From: Calditrichota bacterium
GTDB lineage: Bacteria; CLD3
Direction: 5' to 3'
DNA: 41,514 nucleotides
NCBI GenBank assembly: GCA_008501735.1
Contig: QQUF01000012.1
Coordinates: 1 to 41,514, forward strand
Both the position numbers and the translations under genes were made by a program. Of this stretch, positions 1 to 41,514 are shown piece after piece; position 1 is the stretch's first letter; each line of letters begins with the position of its first letter. The notes under the pieces are model-generated. The model saw only the letters and a list, made by a program, of their open reading frames with translations, was not told the origin of the DNA and searched no databases.

Positions 1-2262
1 GACGAAACATTTAGAAATTATGACGTTAGCGATGGACTTCAAAGCAATGCATTTAATGGGAATTCTGCTTTTAAATCAAGTTCAGGAGAATTGTTTTTTG
101 GCGGAGTAAATGGTTTTAACTTTTTTCACCCTGATAGTGTAAAAGACAATCCGAACATTCCAAAAATTTTGATTTCATCTTTCAAAAAATTTGATAAAGA
201 AGTAAAGTTTGAAGAGTCAATTTTTGAATTAGACGAAATAAATTTGAGTTACAAAGACAATTTCGTGAGTTTTGGTTTTACCGCTTTAGACTACACTGAA
301 CCAATGAAAAACCAATTTGCTTACAAACTTGAAGGCTTTAACGAAGATTGGATTTTTTGCGGGAATGAAAGATTTGTGAATTTTGCAAACCTGAATCCGG
401 GCGAATACATTTTTAAAGTCAAAGGTTCAAACAACGATGGAGTTTGGAACGAAAAAGGCACACAAATTCGTCTTAACATTCTTCCTCCTTGGTGGCAGAC
501 AATTTGGTTCAGATTTTCATTAGGTTTTTCACTTTTGGGCTTGGTTTTTGGGGTTTACAAAGTTCGTGTGAGAAATATCGAAAAACAAAAAGACGAATTG
601 GAAGTTTTGGTAAACGAAAGAACTGCCGAACTCAAAAAACAAAAAGAACTTGCTGAAAAGTCTAAAAATACTATCGAAAAACAAGCTCAAAAATTGCTTG
701 AAATGGATAAAATTAAATCTCAATTTTTTGCAAATATTTCTCACGAATTCCGAACTCCTTTAACATTAATTATGGGTCCAATTGAAGAAATGCTGAGGAG
801 CAATTCAAAAGCTAACTCAAAGACTTTAGAAATGATGAAAGGAAATTCAAACAGGCTTTTAGAATTGATAAACCAACTTTTAGACATTTCAAAACTTGAA
901 TCGGGAAAAATGGAACTTGAAGTTTCAAAAGTTGACTTTGGTAATTTTTTGAGCAGAGTGGTTTCGAGCTTCTCATCTTTTGCAGTTCAGAAAAAAGTCC
1001 AACTTGACTTCAAGACAGAAATCAAAAATTTGGAACTTTGGGTTGACAAAGACAAAATCGAAAAAGTCGTGAACAACTTGCTTTCAAATGCTTTCAAGTT
1101 CACAAGACCAAATGGAAGAATTGAAGTTTTGCTTACGGAAACAGAGGGTTTTGCAAAATTTGAAGTCAAGGACACAGGAATTGGAATTCCACAAGAAAAG
1201 GTGAAAAATATTTTTGAAAGATTCGTTCAAGTTGACAACACAATCACACGCGAATTTGAAGGTTCAGGAATTGGATTAGCTTTGACAAAAGAATTAGTCG
1301 AACTTCACGAAGGCAAAATTTCTGTTCAAAGTGAAGTTGAAAAGGGTAGTGTTTTCACAGTAATTTTGCCTAAGAAAAAACTCGAATTTGCAAAGATGCG
1401 AGAGAAATTTGAAGAAATTGAAAATGCAAATTTATTGGAAGACGTTGAAGTTCAATTTGATAAAAATGAGCTTTTATCGCTGACTTACGAGCCGAAAAGT
1501 AAAGTTGAAATTCCGCTTGTTTTGGTAGTAGAAGACAACGACGAGGTTCGTGAATACATTTGCAATCAATTAATGGAAAATTACAAACTAATTGAAGCAG
1601 TTGACGGAGAAGATGGAATTTCAAAAGCAAAAACTAAAATTCCGGATTTAGTAATTAGCGATGTGATGATGCCAAAAGTTGACGGCTACAAACTTGCCGA
1701 AGAACTCAAAAAAGATGAAAAGACTTCGCATATTCCAATAATTATGCTAACTGCAAAGGCTTCATCGGAAAGTAAAATTGAAGGATTAGAGACAGGAATC
1801 GACGACTACTTAACAAAGCCTTTCGATTCACAGGAGCTAAGAATTCGAGTCAAAAATTTAATCGAAAACCGAAACAGGTTGAAAGAAAAATACAGTCGTC
1901 AAATTATTTTAGATTCACAAAGTATTGTTGGAGAGTCGATTGACGAAGTTTTTTTAAAAAAAGTCTTTTCTTGTATTGAAAGTTTCTTGTCGGATTCCGA
2001 TTTCGACGTAGAAACTTTAGGCAATGAAATCGGAATGAGCCGTTCACAACTTCACAGAAAACTAAAAGCCTTACTTGACAAATCACCAAGTGAACTAATC
2101 CGAATCAAAAGATTAGAGCGAGCGAAAAAGATGCTTGAGAAAAAAGTTAGCAATGTTTCTGAAATTGCATACGACGTTGGTTTTAACAATCTTTCTTATT
2201 TTTCTAAGTGTTTCAAAGAGTATTTTGGTAAACTACCTTCGGAAATAATGACAAATGAATAA
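1..2262 (+). CDS. Hybrid two-component regulator (HTCS type), 5' truncated
   Basis: The frame is open from base 1, so the first in-frame ATG (91) is internal and the N-terminus lies outside the window. Counting from that ATG: the tail of a Reg_prop beta-propeller is followed by a Y_Y_Y domain (about 50-130), one membrane segment (about 138-156) and a coiled coil. Then comes a HisKA domain with the H-box histidine at 218 (ANISHEFRTPL), a HATPase domain (DTGIGIP; GSGIGLAL), a receiver domain with acidic VVED near 481 and phosphoacceptor Asp524 (ISDVMMPK), and an AraC-type HTH at the C-terminus (about 640-723). In Bacteroidota this layout senses a ligand in the periplasm and activates nearby transcription through the AraC domain. 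The regulated genes are not identifiable here: the genes downstream are housekeeping. A 131-base gap follows. Confidence 0.95.
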   Translation, partial: DETFRNYDVSDGLQSNAFNGNSAFKSSSGELFFGGVNGFNFFHPDSVKDNPNIPKILISSFKKFDKEVKFEESIFELDEINLSYKDNFVSFGFTALDYTEPMKNQFAYKLEGFNEDWIFCGNERFVNFANLNPGEYIFKVKGSNNDGVWNEKGTQIRLNILPPWWQTIWFRFSLGFSLLGLVFGVYKVRVRNIEKQKDELEVLVNERTAELKKQKELAEKSKNTIEKQAQKLLEMDKIKSQFFANISHEFRTPLTLIMGPIEEMLRSNSKANSKTLEMMKGNSNRLLELINQLLDISKLESGKMELEVSKVDFGNFLSRVVSSFSSFAVQKKVQLDFKTEIKNLELWVDKDKIEKVVNNLLSNAFKFTRPNGRIEVLLTETEGFAKFEVKDTGIGIPQEKVKNIFERFVQVDNTITREFEGSGIGLALTKELVELHEGKISVQSEVEKGSVFTVILPKKKLEFAKMREKFEEIENANLLEDVEVQFDKNELLSLTYEPKSKVEIPLVLVVEDNDEVREYICNQLMENYKLIEAVDGEDGISKAKTKIPDLVISDVMMPKVDGYKLAEELKKDEKTSHIPIIMLTAKASSESKIEGLETGIDDYLTKPFDSQELRIRVKNLIENRNRLKEKYSRQIILDSQSIVGESIDEVFLKKVFSCIESFLSDSDFDVETLGNEIGMSRSQLHRKLKALLDKSPSELIRIKRLERAKKMLEKKVSNVSEIAYDVGFNNLSYFSKCFKEYFGKLPSEIMTNE

Positions 2263-2348
2263 TTAATTTTAACAGAAATGTCATAATTTTCAATTTGCCT
2301 TTTCAAATGAATTCTTTCCTTTAAAAATCAAGTTCTTATCTGTAAATT

Positions 2349-2382
2349 TGCCAAGCCAAACTAACTTGGCATTTTCTAATTT
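2349..2382 (+). terminator. Probable rho-independent terminator of the HTCS gene
   Basis: A 7-bp perfect stem (TGCCAAG at 2349-2355, CTTGGCA at 2365-2371) with a 9-base loop is followed by a T-rich tract. It lies 87 bases after the HTCS stop and just before folB. The stem is short, so the call is moderate. Confidence 0.45.
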
Positions 2383-2393
2383 TAGAGGCAGAC

Positions 2394-2777
2394 TTGGAAC
2401 GAATTACATTCAAAAATATTTTATTCTTCGCAAAACACGGAGCTTTTGATGAAGAAAGAACTCTTGGTCAAAGATTTGCGATAGACTTAACTTTTTGGTT
2501 TGACGCAAGAGAAGCTGTGATTAACGATGATTTAGAGAAAACAGTTGATTACGAGACTATCTTCAATGAAGTTCATCAAATTATTACTGAAGAGAAACAC
2601 CGTTTAATTGAAACACTTGCTCACAGAGTTGCAATTAATGTTTTGCAAAATCACAGAATTATTCAAGAAATCAGTGTTTGCATTCGTAAACCAAATGCGC
2701 CTGTAAATGGAATTTTTGATTTCATAGAAGTTGAGGTAAATCGGAAAAGTGAAGACCTTCTTAAGTCTTGGGAGTAA
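2394..2777 (+). CDS. folB: Dihydroneopterin aldolase
   Basis: This enzyme converts 7,8-dihydroneopterin to 6-hydroxymethyl-7,8-dihydropterin and glycolaldehyde in folate synthesis. The 127 residues match the usual FolB length. Family positions are visible: the acidic pair E20/E21 ahead of LGQRF, Y53 in VDYETI, and K99 in the IRKPNAP motif. The start is a TTG, preceded by GAGGCAG. An ATG start is not available nearby. folK begins inside its 3' end (29-base overlap), consistent with translational coupling of two consecutive folate steps. Confidence 0.93.
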   Translation: MERITFKNILFFAKHGAFDEERTLGQRFAIDLTFWFDAREAVINDDLEKTVDYETIFNEVHQIITEEKHRLIETLAHRVAINVLQNHRIIQEISVCIRKPNAPVNGIFDFIEVEVNRKSEDLLKSWE

Positions 2778-3243
2778 TCTCGGAGACAAAATCTATTACT
2801 TAAACGAAGCAATAAAAAGAATCAATGATAACCCTAAAATTAGCATTCAAAATATTTCGTCTATTTTTCAAACTGCTCCTGTCGGCGAGATTGAGCAAGG
2901 CGATTTTTACAATCTTGTTGCTGAAATTGAAACTGAAATTTTACCGCCTGAACTTTTGGTTCTTACGCAACAAATAGAAAATGAACTTGGTCGTCAAAGA
3001 GAAGTTCATTGGGGAGCAAGAACGATTGACATTGACATTCTTTTGGCTGAAAATTTTGAAATGCAAAATGAAAAATTACAAATTCCGCACCCTGAAATGC
3101 ACAAAAGAAACTTTGTTCTTGTACCTTTAAATGAAATTGCGAAAGACTATTTTGTTAAGCCTTTTGGTAAAAAAGTGAATGAGCTTTTAAATGAATGTTC
3201 AGATAACTCACAAGTAAAAAAGTTAGAAAAATGTTTAAAATAA
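2749..3243 (+). CDS. folK: 6-hydroxymethyl-7,8-dihydropterin pyrophosphokinase
   Basis: HPPK transfers pyrophosphate from ATP to the product of FolB. The N-terminal SLGSNLGDK motif, the WGARTIDIDILL motif with the paired metal-binding aspartates, and the IPHPEMHKRNFVLVPL stretch are all family hallmarks. The 164-residue length is normal. The start is a GTG placed within folB, in another frame; starting later would remove the conserved LGSNLGD segment. The next small ORF begins 13 bases before its stop. It is the second gene of the folB-folK-small protein-hemN-hemY run. Confidence 0.94.
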   Translation: MKTFLSLGSNLGDKIYYLNEAIKRINDNPKISIQNISSIFQTAPVGEIEQGDFYNLVAEIETEILPPELLVLTQQIENELGRQREVHWGARTIDIDILLAENFEMQNEKLQIPHPEMHKRNFVLVPLNEIAKDYFVKPFGKKVNELLNECSDNSQVKKLEKCLK

Positions 3244-3416
3244 TAGTTATTGGAATCGGGATTTACTTGATTTATAAATTCTTCTTTGGATTTGGAAAAC
3301 CAAATTTAAAAGATTCAGAAAAAACAAATACTTATGTAAACCCAGAAAAGAAAAAAATAGATTTAGATGAATTCGATGTCGAAGACGTTGATTTCCAAGA
3401 TGAAGATGAAAAATAG
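3231..3416 (+). CDS. Small single-span membrane protein with acidic tail
   Basis: This is a 61-residue protein. A hydrophobic N-terminal helix (about 3-21) is followed by a basic linker and a strongly acidic C-terminus (DEFDVEDVDFQDEDEK). The layout resembles the small DUF4834-type proteins that occur beside housekeeping genes in Bacteroidota, but I cannot confirm membership. It overlaps the end of folK by 13 bases and hemN follows 27 bases later, which supports expression from the same message. The function is unknown. The tight fit and clear membrane/acidic composition argue that it is real rather than a chance ORF. Confidence 0.65.
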   Translation: MFKIIVIGIGIYLIYKFFFGFGKPNLKDSEKTNTYVNPEKKKIDLDEFDVEDVDFQDEDEK

Positions 3417-3443
3417 TCTTTAAACAAAGACAAAAATGAAAGA

Positions 3444-4826
3444 ATGAAAATGGAAAATTTTGAACTTTCCGTCGAAACAATAAATAAATTTAATGTTCCC
3501 GGACCTCGTTACACTTCTTATCCAACAGCTCCTGAGTGGAAAGATGATTTTACTGAAAATAATTATTTCAAGATTCTGAATGATTTTGGTGCAAAAGATG
3601 AGCCTTTGTCAATTTACGTTCACATTCCTTTTTGTGAAAGCCTTTGTTGGTATTGTGGCTGCAATGTTAAAATCAGTAAAAACAGAGAGAAAGCTAACGA
3701 TTACATTGATTACCTTTTCAAAGAAATTGATACAGTTGCTTCAAAGTTTGAGAAGAAAAAAGAAATTACGCAATTTCATTGGGGAGGCGGAACTCCAACT
3801 TTTATGAACGAAGAGCAAATCGCAAAGCTTTTCAGAAAAATTCAAGATTCTTTTGATTTGAATTTAGATGAAGAAGTCGCGATTGAAGTTGACCCAAGAA
3901 CAATTGATCATCACAAATTAAAAGTTCTCAGGAATCTTGGTTTTAACCGCGTAAGTATGGGAGTTCAGGATTTTAATCCAAAAGTTCAAGAAGCTGTAAA
4001 TCGCGTTCATTCTTTTGAATTAGTAAAAAGTCACTACGATTACTGCCGAGAATTAGGATTCCGTTCTGTGAATTTGGATTTAATTTATGGTTTACCTTTT
4101 CAAACGGTTGAAAATTTTGCAGAATCGGTTGAACTTGTTTGCGACTTAAGACCTGACAGAGTCGCACTTTATTCTTACGCTCATTTGCCTTGGCTCAAAC
4201 CTCATATGAAACTGATTCACGAAACTGATTTACCTTCAACTGAAGAGAAATTCAAGATTTTCTTAAAATCGCGTGAAATCTTTATGAAAAGAGGTTACTT
4301 GACGATTGCGATGGATCATTTTGCTTTGGAAACTGATGAAATGGCAAAAGCATTTATGAACGGAACTTTGCACCGAAATTTTATGGGTTACACTTTAAAA
4401 CCTGCTGAAAACTTTATCGGTTTTGGCGTTTCTTCGATTGGTTACTTAGAAAATTGTTTCATTCAGAACACAAAAGATTTGAACGAATACTACCAAATGA
4501 TTGATGACGGAAATCTTCCTCTTGAGAGAGGTAAGATTCTGAAAGAAGATGATTTGATGCGTCAATGGACGATAAATTCTTTGATGTGTAAATTCAAAGT
4601 TGATAAAAATGAATTTAAGCAAAAATTTGAAATTGACTTTGACACATATTTCGAATACGAAAAAGAGCATTTACAAAATTGTGAAAAAGAAGATTTGCTC
4701 AAATTAAAAGATGACAAAATTATAATTTCTCCAATAGGCAGACTTTTCATTCGTAATGTTTGTATGGGCTTTGATTGGTATTTTAGGCAACAAGGTGCTC
4801 ATAAAAAATTTTCAAAGACGGTCTAA
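3444..4826 (+). CDS. hemN: Oxygen-independent coproporphyrinogen III oxidase (radical SAM)
   Basis: HemN decarboxylates coproporphyrinogen III to protoporphyrinogen IX without oxygen, using a 4Fe-4S cluster and two S-adenosylmethionines. The 460 residues fit HemN proper. GPRYTSYPTA near the N-terminus is typical of true HemN rather than HemW. The cluster motif is C64-x3-C68-x2-C71, followed by C73. HWGGGTPTF (SAM contact) and a HemN C-terminal domain ending GRLFIRNVCMGFDWYF are also present. The start could be ATG 3444 or ATG 3450; both have weak ribosome sites. The stop is 4 bases before the next gene, hemY, whose enzyme uses its product. Confidence 0.95.
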   Translation: MKMENFELSVETINKFNVPGPRYTSYPTAPEWKDDFTENNYFKILNDFGAKDEPLSIYVHIPFCESLCWYCGCNVKISKNREKANDYIDYLFKEIDTVASKFEKKKEITQFHWGGGTPTFMNEEQIAKLFRKIQDSFDLNLDEEVAIEVDPRTIDHHKLKVLRNLGFNRVSMGVQDFNPKVQEAVNRVHSFELVKSHYDYCRELGFRSVNLDLIYGLPFQTVENFAESVELVCDLRPDRVALYSYAHLPWLKPHMKLIHETDLPSTEEKFKIFLKSREIFMKRGYLTIAMDHFALETDEMAKAFMNGTLHRNFMGYTLKPAENFIGFGVSSIGYLENCFIQNTKDLNEYYQMIDDGNLPLERGKILKEDDLMRQWTINSLMCKFKVDKNEFKQKFEIDFDTYFEYEKEHLQNCEKEDLLKLKDDKIIISPIGRLFIRNVCMGFDWYFRQQGAHKKFSKTV

Positions 4827-4830
4827 AAAA

Positions 4831-6183
4831 ATGCAAAAGATTGCAGTTCTTGGTGCAGGAATTTCAGGTCTTGCAACGGCTTACTATCTCAAAAAATCGT
4901 TCCCAAGTTCAGAAATTAAAATTTTTGAATCTGAAAAGAGTGCAGGTGGAAAAATCTCCACAAGAACAGAAAAAGAATTTTTGTTTGAACAAGGTCCAAG
5001 AGGAGTTAGACCTTCTGGAAAAGGAAGACATTTTTTACAATTTGTAAGAGAAATCGGGCTTTGGGAAAAGTTAGTTCCTTCTAATAAAGAAGCTAAAATT
5101 CGTTACTTATTTCTTGACGGGAAACTTGAAAAACTTCCAACAAATCCACTTGAAGCAATTACTTCAAAAACAACTGACGGAGCAATTGGAGCAGTTTTAA
5201 AAGATTTAAAAACTCCACAAAAAGATAATGAAAATGAGTCAATCCGCGAATTTATCGAAAGAAGATTTGGGCAAAAAATTGCTGACAATTTGATTGACCC
5301 CGTAATTTCTGGAATTTACGCAGGCGACATTTCAAAACTTTCTGCTTCTGAAACGATTTTCTTTTTAACTGAACCCGAAAGAGATTTTGGCGGAGTTATT
5401 AAAGGATTAATCAAAGCCTCAAAGTCTAAACCTGACATCGAAGAAAGCTTTGGTGAAATTGAGAAATCAGCTCTTGTTACTTTCAAAGGTGGAATGCAAA
5501 CTTTAGTTTCAAAATTAGTTGAAATTCTGGGTGAAAATTTATCGCTTGGAACGAAAATTTGCTCACTCAAAAAAAACGAAAATAAAATTGAAGTTACTTA
5601 CGGAAGCGAAATTTTTGTAGCGGACTTTGTTGTAAGCACAATTCCGGCTTTTGTTTTGAATGAAATTTTAGACGGATTCGACACAAAATTAAATTCACTT
5701 TTAGAAAAAATTGTTTACGCACCAATAACTGTTAGTTCACTTGGTTTTGAAAAAAATGTTAATTCATTGACTGGGTTTGGATATTTGGTTCCACACAAAG
5801 AAAATCAAGCGATTCTTGGCGGACTTTGGAACGACCAAATATTTGATGGAATTTCGCCTAAAAACAAATCAAGTTTTACAGTTATGCTTGGTGGGGCTTG
5901 TAGTGAAAATTTTGATTCTATTTCTGAAAGTGAATTTACAGAAACAGCTTTGGAAGCCACTCAAAAACATTTAGGATTTTCAGAAAAGCCTTCTGTTAAA
6001 TTTTCAAAAGTTTGGTCAAAAGGAATTCCTCAGTACAACGTCGGACACAAAAAGATAGTTGAAGAAATTCAAACTGTTTTGAAAGACGAAAATTTAGTAA
6101 TTTCGGGGAACTTCATCGGTGGAGTTTCGGTAATTGACTGTATAAAAAATGCGAAATTATTAGCAGAAAAGTATAAAATATAA
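4831..6183 (+). CDS. hemY: FAD-dependent protoporphyrinogen oxidase
   Basis: This enzyme oxidises protoporphyrinogen IX to protoporphyrin IX, the step after HemN. The protein opens directly with an FAD/NAD-binding dinucleotide fold (IAVLGAGISGLATAYYL, then an acidic residue ending the second strand). It has the EQGPRGVRP segment of the HemY/PPOX family and ends with the ISGNFIGGVSVIDC stretch that contacts FAD. I start it at ATG 4831 (450 residues). A longer ORF begins at 4756, but those 25 extra codons overlap the 3' end of hemN and put non-family sequence before the nucleotide-binding fold. Coproporphyrinogen oxidase activity is an alternative known in relatives of this family, but pairing with HemN favours protoporphyrinogen. 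Confidence 0.92.
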   Translation: MQKIAVLGAGISGLATAYYLKKSFPSSEIKIFESEKSAGGKISTRTEKEFLFEQGPRGVRPSGKGRHFLQFVREIGLWEKLVPSNKEAKIRYLFLDGKLEKLPTNPLEAITSKTTDGAIGAVLKDLKTPQKDNENESIREFIERRFGQKIADNLIDPVISGIYAGDISKLSASETIFFLTEPERDFGGVIKGLIKASKSKPDIEESFGEIEKSALVTFKGGMQTLVSKLVEILGENLSLGTKICSLKKNENKIEVTYGSEIFVADFVVSTIPAFVLNEILDGFDTKLNSLLEKIVYAPITVSSLGFEKNVNSLTGFGYLVPHKENQAILGGLWNDQIFDGISPKNKSSFTVMLGGACSENFDSISESEFTETALEATQKHLGFSEKPSVKFSKVWSKGIPQYNVGHKKIVEEIQTVLKDENLVISGNFIGGVSVIDCIKNAKLLAEKYKI

Positions 6184-6210
6184 TTTAGACCACAAAAAAT
6201 ACGAAAAATA

Positions 6211-6245
6211 AGACCTGAAAGGTTTTTGGAAAACCTATCAGGTCT
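6211..6245. repeat. Palindromic intergenic repeat, copy 1 (AGACCTGAAAGGTTTT type)
   Basis: Two 16-base arms (6211-6226 and 6230-6245) are complementary except at one position and are separated by three bases. The same core, with perfect arms, recurs at 25404-25436. It lies between hemY and the next gene, where it could act as a transcript-end hairpin. Recurrence elsewhere makes a dispersed REP-like repeat the better description. Confidence 0.8.
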
Positions 6246-6275
6246 AAAATATAAAAAATAGGTAATTAGATTTCT

Positions 6276-6584
6276 ATGAGTTTCATTGACAGATTAAAAG
6301 ATAAATGGGGAATTAAAAGAACGATTGACGTTGTTTTAATTCTAATTGTTTTTTCACTTGCAGGCTCAAGCGTTATGTTTTTTACAAAGCCTGTTTTACT
6401 CTTTTTTGGAGTTGACGAAAGCACTCCAACAGCAATTTGGTGGACAGCTCGGATTTTACTAATCGTTCCAATTTACCAAGTTTTGTTAATCGTTTACGGG
6501 ACTTTGCTTGGACAATTTTATTTCTTTTGGGAAAAAGAGAAAAAAATGGGTCGTTGGATTGTTGGACTTTTTACAAAAAATTAG
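6276..6584 (+). CDS. Small two-span membrane protein, DUF6787-like
   Basis: This is a 102-residue protein with a basic N-terminus (DRLKDKWGIKRT), two hydrophobic segments (about 18-38 and 56-80) and the ending GQFYFFWEKEKKMGRW. That layout, with a GQF.FFWEKEKK-type motif after the second helix, resembles small uncharacterised Bacteroidota membrane proteins classed as DUF6787. The family name is from memory and should be checked. Its stop codon directly abuts the start of the following lipoprotein gene, so the two are probably translated from one message. Function unknown. Confidence 0.75.
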   Translation: MSFIDRLKDKWGIKRTIDVVLILIVFSLAGSSVMFFTKPVLLFFGVDESTPTAIWWTARILLIVPIYQVLLIVYGTLLGQFYFFWEKEKKMGRWIVGLFTKN

Positions 6585-7337
6585 ATGAAATATTTGCAAA
6601 AACTAAATTTACAAATCCTCCTTATTGCTTCAATTAGTTTGTTCTCGTGTTCGGATAACAATGATTCCGAGAAAACGATTTTGACACAAAGTGAACTTTT
6701 ACTTAATGCTTACAAAACAAATTCAACTGAAAAATTGCATAGTTTTTTTGAGGAATGGGAAAGTCTTAGTGTTCCCAAAACAAATGAAGAAATTCAGAGC
6801 GAACCAACCGAACAAATTCGTGCCACTTACAGAATTTTCGAGCAATTCTATGACCCTTTTAGCTTAAATCAATACGGAGATTCAACTCGTTACCCCGAAG
6901 TCGGAAATGAATTTTATAAAGACACAGAATTTATAGTTGTTCAAAATCGAATCAACCTTACTTTCGATAATTACCAAGTAACGGAATATATTACGGATTT
7001 TCGTCCAAAGTGTAATTTAGACAATCATAAATTTGTTTACTTAACAGACGAGTATGAGAAAATTTTAAAAGACTTTCTGGACGACCAACTAAGTTGGGAG
7101 GAAGTTTGGAAACGTTACGAATTTTTAAACAAATACACAAAAATTTCTCCCGGGCATTGGTTTGGTTGGCATTTTGAAACTCACCCAAAAGTTTATGGAA
7201 TTGATTTTAATTATGGTTTGGATAGTGCAAGAGTAGATTTCCGAATCCGCTACGAAGGAGGAGAAGCAACATTTGAAAATTCCACAACTGAAAACTCTTG
7301 GGAATTACAAGAGTCTCACCTAACTTGGATTGAGTGA
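6585..7337 (+). CDS. Hypothetical lipoprotein
   Basis: A signal sequence of about 21 residues ends in a lipobox-like LFSC with the acylated cysteine at 22, then a polar DNNDSE tail. That predicts an outer-membrane-anchored or periplasmic lipoprotein of 250 residues. The mature part is rich in aromatic and acidic residues, contains HWFGWHFETHP near its middle-to-end, and ends SHLTWIE. I do not recognise the domain. It follows the small membrane protein with no gap and converges on nuoL (4 bases apart). Confidence 0.78.
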   Translation: MKYLQKLNLQILLIASISLFSCSDNNDSEKTILTQSELLLNAYKTNSTEKLHSFFEEWESLSVPKTNEEIQSEPTEQIRATYRIFEQFYDPFSLNQYGDSTRYPEVGNEFYKDTEFIVVQNRINLTFDNYQVTEYITDFRPKCNLDNHKFVYLTDEYEKILKDFLDDQLSWEEVWKRYEFLNKYTKISPGHWFGWHFETHPKVYGIDFNYGLDSARVDFRIRYEGGEATFENSTTENSWELQESHLTWIE

Positions 7338-7341
7338 AAAT

Positions 7342-9342
7342 CTAAAAAATAAAATACCCAACTACAAAGATTGCACCGACAACAAGTGAAAGTGCATAAT
7401 GAGGAACGTAACCTGTTTGTAAGTGCTTTACGCCTGCTCCGAGATAAACAAATGCTTTTCCTGTTCCGTTAACAATCCAACCGTCAAGAATTTGCATATC
7501 TGCAACTGCCAAGACTTCTTTTGAAACAAAATGAATCGGTCTAACAACTACAGCATTGTATAATTCATCAATGTAATATTTATTAGAAAGCAAGTTGTAA
7601 ACAGGAGTTGAAATCACGGATTTTAATTTTTTGTCAGGGTCAGCAGGGTCAACATTTGTGTACCAAGATTTTGCAAGGAAAATCCCAAAAAGTGCTGCAC
7701 CAATCGAAGCTGCAATTAAAATGTAATCTGTTGTCAAGTCTAAGTAAAAGCCTTTTAAGTGAATTGTTTCAGGAGAAAAAACTGGTGCTAACCAAGTTTC
7801 ACCAAACCAATTGTGTCCACCGAATGCGTGAGGAATTCCGACAAGTCCGATTCCAAATGCAAAAAGTCCCAGAACCATCAAAGGAAAAGTCATTGTTGCA
7901 GGAGATTCGTGAATTGAATCGTAAGCTTTTTTACTCATTCGTGTTTCACCGAAGAAAGTCAAATAAACAAGACGAGTCATATAAAAAGCTGTTAAAATTG
8001 CACCGAGAAATCCAAGTAACCAAACTAAATTAAATCCATCTCCCCAAGCCCAAGCTTTTGCAAGAATTTCGTCTTTACTAAAGAATCCTGAAAATGGAGG
8101 AATACCGCAAATTGCTAACCAAGCAACAAGGAATGTTCCGTAAGTTCCAAATTTTGGCAATTTCTTTCCAAGTCCGCCCATATTTCTAATGTCTTGAGCG
8201 TCTTTGTCATCTTCGTGACTGTGGTGCAAAGAGTGGTGAACAATGTGAATTACACTTCCTGCTCCAAGGAACAAAAGAGCTTTGAAAAATGCGTGAGTCA
8301 TCAAATGGAAAACTCCAGAAGAGAAAGCTCCGATTCCAACACCGATAAACATATAACCAAGTTGGCTGACAGTTGAGTAAGCTAAGACTTTTTTGATGTC
8401 ATTTTGGACAAGTCCGATTGTTGCGGCGAAAAATGCCGTTAAAGCAGCAATTGTTGCAATGATTGTTTGTGCATCAGGAGAAATTGAAAAGAGAACGTTG
8501 TTTCTTGCAATGAAGTAAATTCCTGCTGTAACCATTGTTGCTGCGTGAATTAAAGCAGAAACAGGAGTTGGTCCTGCCATCGCATCAGGAAGCCAAACGT
8601 AAAGCGGAATTTGTGCAGATTTTGCAGTTGCTCCGCCAAAGAAAAGTAAGCAAATTACAGTTGTAAGTCCGTAATCTCCCCAAATCGAAGTGTCGCGTAA
8701 AATGTGAGCATTTGCATTAAGTTCGACAAAATCTAAAGTGAAAACACCTTTTTTTGCCAATGACCAAAAGAGAAGGAACATTCCAAGAATGAAACAAAAA
8801 TCACCAATTCTATTGACAATGAAAGCCTTTTTAGAAGCATCAGCAGCAAAGTCTTTTTCAAAGTAAAATCCAATCAAAAGGTAAGAACAAAGTCCAACGC
8901 CTTCCCAACCGATAAACATCATTGGGATATTTTTGCCAAGAACGAGAATGAGCATTGAGAAAATGAAAAGATTCAGGTAAGTGAAAAATCTTTGGTAACG
9001 AACTTCACCTTCCATATAGCCGATTGAATAAATGTGGATTAGAGTTCCGATTCCAGTGATTATCAGAAGCATAATTCCTGAAAGTTGGTCAAAAAGGAAA
9101 CCAATTGAAATGTCAATTCTTCCCGCAGCCATCCAAGTAAAAAGGTCAACATCGGCAGGAATTCCAACTCCTTCGTGGATTTTGATAAAAGCAATCACAG
9201 AAAAAATGAATGAGCCAAAAACTGCTAAAGTTGCAATTCCTGCACTCAATTTTTCAGGGAGTTTGCTACCGATAAAAACATTTATGAGAAAACCAATTAA
9301 TGGGCAAATTAGAATTAAACTACCAATTGTTGCGAAGTCCAT
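7342..9342 (-). CDS. nuoL: NADH-quinone oxidoreductase subunit L
   Basis: NuoL is the distal antiporter-like, proton-pumping membrane subunit of respiratory complex I. The 666 residues carry the family signatures FIGWEGVGLCSYLLIGFYF, a conserved SKKAFIVNRIGDFCF stretch, WLPDAMAGPTPVSALIHAATMVTAG and KKVLAYSTVSQLGYM. The long C-terminal lateral helix region and a last membrane helix are present, so it is full length. I begin at ATG 9342 (MDFATIGSL), because the 21 residues of the longer ORF from 9405 lack family character. No other nuo gene is in the window, which is unusual because nuoL normally sits with nuoK and nuoM. It converges with the lipoprotein gene. Confidence 0.95.
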   Translation of the reverse strand: MDFATIGSLILICPLIGFLINVFIGSKLPEKLSAGIATLAVFGSFIFSVIAFIKIHEGVGIPADVDLFTWMAAGRIDISIGFLFDQLSGIMLLIITGIGTLIHIYSIGYMEGEVRYQRFFTYLNLFIFSMLILVLGKNIPMMFIGWEGVGLCSYLLIGFYFEKDFAADASKKAFIVNRIGDFCFILGMFLLFWSLAKKGVFTLDFVELNANAHILRDTSIWGDYGLTTVICLLFFGGATAKSAQIPLYVWLPDAMAGPTPVSALIHAATMVTAGIYFIARNNVLFSISPDAQTIIATIAALTAFFAATIGLVQNDIKKVLAYSTVSQLGYMFIGVGIGAFSSGVFHLMTHAFFKALLFLGAGSVIHIVHHSLHHSHEDDKDAQDIRNMGGLGKKLPKFGTYGTFLVAWLAICGIPPFSGFFSKDEILAKAWAWGDGFNLVWLLGFLGAILTAFYMTRLVYLTFFGETRMSKKAYDSIHESPATMTFPLMVLGLFAFGIGLVGIPHAFGGHNWFGETWLAPVFSPETIHLKGFYLDLTTDYILIAASIGAALFGIFLAKSWYTNVDPADPDKKLKSVISTPVYNLLSNKYYIDELYNAVVVRPIHFVSKEVLAVADMQILDGWIVNGTGKAFVYLGAGVKHLQTGYVPHYALSLVVGAIFVVGYFIF

Positions 9343-9419
9343 TTTCAACCTAATAATTTTTATTTTAAAAACGTGCAAAGTTAAGAATTTTGGAGCATTG
9401 AACAAAGTTAATTTTAGGA

Positions 9420-9454
9420 AAGAATTAAGAATTGAAAATTAAGAATTAAGAATT
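9420..9454. repeat. AAGAATT heptad tandem repeat, copy 1
   Basis: Five consecutive heptads occupy 9420-9454. Four read AAGAATT and the middle one (9434-9440) is GAAAATT. The tract lies between the end of the sensor kinase gene and the start of nuoL. A matching tract with five perfect units lies at 40221-40255, and both are followed within 40 bases by GAGGAG. Confidence 0.8.
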
Positions 9455-9507
9455 TTCAAAAGCTCGAAAACTTTGAGGAGTAATGGGGATAAATTCAGGA
9501 AAAATTA

Positions 9508-10800
9508 CTAAAAAATAATCTTAAATTCTGTTAGTCCATTTGACAATGTTTTTAGTGAAAAGTTGAATTTGTGATTTGAAAGAATCTCCCGTGAAATTGT
9601 GAGACCAATTCCTTGTCCATTTTTTTTAGAGCTGAAAAATGGTGTGAAAATTGAATTTTCGATTTCAGAGGGAATTCCTTTTCCATTGTCTTGAATTGTC
9701 AAAGTATTCCGAGTTGTCTTTAGCAAAATCGTCCCGTTTGCAGAAATAGATTCAACAGAGTTTTTGATTGCATTAACCAAAACTTGCTCAATTTGCAATT
9801 TGTCAGCAAAAATGAAAATTTCACTTTGCTCAAATTCTATTTTTAACTCAATGTTTTTTTGCAAGCAGAAAACTTTCATTGTTTGTTGAATGTCAGAGAC
9901 GAACTCATTGAGATTAATTTTTTCTTTGTTTGGAATTGGGATTTTGACAACTTCCGCAAAGTTTTTCATAAAAGAGTTTAAGTGAGAATTTCTTTCAATT
10001 GAAACTTCTAAAGCATTGTTAAAGTCTTCGCGGTTTTCTTCTGAAATTTCAGATTTAAATTCCAAAATTGACTCTAAAATCGAATTTACTGCTCCTATCG
10101 AATTGTTAATTTCGTGGGACATCATTCGGATTACTTTTTCAAAAGATTTCTTTTCTGTTGCGTGAATTTCTTTTGAAAATTCTTCAATTAAAATAAAAGT
10201 TCTCGGAAATCCTCTGTCAAGAAATTGCGATTTTTGTACTTTGAAAGAGCGAGAACCGTCTAATTTTAAGATTTTGGACTCATCTTGGTTTAGTTGAGAA
10301 ATCATTTTGAGAAAGTGAATTTCGCACTCACTTAACTTTCTTTTAAGCAGATTCTCTTTTGTAGATTTTAGGATTGTTAGGGCAGAGTGGTTGATTTCAA
10401 AAATTTTTTCGTCCAAATCCAAAATTATTATTCCGGAAGGTGAAGCTTCAATAAGTTTTGCCAAAAATAAATTCTGTTCTTCTTGTTTGGTTCGTTCAAT
10501 CCGAAGTTGCTCAATCATTTTATTGTAAACTTCAATCAAATTATCCAATTCGGAGTGCCCAACTTTTAGAAATTTTGAACTAAAATCCTTATCCTTAATT
10601 GACTCAATTCCTGAAGAAATTATGCCTAAAGGTCGAATGAAATCTTGATAAATTTTTAGCGAAAGCCCAAAAGAAATCACAATCAAAATTTCAACTGTGA
10701 AAAATAAAACACTGTATTTTTCCAAAAGATTTAGAGAAAGGAAAAACAATGCAAAGTGGAGTAGAGTAACAAAAAGTAGGAATTTGGTTTTAATCTTCAT
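9508..10800 (-). CDS. Membrane sensor histidine kinase (NtrB-like partner of the adjacent regulator)
   Basis: This 430-residue kinase has two N-terminal membrane segments (about 7-26 and 30-50) with almost no periplasmic loop, a HAMP-like linker, a PAS domain (about 110-210), HisKA with the phosphorylated histidine at 229 (RMMSHEINNSIG) and a HATPase domain (N-box NAIKNSVESI, G1 DNGKGIP, G2 GQGIGLTI). The near absence of an external domain suggests sensing of the membrane or cytoplasm. It overlaps the response regulator by 11 bases, the usual coupling for a kinase/regulator pair. It is the last gene of the six-gene unit that starts at 16540, so it should phosphorylate the regulator at 10790-12157. 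Confidence 0.93.
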   Translation of the reverse strand: MKIKTKFLLFVTLLHFALFFLSLNLLEKYSVLFFTVEILIVISFGLSLKIYQDFIRPLGIISSGIESIKDKDFSSKFLKVGHSELDNLIEVYNKMIEQLRIERTKQEEQNLFLAKLIEASPSGIIILDLDEKIFEINHSALTILKSTKENLLKRKLSECEIHFLKMISQLNQDESKILKLDGSRSFKVQKSQFLDRGFPRTFILIEEFSKEIHATEKKSFEKVIRMMSHEINNSIGAVNSILESILEFKSEISEENREDFNNALEVSIERNSHLNSFMKNFAEVVKIPIPNKEKINLNEFVSDIQQTMKVFCLQKNIELKIEFEQSEIFIFADKLQIEQVLVNAIKNSVESISANGTILLKTTRNTLTIQDNGKGIPSEIENSIFTPFFSSKKNGQGIGLTISREILSNHKFNFSLKTLSNGLTEFKIIF

Positions 10801-12157
10801 TAACAGCCAAACCGAATTTTTCGAGTCGTCTGTAAAAAGCAGCTCTACTCAAGCCGAGTGATTTTGCGGCTTTGCTAACATTGTTTTTATGAAATGTAAG
10901 TGCCTTTTGAACCATCTCCTTTTCTATCTCTTCCAAAGTCATTGCTCCAATTTCAGGCAATGATTTTGTAGATTTTTTTTCAATTGAGCTTTGCATCGCC
11001 TCAAAATTTTCAACTTCTAAAATTGAATTTGTCGAAACTAAGAAAACTCGTTCAATTAAATTTTTCAGCTCACGAATATTTCCGAACCAACTTTGAGACT
11101 TTAACCAATTCAATGCTTTTGTTGAAATCTGAATTTCTCTTTTGTAAGATTCATTTAAATTGTTCAAAAACGATTTTGCCAAAAGAGGAATGTCGTTTGG
11201 TCTTTCTCTCAAAGACGGAATTTTCAAAGTGATTAAATTAATTCGGTAAAAAAGGTCTTCGCGAAAATTATTTTGGTTCACAAGTTCTTCTAAATTTTGG
11301 TTCGTTGCACTGACAATTCGGAAATCCGAAGTTTTAGTTTTACTTGAACCAAGAATTTCAAAAGTTCTGTCTTGAAGAACTCTCAAAAGTTTTACTTGGT
11401 TTGAGATGTCAAGTTCACCGATTTCATCTAAAAAAATTGTTCCTTCATCTGCAAGTTCAAATCTTCCAATTCTATCGGTCTTTGCATCTGTGAAAGAGCC
11501 TTTTTTGTGTCCGAACATTTCGCTTTCAAACAGAGTCGAAGAAATCCCGCCAAGATTTACTTTCACGAAATTTTTGTTTTTTCTTTGACTGTTTTGGTGA
11601 ATTGCTTCTGCAAGAAGTTCTTTACCAGTTCCGCTTTCACCGAGAATTAAAACTGATGCGTTTGTTTCAGCAATTTTTCCAGCAGTCGTCAGAATCGAAA
11701 GTAATTTTGGGTCTTCGCCAATAATTTTTTTGAAATTGTAGGCTTTATCCAAGTCTTTTCTTGAAAAATGATTTGTGTCATTTTTTGAAAGGCTTAAAGC
11801 AGTTTTAACAGTTTGTACTAAATGCGAATTGTTCCAAGGTTTGCTCAAAAAGTCATTTGCACCGAATTTCATTCCTTGAACGGCAAGTGAAATCGAACCC
11901 CAAGCAGTTATCAAAATTACTGACAAATTTGGTTTTTGAGATTTGATTTCTTTGAGGAAATCCAAGCCTTCTTTTCCTGAAGTTTCCATCGAAAAGTTCA
12001 TATCCAAAATCACTAATCCAATTTTTTCAGATTTTAGAATTTTTTGAGCCTCAAAAGGAGATTCTGCCAAAAAAGTTGTAAAACCTGCCTTTTTTAACAA
12101 TAATTTAAGCGAAGTTCTTACAGCAAAATCATCGTCAACTATTAAAATTGTAGCCAT
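10790..12157 (-). CDS. Sigma-54-dependent response regulator (NtrC family)
   Basis: The 455 residues comprise an N-terminal receiver with D8/D9/D10 and phosphoacceptor D52, a central AAA+ domain, and a Fis-type HTH (about 410-452, SKAAKSLGLSRAAFYRRLEK). In the AAA+ domain, Walker A is GESGTGKE (173-180), Walker B is IFLDEIG (241-247) and REDLFYRIN (299-307) follows. The sigma-54 contact loop reads GSFTDA (220-225) instead of GAFTGA. The protein is expected to use ATP to open complexes at sigma-54 promoters. It is encoded 5 bases after the permease gene and overlaps its kinase. The operon has a good -24/-12 element, so it probably activates its own transcription. Confidence 0.94.
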   Translation of the reverse strand: MATILIVDDDFAVRTSLKLLLKKAGFTTFLAESPFEAQKILKSEKIGLVILDMNFSMETSGKEGLDFLKEIKSQKPNLSVILITAWGSISLAVQGMKFGANDFLSKPWNNSHLVQTVKTALSLSKNDTNHFSRKDLDKAYNFKKIIGEDPKLLSILTTAGKIAETNASVLILGESGTGKELLAEAIHQNSQRKNKNFVKVNLGGISSTLFESEMFGHKKGSFTDAKTDRIGRFELADEGTIFLDEIGELDISNQVKLLRVLQDRTFEILGSSKTKTSDFRIVSATNQNLEELVNQNNFREDLFYRINLITLKIPSLRERPNDIPLLAKSFLNNLNESYKREIQISTKALNWLKSQSWFGNIRELKNLIERVFLVSTNSILEVENFEAMQSSIEKKSTKSLPEIGAMTLEEIEKEMVQKALTFHKNNVSKAAKSLGLSRAAFYRRLEKFGLAVNED

Positions 12158-12162
12158 ATTTT

Positions 12163-13359
12163 TTACTCGTTGTGCAAAGCGATTGCAGGTTGAATTTTTG
12201 AAGCTAATTTACTTGGGTAAATTGCACAAATTATTGAAATTATCAAAATTATTCCGATTGAAACACAAATTGAATAAATGTAAATTATATTTTCTACCGA
12301 ATCAAAAACATCTAAAAGTGGAAATTGAATCGCAAAAAATAAACCAATCGTAATTCCGAACCCTGTTAGAATCGCCGTTTCCGAGACTATCTGAATGTAA
12401 ATGTCTTCTTTTGTAGCACCGAGTGAGCGTCTTAAACCGATTTCAGGAATTCTTTTGCTGATGTTGTACCAAAGGACTCCAAAAAGTCCCAACGAAACAT
12501 TTATTAAAAGAAAACCGCAAATTATACTCATTGCAATGAGAGGTATTAGAATTAATTCTCTTGTCCTTATTCTAAGTTTGTCTAAAGAGTCCAAGTCCAA
12601 AATCCAATCTTGACCAATAGGAGAAAGTTTTTTCATCATTTGACTTTGAAAGGCTATGTCGATTTCATCTTTCATTTTTATCAAAATTCTGTCACCAGGT
12701 CTTTCTTCAATTTCTGTTAAAGGATTAAGTCTGATTATTAAATTATCAGAACTTGAGAACTCACTTCCAATTCTAAATTCATCAATTACTCCTCTAACAA
12801 TATATTCTTTTTCACTTTTAGTTGTGAATTTTTCACCAATTGCAATTCCGCCCCCAAAAACTTCTTCCTTAAATGCTTTGTTAATCACAATTGGAATTCG
12901 ATTTTTAGAAAAATCTGCGTTGCTTAGCCATTCACCTTGTATGATTTTAAAATTCATAACATTTTTGTAACTTTGGTCAGCATAAATTACTGAAGTTCTT
13001 ACTTTTTTGTCATTGTAAGTTAGTCTTGTATTGTAACTACCAAACTCAAAAGGAACATTCCTACAAACGGTGATTGATTCAATCTCGCTATAATTTTTCA
13101 ACTCATTTTTGATTAGTTCAATTCTGTCAACAATGTCTTTGTAACTTTCGGATTCTTTCCATTCAAAATCTGTGGTTGACATACTCAATACCCAAACATT
13201 TTCGTAATCGAAACCAAGCGGTTTGAAATAATTTGCTCCGTTGTAAAAAATAACGCTAAGTACTGCAAACAAAACAAGAAATGAAATACAAAATTCAAAA
13301 ATCAAAAGTCCGTTAGTTTTTTTTCTGTTCCAAATTAGTTTTAAAAGATGCTTAAACAT
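12163..13359 (-). CDS. ABC transporter permease, FtsX/MacB family (second)
   Basis: This is a 398-residue permease with an N-terminal membrane helix (about 17-38), a large periplasmic MacB-PCD-like domain, and three C-terminal membrane helices forming an FtsX domain. The motif RIPEIGLRRSLGATKEDI marks the cytoplasmic coupling region. Such type VII ABC proteins act by mechanotransmission: they extrude peptides, lipoproteins or toxic compounds from the periplasm, or signal. Its start overlaps the stop of the first permease by one base, implying coupled translation and probably a heterodimer. The substrate is unknown. Confidence 0.9.
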   Translation of the reverse strand: MFKHLLKLIWNRKKTNGLLIFEFCISFLVLFAVLSVIFYNGANYFKPLGFDYENVWVLSMSTTDFEWKESESYKDIVDRIELIKNELKNYSEIESITVCRNVPFEFGSYNTRLTYNDKKVRTSVIYADQSYKNVMNFKIIQGEWLSNADFSKNRIPIVINKAFKEEVFGGGIAIGEKFTTKSEKEYIVRGVIDEFRIGSEFSSSDNLIIRLNPLTEIEERPGDRILIKMKDEIDIAFQSQMMKKLSPIGQDWILDLDSLDKLRIRTRELILIPLIAMSIICGFLLINVSLGLFGVLWYNISKRIPEIGLRRSLGATKEDIYIQIVSETAILTGFGITIGLFFAIQFPLLDVFDSVENIIYIYSICVSIGIILIISIICAIYPSKLASKIQPAIALHNE

Positions 13360-14591
13360 TAGTTTCCTCCTTTCAAAGCGTCAACAGGATTTAATTTTGA
13401 CATTTTGTAAGCAGGGTAAATTCCGCTAAAAAGCCCAAAAAAAATCGTTACTGCCAAGCCAAACAAAAACACTCTGAAATTTATTTCAAATTGTGAGTAA
13501 AGGACAAAACCCATTGCATTTACTCTTTCCAAAATTATTGCTGCAAAAATTAAACCTAAAACTCCTCCCAAAAGTGTGAGAATTAAATTTTCAACTAAAA
13601 ACTGATTTATCAAATTCCAAGAAGTTGCTCCACAAGCTTTTCTAACTCCAATCTCTGAACTCCTTTCCAAGATTCGACTAATGTTAATGTTCACAAGGTT
13701 TACAGTTGGCATTAGAAGAAAAAGTGTAATCAAAGTGATAAGCAAAAAGAAAACAGGAGTAATGCTAATTTCTTCATCTGTATCTACAAAAGTTCGGTAA
13801 ACTGCTTCAAAATAACTTTCTGGGTTTGCGTAAATTGTATCAAATTTGTCAGTTGGAAATTCTATATTTTTAATTTTGTTTTGGAATTCACTTCGGATTA
13901 TTGGAAAATCACTTTTATCTTTTGCCAAAATCGTCCCGAGGAATAAACCGTCAAAAGTGAAAGCATTTAAATCACCATCAAAAGTTGAAATAGGGACCCA
14001 AACGTCTGCGTAAGCAACAAATTTCAAAAAGGATACATTTTCAACAACACCTAATACTCTATAATTTTTACCATTAATTTCGATAAATTTCCCGACAGCA
14101 CTTTCGCCATTAAAGTACTTTTTCTGAATTTCTTTGTTAATAACAGCAACATAATTTTTGTTCTTAACATCATCTTGAATAAAAGATTTTCCTTCAATAA
14201 ATTTGAAATTCATAATCTCCCAAAACTCACTGTCTGCAAATTTTAAGTCCAAACTGATTCTTTTATCTTTTGTATAAACAACATTCTGAGTATGCGAAGA
14301 AACAATTGAAGTTTTCTCTGGAGTTGTAAGGCTTTTCATATATTTGTCTAAGAAGTAGTAGCTAATCGGACCATTCCTTGAATTGTCTTTACCTTTTTGA
14401 ACAACGTTAATAATTGATAACGTTCTGTCCAAATCTGTTTCAGGATAATGAGAACCGAAAATTTGGTCAAAAAATGAATTTGCAACAATCAAAATTGTTA
14501 ATGAAAAGCTAATTCCAAACAAACTAATGAAAGTAAAAAATTTTCGCCTCAGTAGAACTTTGTATGCAATTTTTAGATAATTTTTAAACAT
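13359..14591 (-). CDS. ABC transporter permease, FtsX/MacB family (first)
   Basis: This 410-residue protein has the same architecture as its downstream neighbour: an N-terminal helix (about 17-38), a periplasmic MacB-PCD-like domain with GKSFIQDDV and GKFIEINGKNYRVLGVVEN segments, and a C-terminal FtsX domain with ILERSSEIGVRKACGATSWN. The two permeases are clearly paralogous but well diverged, so a heterodimer with the ATPase at 14609-15277 is likely. It lies 17 bases after the ATPase gene. The ATPase is separate rather than fused, unlike E. coli MacB. Confidence 0.9.
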   Translation of the reverse strand: MFKNYLKIAYKVLLRRKFFTFISLFGISFSLTILIVANSFFDQIFGSHYPETDLDRTLSIINVVQKGKDNSRNGPISYYFLDKYMKSLTTPEKTSIVSSHTQNVVYTKDKRISLDLKFADSEFWEIMNFKFIEGKSFIQDDVKNKNYVAVINKEIQKKYFNGESAVGKFIEINGKNYRVLGVVENVSFLKFVAYADVWVPISTFDGDLNAFTFDGLFLGTILAKDKSDFPIIRSEFQNKIKNIEFPTDKFDTIYANPESYFEAVYRTFVDTDEEISITPVFFLLITLITLFLLMPTVNLVNINISRILERSSEIGVRKACGATSWNLINQFLVENLILTLLGGVLGLIFAAIILERVNAMGFVLYSQFEINFRVFLFGLAVTIFFGLFSGIYPAYKMSKLNPVDALKGGN

Positions 14592-14608
14592 TGACTTTCC
14601 TGTAAACT

Positions 14609-15277
14609 TTAATCATTAATTTTGCTTCCGTCGAAGAAGCGAATTGTTCTTTCGGTTTGTTTTGCGATGTTTTCGTCGTGAGTAACCATTACAATCGTTG
14701 TTTTTTCATTTTGATTTAAATCGTGCAGAATTTTCATAATTTCATTTCCCATTGCACTGTCAAGGTTTCCTGTTGGTTCGTCTGCAAGAATTAAATTTGG
14801 TTTGCCAACAATCGCTCTTGCAATTGCAACTCTCTGTTTTTGCCCACCAGAAAGTTGTGACGGAAAATGTTTCGTTCTTGCACTTAACCCAACATTTTCT
14901 AATGCCGCTAATGCCATTTCTTTTCTTTTCGAAGCTGAAAGCTCTCGGTAAAGCAAAGGAATTTCAACATTGTCAAGAACACTTAAATCATTTATTAGGT
15001 GAAAACTTTGAAAAACAAATCCGATTTTTTCATTTCTAATTTTCGCGATTTCTCTTTCTGATTTCTCACTGACTTCTTCTCCATCAAGTTCGATTTGACC
15101 TTCAGAAGGTTTGTCTAATAATCCAATTACATTTAGCAAAGTGCTTTTTCCTGAACCAGAAGGTCCCATTACAGATAAAAATTCTCCATTTCTTACTGAA
15201 AGATTAATTTTGTTTAAAGCTAAAGTTTCGATTGTGTCAGTTCTATAAACTTTACTAACATCTGTTAAATCAATCAT
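14609..15277 (-). CDS. ABC transporter ATPase, MacB/LolD type
   Basis: A 222-residue nucleotide-binding subunit. Walker A is GPSGSGKST (38-46), the Q-loop glutamine is at 90, the signature is LSGGQ (142-146), Walker B is LILADE (162-167) followed by PTGNLD, and the H-loop is in MVTHDEN. The PTGNLD and [11 protein letters not shown] sequences are typical of the MacB/LolD/FtsE branch. It should power the two FtsX-type permeases encoded immediately downstream. The gene sits 15 bases after the adaptor gene. Confidence 0.95.
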
Positions 15278-15292
15278 TTAATTGTTCCTTCT

Positions 15293-16540
15293 TTATTCAA
15301 TTATTTCGATTTTATTCTTATTTATAAATTCTTTGGTGTCTGAAATTATCACTTTATCTCCAACTTTAGCACCGACCAATATTTCTACAAAATCAAAGTT
15401 TGTTGCACCAATTTTGGCTTGAGTTTTAAGAGCTTGTTTTCCTTTTATTACAAAAATCTCTTGTAATCCTGAACCATTTACAAATGCTCCGTTTTTAACT
15501 CTAAGAATGTTTCGTTTCGAATTTGTAACTACAAAAACGTCTACCCTTAAATTCGGTCTTAACAATTCATTTGATTTGTCTTTGATTTTTGCAGAAAAAG
15601 AAATAATTCCATTTTCAATTGTTGGCTGAACGTTAGTAATTTCAGCTTTTAAATATTTATTGTTAATTTTGATTTTTAATTTAGTTCCGAGAAGAAGTTT
15701 TTCGGAATGCATTTCAGAAATTCTTGCTTCGAGTTTGAAACTTGAAAGGTCAGAAACTTTCGCAATCACTTCACCTTTTTTTACATTCGAACCAATTTCA
15801 TCTTTAATCCAAGTAACGATTCCACTTCGAGAAGATTTTGTTGTGGCTAATTCAATCAGCCTTTTTTGTTCCTGAATGTCTTTGGATTGAATTTGGATTT
15901 GGATTTCAATTTCTTTTAAATCTGCTTCTAAAGTCTTGCGTTGGTTTTCAATTTTCCTTTCTAAAGAAACTTTTTCCAATTTTGCAATTTCCAAATTCAA
16001 CTTTGCTCTTTTCAAATCTTCTTTGGTTGAAGCACCAATTTCTGACAAACGTTCTTGAGTTTTAAGTTCAGATTCTAAAGATTGGATTTTTAATTTTTTA
16101 ATTTCCAAATCGGATTCAAGAGAAATCAAAGTTCTTTCAAGGCTAAGTTTAAGTTGAGTTTTGTTATTTTTAAGAATTTCAAATTCATCTTCAAACTTTC
16201 TTAAAGTATTAAAAATTACTTCTTTATTTAAAGCAAGGATAGGTTGACTTTGTAGTGTTTTGTCACCAATAGAAATAAAAATGCTATCGATTTTTGAGTC
16301 AATAGGACTGATTATCACCTGTTCAAATTCGGGCACAATTAAACCTGTTGCAGTAACAGTTGCTTCTATATCTCCAAGTTCTACTGTGTCGATTAAAATT
16401 TCAGAACTATTTAAAGTAGGCGTTAAAAACCATCTAAAAATTAGGTAGAATACAACTAAGAGTAGAATTCCAAATGCGAATTTCATTCTCTTTTTGTTTT
16501 TATTCTTATTTTGAATTTCTTGAGCTACGGCTTTGTCCAT
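15293..16540 (-). CDS. Periplasmic adaptor, HlyD/MacA family
   Basis: A 415-residue membrane fusion protein. A cytoplasmic basic N-terminus is followed by one membrane helix (about 20-38). A biotinyl-lipoyl-like half (GLIVPEFEQVIISPIDSKIDS) precedes a long coiled coil (about 120-240), the second lipoyl half (TTKSSRSGIVTWI), and beta-barrel and membrane-proximal domains. It is expected to bridge the ABC permeases to an outer-membrane factor. No TolC-like gene lies in the operon, so an outer-membrane partner would be encoded elsewhere. It is the first gene after the sigma-54 promoter, with a predicted leader of only about 20 bases and a weak ribosome site (GAAAG). Confidence 0.92.
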   Translation of the reverse strand: MDKAVAQEIQNKNKNKKRMKFAFGILLLVVFYLIFRWFLTPTLNSSEILIDTVELGDIEATVTATGLIVPEFEQVIISPIDSKIDSIFISIGDKTLQSQPILALNKEVIFNTLRKFEDEFEILKNNKTQLKLSLERTLISLESDLEIKKLKIQSLESELKTQERLSEIGASTKEDLKRAKLNLEIAKLEKVSLERKIENQRKTLEADLKEIEIQIQIQSKDIQEQKRLIELATTKSSRSGIVTWIKDEIGSNVKKGEVIAKVSDLSSFKLEARISEMHSEKLLLGTKLKIKINNKYLKAEITNVQPTIENGIISFSAKIKDKSNELLRPNLRVDVFVVTNSKRNILRVKNGAFVNGSGLQEIFVIKGKQALKTQAKIGATNFDFVEILVGAKVGDKVIISDTKEFINKNKIEIIE

Positions 16541-16570
16541 TTTGCTTTCAAATTTAGTTTCATCGATTTG

Positions 16571-16586
16571 TGCAAAGTGAATGCCA
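16571..16586 (-). promoter_or_regulatory. Sigma-54 (-24/-12) promoter of the ABC export operon
   Basis: Read on the minus strand this is TGGCAT-TCACT-TTGCA. It has GG at -24 and GC at -12 exactly ten bases apart, matching TGGCAY-N5-TTGCW. Counting from the -12 C puts the transcript start near 16560, 20 bases before the adaptor ATG. The operon encodes an NtrC-type activator, which strengthens the call. Confidence 0.85.
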
Positions 16587-16641
16587 AGTAGGTAAGTTAG
16601 GTAAAATTAATTGTTTAAAGCCTTTTGAGAATATTGAAAAG

Positions 16642-16668
16642 TGTTCGGAAGTGAACAGTTTGTTCGGA
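16642..16668. promoter_or_regulatory. Candidate upstream activator site (TGTTC-N6-GAACA dyad plus third half-site)
   Basis: A perfect dyad, TGTTC (16642-16646), six bases, GAACA (16653-16657), is centred about 90 bases upstream of the predicted sigma-54 transcript start, in the range usual for NtrC-family enhancer sites. A third half-site, TGTTCGGA, repeats at 16661-16668. Assignment to the operon's own regulator is inference. Confidence 0.55.
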
Positions 16669-16682
16669 TTTAAATCTTGGGC

Positions 16683-16718
16683 AAAAAAAAGCCCCTTCAG
16701 AATCATTCTGAAGGGGCT
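16683..16718 (-). terminator. Rho-independent terminator of the metalloprotease gene
   Basis: There are fourteen-base arms, 16690-16703 and 16705-16718 (AGCCCCTTCAGAAT and its complement). On the minus strand the stem is followed by eight T residues (16690-16683). It insulates the sigma-54 promoter downstream from read-through. Confidence 0.9.
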
Positions 16719-16764
16719 AAAAAATTGTGCGGTTTCGGCTTTAGGCGAAATTCACTCTAAAATT

Positions 16765-19700
16765 TTATTTTAAAAGAAGCATTTTGCGAGTTTGGTTTTG
16801 AGTTGCTGATTCAAGTTTGTAGAAGTAAACTCCACTTGAAACTTGTTTCCCAAAATTATCAGTTCCATTCCAAACAACAGTTCCTTTTGATTCTGTCAAA
16901 TTAAACTCTTTAACCTTTTCACCCAAAACATTAAAAATTACCAACTTTGCTAATTCCGAATTTGCAATTTGCAATTCGTAATTTATCGAAGTTGAAGGGT
17001 TAAAAGGGTTTGGGTAGTTTTGTGAAAGCCTGAAAGATTTTGCAATGTTTTCGCTTTCTTCTTGAGAAGTGAAGATTACAGAATTTGTGTCAGAATTTAC
17101 AGAATTTGGAGCCATAGCTAAGTCTAAAGCAGAGAAGTAGTAGTGAACTTCGTCTCCAGGAGTTAAAGAAATAGCAGGATTAGATTCAACTTCATTTGCA
17201 GCAAGCACATTAACTGAAAACACTTGGAAAGGATTGTTATTAATACTCATGTTTAAGTAAGTGTTATCATAATCAACACCAACATTATCAGTTACTTTTG
17301 CTGTAAACTTTATTGAAAATGGAGTGTCAACAATTTCAACATTTATATCAGAAATTACTGGAGGAGTTGTGTCAATGTCAACTAAGAAAGAATGAGGTTG
17401 AGCTGGGAAAATTACAGAATTGCCAACAGTATCATTAGCAGAAATGTAATAATAAACAGTTGTTCCGTGAGGTTGGAAAGGAATTGAAGCTGTAAAGGTT
17501 CCAAACCCTGGATCTATCATTGAAACATTTGTATAGTTTACATTGTCAAAACTGTATGATAGAAATGGATTTCCAGTAAGTAAAGGATTTGAAGCTGTAA
17601 TCATTGCTAAAATAGGGTAGTCAGTAGAATCGTTTTCAGTGTCTTTTAAAGCAACGTGTTCAATGTTTAAAATTGAACCAATTCCATAAACTAAAATGTC
17701 ATCAACAGCAGCTTCAACTAATGAACCTTGTCCTAAATCTTGAGCGATAAATCTTAATTGGCATTGAGCTGTCGGAGTAACAAAGTCTGAAATCAAAAAT
17801 CTGAAGTTTTCCCAAGCATTATTAGAAACGTTTGTATTTTCTAAGACTGTCCAAGTAGAACCGCCATTATTTGAAATTTGAATGTTGAAAAAATCATTTC
17901 CAGGGCTTGCACCTTGGTCATTTGAGTACCAACGATAATAATCAACAATTGGATTAATTACAGTTGTTGCATCAAAAATTGGAGATACTAAAGTTGTAAT
18001 TCCACCGTCAACGTCATTTGCTCCAGCTGCTTGTCCAGGATTAGCATTTCCTGTTACAAAACAAGCAACACCAACATCTGTGTGGTCATCTTCTGGTTGA
18101 GCATCAGTTCCGACTGGGTCGTCTCGAATCCATTCACCACTTGTCGCATCATCTGTTGGCAAACCTAAAGTCCAACCATTTTGTGATTCTGCGTGGTCTT
18201 CAAAAACATAAGTTAAATTTCCAACTAAGAATAAAAGTCCTCCGTTTGAAATGTCTGTTGGGTAAGTAACAGTTCCTGTTAGAGTTTGCACAGTAATGTA
18301 ATATCTAACCAAACTTCCAACTTGTTGTGCAGGAATATCAGCTTCAGCGATGTCGTTTGTTGTAAAAGTCATTGGAATTGTTTGTGGTTGTCCACCATTA
18401 ACAGTGTAAGTTAAAGTTGGGTTTGAATTCGGATTCAATAAAATCCCTAAACTCATTTGTGCTTCAACTGTGTAAGAAGTTGCAGAAGCTGGAGCATTTT
18501 CAACTGGGTCGTGAGCAATTGTTGTTGGTAAGCCAATTCCGTGATTAGTAGTGAATGCCGTTAAAATGTTTAAAGCGTTTGGAGTGCTGTTAGAAAGGTC
18601 ATTGTCTCCACCAGCCATTAAAAGTGGATTATCATCAGCAATAATCAAATCAACTAAATAATCTTCAAAATTGTCTGAAAATCCATATTTTGCCCATTGA
18701 AACAATGTATCAGTTTTAGCTTGACCGATTAACCCTCTCAAATCCCACAAAGCTCCAGCAATAATTTCACCATCGTCGTGAACTTCACCTGTTAAATCTT
18801 GTGGATACATTTTGGTGTTTTGAGAAGTTCTTAAAAAGCCAGTTGGATTGTTACTAAAAAATCCAACTCCAACTAAAGGACTTCCGCCAATCGTGTTAGC
18901 ATAGTAATCTGAAAGTCCTTCGTGCATAGCACCAGAAGGTGAAAGATTCCCGTATTGTTTGGCTGTTATTCCGTGAGCATATTCGTGGTAAACTACGTCA
19001 GCAATTCTTGCTGTATTGTTGCAATTATTTCCAGCTTGGAAAAAATTGATAGTATTTCCATCCCAAAAGGCATTACAGTTATCATTAATGTTAATGTTAC
19101 AATCCATCTGATAATCAACACCATTAAAATTTGGGTCAATATTTTCGATGTAATCGTGTGCCAAATTTGTATGGTAAAAAGCATCTCGTTCTTCTAAAGA
19201 ACTGTTAGAATTGTCCCAAAGTAAATCAAATGGAATGTCAGGTTGAATTTGAGCTGAAAAAGTTGAATTTGCTCCATTTTGGTTCAAAACTTCTGTCCAA
19301 GGACCTTTGAAAGATGAAGACAAATTGAGAGGATTTGAGCCTAAGTTTGTAATTGCAAAATTTCCAAGAGTGTCAGTTGTTAATGGCTGTGGAAGTGAAC
19401 CAATTGAAATATGTTGATTAAACATTGGTAAGTCAGTCGTAATATTATTTGGAACTGTTTCGACTGGACCGTGAGAATTTCCTGAAAATGTTTGGTGTCT
19501 CATTTCGTTGTGTCGCCAAACAATGTTTCCATTCTCAGTATCCACAAAAGTTGCCCAAGTTCCAAGAGGTGAATCAGTTCTTAATTTTGTTTCGTGAACA
19601 AATTTAAAATCAGTGTTTCCTTTTTGGTCAACTAAAGGAAGAACCCAAGTTTTTTCTTCTGACCAGTCTTTGTCGTCTGATGAAAATCCGATTGAACTTT

Positions 19701-20271
19701 TTGCGATTTCAACTGCTTGTGAGTGTGAGATTGACAATTGATTTGAAGGGTTAATTTCAGGAAAGGAATCAGAGCCAAAGAGTATGACTTTAGCATTTGG
19801 AGTCATTCTTACGGTAGTTCTTGAGTCGTAAACTTTTACTCCGTTTACAGTTTGGAAAAAATCAACGTAAAAAATGCCTGTTTTTTCTAACAAATTTTCT
19901 AAAACGATTTCACTTTCATTCACTTTTAAGAGTGAAGAATTTTCTCTTAAAAATGCTCTTGCAGCACTTTCAGCATTTTCTAAATTGATTCTTGAAAATC
20001 CTTGAATTGCCATTGGTTTCCCGAAAACACGATGAGGATTTCCTCTGAATTCGTTCCAACTTGAAGTAAGGTTTCCGTTTATAGCTTTAAAATCCTGCCA
20101 TTCTTTTTTGTTTTGAAAAGCATTTTGGATTTTTTGAGTTTTGAGTTTTAGATAAGTTTCTTGTGGAATTCTTACTTCGTTAGGTTTAGGATTTGGTTTG
20201 TAGTCAAATCCATAAACACTTCCTGCAAGACTTAACAAGATTGTGAGTAGAGTAGTTTGGTTTTTAAACAT
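16765..20271 (-). CDS. Secreted zinc metalloprotease, M36 (fungalysin-like), T9SS cargo
   Basis: This 1168-residue protein starts at ATG 20271, which has GGAGGAAAG just upstream. An in-frame ATG at 20313 would add 14 non-signal residues. A signal peptide is followed by an FTP-type propeptide (ARTTVRMTPNAKVILF region). The catalytic domain has H429-E-Y-A-H433 and the third zinc ligand E451 in MHEGLSDYY. The C-terminal half holds several beta-sandwich regions. The last about 85 residues are a type A T9SS sorting signal (NYPNPFNPST ... SSGVYFYKLE ... KMLLLK). It is predicted to be exported, activated by prodomain removal and attached to or released from the cell surface. It is monocistronic, with its own terminator. 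Confidence 0.93.
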   Translation of the reverse strand: MFKNQTTLLTILLSLAGSVYGFDYKPNPKPNEVRIPQETYLKLKTQKIQNAFQNKKEWQDFKAINGNLTSSWNEFRGNPHRVFGKPMAIQGFSRINLENAESAARAFLRENSSLLKVNESEIVLENLLEKTGIFYVDFFQTVNGVKVYDSRTTVRMTPNAKVILFGSDSFPEINPSNQLSISHSQAVEIAKSSIGFSSDDKDWSEEKTWVLPLVDQKGNTDFKFVHETKLRTDSPLGTWATFVDTENGNIVWRHNEMRHQTFSGNSHGPVETVPNNITTDLPMFNQHISIGSLPQPLTTDTLGNFAITNLGSNPLNLSSSFKGPWTEVLNQNGANSTFSAQIQPDIPFDLLWDNSNSSLEERDAFYHTNLAHDYIENIDPNFNGVDYQMDCNININDNCNAFWDGNTINFFQAGNNCNNTARIADVVYHEYAHGITAKQYGNLSPSGAMHEGLSDYYANTIGGSPLVGVGFFSNNPTGFLRTSQNTKMYPQDLTGEVHDDGEIIAGALWDLRGLIGQAKTDTLFQWAKYGFSDNFEDYLVDLIIADDNPLLMAGGDNDLSNSTPNALNILTAFTTNHGIGLPTTIAHDPVENAPASATSYTVEAQMSLGILLNPNSNPTLTYTVNGGQPQTIPMTFTTNDIAEADIPAQQVGSLVRYYITVQTLTGTVTYPTDISNGGLLFLVGNLTYVFEDHAESQNGWTLGLPTDDATSGEWIRDDPVGTDAQPEDDHTDVGVACFVTGNANPGQAAGANDVDGGITTLVSPIFDATTVINPIVDYYRWYSNDQGASPGNDFFNIQISNNGGSTWTVLENTNVSNNAWENFRFLISDFVTPTAQCQLRFIAQDLGQGSLVEAAVDDILVYGIGSILNIEHVALKDTENDSTDYPILAMITASNPLLTGNPFLSYSFDNVNYTNVSMIDPGFGTFTASIPFQPHGTTVYYYISANDTVGNSVIFPAQPHSFLVDIDTTPPVISDINVEIVDTPFSIKFTAKVTDNVGVDYDNTYLNMSINNNPFQVFSVNVLAANEVESNPAISLTPGDEVHYYFSALDLAMAPNSVNSDTNSVIFTSQEESENIAKSFRLSQNYPNPFNPSTSINYELQIANSELAKLVIFNVLGEKVKEFNLTESKGTVVWNGTDNFGKQVSSGVYFYKLESATQNQTRKMLLLK

Positions 20272-20458
20272 CTTTCCTCCGAGAAAAGCGGTTAAGGTTA
20301 AAATTTTACTCAATTTAACAGAAAATGCTAATTTTCATTTCAAAAAAAGTGTTTACTTAAAAATTAGAATAAAATAATTATATATTTAAATCTAACTTTA
20401 GACAATTAAAATTTAAAAAGATTTTTAAGCCCAAATTTTTTCAAAAGGTTATTTCGAA

Positions 20459-22384
20459 ATGGAAGAAAACTATGAAGAGTTATTAGAGAAATTAGAAAAT
20501 GTCCCAAAAGAATCGATTGAAAGAGTAGATATTTTAGTTGAATTAGCTTGGAGGAGTTGGTCAAAAGATTTTGATATAACTCAAACATACACTTTCGAAG
20601 CTTTAGAACTTTCTAAGAAATTGAATTATGATAAGGGTAAAATTTATTCGATTAGAAATTTGGCTGGAATGCATTTTTATAAAGCTGAAAATGAAAAAGC
20701 AATTCAAAAATTTGAGGAAGTATTGGACTGGTGTAAAGTAAATAATGATAAAGATTTAGAAGCAACAGTTCTAAATGCGATTGCAACTATGTATTGGGGG
20801 ATTGGAGATTTTGAAAAAGGATTTGAATATGCTTTTAGGTTTTTAAAAATTTCAGAAGAATTGGGTTCCATAAGAGGGAAAAGTTTTGCTTGTTTGACTT
20901 TAGGTAATTTCTATCACGACAAAAAAGATTATGATGAGTCTTTAATTTATTACCAAAAAACCTATGAATTAGCAATTTCGTTGGAGCGACAACAAGATTT
21001 GCTTTCAGCAAAAGCAAGAGCTTTAAATGGAATTGGAATTATTCATCTTTACCGAAATGAGTTTGAAACGGCTTTAGATTACACAAAACAAAGTTTAGAA
21101 ATTCATTCTGAAATTAATAGCGAAATAGGTGTTTCTCGTTCTTATGATGACATTGGAAGAATTTATTTTGCTATGGGAGATTTAGAAAAGGCTATTGAAT
21201 TTCATATGAAGAGCTTAGAGTTAAGAGAAAAAATTGGATACATACAGGGTAAAACTACGACCTTTTTAGGATTAGGCAAAGTTCTTACGAAACAAGGAAA
21301 ACTTGATGAAGCAATCAAACATATTTCCCAAGCATTAGAACTTGCTGAAATGACAAAGACAAAAGTTAAAATTTCAGATTCTTATAAATATTTTGCTGAA
21401 GCCTATAGCTTAAAAGGTGATTTTGAGAAAGCTTTAGAATTCTATCAAAAATATCACATTTTAGAATTAGAGATTAACAACGAAAGAACAGACACAAGAG
21501 TAAAAGGCTTAAAAACTACTTTTGAAATTGAGAAATCGAAAAAAGAATCGGAGATTTACAAATTAAAAAATACGATTTTAAAAGAAAAAAATGAAGCTCT
21601 CGAACAAGCAATTCAGAAACTAAATGCTACTCAAGCACAACTTTTGCAAACTGGTAAAATGACAGCTCTAGGAAAGTTGGTTGCTGGAGTTGCTCACGAA
21701 CTGAACACACCGATTGGAATTATTAAAAGCTCAATTGACAATTTGACTAAAGGTGTTTCCAAACTCAAAGGTTTGAACTTAGAAGCAGAAAATGAAAGTT
21801 CGTCAAAACAATTGACAAGAACTTTAAAAGTAATTGAGCAGTCGAATGAAAATGTTAATTCAAGTACAGAAAGGGTAATTAAGATTGTAAACAGCTTAAA
21901 AACTTTTGCAAGTCTCGACAAAGCCGAGTTACAAAAAATTAATATTCACGACGGAATTGAAAGCACTTTGACTTTAATAGGTCAGGAAATGCAAAAAGGT
22001 GTTGAGGTTGAAAAAGATTTTGCAGATTTACCCGAAATTTATTGTTATCCAAGTCAATTAAATCAAGTTTTTATGAATTTGATTTTGAATGCAATTAAAT
22101 CTGTAAATGGAAATGGTAAAGTTGGAATCAAAACTGCTTCAAAAAATGGTAGTGTTTACGTAAGTATTTCTGACTCAGGAAAAGGAATTCCACAAGAAAA
22201 GTTAGAACATCTTTTTGAACCTGGTTTTACTTTTAATGATTCGAGGGTTAGAATGCGTACGGGACTTTACACAAGTTTTAACATAATTAATCAGCATAAG
22301 GGTAATTTATCTGTTGCAAGTGAGCTTAATAAAGGAACAACCTTTATGATTGAGTTACCAAAGGAATTGAAGTTAAAGAATTAA
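20459..22384 (+). CDS. Soluble TPR-containing sensor histidine kinase
   Basis: A 641-residue protein with no signal or membrane segment. Residues about 10-355 are tandem tetratricopeptide repeats (for example ALDYTKQSLEIHSEI, AIEFHMKSLELREKI). A coiled coil follows (about 360-400). HisKA has H413 (GVAHELNTPIG), and the HATPase has an N-box (LNAIKSV) and G1 (DSGKGIP). The G2 region reads RTGLYTSFNIINQHKG, lacking the usual GxGLGL, though F-box EPGF and the GTTFMIELP end are present. TPR kinases of this type are thought to read cytoplasmic protein partners. No response regulator is adjacent, so it is an orphan. It is divergent from the metalloprotease gene across 187 bases. Confidence 0.92.
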   Translation: MEENYEELLEKLENVPKESIERVDILVELAWRSWSKDFDITQTYTFEALELSKKLNYDKGKIYSIRNLAGMHFYKAENEKAIQKFEEVLDWCKVNNDKDLEATVLNAIATMYWGIGDFEKGFEYAFRFLKISEELGSIRGKSFACLTLGNFYHDKKDYDESLIYYQKTYELAISLERQQDLLSAKARALNGIGIIHLYRNEFETALDYTKQSLEIHSEINSEIGVSRSYDDIGRIYFAMGDLEKAIEFHMKSLELREKIGYIQGKTTTFLGLGKVLTKQGKLDEAIKHISQALELAEMTKTKVKISDSYKYFAEAYSLKGDFEKALEFYQKYHILELEINNERTDTRVKGLKTTFEIEKSKKESEIYKLKNTILKEKNEALEQAIQKLNATQAQLLQTGKMTALGKLVAGVAHELNTPIGIIKSSIDNLTKGVSKLKGLNLEAENESSSKQLTRTLKVIEQSNENVNSSTERVIKIVNSLKTFASLDKAELQKINIHDGIESTLTLIGQEMQKGVEVEKDFADLPEIYCYPSQLNQVFMNLILNAIKSVNGNGKVGIKTASKNGSVYVSISDSGKGIPQEKLEHLFEPGFTFNDSRVRMRTGLYTSFNIINQHKGNLSVASELNKGTTFMIELPKELKLKN

Positions 22385-22385
22385 T

Positions 22386-22640
22386 TTATTCTTTAACCGA
22401 TACGTTTCCAGATTCGTCAACTTGGATATTCTCAGAATCATAACCAGCATTCTCTGCTGCTTGTTCAATTAAAGTTCTTTCAATGTTATCAGTATTGATT
22501 CCAAAACTTGCAAGTAAATTACCATCGGATTCCGAAATTGCACCAAAGGCTAAAATTCCGAAGAACAACAAAAGAACGCCAATTTTGAGCCAAAAACCAT
22601 TTAGCTCTTTATGTTTCATTAAATGAAGAATAGACTTCAT
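22386..22640 (-). CDS. Small single-span membrane protein
   Basis: An 84-residue protein with a basic amphipathic N-terminus (MKSILHLMKHKELNGFW), one hydrophobic helix (about 18-37) and an acidic, soluble C-terminal part (ERTLIEQAAENAGYDSENIQVDESGNVSVKE). I do not recognise it. It converges tail to tail with the TPR kinase (one base between the stops) and is divergent from the riboswitch-led operon. The ordered composition and clean helix support a real gene, but only moderately. Confidence 0.6.
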   Translation of the reverse strand: MKSILHLMKHKELNGFWLKIGVLLLFFGILAFGAISESDGNLLASFGINTDNIERTLIEQAAENAGYDSENIQVDESGNVSVKE

Positions 22641-22768
22641 AACAAATTTTCCCTTTTTTCTTTATTATCTACAACTAAACTAAAAAAATACTCAATTAAT
22701 TTCCAAAAAATTATTTTTGCAATTGCTTTTAAATTTTAAGAACTTAACTTTCCGCAACTGACAAAAAA

Positions 22769-22848
22769 ATTGTTAGGGGTGTCGTGTAAGGCGACTGAGA
22801 TTATACCCTTTAAACCTGATTTAGGTCATACTAACGTAGGGAAACAAT
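22769..22848 (+). ncRNA. TPP riboswitch (THI element)
   Basis: The invariant pieces are in order. P1 arms are ATTGTT (22769-22774) and AACAAT (22843-22848). AGGGGTG comes next, with CTGAGA at 22795-22800, a following ATACCC, ACCTGAT at 22814-22820 and CGTAGGGAA at 22835-22843. The element lies 85 bases before the TonB receptor start. A Bacteroidota-like -7 box (TATTTTTG, 22712-22719) is upstream, but I see no matching -33 element. Confidence 0.96.
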
Positions 22849-22896
22849 TGGAAATCCTTCCTTTTATTTCAAGTTCAAAAAATGCCTTACATAATC

Positions 22897-22927
22897 CCTT
22901 CCTAAAATCTCACATTTTAGAAAGGAA
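22897..22927 (+). promoter_or_regulatory. Hairpin covering the ribosome site (riboswitch expression platform)
   Basis: CTAAAAT (22902-22908) pairs with ATTTTAG (22914-22920). After one mismatch, CCTT (22897-22900) pairs with AAGG (22922-22925), which is the ribosome site of the TonB receptor gene (ATG at 22934). No T-run terminator is present between aptamer and gene, so control at translation is the better reading. TTCCTTT near 22857-22864 could pair with the same AAAGGAA as an alternative. Confidence 0.55.
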
Positions 22928-22933
22928 TTTAAA

Positions 22934-25393
22934 ATGTATTCCAAAAAAATTACTTTTGGTGCTTCAATTTTAGCACTAAGCATTGCCCAAGTTTCATTGG
23001 CAGAATCAATCTCTGGTGTTGTTTTTAATTTGCACACCTTAGAAAGAATTGAAAATGTAAATGTTCTTTTACAAGGACAAAATGAAGGTTCTTCAACAAA
23101 CTCAAGTGGAAAATTCACTTTTCCAAATTTGAACGAGGGAAATTATTCTTTAAAATTTTCATTCGTTGGATTTCTTGAGCAGGAAACTCAGGTTAGCGTT
23201 GATTCTGATGAGTTCGTTACAGTTTACCTTGAGGAAGAAAACCCAAAAGTTGATGAAGTAATTGTTACTGACTCAAGGGCAAAAATTGGAACAACTCCCG
23301 CAACTTTTTCTAATTTCTCAAACGAAGAAATTGCTTTGAAACACTCTGTTAGGGATTTACCAGTTTTAATCTCTGAGCTTCCTTCTTTGGATTTTTATTC
23401 TGAAACAGGAACAGGAATTGGTCCAACTTACTTGAGTCTTCGAGGTTTTGACCACAAAAGAATCGCTGTTACAGTGAACGGAGTTCCACAAAACGACCCA
23501 GAAGACCACAATGTCTATTGGTACGACATTGCAGACATTGCTTCAAACACTCAAGACATTCAAGTTCAAAGAGGAGCTGGAAACACAAGTTACGGTCACG
23601 CAGCGATTGGCGGTTCGATTAACCTCGAAACTACAAGAGTAAACCCAAATCAAGAGTTTAAACTTGAAACAGGTTACGGAAGTTATGACACAAGAAAATT
23701 CTTACTGAATTATTCATCAGGATTGACAAAAGAGGGCTATTCTTTTAGCGGAAAATATTCCAAAACTTACACTGATGGTTACAGAGATGAAACTTGGGGA
23801 GAATACACTTCGTACTTTTTCTCAGGGACAAAAATTACAGATAAGTTTTCGACAACTGTAAACATTTACGGAGGTCCAATCAAAGACCATTTGGCTTATG
23901 AAGGAGTTCCGAAAGATAGTCTTGGAACTAATCGAAAATACAACCCACTTGGTGGAAAAGCACAAATTGAAGAATTCCGACAAGACCATTATGAAATAAT
24001 TAATGAAATGGAAATCAATAGCAATTTAAGTCTAACAAATACAATTTATTACATCGATGGAAATGGATATTTCGATTATCGTTGGCCTCTTGCTTGGGGT
24101 TCAAGTTTTGCAGATTTTGGACTTGATGATTCTCAGCTAATTACGGCAAATGGCGATACAATTTCTGCTTCTGAAATGTTGGTTCGTGGTTTTGTTGACA
24201 ATGACCAAATTGGTTGGATTCCAAAATTTAAACACAAAGTTGATGATTTTGAATTTCAGGTTGGTCTCCAATTTATTAAAAGTTATGGCGACCACGAACA
24301 AGAAATCCGTTGGGGAAATATTTTACCAATTGGTACAGGACTTGAACCAAATTTCCCGATTTACCACACTTTTGAAGACTTTGTTGTTGAGAAAAATACT
24401 TTTGGAACTTTCTTAAATGCAAATTATACAGAAGGCAAATTCAATTATTTTGCTTCAACTGAACTTGTTTTCAAACAGTACGATTTAGTTGAAGATGGGT
24501 TTTCTGACCTTCGTTGGAAAGCGAATTATTTGTTCTTTAACCCAAGAATTGGTGCAAATTACAATCTTAACGAAAATACTTTTGTTTATTCTTCATTTGC
24601 GAGAACTTCCCGTGAGCCAAGAAGAAAAGACATCGGAGATGGAACTTTCGCATCTTTTGATGAAAGTGAATTTGATACTGACGGAAATTTGATTCAAAAA
24701 GATTACGGAAAAATTTCACCTAAAATTAAAGAAGAAACGCTTTGGGATTTTGAACTCGGAGCTGGTTTTAGAAATGAAATTACTAGTTTTAATGCAAACG
24801 TTTACCTTATGGAATTTGAAAATGAATTAATAAAAACAGGAACAATTGGGGAGTTTGGTTCTGAAGAATTAATTAATGCAGAAAAAGCTAGGCACATTGG
24901 AATTGAGCTGTCAGGACATTTTGTTTTTGCAAGAGATTTTATTGCTTCAAAAGACAATGCTTTTTTGAAAGGCAACTTGAGTTTGAGCAAAAATCGAGTG
25001 ATAGAATTCAGTGATGAAACCGATGCAAACGGGAATCGAATTTACCCAAAAGATTGGGAAGAAAATCCAATTCCATCTTCACCTGAAATTATCTCAAATT
25101 TTGGAGTAGGTTACAATAATTCAAATTTGGATTTTGAACTAAACGGAAGATTTGTTGGCAAACAATATTTGGATAATTCAAAAGATGAAGCGAAAACTTT
25201 AGACAAATATTTTGTGCTAAATTCAAATATTTCTTTCAAACCTACTTTCTGGGATAATGTAAAATTTAAACTTTCTTTGAATAATATTTTGAACAAAAAA
25301 TATTCGACTGGAGGTTACATAGAATGGGACGGACCAAGATATTTTACTTCAGCAGAAAGAAATTATTATTTAGGTATTGAATACAAACTTTAA
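22934..25393 (+). CDS. TonB-dependent outer-membrane receptor, predicted thiamine uptake
   Basis: An 819-residue protein with a signal peptide (about 1-23) and an N-terminal carboxypeptidase-regulatory-like beta-sandwich (about 25-105, ISGVVFNLHTLERIENV ... GKFTFPNLNEGNYSLKF). A TonB-box-like DEVIVTDSRA precedes the plug domain (about 115-230, with LRGFDHKRIAVTVNGVPQN and VQRGAGNTSYG) and a 22-strand-type barrel ending in the aromatic-terminated YYLGIEYKL. Receptors of this kind import large or scarce ligands using the TonB system. The ligand call, thiamine or a phosphorylated form, rests on the TPP riboswitch in its leader and not on the protein itself. AAAGGAA lies seven bases before the ATG. 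Confidence 0.93.
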   Translation: MYSKKITFGASILALSIAQVSLAESISGVVFNLHTLERIENVNVLLQGQNEGSSTNSSGKFTFPNLNEGNYSLKFSFVGFLEQETQVSVDSDEFVTVYLEEENPKVDEVIVTDSRAKIGTTPATFSNFSNEEIALKHSVRDLPVLISELPSLDFYSETGTGIGPTYLSLRGFDHKRIAVTVNGVPQNDPEDHNVYWYDIADIASNTQDIQVQRGAGNTSYGHAAIGGSINLETTRVNPNQEFKLETGYGSYDTRKFLLNYSSGLTKEGYSFSGKYSKTYTDGYRDETWGEYTSYFFSGTKITDKFSTTVNIYGGPIKDHLAYEGVPKDSLGTNRKYNPLGGKAQIEEFRQDHYEIINEMEINSNLSLTNTIYYIDGNGYFDYRWPLAWGSSFADFGLDDSQLITANGDTISASEMLVRGFVDNDQIGWIPKFKHKVDDFEFQVGLQFIKSYGDHEQEIRWGNILPIGTGLEPNFPIYHTFEDFVVEKNTFGTFLNANYTEGKFNYFASTELVFKQYDLVEDGFSDLRWKANYLFFNPRIGANYNLNENTFVYSSFARTSREPRRKDIGDGTFASFDESEFDTDGNLIQKDYGKISPKIKEETLWDFELGAGFRNEITSFNANVYLMEFENELIKTGTIGEFGSEELINAEKARHIGIELSGHFVFARDFIASKDNAFLKGNLSLSKNRVIEFSDETDANGNRIYPKDWEENPIPSSPEIISNFGVGYNNSNLDFELNGRFVGKQYLDNSKDEAKTLDKYFVLNSNISFKPTFWDNVKFKLSLNNILNKKYSTGGYIEWDGPRYFTSAERNYYLGIEYKL

Positions 25394-25403
25394 CAGAAAA
25401 TTT

Positions 25404-25436
25404 AAACCTGAAAGGTTTTTGAAACCTTTCAGGTTT
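25404..25436. repeat. Palindromic intergenic repeat, copy 2 (AAACCTGAAAGGTTT type)
   Basis: There are perfect 15-base arms (25404-25418 and 25422-25436) with a three-base spacer. The core is shared with 6211-6245. It lies 11 bases after the TonB receptor stop and 10 bases before the next gene, so it may reduce downstream expression or protect the upstream message. Confidence 0.85.
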
Positions 25437-25445
25437 GTTGTAGTT

Positions 25446-25949
25446 ATGAAAAATAAAATTTATACAATTGGTTATGGTAACAGAAATTTAGAGAATTTTG
25501 TTAAAGTATTGAAAGAACTACAAATTGATTACTTAATTGATGTTCGTTCAATTCCTTACTCTAAGTACAACACTGATTTTACAAAAGCCAATTTGGAACA
25601 AAATCTCAAAACTTTTGAAATCGGTTACGCTTACTTTGGTAAAGAGCTTGGTGGAATTCCAGAGTCTGATGAATTTAAAACTGATGGCAAAACCAACTAT
25701 AAAAAAATTACAGAATCTGCAAGTTTTCAAAAAGGAATTCAAAGGTTGAAGACTGCTTTGGAAAAAGATTTTAATGTGATTTTGATGTGTGCAGAACTCA
25801 AACCCGAAAATTGCCACCGTACGAAATTAATCGGAAAAGAGTTGACTTTGAAAAATATTTCAGTCATTCACATCGATGAAAAACTGAATGAGATTAGCCA
25901 AAAAGAAGCAGAAAAACGAAATGAAAATCCACAAATTAATTTGTTCTAA
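25446..25949 (+). CDS. DUF488 family protein
   Basis: 167 residues starting at ATG 25446. An upstream extension of the ORF to 25377 runs through the repeat and the receptor gene and is rejected. The DUF488 hallmarks are present: IYTIGYGNRNLENFV at the N-terminus, IDVRSIPYSKYN, YFGKELGGIP and the cysteine/histidine motif LMCAELKPENCHR near the C-terminus. The biochemical role of the family is not established. It lies between the receptor and the symporter (11 bases before the latter) and is likely co-transcribed, but nothing visible ties it to thiamine. Confidence 0.88.
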   Translation: MKNKIYTIGYGNRNLENFVKVLKELQIDYLIDVRSIPYSKYNTDFTKANLEQNLKTFEIGYAYFGKELGGIPESDEFKTDGKTNYKKITESASFQKGIQRLKTALEKDFNVILMCAELKPENCHRTKLIGKELTLKNISVIHIDEKLNEISQKEAEKRNENPQINLF

Positions 25950-25960
25950 AAAGGCACAAA

Positions 25961-27352
25961 ATGGTTGATTTTACTTTTTGGGATTACTTCGCAATTGCAC
26001 TTTATTTTGTTGGAATTTATGTTGTCGGTTTTTTTAGAAAGAAAAAAAGTGGAGCATCGGGAATTGATGATTTCTTAGTCGCAGGAAGAAAGGCTACTTT
26101 GCCTGCTTTTGTAGCGACTTTGGTTTCTACTTGGTACGGCGGAATTCTTGGTGTTGGAGAATATTCTTACCTTTACGGCTTGGTAAATTGGTTTGTTTGG
26201 GGAGTTTCTTATTATGTCTTTGCAGCAATTTATGCTTTCACCGTTGCAGGAAAAATCCGAGAATCCAAAGATTACACAATCACTGACAGGCTTTATAGAA
26301 AGTACGGAAAAGCAGTTGGGCTGACTTCTGCATTTGTTTTTCTGATTACAACTTCTCCTGCTTCTTATTTTCTGATGATAGGAACTCTTCTGCACATTTT
26401 TATGCCACAATACTCAATTGCTTTTTGGGTTATTGCAGGTTCATCTTTAAGTATAATTTATGTTTACAAAGGTGGACTTTCAACTGTGATAAAAACAGAT
26501 TTAATTCAATTCTTATTAATGTTTGTTGGTTTTGGGATAATTATTCCATTTTGCTTTTTTGACTACGGAGGTTTAGAATTTATTTCTTCAAACGTTCCCG
26601 AAACTCACTTGACTTTGACAGGAACAATTGCAACTCAATCAATAATTATGTGGATGCTTTTAGCTGTGAACACATTTGTTGACCCTGGATTTTACCAACG
26701 TTGTTTGGCAGTTGAATCACCTCAAAAAGCTAAAAAAGGAATTTTGATTTCAATCGGTTTTTGGTGCATTTTTGATTTTATGACAACTGCTGCCGGACTT
26801 TATGCAGTTGCGATTTTGCCAAATCTGGAAAATCCTGTTTTTGCTTACCCATTACTTGCAAATGAAGTTTTGCCTACTTTCGTTAAAGGATTATTCTTTG
26901 TTGGAATGCTTGCGACAATTATGTCAACGATTGACTCTAACTCATTTCTCTGCTCGCTTGTATTTGGCAAAGATATTCTTTCACATTTAACAAAAAAAGA
27001 AACAGATTTAGCTCAAGTTGAAAAATTTACAAAGTTTGGTCTTTTAGTAACTTTCGTTATTGGAGTTACATTGGCATTATTTTTTGAATCAATAATTGAT
27101 TATTGGAAAACAATCGGTAGTCTTTCGATTTCGGCTCTTTTAGTTCCGATTCTACTAAGTTTTGGAAAGAAACAACCTTCATCAAATCTAACAATTGTTG
27201 GGATTGTTTTTGGCTTCTCAGCTGCATTTTTGGCAAATGCTTTTAGCTGGGAAGTTTTTGGAATTAATGAACCGATTTATTATGGGCTTTTTGCTTCGAC
27301 TTTGATTTTCTCAAAAGGGATTTGGGATAACTTTGTTGTTTCTAAACAGTAA
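25961..27352 (+). CDS. Sodium/solute symporter family transporter, possible thiamine permease
   Basis: A 463-residue protein of about 12-13 hydrophobic helices. SSS-family marks include the DDFLVAGRKATLPAF stretch after the first helix, ATLVSTWYGG in the next, and GLFFVGMLATIMSTIDSNSFLCS late in the protein, which includes the conserved sodium-site serine/threonine helix. The inner-membrane location follows from the helices. Predicted thiamine transporters related to the sodium/pantothenate symporter (ThiV) are known from riboswitch studies. Its place downstream of a TPP riboswitch and a TonB receptor makes thiamine or a precursor the best guess, unproven. The gene ends 2 bases before a convergent gene. 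Confidence 0.9.
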   Translation: MVDFTFWDYFAIALYFVGIYVVGFFRKKKSGASGIDDFLVAGRKATLPAFVATLVSTWYGGILGVGEYSYLYGLVNWFVWGVSYYVFAAIYAFTVAGKIRESKDYTITDRLYRKYGKAVGLTSAFVFLITTSPASYFLMIGTLLHIFMPQYSIAFWVIAGSSLSIIYVYKGGLSTVIKTDLIQFLLMFVGFGIIIPFCFFDYGGLEFISSNVPETHLTLTGTIATQSIIMWMLLAVNTFVDPGFYQRCLAVESPQKAKKGILISIGFWCIFDFMTTAAGLYAVAILPNLENPVFAYPLLANEVLPTFVKGLFFVGMLATIMSTIDSNSFLCSLVFGKDILSHLTKKETDLAQVEKFTKFGLLVTFVIGVTLALFFESIIDYWKTIGSLSISALLVPILLSFGKKQPSSNLTIVGIVFGFSAAFLANAFSWEVFGINEPIYYGLFASTLIFSKGIWDNFVVSKQ

Positions 27353-27354
27353 AA

Positions 27355-28074
27355 TTACTTTAAAAATATCATTTTCTTAGTTTGGCTGAAGTTACCGGTT
27401 TCTAACTTGTAAAAATAAACTCCGTTACTTACTTCTTTACCAAACTCATTTGTTCCATTCCAAGTAAGTTTTCCAATTGATTCTATTAGGTTAAAATTAT
27501 TAACTATTTTTCCCTCAATATTGAAAATCGTTAATTTTCCAAGAGTGTTTGGAGGAAGGTGATAATTTATTTCTGTACTTGGGTTGAAAGGGTTAGGGTA
27601 GTTTTGCCCTAATGAAAAACTTGAAGGAGATTGTGAATTTTCTTCTAACTCTAAAACCAAAGCATAAAGATTAATCACATATTTATTTTGTGGAGAGTTG
27701 TTTTCAATTTTAAGTTTTCCTACTCCGTTAGAATTGCAAAAAGAATAAGGGTTAATGAAAACAGTAATGTTGATTGAATCCATAGGTTGAACGGTAAATG
27801 GAAAAGTTACATCTGGTATTTCTTTTTCATAGCTTGTTAAACTAAAATCAATTGAATCCATAAAGGTGAATTTGGTTACTTCTAACGAATCATTGCCATA
27901 GTTATAAATTGTTAATGTCTCAGAAATTGGAGGAAGCCATCCACAAGAACCACCAATACTAATTGTCGGAAAATTAATATCTTCTGCATAAATTATTGGT
28001 GTTTGTGCATTTGAATCTTTTAACTGAAAAGAAACTAAAATTGCGATTAAAAGCGTGTAATAAAATTTTAGCAT
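27355..28074 (-). CDS. Small secreted protein with T9SS sorting domain
   Basis: 239 residues. A signal peptide (about 1-24, ending DSNAQ) is followed by an Ig-like beta-sandwich of about 120 residues of the ASPM/choice-of-anchor type (NYGNDSLEVTKF ... TVQPMDSINITVFINP). The C-terminal 85 residues form a T9SS type A signal (NYPNPFNPSTEINY ... SNGVYFYKLE ... KMIFLK). There is no enzymatic domain, so a surface-displayed structural or adhesive role is the simplest inference. The start has AGGAG upstream. Confidence 0.85.
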   Translation of the reverse strand: MLKFYYTLLIAILVSFQLKDSNAQTPIIYAEDINFPTISIGGSCGWLPPISETLTIYNYGNDSLEVTKFTFMDSIDFSLTSYEKEIPDVTFPFTVQPMDSINITVFINPYSFCNSNGVGKLKIENNSPQNKYVINLYALVLELEENSQSPSSFSLGQNYPNPFNPSTEINYHLPPNTLGKLTIFNIEGKIVNNFNLIESIGKLTWNGTNEFGKEVSNGVYFYKLETGNFSQTKKMIFLK

Positions 28075-28107
28075 TTTATTTCTCCTAAATTGAAAATCTC
28101 ATTTACA

Positions 28108-28138
28108 CTAAAATAGTTAAAATATTTTTGTATGACAA
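28108..28138 (-). promoter_or_regulatory. Possible Bacteroidota-type promoter of the small T9SS protein gene
   Basis: On the minus strand, TTG (28138-28136) is followed after 20 bases by TATTTTAG (28115-28108), one mismatch from TAnnTTTG. The start codon at 28074 is a sensible distance away. Motifs this short occur by chance in AT-rich DNA. Confidence 0.3.
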
Positions 28139-28210
28139 TTCCTCTTTTTTATTTCGTTTTGCTTCTTAGTGTCTTAAGTTTTTGCCTCTTGAAATTCTAA
28201 AGGTAAAAAA

Positions 28211-29701
28211 TTGTCTAAAAAAATTCTGCTTTACAATCCTCGTAGTGCCAAATGGAAATTCAGAATGCCAATGTCTTTGATGGCTCTTGGAGCTTCAATC
28301 GAAGGTTTGCAAGATTACGAAATCATTGACGGAAATCTGATTAACGATACTGAAACCGAGCAAGTTCTTGCCAAAAAAATTCAAGAAACCGATGTCTTGT
28401 TTCTTGGAATTACTGTTATGCCAGGTCCACAACTTTGGCAAACCGTTCCACTGACTAAAAGTCTAAAAGCAAAATTTCCGAATTTGAAAATTGTTTGGGG
28501 AGGTTATTTCACGACTCTTCATTATGAAACTGTATTGGAATCAGGTTACGTTGATTTTGTGATGAAAGGTCAAGCAGATTTTGCATTTCCTCAACTGGTC
28601 GAATTTTTTCAAGGCAAAAGAGAAGTCTCAAAAGTTACAGGTTTGTCTTACATCGAAAATGGTAAAATCATTGAAAATCCAGCAACTGCTCCGACTCACC
28701 CAGATGACCACAAACGATTTCCTTATCACAAAGTACAAATGGAAAGATATTTGAATCCAACTGTCTTGGGTAAAAGAACAACTGCGTTTCACGCAAGTGT
28801 TGGTTGTCCTTTTACTTGCAGTTTTTGTGCAATTGCAGCAGTTTATGAAGGAAAATGGATTCCAATGTCTTCCCAAAAATTAATAGAAGAAATCCTGTTT
28901 CTAAAAAAAGAATATCAAATTGATTCAGTTGAATTTCACGACAACAATTTTTTCACAGCACACCAAAGAGTAGAGGAGTTTGCTCTTGGAATGAAAAATC
29001 AAAATATCACTTGGTGGGGCGAAGGAAGGATTGACACTTTACTTGAAAAATATCCTGAAAGTGCTTGGAAAGCGATGTCCGAAAATGGTTGCAAAATGAT
29101 TTTCCTTGGTGCAGAAAGCGGTTCTGAAAATGTTTTGGAACTTATGGACAAAGGCGGAACTCAAACACCTCAAGATTGCATTGACCTTGCAAAAATGATG
29201 AAAGGTTACGGAATCATTCCTGAATTTTCGTTTGTAATGGGAAATCCTGTTGATCCTGACGATGATATTCGTCAGACAATTGAATTAATCAAGAAAATCA
29301 AAAAAGTAAATCCTGAATCTGAAATTATTCTTTACACTTATTCTCCTGTTCCTTATCCCGGAACTGAACTTTACGATATGGCAGTTGAGCAAGGGTTTAA
29401 GTATCCGCAAAAATTAGAAGATTGGGTTAGTGATTTTTGGCTCAATTTTGATTTACGGAAAAATCCGATGACACCTTGGCTAAAACCCCATCACATTGAC
29501 CAAATCCGCAATTTCGAATATGTTTTAAATGCTTACTATCCAACACAAACTTATTTGCCACTGACTGATTTACAAAAGAAAATTCTACGTTTACTTGGTT
29601 CGTGGAGGTATAAATTTTCAATTTATGAATACCCTATTGAACTTAGAATTTTGATGAATCGTGTTTTTAAATATCGCTCTCCAGAGATTGAAGGCTTTTA
29701 A
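28211..29701 (+). CDS. B12-binding-domain radical SAM protein
   Basis: 496 residues. The N-terminal third is a cobalamin-binding-like Rossmann domain (KILLYNPRSAKWKFRMPMSLM ..., IVWGGYFTTLHYETV). The middle is a radical SAM domain with C199-x3-C203-x2-C206 (VGCPFTCSFCAIA), followed by VEFHDNNFF, GAESGSENVL and FSFVMGNP. The C-terminal part is helical. Members of this class methylate or rearrange inert carbons, for example in hopanoid, tetrapyrrole or lipid modification. The substrate cannot be read from the sequence. The start is a TTG after AAAGGT. A squalene/phytoene synthase lies 11 kb away, too far to imply linkage. Confidence 0.88.
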   Translation: MSKKILLYNPRSAKWKFRMPMSLMALGASIEGLQDYEIIDGNLINDTETEQVLAKKIQETDVLFLGITVMPGPQLWQTVPLTKSLKAKFPNLKIVWGGYFTTLHYETVLESGYVDFVMKGQADFAFPQLVEFFQGKREVSKVTGLSYIENGKIIENPATAPTHPDDHKRFPYHKVQMERYLNPTVLGKRTTAFHASVGCPFTCSFCAIAAVYEGKWIPMSSQKLIEEILFLKKEYQIDSVEFHDNNFFTAHQRVEEFALGMKNQNITWWGEGRIDTLLEKYPESAWKAMSENGCKMIFLGAESGSENVLELMDKGGTQTPQDCIDLAKMMKGYGIIPEFSFVMGNPVDPDDDIRQTIELIKKIKKVNPESEIILYTYSPVPYPGTELYDMAVEQGFKYPQKLEDWVSDFWLNFDLRKNPMTPWLKPHHIDQIRNFEYVLNAYYPTQTYLPLTDLQKKILRLLGSWRYKFSIYEYPIELRILMNRVFKYRSPEIEGF

Positions 29702-29803
29702 ATTCACTTGTTGAAAACAATCACTTTTAATTCTTATTTTAATTAAATTAAGTTGATAGTAAGATTCTTAACAAATTTAAAAGTTAAAAGATAATTTTGT
29801 AAG

Positions 29804-31321
29804 ATGTCATCTAAGCAACGAAATTTAAATCCAAATTCTGACGTAATTGAAAAAATCAAATTATTGCTCCAATTATCAGAATTACAATTGAATACTTTTC
29901 CAAAAGACTCATTGAAAAATGCGGAAGAAGTATTGAAATTGGCTCGAAATAATGGTTTAGAAGATTTGATTGGAAAAGCCTTTTTGAGTATCGGATTAGC
30001 TTTTTATAATCTAAGTGATTACGAAAAAGCTCTTGAAAATTACTCAACTGCAAGAAAGTATTTTATTAAATACGAAAATAAAATCGGAATCGCTAAAGTC
30101 TTAAATTGTCAAGGAAGTATTTTTGAACTTAAAGGAAATTATTACGAAGCTTTAAATCATTTTTTTAAAGCATATAAAGCTTTTAAAAAATTAGACGATA
30201 AAAAAAATACTTCACAAGTTCTAAATAATATCGGTAAGTGTTATGTCAATCTAGGACGATTTGAAACAACTCTCAAAGCTTATTTCAAATCTTTAAAAAT
30301 TAATAAAGAAATTAATGACAAAAAATTAATCGCAGTTTCTTACAACAACATTGGGATTGTTTACAGAATCACACAGAAATTTGAAAATGCCATTGATTTT
30401 TATAATAAATCTCTACTTATCGCTGAAGAGATTAAAGACCATAGGATTATTTCAACTTGTTTTGATAACATTGGAATTGCTTATTATGATTTGAAGAAAC
30501 ACCAAAAGAGTTTGGATTTTTATCAAAAAAGTCTTGAAATTAAAAAGCATTTGAGTGATTTAAATGCAATTGCACTTTCTTACAATAACATTGCTTCAGC
30601 TTATTTTCATTTAGATGATATAAAATCTTCTTTAAACTTTTTGAAAAAATCTTTGAAAATTTATAAGTCAAATAATCAAAGACTTGGTGTTTTGAGAACT
30701 TTAAAAGGTATTGGAAGTATTTATGAACAAGAAGGTGATTTTACAAAAGCACTTGAGTTTTATTCAGAAGCTCACGAAATTGCAAAAGCGATTCAAGTTA
30801 AACCTGAATTGCAAAAGTTAAAATTATCAATTTCTCAAATTTACAAAATTCAAAGAAAATATAAAAAAGCTTTAGACTTCTACGAAGAACAGGAAAGAAT
30901 CAAAGACGAACTTTACAATGAAAACAAAACTAAGCAAATTGAAGAATTAAATATTAAATATGAAGCCCAAATCTATCGTCTTAAAAATATTGAACTTGTG
31001 AGTTTGAATGAAAAGTTAATCGAAGCACGAGATGAGCTGATTGACAGTGAAAGACGTGCAACTTTTTTGGCAACTGTTGTTACAGCAAATCATGAAATAA
31101 ATCAACCATTAACAGTTTTAAAAACAAATCTTGAGTTGTTTAAATATTTCCACAAAAATGATTTGAATGAAAAGTCGAAAAATATAATTGGTGGAATGGA
31201 AAGTTCTGTTGACAGAATTACTAAAGTTCTCGAAAAGCTAAATAAAATCAGTCAGCCAACAATTGTTAAGTACATTGATGACATTAAAATGATTGATTTA
31301 GAAGACGATATTCTAAGTTGA
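29804..31321 (+). CDS. TPR protein ending in a HisKA-like helix pair, no ATPase domain
   Basis: 505 residues without signal or membrane segments. Residues about 10-385 are tandem TPRs (many copies of the SYNNIGIVYRI..., ALEFYSEAHEIAKAI kind), then a short coiled coil (about 385-415). The final segment holds H430 in VVTANHEINQPLTVL, which matches the H-box of histidine kinases, and a second helix (SSVDRITKVLEKLNKIS). The protein stops about 75 residues after H430, so the HATPase domain is absent. The next 190 bases encode none either. It may dimerise with or accept phosphate from another kinase, or be a scaffold. It resembles a shortened version of the TPR kinase at 20459-22384. Confidence 0.88.
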   Translation: MSSKQRNLNPNSDVIEKIKLLLQLSELQLNTFPKDSLKNAEEVLKLARNNGLEDLIGKAFLSIGLAFYNLSDYEKALENYSTARKYFIKYENKIGIAKVLNCQGSIFELKGNYYEALNHFFKAYKAFKKLDDKKNTSQVLNNIGKCYVNLGRFETTLKAYFKSLKINKEINDKKLIAVSYNNIGIVYRITQKFENAIDFYNKSLLIAEEIKDHRIISTCFDNIGIAYYDLKKHQKSLDFYQKSLEIKKHLSDLNAIALSYNNIASAYFHLDDIKSSLNFLKKSLKIYKSNNQRLGVLRTLKGIGSIYEQEGDFTKALEFYSEAHEIAKAIQVKPELQKLKLSISQIYKIQRKYKKALDFYEEQERIKDELYNENKTKQIEELNIKYEAQIYRLKNIELVSLNEKLIEARDELIDSERRATFLATVVTANHEINQPLTVLKTNLELFKYFHKNDLNEKSKNIIGGMESSVDRITKVLEKLNKISQPTIVKYIDDIKMIDLEDDILS

Positions 31322-31345
31322 GGATTCTATTTATAAGATTTTATA

Positions 31346-31389
31346 TAAAACATATTCTCTAAACTAGAGGGTTTAGAGAATATGTTTTA
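31346..31389 (+). terminator. Long perfect AT-rich hairpin after the TPR gene
   Basis: There are nineteen-base perfect arms (31346-31364, 31371-31389) with a six-base loop, 24 bases after the stop codon. It probably ends or stabilises the message. The tail ACTTTTG is not a clear T-run, and the stem is AT-rich, so a dispersed repeat is an alternative. Confidence 0.5.
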
Positions 31390-31512
31390 ACTTTTGTAGT
31401 AACATAAGTTATTTAGGGAAATTCAAATTTTGTAAATAACACAATATCAACATATATAATTTTTGTATTTTTTTGCCAAATCTGAAGTTTCAAAATAAGT
31501 GAGTAATAAAAA

Positions 31513-33648
31513 TTGAATACTAAGCTTAAGCTCTTAATTCTAATATTATTAATTAGCATTTTATCATTATTTTCGAATTCATTTGCACAAAATGATAAGT
31601 TAAGTCTTACAAAGCCTTCATCTGCAACAGTGCAAAATTTCGCAGGTGATAAACAAAGTGAAGTTGTTAATTCCTACCTTGAAAAACCAATTAGAGTTCA
31701 AGTCTTAGATGAAAATTTTCAGCCTAAAGAGGGAGTTAAAGTTTTCTTTGATGTTCTTTCTACACCTAAGAAAGCTAAAAATGCACACATTGAACCAAAT
31801 GTTGTTTTGACTGATAAAGAAGGTTATGCAATTTCGCAAATTACATTAGGTTCAAAATCAGGAGAATACCTTTTCTCTGCCAAAATTGTTAATAATTCAC
31901 TAAGCAATAATTTGCTTATTTTCTCGTCAGAAGCTCGAAAATCAAATTGGGTATTTTTGCTTGTAATGGGACTGTTTGGCGGACTCGGTCTTTTCCTTTT
32001 CGGAATGGAAATGATGAGCGACGGAATGAAAAAATCCGCTGGCGACCAAATGCGTACAATTCTTAGAAAACTGACTCACAACAGACTTATGGCAATGTTC
32101 ATTGGAACTATTGTAACAATGGTTATCCAAAGTAGTAGTGCAACAACTGTGATGCTCGTAAGTTTTGTCCAAGCTCAATTGATGACTTTTACTCAAACTC
32201 TTGGAATTATTCTTGGAGCTGATATTGGAACAACGATTACTGGACAAATTGTTGCTCTAAAGCTAACTGATTACGCCTTGTTAATCGTTGCAGTCGGTTT
32301 TGCTTTTACATTTATGGGTAAATCGGACAAATTAAAAAATATCGGTGAAACTGTTTTAGGCTTTGGTTTGCTGTTCTTTGGAATGGATATTATGTCTCAC
32401 TCAATGTATCCTTTAAGAACTTACCAACCATTTATTGACTTGCTTTTAGTATTAGAAAATCCTCTTTTAGGAATTTTTGTTGGTGCGGTTTTTACGGCAT
32501 TAATCCAAAGTAGTAGTGCTTTTACAGGAATAGTTATCGTTTTGGCAACTCAAGGACTTCTTACACTTGAAGCCTCAATTCCAATGCTTTTTGGCTCAAA
32601 CATCGGAACTTGTGCAACGGCATTTCTTGCAGGAATTGGTGCAAGTCGTGAAGCCAAAAAAGTAGCTTATGCTCATATTTTATTCAAGTTTGTTGGTGTT
32701 TTTATTTTTGTTTGGTTCATTCCACAATTAGCCGAATTAGTTCGTTGGGTTTCACCTCAAGGAAATGAAGAGCTTACAGGAATGGCACTTTTGGCAGAAG
32801 TTGTTCCTCGCCAAACGGCAAATGCACACACGATTTTTAATGTAATTATGGCTTTTCTATTCCTTCCTTTCATTAACCAATTTGCAAAAATTATTACCAA
32901 ATTTTTTCCTGATGTAGAAGAGCCGAAAGAATTAGAAATTGTAACTTGGCACATTGATTACGCGATAATCGAAACTCCAACAATGGCTCTTGAATTGGCT
33001 CGTGAAGAAGTTAGCCGAATGTTCAAAATTGTCTCACGAATGCTTAATGCGACTTTACACCCCTTTGTGAGTGAAGAAATTATTGATGATGAAATTCATA
33101 CAAATCTTTCGCTCCTTGAAGGAATTCGCCTAAGAGAACAAAAAACCAATTATTTGAATGAGAAATTAACCGATTACTTACTAAAAATTAGCCGTGAAAA
33201 AATACAGGATTCACAAGCTGTTGAAGTTTTTGTAACACTTTCGATTGTAAAAGACCTCGAAAGAATCGGAGACATTGTTTTTAATAATATTCTTCCACTT
33301 GTTGATAAGAAAAATAAAACAGGAAAAGATTTTTCCGAGGAAGGAAAAGAAGAATTGGCTTCTTATCACAAAAAAGTAATGAAACAAGTCAATAGATGCA
33401 CAAAAGCTTTTACAACTTTAGACCTCAATAAAGCACGAAAAATTCTTATAAAAGGTTCAAAATATAATGACTTAGAGGCAATTTATAGGCTCAAGCATTT
33501 TGAAAGAATTTATGAGGAAGTAGCAGAATCAATTGCAACAGATGAAGTTCATTTGGAGCTCATTGACTACTTTAAACAAGTCAACGTTCATTTGGAAAAT
33601 ATTGCTAAATCTATTTTGGTTGAAATTAACAACGAAGTTGAAGAGTAA
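31513..33648 (+). CDS. Na/Pi-cotransporter family protein with Ig-like N-terminus and PhoU-like C-terminus
   Basis: 711 residues, starting at a TTG. A signal peptide (about 1-25, ending SNSFAQ) and a Big_1-like Ig fold (about 35-135, with PIRVQVLDENFQPKEGVKV and VLTDKEGYAISQITLG) lead into the membrane transporter. The two inverted repeats of the Na/Pi cotransporter family show the QSSSATT motif at Q206 and QSSSAF at Q332, each in a hydrophobic hairpin, with GADIGTTIT and GSNIGTCAT following. The last about 220 residues are a PhoU-like helical bundle (EVFVTLSIVKDLERIGDI). Bacterial members import phosphate with sodium or have regulatory roles. The periplasmic Ig domain is the unusual part. 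Confidence 0.9.
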   Translation: MNTKLKLLILILLISILSLFSNSFAQNDKLSLTKPSSATVQNFAGDKQSEVVNSYLEKPIRVQVLDENFQPKEGVKVFFDVLSTPKKAKNAHIEPNVVLTDKEGYAISQITLGSKSGEYLFSAKIVNNSLSNNLLIFSSEARKSNWVFLLVMGLFGGLGLFLFGMEMMSDGMKKSAGDQMRTILRKLTHNRLMAMFIGTIVTMVIQSSSATTVMLVSFVQAQLMTFTQTLGIILGADIGTTITGQIVALKLTDYALLIVAVGFAFTFMGKSDKLKNIGETVLGFGLLFFGMDIMSHSMYPLRTYQPFIDLLLVLENPLLGIFVGAVFTALIQSSSAFTGIVIVLATQGLLTLEASIPMLFGSNIGTCATAFLAGIGASREAKKVAYAHILFKFVGVFIFVWFIPQLAELVRWVSPQGNEELTGMALLAEVVPRQTANAHTIFNVIMAFLFLPFINQFAKIITKFFPDVEEPKELEIVTWHIDYAIIETPTMALELAREEVSRMFKIVSRMLNATLHPFVSEEIIDDEIHTNLSLLEGIRLREQKTNYLNEKLTDYLLKISREKIQDSQAVEVFVTLSIVKDLERIGDIVFNNILPLVDKKNKTGKDFSEEGKEELASYHKKVMKQVNRCTKAFTTLDLNKARKILIKGSKYNDLEAIYRLKHFERIYEEVAESIATDEVHLELIDYFKQVNVHLENIAKSILVEINNEVEE

Positions 33649-33652
33649 AAAA

Positions 33653-33680
33653 TGGCGAAACTGAAAATTCAGTTTCGCCA
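33653..33680 (-). terminator. Rho-independent terminator of the subtilase gene
   Basis: Perfect 13-base arms (33653-33665, 33668-33680; TGGCGAAACTGAA and complement). On the minus strand the stem is followed by six T residues. It lies 15 bases downstream of the convergent subtilase stop and 5 bases after the transporter stop, so it may also stop transcripts on the plus strand, where no T-run is present. Confidence 0.85.
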
Positions 33681-33695
33681 AATAGAGCTGTTTTC

Positions 33696-36600
33696 TCACT
33701 TTAAAAAAAGCATTTTCTGGGTTTGACTAAAATTGTCTGTTTCCAGACGATAGAAGTAAACTCCACTTGAAACTAATTTATTATTTTCATTTTGTCCATT
33801 CCAAATTACAGAATTTTTTCCAAACTTAGCTTCACCACTAAAAAGAGTTTTTACTAATTGCCCTTTAGTATTGTAAACTAAGACTTTAGCAAATTCTGAT
33901 TTTGGCAAAGTAAACGAAATTTTTGTGCTTGGATTAAAAGGATTTGGAAAGTTTTGAGCCAATTCATAACTCAAAGGTTTTTCAAAACTTAACTCTGAAA
34001 TGTCAGTCGAGAAGTCCCACCAAAAAATTATTTTTGCTAACATTGTATCAATTGTAGAAATGCTTGGATTTCCGTTCAAGTCAAATAATCCACCAATTTC
34101 AAAGCCACTCAAAACTATTTTTGAATTTTGTGTTTCGTTTGCAACGATTGCTGCATCAAAATTTCCTGTTACTCCATAATTTGCAACAACTTGTGCATTT
34201 GTAACATTAAAAGCATCTTTGAAACCTTGGTTTGGTGTTGAAACGCTGTAAAGTTTTCCATCTCCAATTGGGTGCGAAGTTCCTTTTACAAATGAGTTTG
34301 TTGAACCAATAGGATTAATTGTTGCTCCGATAAAATTAGATAAATTACTACCTTGAATATCATTTGAAACAGACATTCCACTTAGCAATAAATTTCCACC
34401 TTTTGTTAAAAATGAATCTAATGTCGCTATGTTATTAGAATCTAAAACAGGTGAATTCTCTAAACCTGTAAACCAAATTACATTTCTTTCAAAAAGTAAA
34501 TCCAAGGTGTCAGATTGAATTTCTCCTCTTTTTGCAACGTCCCAATGAAGAAATGAGATTCCAAGAGAATCTAAAGCCATTTTATAAGGTAATTCAAAGT
34601 CATTCCCATTATCGTCATCAACGAGCATAATTTTTGTTCTGCCTACAAAGTATGAGTTTGGAATGTTTACGCCTGAAAAAATGATAATTGTATCATTAAT
34701 TGTTGTTTCAGAGTAATTAAAACCAGGAATGATTTTAATTGAGTTGTAAGAAACATAATTTGAATCGCTTATTGCCAAATTCGGAAAGTCAAAAAAGCCA
34801 AATGAGTCAGTTTTAGTTTTTACAAATAAATTTTCAGATTCAATTTGAAAATGTAATTCAAATTCACATAAAACACCTTCATTTGTAATTTCGTCCAAAA
34901 CCATACCAGAAAAATTTCCTGTTGCTGAAGCTAAAAGAGTAGTGTCAAATTGTGCAACTTGATTCAAAACTAAATCAAAGTTTACAGTCAATTTTTCAAA
35001 ACCTAATTTATAAAAAGAGATGTCTTGAATTCCAGGAGCAGTTTTCAATTCATAAACTCCCAAAGAGTCAGTTTTGAAAATTTTATTTGATGTTGCAATA
35101 CTTACTCCTGAAATTGGAGAACCCGTTGAATCTGTAATAATTCCAGTCAAAGTTGCTCCACCAGCTTGAAGAACTGCTTGGTAAGCATTTAATCTACCGT
35201 AACCAAGTTCGTTATTCCAAGTTCCATTTGGGAAACCTGCTTGGAAATTATAACCTTGTGGTTTATCGGCAGTTGATTCCAAAACATCTTGAACTTCATC
35301 AGAAGTTAGCCAAGGAGCAGCAGAAAGAACTAAAGCTCCAACAGCAGCAGCATTTGGACAAGCACTTGAAGTTCCATTAAAATCAGGAGTATAATCTCCA
35401 TTTTCGTAACCTGCTGAACCTGAAATATCAGTTGTATAAATTTTTACTCCAGGAGTTGCCATATCTAAAGAATCACCGTGTGTACTTCCCCACCAAGTTT
35501 CATTGTCGCAAGAATTAAAACTTTTTCTTTCGTCACACATTGACATAGCAGCAACCGAAATTACTTCTCCCATATTTTTGGGCCAAGGAATTTGAGTGAA
35601 TGAATCATTTCCAGCTGACCAAAAAATCACACAACCAAGTCCGTTTCGTCCTGTATTTTTTGCGTAAATCACAGCGTCTTCAAGAAATTGATAAAAGACT
35701 CCGTTTGTTTGCCAAGAATTGCTGATAATTGAAGCTCCACTGTCTGCCGCTGCGTGAATTGCTTCTGATCTCGTCATTGTTGAAGCAGAAGTTCCAACCA
35801 TACTTGCTCGCATTGGCATCACTTTGCACTTTGGAGCAACTCCTGAAACTCCCAAATTATTATCGGCTTTAGCAACAACTATTCCTGCACAAGCTGTTCC
35901 GTGAGCATTTCCGTCACTTGGATAAGGGTCGAAATCATTTCCTGCAAAATCATAACCTGGAACTAATTGTCCTTGTAAATCAGGATGACCAGTGTCAACT
36001 CCTGTGTCAACAATTGCAACAATAATATTGCTATCGCCTTCCGTAACTGTCCAAGCATTTATTACATTCAAATCTGCTCCCGGAGTTCCGCTGTATTGAA
36101 TTGGAGTTCCTTCATTTTTCAAATGCCATTGATTTGGGAAAAATGGGTCATTTGGGTCATCTAACCAATTTGTTTGCATAAAATCAGGCAAAGAGTAAAC
36201 AGCAATTCCTTTTTCAAAAATTTTGTTTGCAACTTCTAAAGAGGTTAGAGCAGTATTCTTTGAAATCCAAAAATCATAAATATTTTCATTCCAAATTCTT
36301 GAACGAATGATTGTTAGACCAAATTCATTTGCAACTGCGTTGACTTCACTTTCAGAAATTGTGTCTTCAAATCGAACTACTATTTTTCCATAAAGATAAA
36401 AATCAGATTTTTCAGTTTTGTAGATAGGCTCGGCAAGTTCGATGATTTTTTCTTGGTTTAGATTCAAAATTAAATTTGAAATTTCTTTTGGAGTACTTGA
36501 TTCTTTGAGTTCAAGAATTGCCTGTTCAGCAAGTTCCCAATCTCCAACATCTAATCCTTTCGGAACTAAATTAAATTCTTCTTTGAATTCTTTTAAAAAA

Positions 36601-36785
36601 GTAAATTTTTTGGTTAAAGAAATTCTTTCAGCCAAAGAAACTTGGTCTTTAAATCTGACAGAAATTTTTTCAGTATTTTGAGAAAAGGGAATTTGTTTGC
36701 CGTGATAGTAATAGTAAGAATCTGCAAAAGCAGTTGAGCAAATAAAAAGAGTTATGTAAAAGATGAAACTGTAATAAATTTTCAT
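33696..36785 (-). CDS. Subtilisin-like serine protease (S8), T9SS cargo
   Basis: 1029 residues from ATG 36785, which follows GGAGG by eight bases. An in-frame ATG at 36800 lies over that ribosome site and is rejected. A signal peptide (about 1-21) and a propeptide-like region of about 190 residues precede the catalytic domain, with Asp260 (IVDTGVD), His295 (NAHGTACAG) and Ser473 (NGTSSACPN). Then come a carboxypeptidase-regulatory-like module (TDSTGSPISGVSI...), a region resembling a glutamine-amidotransferase/ThuA fold (MLVDDDNGNDFELPY ... LTKGGNLLLSGMSV), and the T9SS type A signal (NFPNPFNPSTKISF ... SSGVYFYRLE ... KMLFLK). It is probably exported and cell-surface or extracellular. Confidence 0.94.
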   Translation of the reverse strand: MKIYYSFIFYITLFICSTAFADSYYYYHGKQIPFSQNTEKISVRFKDQVSLAERISLTKKFTFLKEFKEEFNLVPKGLDVGDWELAEQAILELKESSTPKEISNLILNLNQEKIIELAEPIYKTEKSDFYLYGKIVVRFEDTISESEVNAVANEFGLTIIRSRIWNENIYDFWISKNTALTSLEVANKIFEKGIAVYSLPDFMQTNWLDDPNDPFFPNQWHLKNEGTPIQYSGTPGADLNVINAWTVTEGDSNIIVAIVDTGVDTGHPDLQGQLVPGYDFAGNDFDPYPSDGNAHGTACAGIVVAKADNNLGVSGVAPKCKVMPMRASMVGTSASTMTRSEAIHAAADSGASIISNSWQTNGVFYQFLEDAVIYAKNTGRNGLGCVIFWSAGNDSFTQIPWPKNMGEVISVAAMSMCDERKSFNSCDNETWWGSTHGDSLDMATPGVKIYTTDISGSAGYENGDYTPDFNGTSSACPNAAAVGALVLSAAPWLTSDEVQDVLESTADKPQGYNFQAGFPNGTWNNELGYGRLNAYQAVLQAGGATLTGIITDSTGSPISGVSIATSNKIFKTDSLGVYELKTAPGIQDISFYKLGFEKLTVNFDLVLNQVAQFDTTLLASATGNFSGMVLDEITNEGVLCEFELHFQIESENLFVKTKTDSFGFFDFPNLAISDSNYVSYNSIKIIPGFNYSETTINDTIIIFSGVNIPNSYFVGRTKIMLVDDDNGNDFELPYKMALDSLGISFLHWDVAKRGEIQSDTLDLLFERNVIWFTGLENSPVLDSNNIATLDSFLTKGGNLLLSGMSVSNDIQGSNLSNFIGATINPIGSTNSFVKGTSHPIGDGKLYSVSTPNQGFKDAFNVTNAQVVANYGVTGNFDAAIVANETQNSKIVLSGFEIGGLFDLNGNPSISTIDTMLAKIIFWWDFSTDISELSFEKPLSYELAQNFPNPFNPSTKISFTLPKSEFAKVLVYNTKGQLVKTLFSGEAKFGKNSVIWNGQNENNKLVSSGVYFYRLETDNFSQTQKMLFLK

Positions 36786-36816
36786 TTCGATTTCCTCCAT
36801 TTGGAAATTTTAGAAA

Positions 36817-36935
36817 GTAGTCAGACTAAATTAATTGTATTAAAGGATTGCGGATTTTAATCCGTTAAACAGCATAGAAACGAACTAAAGTTCGCAATCC
36901 AAAACCAAAGTCTACAAATTAAACTGTCTGACTAG
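36817..36935. repeat. Structured inverted-repeat element, possible MITE/REP
   Basis: Nested inverted repeats are present: outer AGTCAGAC (36819-36826) with GTCTGACT (36926-36933), and inner GGATTGCG (36845-36852) with CGCAATCC (36893-36900). Inside the inner pair are two small hairpins, 36851-36864 (CGGATT..AATCCG) and 36881-36894 (CGAACT..AGTTCG). The result is a cloverleaf-like fold of about 120 bases with no coding content, filling most of the gap between two genes. Confidence 0.75.
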
Positions 36936-36993
36936 TTAATGTGAGTTTTGACTAAAATAGAAAAAGTGTTTTAAATATTCCAAAAGACCTGTG

Positions 36994-37449
36994 TCATTTT
37001 CTTCTACGAATTCTTTTGATGACTTTAACATTTAATTCCATTTTATTTTTTGCCTCGCTGGTGATAATTCCAATTGCACCAGGATTACTTGCAACATAAT
37101 TTACAACTGATTCCGAGGTCCGAAATTCTTTAGGTGGAATTCCTGCTCCTGAGAATAATTTTTTTCGCCAGTAAGCATTGAGTTTTGAACGAGATTTTTT
37201 TATTGTTGCAAACATAAGTTGACCTGTAAGAATGCTATTTTCCCTTAAGATTGAAGGTAAAATTGTAAGGTCTTCATCAGTATTTTCCCATAAAGTCATT
37301 TTTCCTAAATAGATTCTTTCCAAATCATCAAAAGAAATTTCATTGACTGGGTTTTGCCCGTTTACAATAATTTCTATTGTCTGTGCTTGAGAAATGGAAA
37401 TCGAAAATATCAGTAAAAGTAGGAGTGCTTTAATTTTATAAGATTTCAT
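36994..37449 (-). CDS. Short PstS-like periplasmic substrate-binding protein
   Basis: 151 residues. A signal peptide (about 1-23, ending SISQAQ) is followed by one compact PBP-like domain: IIVNGQNPVNEISFDDLERIYLGKMTLW, LNAYWRKKLFSGAGIPPKEF, and YVASNPGAIGIIT. These three motifs define the short phosphate-ABC substrate-binding-like family that is not attached to a Pst transporter. The protein covers only one lobe of a classical PstS. It follows the porin gene by 13 bases on the same strand, implying a joint role in the periplasm or outer membrane. The ligand is unknown; an oxyanion such as phosphate is the natural guess. Confidence 0.85.
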   Translation of the reverse strand: MKSYKIKALLLLLIFSISISQAQTIEIIVNGQNPVNEISFDDLERIYLGKMTLWENTDEDLTILPSILRENSILTGQLMFATIKKSRSKLNAYWRKKLFSGAGIPPKEFRTSESVVNYVASNPGAIGIITSEAKNKMELNVKVIKRIRRRK

Positions 37450-37462
37450 TTTTTATTTTCCT

Positions 37463-38521
37463 TTAGAAGCCTAAAACGATTGCTGCTTTTATTTCATTGT
37501 AACTTTTGTTTGGAATGTCTTTTAGGCTTGTGTTTTCTGAGCCTTTAATGTAGTTATTTTCAAACTTAAACATAAATCCTTGAGAGAACTCGTAGTTCAA
37601 ACCTAAAATGTAAGCTGTTCCGTAATCCTTAGCAATTTTTGAATTTGCGTCAATGAATTCGAACCTAAAATAAGGAGTTAGACCATTTTCAAGGTAATAA
37701 ACTGGTTCGATGAAAAAACCTGTTTGCCTAACTTTTACGCCATTTGCTTTACGAAAACCGATTAGAACTTCTGAAGTAACTTCAAAATTTCCTGATTGGA
37801 TTCTCATTTCTAATCCGTGACTTTGAAGCGTAATCTTCTGATTTAAAGAATCCGCAGGTTTGTCAAAATGAAAAGAAGTTCCAATTTGGAAGTAATCGCT
37901 CAAATCAATCCTAAATCTTCCTGAAATTGATTTGAAACTATTTTCGTCTTGCTCAAAAGGATTTTCAGTTTGTTGCTCACCATTTGCAATCATCAAATCG
38001 TAGTCAAAGTTTTTTCTTGCAATGTAACTGTCTCCACGAATTCCAATTCCTGCTCCCCAACGAGGAAAAAATCTAAATGCTTTTTCTCCCACGATTCTTT
38101 CAGGTTTGTTTGTACTTGCAGCTTCTTTAACACTAAGAAAAGCAGGTTTTGCAGTATGGATTTCGTTGTAAGTTCCAAAAGGAGTAAACAATTTTCCAAA
38201 TCTAACTTTGAAAAAATCCCTTACTGAATATTCTAAGAAACCGTATTCAAGAGCCAAATTTCCTCTTTCATCTTCTGAAGCACTTCCGTGTTCCCAAGTG
38301 AAATCTGCTGAAGCTCTTAATCTTTCAGAAACTCTAAAATTCATAACAATGTCAAAAAGGTCTGCATCGAATGAGCCTTTTTTGTCGCCATTTCCTTCGT
38401 CTTCAATTTGCTTTTCAAATTCAAAACTAACGTAGCCGTTAATCTGAATTTTGTCTTTGTCGATTGCAAAAGAGAAAGATGAAAGAAGAAGAATTGTTGA
38501 AATTGTAAAAAGATGTTTCAT
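37463..38521 (-). CDS. Outer-membrane porin-like beta-barrel protein
   Basis: 352 residues with a signal peptide (about 1-19). The mature part has alternating beta-strand character and ends in phenylalanine (AAIVLGF), as barrel proteins do. The segments GYVSFEFEKQ, LEYGFLEYSVRDFFKVRFGKLFTPFGTYNEIHTAKPAFLS and GAGIGIRGD resemble the phosphate-selective porin O/P-like family (OprO/OprP type), though ion selectivity cannot be read here. It is the first gene of a two-gene unit with the PstS-like protein. The start is the ATG at 38521, 66 bases downstream of nadE, so it may have its own promoter or be read through from nadE. Confidence 0.82.
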   Translation of the reverse strand: MKHLFTISTILLLSSFSFAIDKDKIQINGYVSFEFEKQIEDEGNGDKKGSFDADLFDIVMNFRVSERLRASADFTWEHGSASEDERGNLALEYGFLEYSVRDFFKVRFGKLFTPFGTYNEIHTAKPAFLSVKEAASTNKPERIVGEKAFRFFPRWGAGIGIRGDSYIARKNFDYDLMIANGEQQTENPFEQDENSFKSISGRFRIDLSDYFQIGTSFHFDKPADSLNQKITLQSHGLEMRIQSGNFEVTSEVLIGFRKANGVKVRQTGFFIEPVYYLENGLTPYFRFEFIDANSKIAKDYGTAYILGLNYEFSQGFMFKFENNYIKGSENTSLKDIPNKSYNEIKAAIVLGF

Positions 38522-38587
38522 AAAATTAACCTGTCTTAAAATTGAATATTTTAAATAAAATTAATAACTTGCAGAAAATAATAAATT

Positions 38588-39379
38588 TTAATTCACTCTG
38601 TAAGGAATTTCTCTTTTGAATTGAGAAGTCTTAACTCTTGCCAAAACTTTATCGCAAATCTCTTGTTTAATTCCTTCAACAGAAACAGAATTTGGTTTGC
38701 CTAAGTTAGTCCAAGTTTTCAAAATTATGTCTGCTTCTCGGTAAGTGAACCCAAGTTCTGTTTCATCAGTTTGTGCTTGCCAAAGGTCTGCTGTTGGTGC
38801 TTTTGAAATTAGCTCATTTGGAATTTCAAGAAATTCTGCAAGCATTCTGATTTCTGTTTTGTAAAGATGTTCAATTGGCTCAAAGATAGAACCTTGGTCT
38901 CCGCAAATTGTAAAGTAGCCAAGAAAATGCTCTGACAAATTTTCGGTTCCGCCAACGATTGCGTTAAACTTTGTTGCTTGGTCAAAAAGATTAATCATTC
39001 GCATTCTTGCACAAAAATTCCCACGTCTTAAATCCGATGGTTCAGCCAATTTTTCAAAGACTTTTTCGTATTCGGCGAGTTCTTTAGTTTGGACATTTTT
39101 ATTAGGGATTTTGTTAAAATTTATAACTCGGTCAGCGTCTTCAATGCTTTCTTTTGAGCTTGTAGAAGACGGCATTTTTATTGTAATGACATTTTCAGAA
39201 CCGATTGCCTTTACAAAAAGAGTTGAAGAAACAGCACTGTCAATTCCACCTGAAAGCCCAATGATGACTTTTCTCGCTAAAAAAGGTCTTGCGTCAAAAA
39301 AACTTTTGATTGCTGAAGTTATTTTTTCTGATTCGGATTTTGGGTTAAAGTTTTGAAAAAGTTCGTGAGTAGTTTTCAT
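38588..39379 (-). CDS. nadE: NH3-dependent NAD+ synthetase
   Basis: NadE makes NAD+ from deamido-NAD+, ATP and ammonia. The 263 residues are the length of ammonia-dependent forms, without a glutaminase domain. The PP-loop is SGGIDS (43-48). Other family segments are ARMRMINLFDQAT, GGTENLSEHFLGYFT and GDQGSIFEPIEHLYKTEI (metal and ATP contacts), and APTADLWQAQTDETELGFTY. Its start codon directly follows the last base of the acyltransferase stop, showing tight coupling in one transcript. Confidence 0.96.
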   Translation of the reverse strand: MKTTHELFQNFNPKSESEKITSAIKSFFDARPFLARKVIIGLSGGIDSAVSSTLFVKAIGSENVITIKMPSSTSSKESIEDADRVINFNKIPNKNVQTKELAEYEKVFEKLAEPSDLRRGNFCARMRMINLFDQATKFNAIVGGTENLSEHFLGYFTICGDQGSIFEPIEHLYKTEIRMLAEFLEIPNELISKAPTADLWQAQTDETELGFTYREADIILKTWTNLGKPNSVSVEGIKQEICDKVLARVKTSQFKREIPYRVN

Positions 39380-40165
39380 TTAATAACCTTTTTTTGTTCT
39401 TACACTTTTTGCTGGAATTCCAACATTTACGTGATGTGGTCTAATTTCTTTTGTCGCCAAAGCCATTGCTCCAACCATTCCGTCTGAACCAACTTTTACA
39501 CCGCTCAAAATTGTAGAATGGTAAGTAACTCTTGCACCTTCGCCAATATCGGTGTGATGACAAGTAACTAAACTTTGGTCATTTATGTCGTGAGTGTGCG
39601 AATAAATATTTACATAATCTGAAATACTTGCTTTGTTCCCAATAGAAATTTTACCTCTGTCGTCAAGTAAAACATTTCGGTGAATTACAATGTCATCGCC
39701 AGCAAAAATGTTGTAACCAAAACTAACTTCAACGTCTTGAAAAATTCTAATATTTTTTCCACAAGAGCCAAAAGTGTTTTCTGCCATTAGCTTTCTAAAA
39801 AGGACTCCAAAGTGGATATTGTGTCCAAATCCTGACTGGTCGAACATTTTCCAAAGCCAAAGAAAAGGTTTAACTTTGTAAAATTTTTCAAAGTCTAATT
39901 CTGAGTAATTTTCAGATTCAAAAGTAATGTTTCGCGGGTCAAGATTTGCTAAAGCCAAACGAAAACCTAATTCAACATTTTCGTCTTCAATTAGGTCTTG
40001 ATATTTTCCAGAATTTGGAAAATAAATGTCTTGTAAAGTTTCAATGCAAAGTTCATTTTTATCATAACTTGCATCTTTAATTTTTTCTTCTAATTGATTC
40101 AAGAATTGAGTGAAAATTTTTTGTCCCAAATGAGTTGGAACTCCTGAAATGATTCTTGTAGCCAT
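39380..40165 (-). CDS. Hexapeptide-repeat (LbH) acyltransferase
   Basis: 261 residues. A helical N-terminal region of about 120 residues with no obvious homologue is followed by a left-handed beta-helix of hexapeptide repeats (about 125-250). The probable catalytic histidine is in IYSHTHDIND, and the C-terminal GIPAKSVRTKKGY closes the helix as in maltose/galactoside acetyltransferase relatives. Such enzymes move acetyl or other acyl groups from CoA to sugars or small molecules in the cytoplasm. The acceptor is unknown. nadE follows with no gap. The long N-terminal extension is longer than in simple sugar acetyltransferases. Confidence 0.85.
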   Translation of the reverse strand: MATRIISGVPTHLGQKIFTQFLNQLEEKIKDASYDKNELCIETLQDIYFPNSGKYQDLIEDENVELGFRLALANLDPRNITFESENYSELDFEKFYKVKPFLWLWKMFDQSGFGHNIHFGVLFRKLMAENTFGSCGKNIRIFQDVEVSFGYNIFAGDDIVIHRNVLLDDRGKISIGNKASISDYVNIYSHTHDINDQSLVTCHHTDIGEGARVTYHSTILSGVKVGSDGMVGAMALATKEIRPHHVNVGIPAKSVRTKKGY

Positions 40166-40220
40166 TTTTAATTAACACTTTCTAATTTTGTTAGTGTCAG
40201 AATTTAATGCAAAAAAAAAT

Positions 40221-40255
40221 AAGAATTAAGAATTAAGAATTAAGAATTAAGAATT
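40221..40255. repeat. AAGAATT heptad tandem repeat, copy 2
   Basis: Five perfect consecutive AAGAATT units. It lies in the gap between the squalene/phytoene synthase stop and the acyltransferase start. GAGGAG follows at about 40265, as it does after the first copy at 9420-9454. Confidence 0.85.
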
Positions 40256-40281
40256 TTTGGGATTGAGGAGAAATTCAAAAT

Positions 40282-41130
40282 TTACTTTGAAAAGGAAAAT
40301 TGGCAACTGAACCAAACTTTAAGTGCGATTTTAACTTGAGTAATTTTGTTTAGAGAGGGACGGAAAGTGAGGACAGAGTAGTTTGAATTTTCGATTTGTA
40401 AAAGAAGTCGGTAATAAATTTCACGCATAATTTCTGCTGCAAAAAATGATTTTTTATCAGAAATTACCAAGTTTTTTAGAGCTTTTAAAAAATATTCTTT
40501 GGCACGATTTCCTTCAAATCTCAGAAGTTCTTGGAATTTTGAAGTTGTTTGAAGAGAAAGAATTTCATTTTCGGAAACACCGAACTTTTCCAAATCTTCT
40601 TTTGGTAAATAAATTCTGCTTCTTTGAGCATCAGGTTTCACGTCCCGAATAATGTTTGTTAGTTGTAAAGCAACTCCGAGAAATTCGGCATATTTTTTCA
40701 TTTTCTCATTTTTGTAGCCGAAAATTTCGGCACACATCAAACCAACAGTTGAAGCGGCTTTGTAACAGTAATCGTAAAGTTCTTCAAAAGTACTAAACCG
40801 AACTTCATTTAAATCCATTTCCATACCGTCAAGCAAATCCAAAAAGTGCTTCTCAGAAATATTGAATTTTTTAATTGAATGTACAACTGGAGCGAGAATT
40901 TCGTCTTTTGTTCCATTCTTCAAAGCATCTAAGAATGACTCTCGCCAATTTTTAAGATTCTTCAATTTAATTTCTCTTTCAGCTTCATCGTCAACAATGT
41001 CATCTGAAATTCTGCAAAAAGCATAGACTGAATAAATTGCATTTTGCTTTGCCTTTGGGAGCAGTAAAAATGAGTAAAAGAAACTTGTGTTACTTGCTTT
41101 AGTAATTTCTGTAACTTTTGTAAAATCCAT
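40282..41130 (-). CDS. Squalene/phytoene synthase family protein
   Basis: 282 residues. Two aspartate-rich metal sites are visible: DDIVDD (43-48) and the second D163-x3-D167 in NIIRDVKPD. The typical YCYKAASTVGLMCAEIFGY and SRIYLPKEDLEKFGVSE segments are present as well. The enzyme condenses two prenyl diphosphates head to head. Whether it makes phytoene (carotenoids) or squalene/presqualene diphosphate (hopanoids) cannot be settled from sequence alone. No desaturase, cyclase or HpnC/HpnE partner is in the window. The start is ATG 41130. It is separated from the acyltransferase by 116 bases that include the heptad repeat. Confidence 0.93.
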   Translation of the reverse strand: MDFTKVTEITKASNTSFFYSFLLLPKAKQNAIYSVYAFCRISDDIVDDEAEREIKLKNLKNWRESFLDALKNGTKDEILAPVVHSIKKFNISEKHFLDLLDGMEMDLNEVRFSTFEELYDYCYKAASTVGLMCAEIFGYKNEKMKKYAEFLGVALQLTNIIRDVKPDAQRSRIYLPKEDLEKFGVSENEILSLQTTSKFQELLRFEGNRAKEYFLKALKNLVISDKKSFFAAEIMREIYYRLLLQIENSNYSVLTFRPSLNKITQVKIALKVWFSCQFSFSK

Positions 41131-41425
41131 TTTTTAGCTTTGGTTTCTTTTGGTAAAATTTGAAGTTGGCTTAAATTTCCAAGCGTAAGTTAAGGGAAAT
41201 AAATGTTGAGTAAAAAAGTTTTTTGGGAAATTATCTTTTTACTTCCATAGAATAGCTCCAAGCTATCCTATGGGTTTTTAAACTGTCATTCTGAACGGAG
41301 TGAAGAATCTCTTAGAAAGTGCCTCAGTTGTTGAGATTCTTCGTTTCACTCAGAATGACAAATTTTAAAAATTCTTAAGTCAATGCCATTGGGCTTTGAG
41401 CCATCGGATAGAAAAGATTGGGAAT
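41131..41425. repeat. Gene-free stretch with clustered inverted repeats
   Basis: No ORF with protein character is seen. A hairpin CCATAG-A-ATAGCT / AGCTAT-C-CTATGG spans 41245-41273 and is followed by GTTTTTA, so it could stop plus-strand transcripts. A second inverted repeat has 26-base arms (41285-41310 and 41334-41359; ends GTCATTCTGA and TCAGAATGAC) with about six mismatches. This is a type of dispersed repeat common in this phylum. A further palindromic motif (GCCATTGGGCTTTGAGCC region) lies near 41384-41410. Confidence 0.7.
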
Positions 41426-41514
41426 TTACCGAAGTAACAACATTTTTTTAGTTAATTGAGATTCGCCTGATTTTAGTCTGTAAAAATAAATTCCACTTGA
41501 AACTTGTTTTCCAA
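41426..41514 (-). CDS. C-terminal end of a T9SS-secreted protein (partial)
   Basis: Only the last 29 codons are in the window. Read on the minus strand they give GKQVSSGIYFYRLKSGESQ followed by LTKKMLLLR and a TAA at 41428-41426. This is the end of a type IX sorting domain, very close to those at 16765, 27355 and 33696. The rest of the gene lies beyond base 41514, so the protein's function is unknown. Confidence 0.88.
   Translation of the reverse strand, partial: GKQVSSGIYFYRLKSGESQLTKKMLLLR

Follow-up and report, generated by a model that had tools for sequence, protein, structure and literature searches.

The window analysed here, a stretch of 41,514 nucleotides from a Calditrichota bacterium, carries on its minus strand a protease gene, an intergenic region with a sigma-54 -24/-12 element and two dyads, and a six-gene export operon whose last two genes encode a response regulator and a histidine kinase. 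The features are as follows:

16690..16718, minus strand: intrinsic terminator at the end of the upstream protease gene (13-bp stem and T7 tail)
16661..16676: distal, degenerate putative enhancer dyad TGTTCGGATTTAAATC, 90 bp from the -24 T, at the second spacing peak of the relatives
16642..16657: proximal putative enhancer dyad TGTTCGGAAGTGAACA, 71 bp from the -24 T, 11/12 matches to TGTYCG-N4-CGRACA
16571..16586, minus strand: sigma-54 -24/-12 promoter element TGGCATTCACTTTGCA, exact consensus, conserved before orthologous adaptor genes
15293..16540, minus strand: gene 1, periplasmic adaptor of the HlyD/MFP family (Pfam HlyD_2, HlyD_3)
14609..15277, minus strand: gene 2, MacB/LolD-like ABC ATPase (Pfam ABC_tran)
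13359..14591, minus strand: gene 3, MacB_PCD/FtsX permease (Pfam MacB_PCD, FtsX)
12163..13359, minus strand: gene 4, MacB_PCD/FtsX permease (Pfam MacB_PCD, FtsX)
10790..12157, minus strand: gene 5, NtrC-type response regulator (Pfam Response_reg, Sigma54_activat, HTH_8)
9508..10800, minus strand: gene 6, histidine kinase with two N-terminal membrane helices (Pfam PAS, HATPase_c)

The -24/-12 element was read directly from the minus-strand letters, with the GG at 16585-16584 separated by N10 from the GC at 16573-16572, and the TGGCAT-N5-TTGCA sequence reported in the preliminary description holds base for base at 16586-16571. The distance of 20 bases to the adaptor start codon given there is true of the predicted +1 near 16560, which lies 20 nt before the ATG (16540-16538); measured from the end of the -12 element, the distance to this codon is 30 nt. 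The exact sequence TGGCAYN5TTGCW occurs only once in the window, at this promoter, and the exact dyad TGTTCGGAAGTGAACA is likewise present as a single copy; the latter is the perfect TGTTC-N6-GAACA dyad that had been noticed, with its centre about 90 bp upstream of the predicted +1. A third half-site had also been described, and it is present (TGTTCGGA, 16661-16668, a direct repeat of the first half-site at an offset of 19 bp), but it does not stand alone: it is the one intact half of the distal dyad, so that the putative enhancer consists of two dyads. The strong terminator between this region and the protease gene was found at 16718-16690 on the minus strand, where it follows the protease gene (16765-20313, minus strand). 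The protease is an M4/M36-type metallopeptidase that carries a type IX secretion sorting domain at its C-terminus.

The gaps between the six genes are at most 17 nt, with two overlaps, and no strong terminator was found within the unit. The adaptor is 28-45% identical to its orthologues. Pfam assignments agree with the identification of genes 5 and 6 as an NtrC-type regulator and its kinase, in that order, and the gene 5 product consists of a receiver domain, an AAA+ domain with the motif GSFTDA and a Fis-type HTH domain (Pfam and motif reading). The exporter had been called MacAB-like. This is correct for the fold families, because the MFP adaptor, the ABC ATPase and the MacB_PCD/FtsX permease family are common to this operon and MacAB-TolC. 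However, MacB combines the ATPase and the permease in one chain, whereas the window encodes a separate ATPase (14609-15277) and two permeases (13359-14591 and 12163-13359), and contains no outer-membrane factor in the operon.

Conservation of the promoter element and the dyads

A scan of species-level genomes with the regulator block around its contact motif as the query yielded 80 loci, which were mostly from Bacteroidota, the remainder including KSB1, Fidelibacterota, Acidobacteriota, Latescibacterota, Gemmatimonadota and Gammaproteobacteria. Many of these loci share the gene order adaptor, (outer-membrane factor), ATPase, permease, permease, regulator, kinase. The element TGGCAY-N5-YTG was found upstream of 19 of 34 adaptor genes, compared with 18 of 551 control upstream regions and 2 of 1700 shuffles, and dyads with at least 10 of 12 matches to TGTYCG-N4-CGRACA preceded 21 of the 35 operons found through the activator, compared with 25 of the 551 controls. 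The strongest control matches belonged to the same exporter system or shared its intergenic region; the initial controls were thus contaminated with genes of this system, and a cleaned set of 311 was used when both elements were considered together. At a spacing of 55-95 bp, both were present in 16 of the 35 operons and in none of the 311 cleaned controls.

The 14 of 35 operons without a dyad of 10/12 tend toward regulators with a different recognition helix (for example L112, L141, L143 and L144). In two KSB1 relatives (L190 and L191) the dyads are present and TGGYAY is absent. G002, G006 and G008, in which a related regulator of another subclass is divergent from its exporter, contain the same dyads together with a GGGCAT-N5-TTG element. 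In Bacteroides and relatives, the genes for the outer-membrane factor, the regulator and the kinase lie together, and the promoter-dyad module is found before the outer-membrane-factor gene; since the module precedes this gene where the regulator sits behind it, the module follows the regulator. Tracing each regulator unit automatically back to its first gene proved too crude, as the procedure halted at gaps and over-called starts, and its results were excluded from the counts. In six Bacteroides and Parabacteroides loci (L072, L080, L088, L090, L092 and L096), an outer-membrane factor, a GAFTDA regulator and a kinase occur without adjoining exporter genes, with dyads in front and in most cases also a -24/-12 element.

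Conservation of both elements before orthologous adaptor operons had been named beforehand as a check, and a held-out set of operons was examined after the motif had been fixed, by running an adaptor profile on 201 genomes from the Bacteroidota order of Pedobacter. The adaptor system was present in 57 of these. Among 29 new upstream regions, the -24/-12 element was found in 28 and the dyad in all 29, and both elements occurred at 55-95 bp in 28 of 29, again compared with 0 of 311 cleaned controls; the 29 genomes belong to one order and are related rather than independent samples, so that the Fisher value for this comparison overstates their independence, and the breadth of the conservation therefore rests on the spread of the first set over phyla. 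Measured from the start of the dyad to the -24 T, the most frequent distance is 67 bp (71 bp for the proximal dyad of the window), and a second, weaker dyad lies most often at 86-89 bp (90 bp in the window), farther away by about two turns of the helix.

The exact TGGCAYN5TTGCW sequence occurs six times in the 4.14-Mb genome, each time before a gene on the same strand (in one case inside an over-called start). The exact dyad has eight copies, compared with three for a reversed control, and only one of the eight, that of the window, is close to a canonical -24/-12 element. A genome scan for TGTTC-N6-GAACA, which had been proposed as a way to define the regulon, thus did not do so, and the genome-wide dyad count was rejected as regulon evidence. 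Because the dyad alone is not enriched, its evidential weight comes from its position and from its conservation in other genomes. Taken by itself, the count of 8 versus 3 sites would be compatible with motifs matching by chance in AT-rich intergenic DNA, but we give this explanation almost no credence, as the co-occurrence and the spacing of the elements are kept over phyla, the pair is absent from the cleaned controls, and the held-out operons contradict it. A scan for a half-site plus a -24/-12 element in the same genome gave five sites, among which the complete exact dyad did not recur. The six exact sigma-54 consensus sequences of this genome include one before groES-groEL (L220:4703) and one before an hsp20-type gene (L218:5268), which suggests that chaperones could be under sigma-54 control; a recent survey also mentions a groES of Bacteroides thetaiotaomicron that depends on sigma-54 (PMC12316311).

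Contact motif of the activator and the sigma factor

The loop of the gene 5 product that corresponds to the sigma-54 contact motif reads GSFTDA and thus departs from GAFTGA. In the held-out operons, which were found without using this motif, GAFTDA or GSFTDA was present in all 15 readable regulators, indicating that the motif is the rule for this class of activators. The -12 dinucleotide varied across 49 promoters of the class (GC in 25, GT in 15, GG in 7 and GA in 2); the window promoter has the full consensus. One could hypothesize that the GAFTDA motif is causally linked to such a relaxed -12 element. Among related held-out promoters (L153-L181), a -24 TGGC is mostly accompanied by a -12 TTGT (9/11) and TGGT mostly by TTGC (15/17), an apparent compensation between the two elements, as if exactly one departure from the consensus were kept. 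In addition, seven loci (L068, L071, L107, L111, L117, L119 and L141) have TGGCAY followed at N4 by a TTG-like -12 element before the adaptor gene, a spacing that falls one base short of the usual sigma-54 N5.

The G-to-D change in the contact motif and the frequent loss of the -12 GC raise the question of whether the dyad is real but the GSFTDA regulator uses the housekeeping polymerase, like TyrR/HupR-like relatives, with the -24/-12 element being incidental or a relict. For VfmH, a Dickeya regulator with GAFTDA, RpoN was not found in a pull-down, and the effect of the G-to-D change was stated as unknown (PMC10714721). However, in a study of D. vulgaris, GAFTDA was counted among the variants expected to keep activity (PMC4641369). 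Furthermore, the -24 element lies at a fixed distance from the dyad in nearly all held-out operons, and rpoN is present in 29 of 30 other genomes carrying the exporter system, compared with 4 of 14 control genomes. Absence of rpoN from the genome of the window had been named in the preliminary description as a finding that would speak against a sigma-54 promoter; this genome contains one full-length rpoN, in which the three Pfam domains are all present, the activator-interacting domain among them. We therefore regard use of the housekeeping polymerase as quite improbable.

Proposed control of the operon and relation to known systems

The evidence strongly favours control of the operon by its own activator, and we are fairly confident that the region before the adaptor gene is an enhancer-dependent sigma-54 promoter at which the operon's own regulator most likely activates the exporter genes. 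The original proposal, made for one locus, is thus supported and extends to a conserved module. According to this proposal, the gene 6 kinase would phosphorylate the NtrC-type regulator, which would bind the two helically phased dyads at 67-71 and 86-90 bp from the -24 element; the short intervening DNA would bend, the regulator could then contact RNA polymerase-sigma-54 at TGGCAT-N5-TTGCA, and transcription of the six genes, presumably as one unit, would begin near 16560. Since the regulator and kinase genes are the last of the unit, activation would also raise their own levels, resulting in positive autoregulation. Such feedback would need a basal source of the regulator; a scan of the unit for internal housekeeping promoters showed no excess over shuffles, and no clear one was found.

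Alternatively, the promoter and enhancer could be real but bound by another sigma-54 activator of the same genome, with the regulator of the operon acting elsewhere. The genome encodes 37 full-length sigma-54 activator domains, and VfmH has been reported to bind the vfmE and vfmA promoters and not to regulate vfmFGHIJ, its own exporter operon (PMC7912708). This alternative seems unlikely, because the dyad tracks this regulator class over phyla and gene orders and is also found before units that consist of only an outer-membrane factor, a regulator and a kinase.

Control by the operon's own regulator raises the question of the stimulus. The membrane helices of the gene 6 kinase lie at residues 3-19 and 26-42 with a short loop between them, an arrangement found in nearly all regulator-linked relatives, and the kinase thus has no periplasmic sensor domain; the stimulus would therefore probably arrive through the membrane or the exporter itself. 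In the Bce-type modules of Bacillota, an FtsX-family ABC permease is tied genetically to a kinase that has hardly any extracellular domain. The window kinase is similar in its two membrane helices and minimal loop, whereas the regulator is an NtrC-type sigma-54 activator rather than an OmpR-type protein, and a periplasmic adaptor is present. As the window kinase shares its unit with an FtsX-family exporter, it could plausibly sense through the transporter. Transporter-based sensing has been proposed for the Dickeya permease VfmG, which was likened to BceB (PMC9306890).

Judging from published descriptions, VfmH is the closest studied regulator that we found. The Vfm system likewise has exporter genes (vfmFG) beside the genes for a regulator (VfmH) and a kinase (VfmI), VfmH has GAFTDA, and VfmI has two membrane helices with a very short loop, as in the window kinase (PMC9306890, PMC10714721). 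In contrast, the vfm genes are linked to a cluster for signal synthesis, and the window operon has no such cluster. The presumed nearest relative among our set, L144, belongs to another clade and has no dyad. In ZraSR-type operons, an NtrC-type regulator controls its own unit via sigma-54, as proposed here (autoregulation by ZraR is stated in PMC12316311); the window unit differs from these in being a tripartite exporter operon and in its GSFTDA motif and enhancer sequence. In the same 2025 PLoS One survey, sigma-54 promoters were predicted before COG0577 MacB/FtsX-type permeases in Gammaproteobacteria, Opitutia and Bacteroidia, a link described there as the first such evidence; only GAFTGA activators were retained, and the sections considered name no enhancer, activator or autoregulation for such operons, unlike the reading given here. 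Surveys of this kind would miss GAFTDA-type activators. The link of sigma-54 to MacB-type permeases is therefore known, and the enhancer, the activator class and the autoregulatory layout are apparently new, as no description of them was found in the literature searched, coverage of which was partial.

For an exporter family that is widespread but uncharacterised, and that also occurs in gut Bacteroides, these results predict the activator, the enhancer sequence and the promoter. They are also relevant to the question of whether sigma-54 is used by GAFTDA regulators such as VfmH. The motif and its spacing could also be used for predicting further targets. More tentatively, the operons might represent a class of two-component systems that are coupled to exporters in several phyla and that correspond, with sigma-54, to the Bce modules. 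In such systems, a sensor-less kinase would read the exporter's state, and an activator of the GAFTDA type, suited to promoters with a relaxed -12 element, would drive the whole unit through sigma-54 in a positive loop.

Distribution of the system

In the tree, the regulator of the window belongs to a clade of 34 members (support 100/99), and its nearest sequences are from KSB1 and Fidelibacterota (59% identity; support for the grouping with the window 91/68). No orthologous adaptor was found in a genome of the sister genus, where the best match was 23%, which fits either horizontal movement or loss. Among Gammaproteobacteria, the adaptor was present in 1 of 369 genomes, namely the starting genome only; the system is rare in this class, to which it was perhaps transferred. 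The genome of the window contains a second adaptor-ATPase-permease-permease set on another contig (L047:10900-16731, contig C4), with a 447-aa gene, possibly for an outer-membrane factor, before the adaptor; this set has no GAFTDA regulator in its unit and no upstream -24/-12 match. About 20 of the 37 sigma-54 activator domains of this genome fall in open frames of 1185-1795 aa; for instance, a 1663-aa frame (L215:4650-9641, minus strand, contig C32) combines Ser/Thr protein kinase, AAA_16, TPR, GAF and Sigma54_activat domains.
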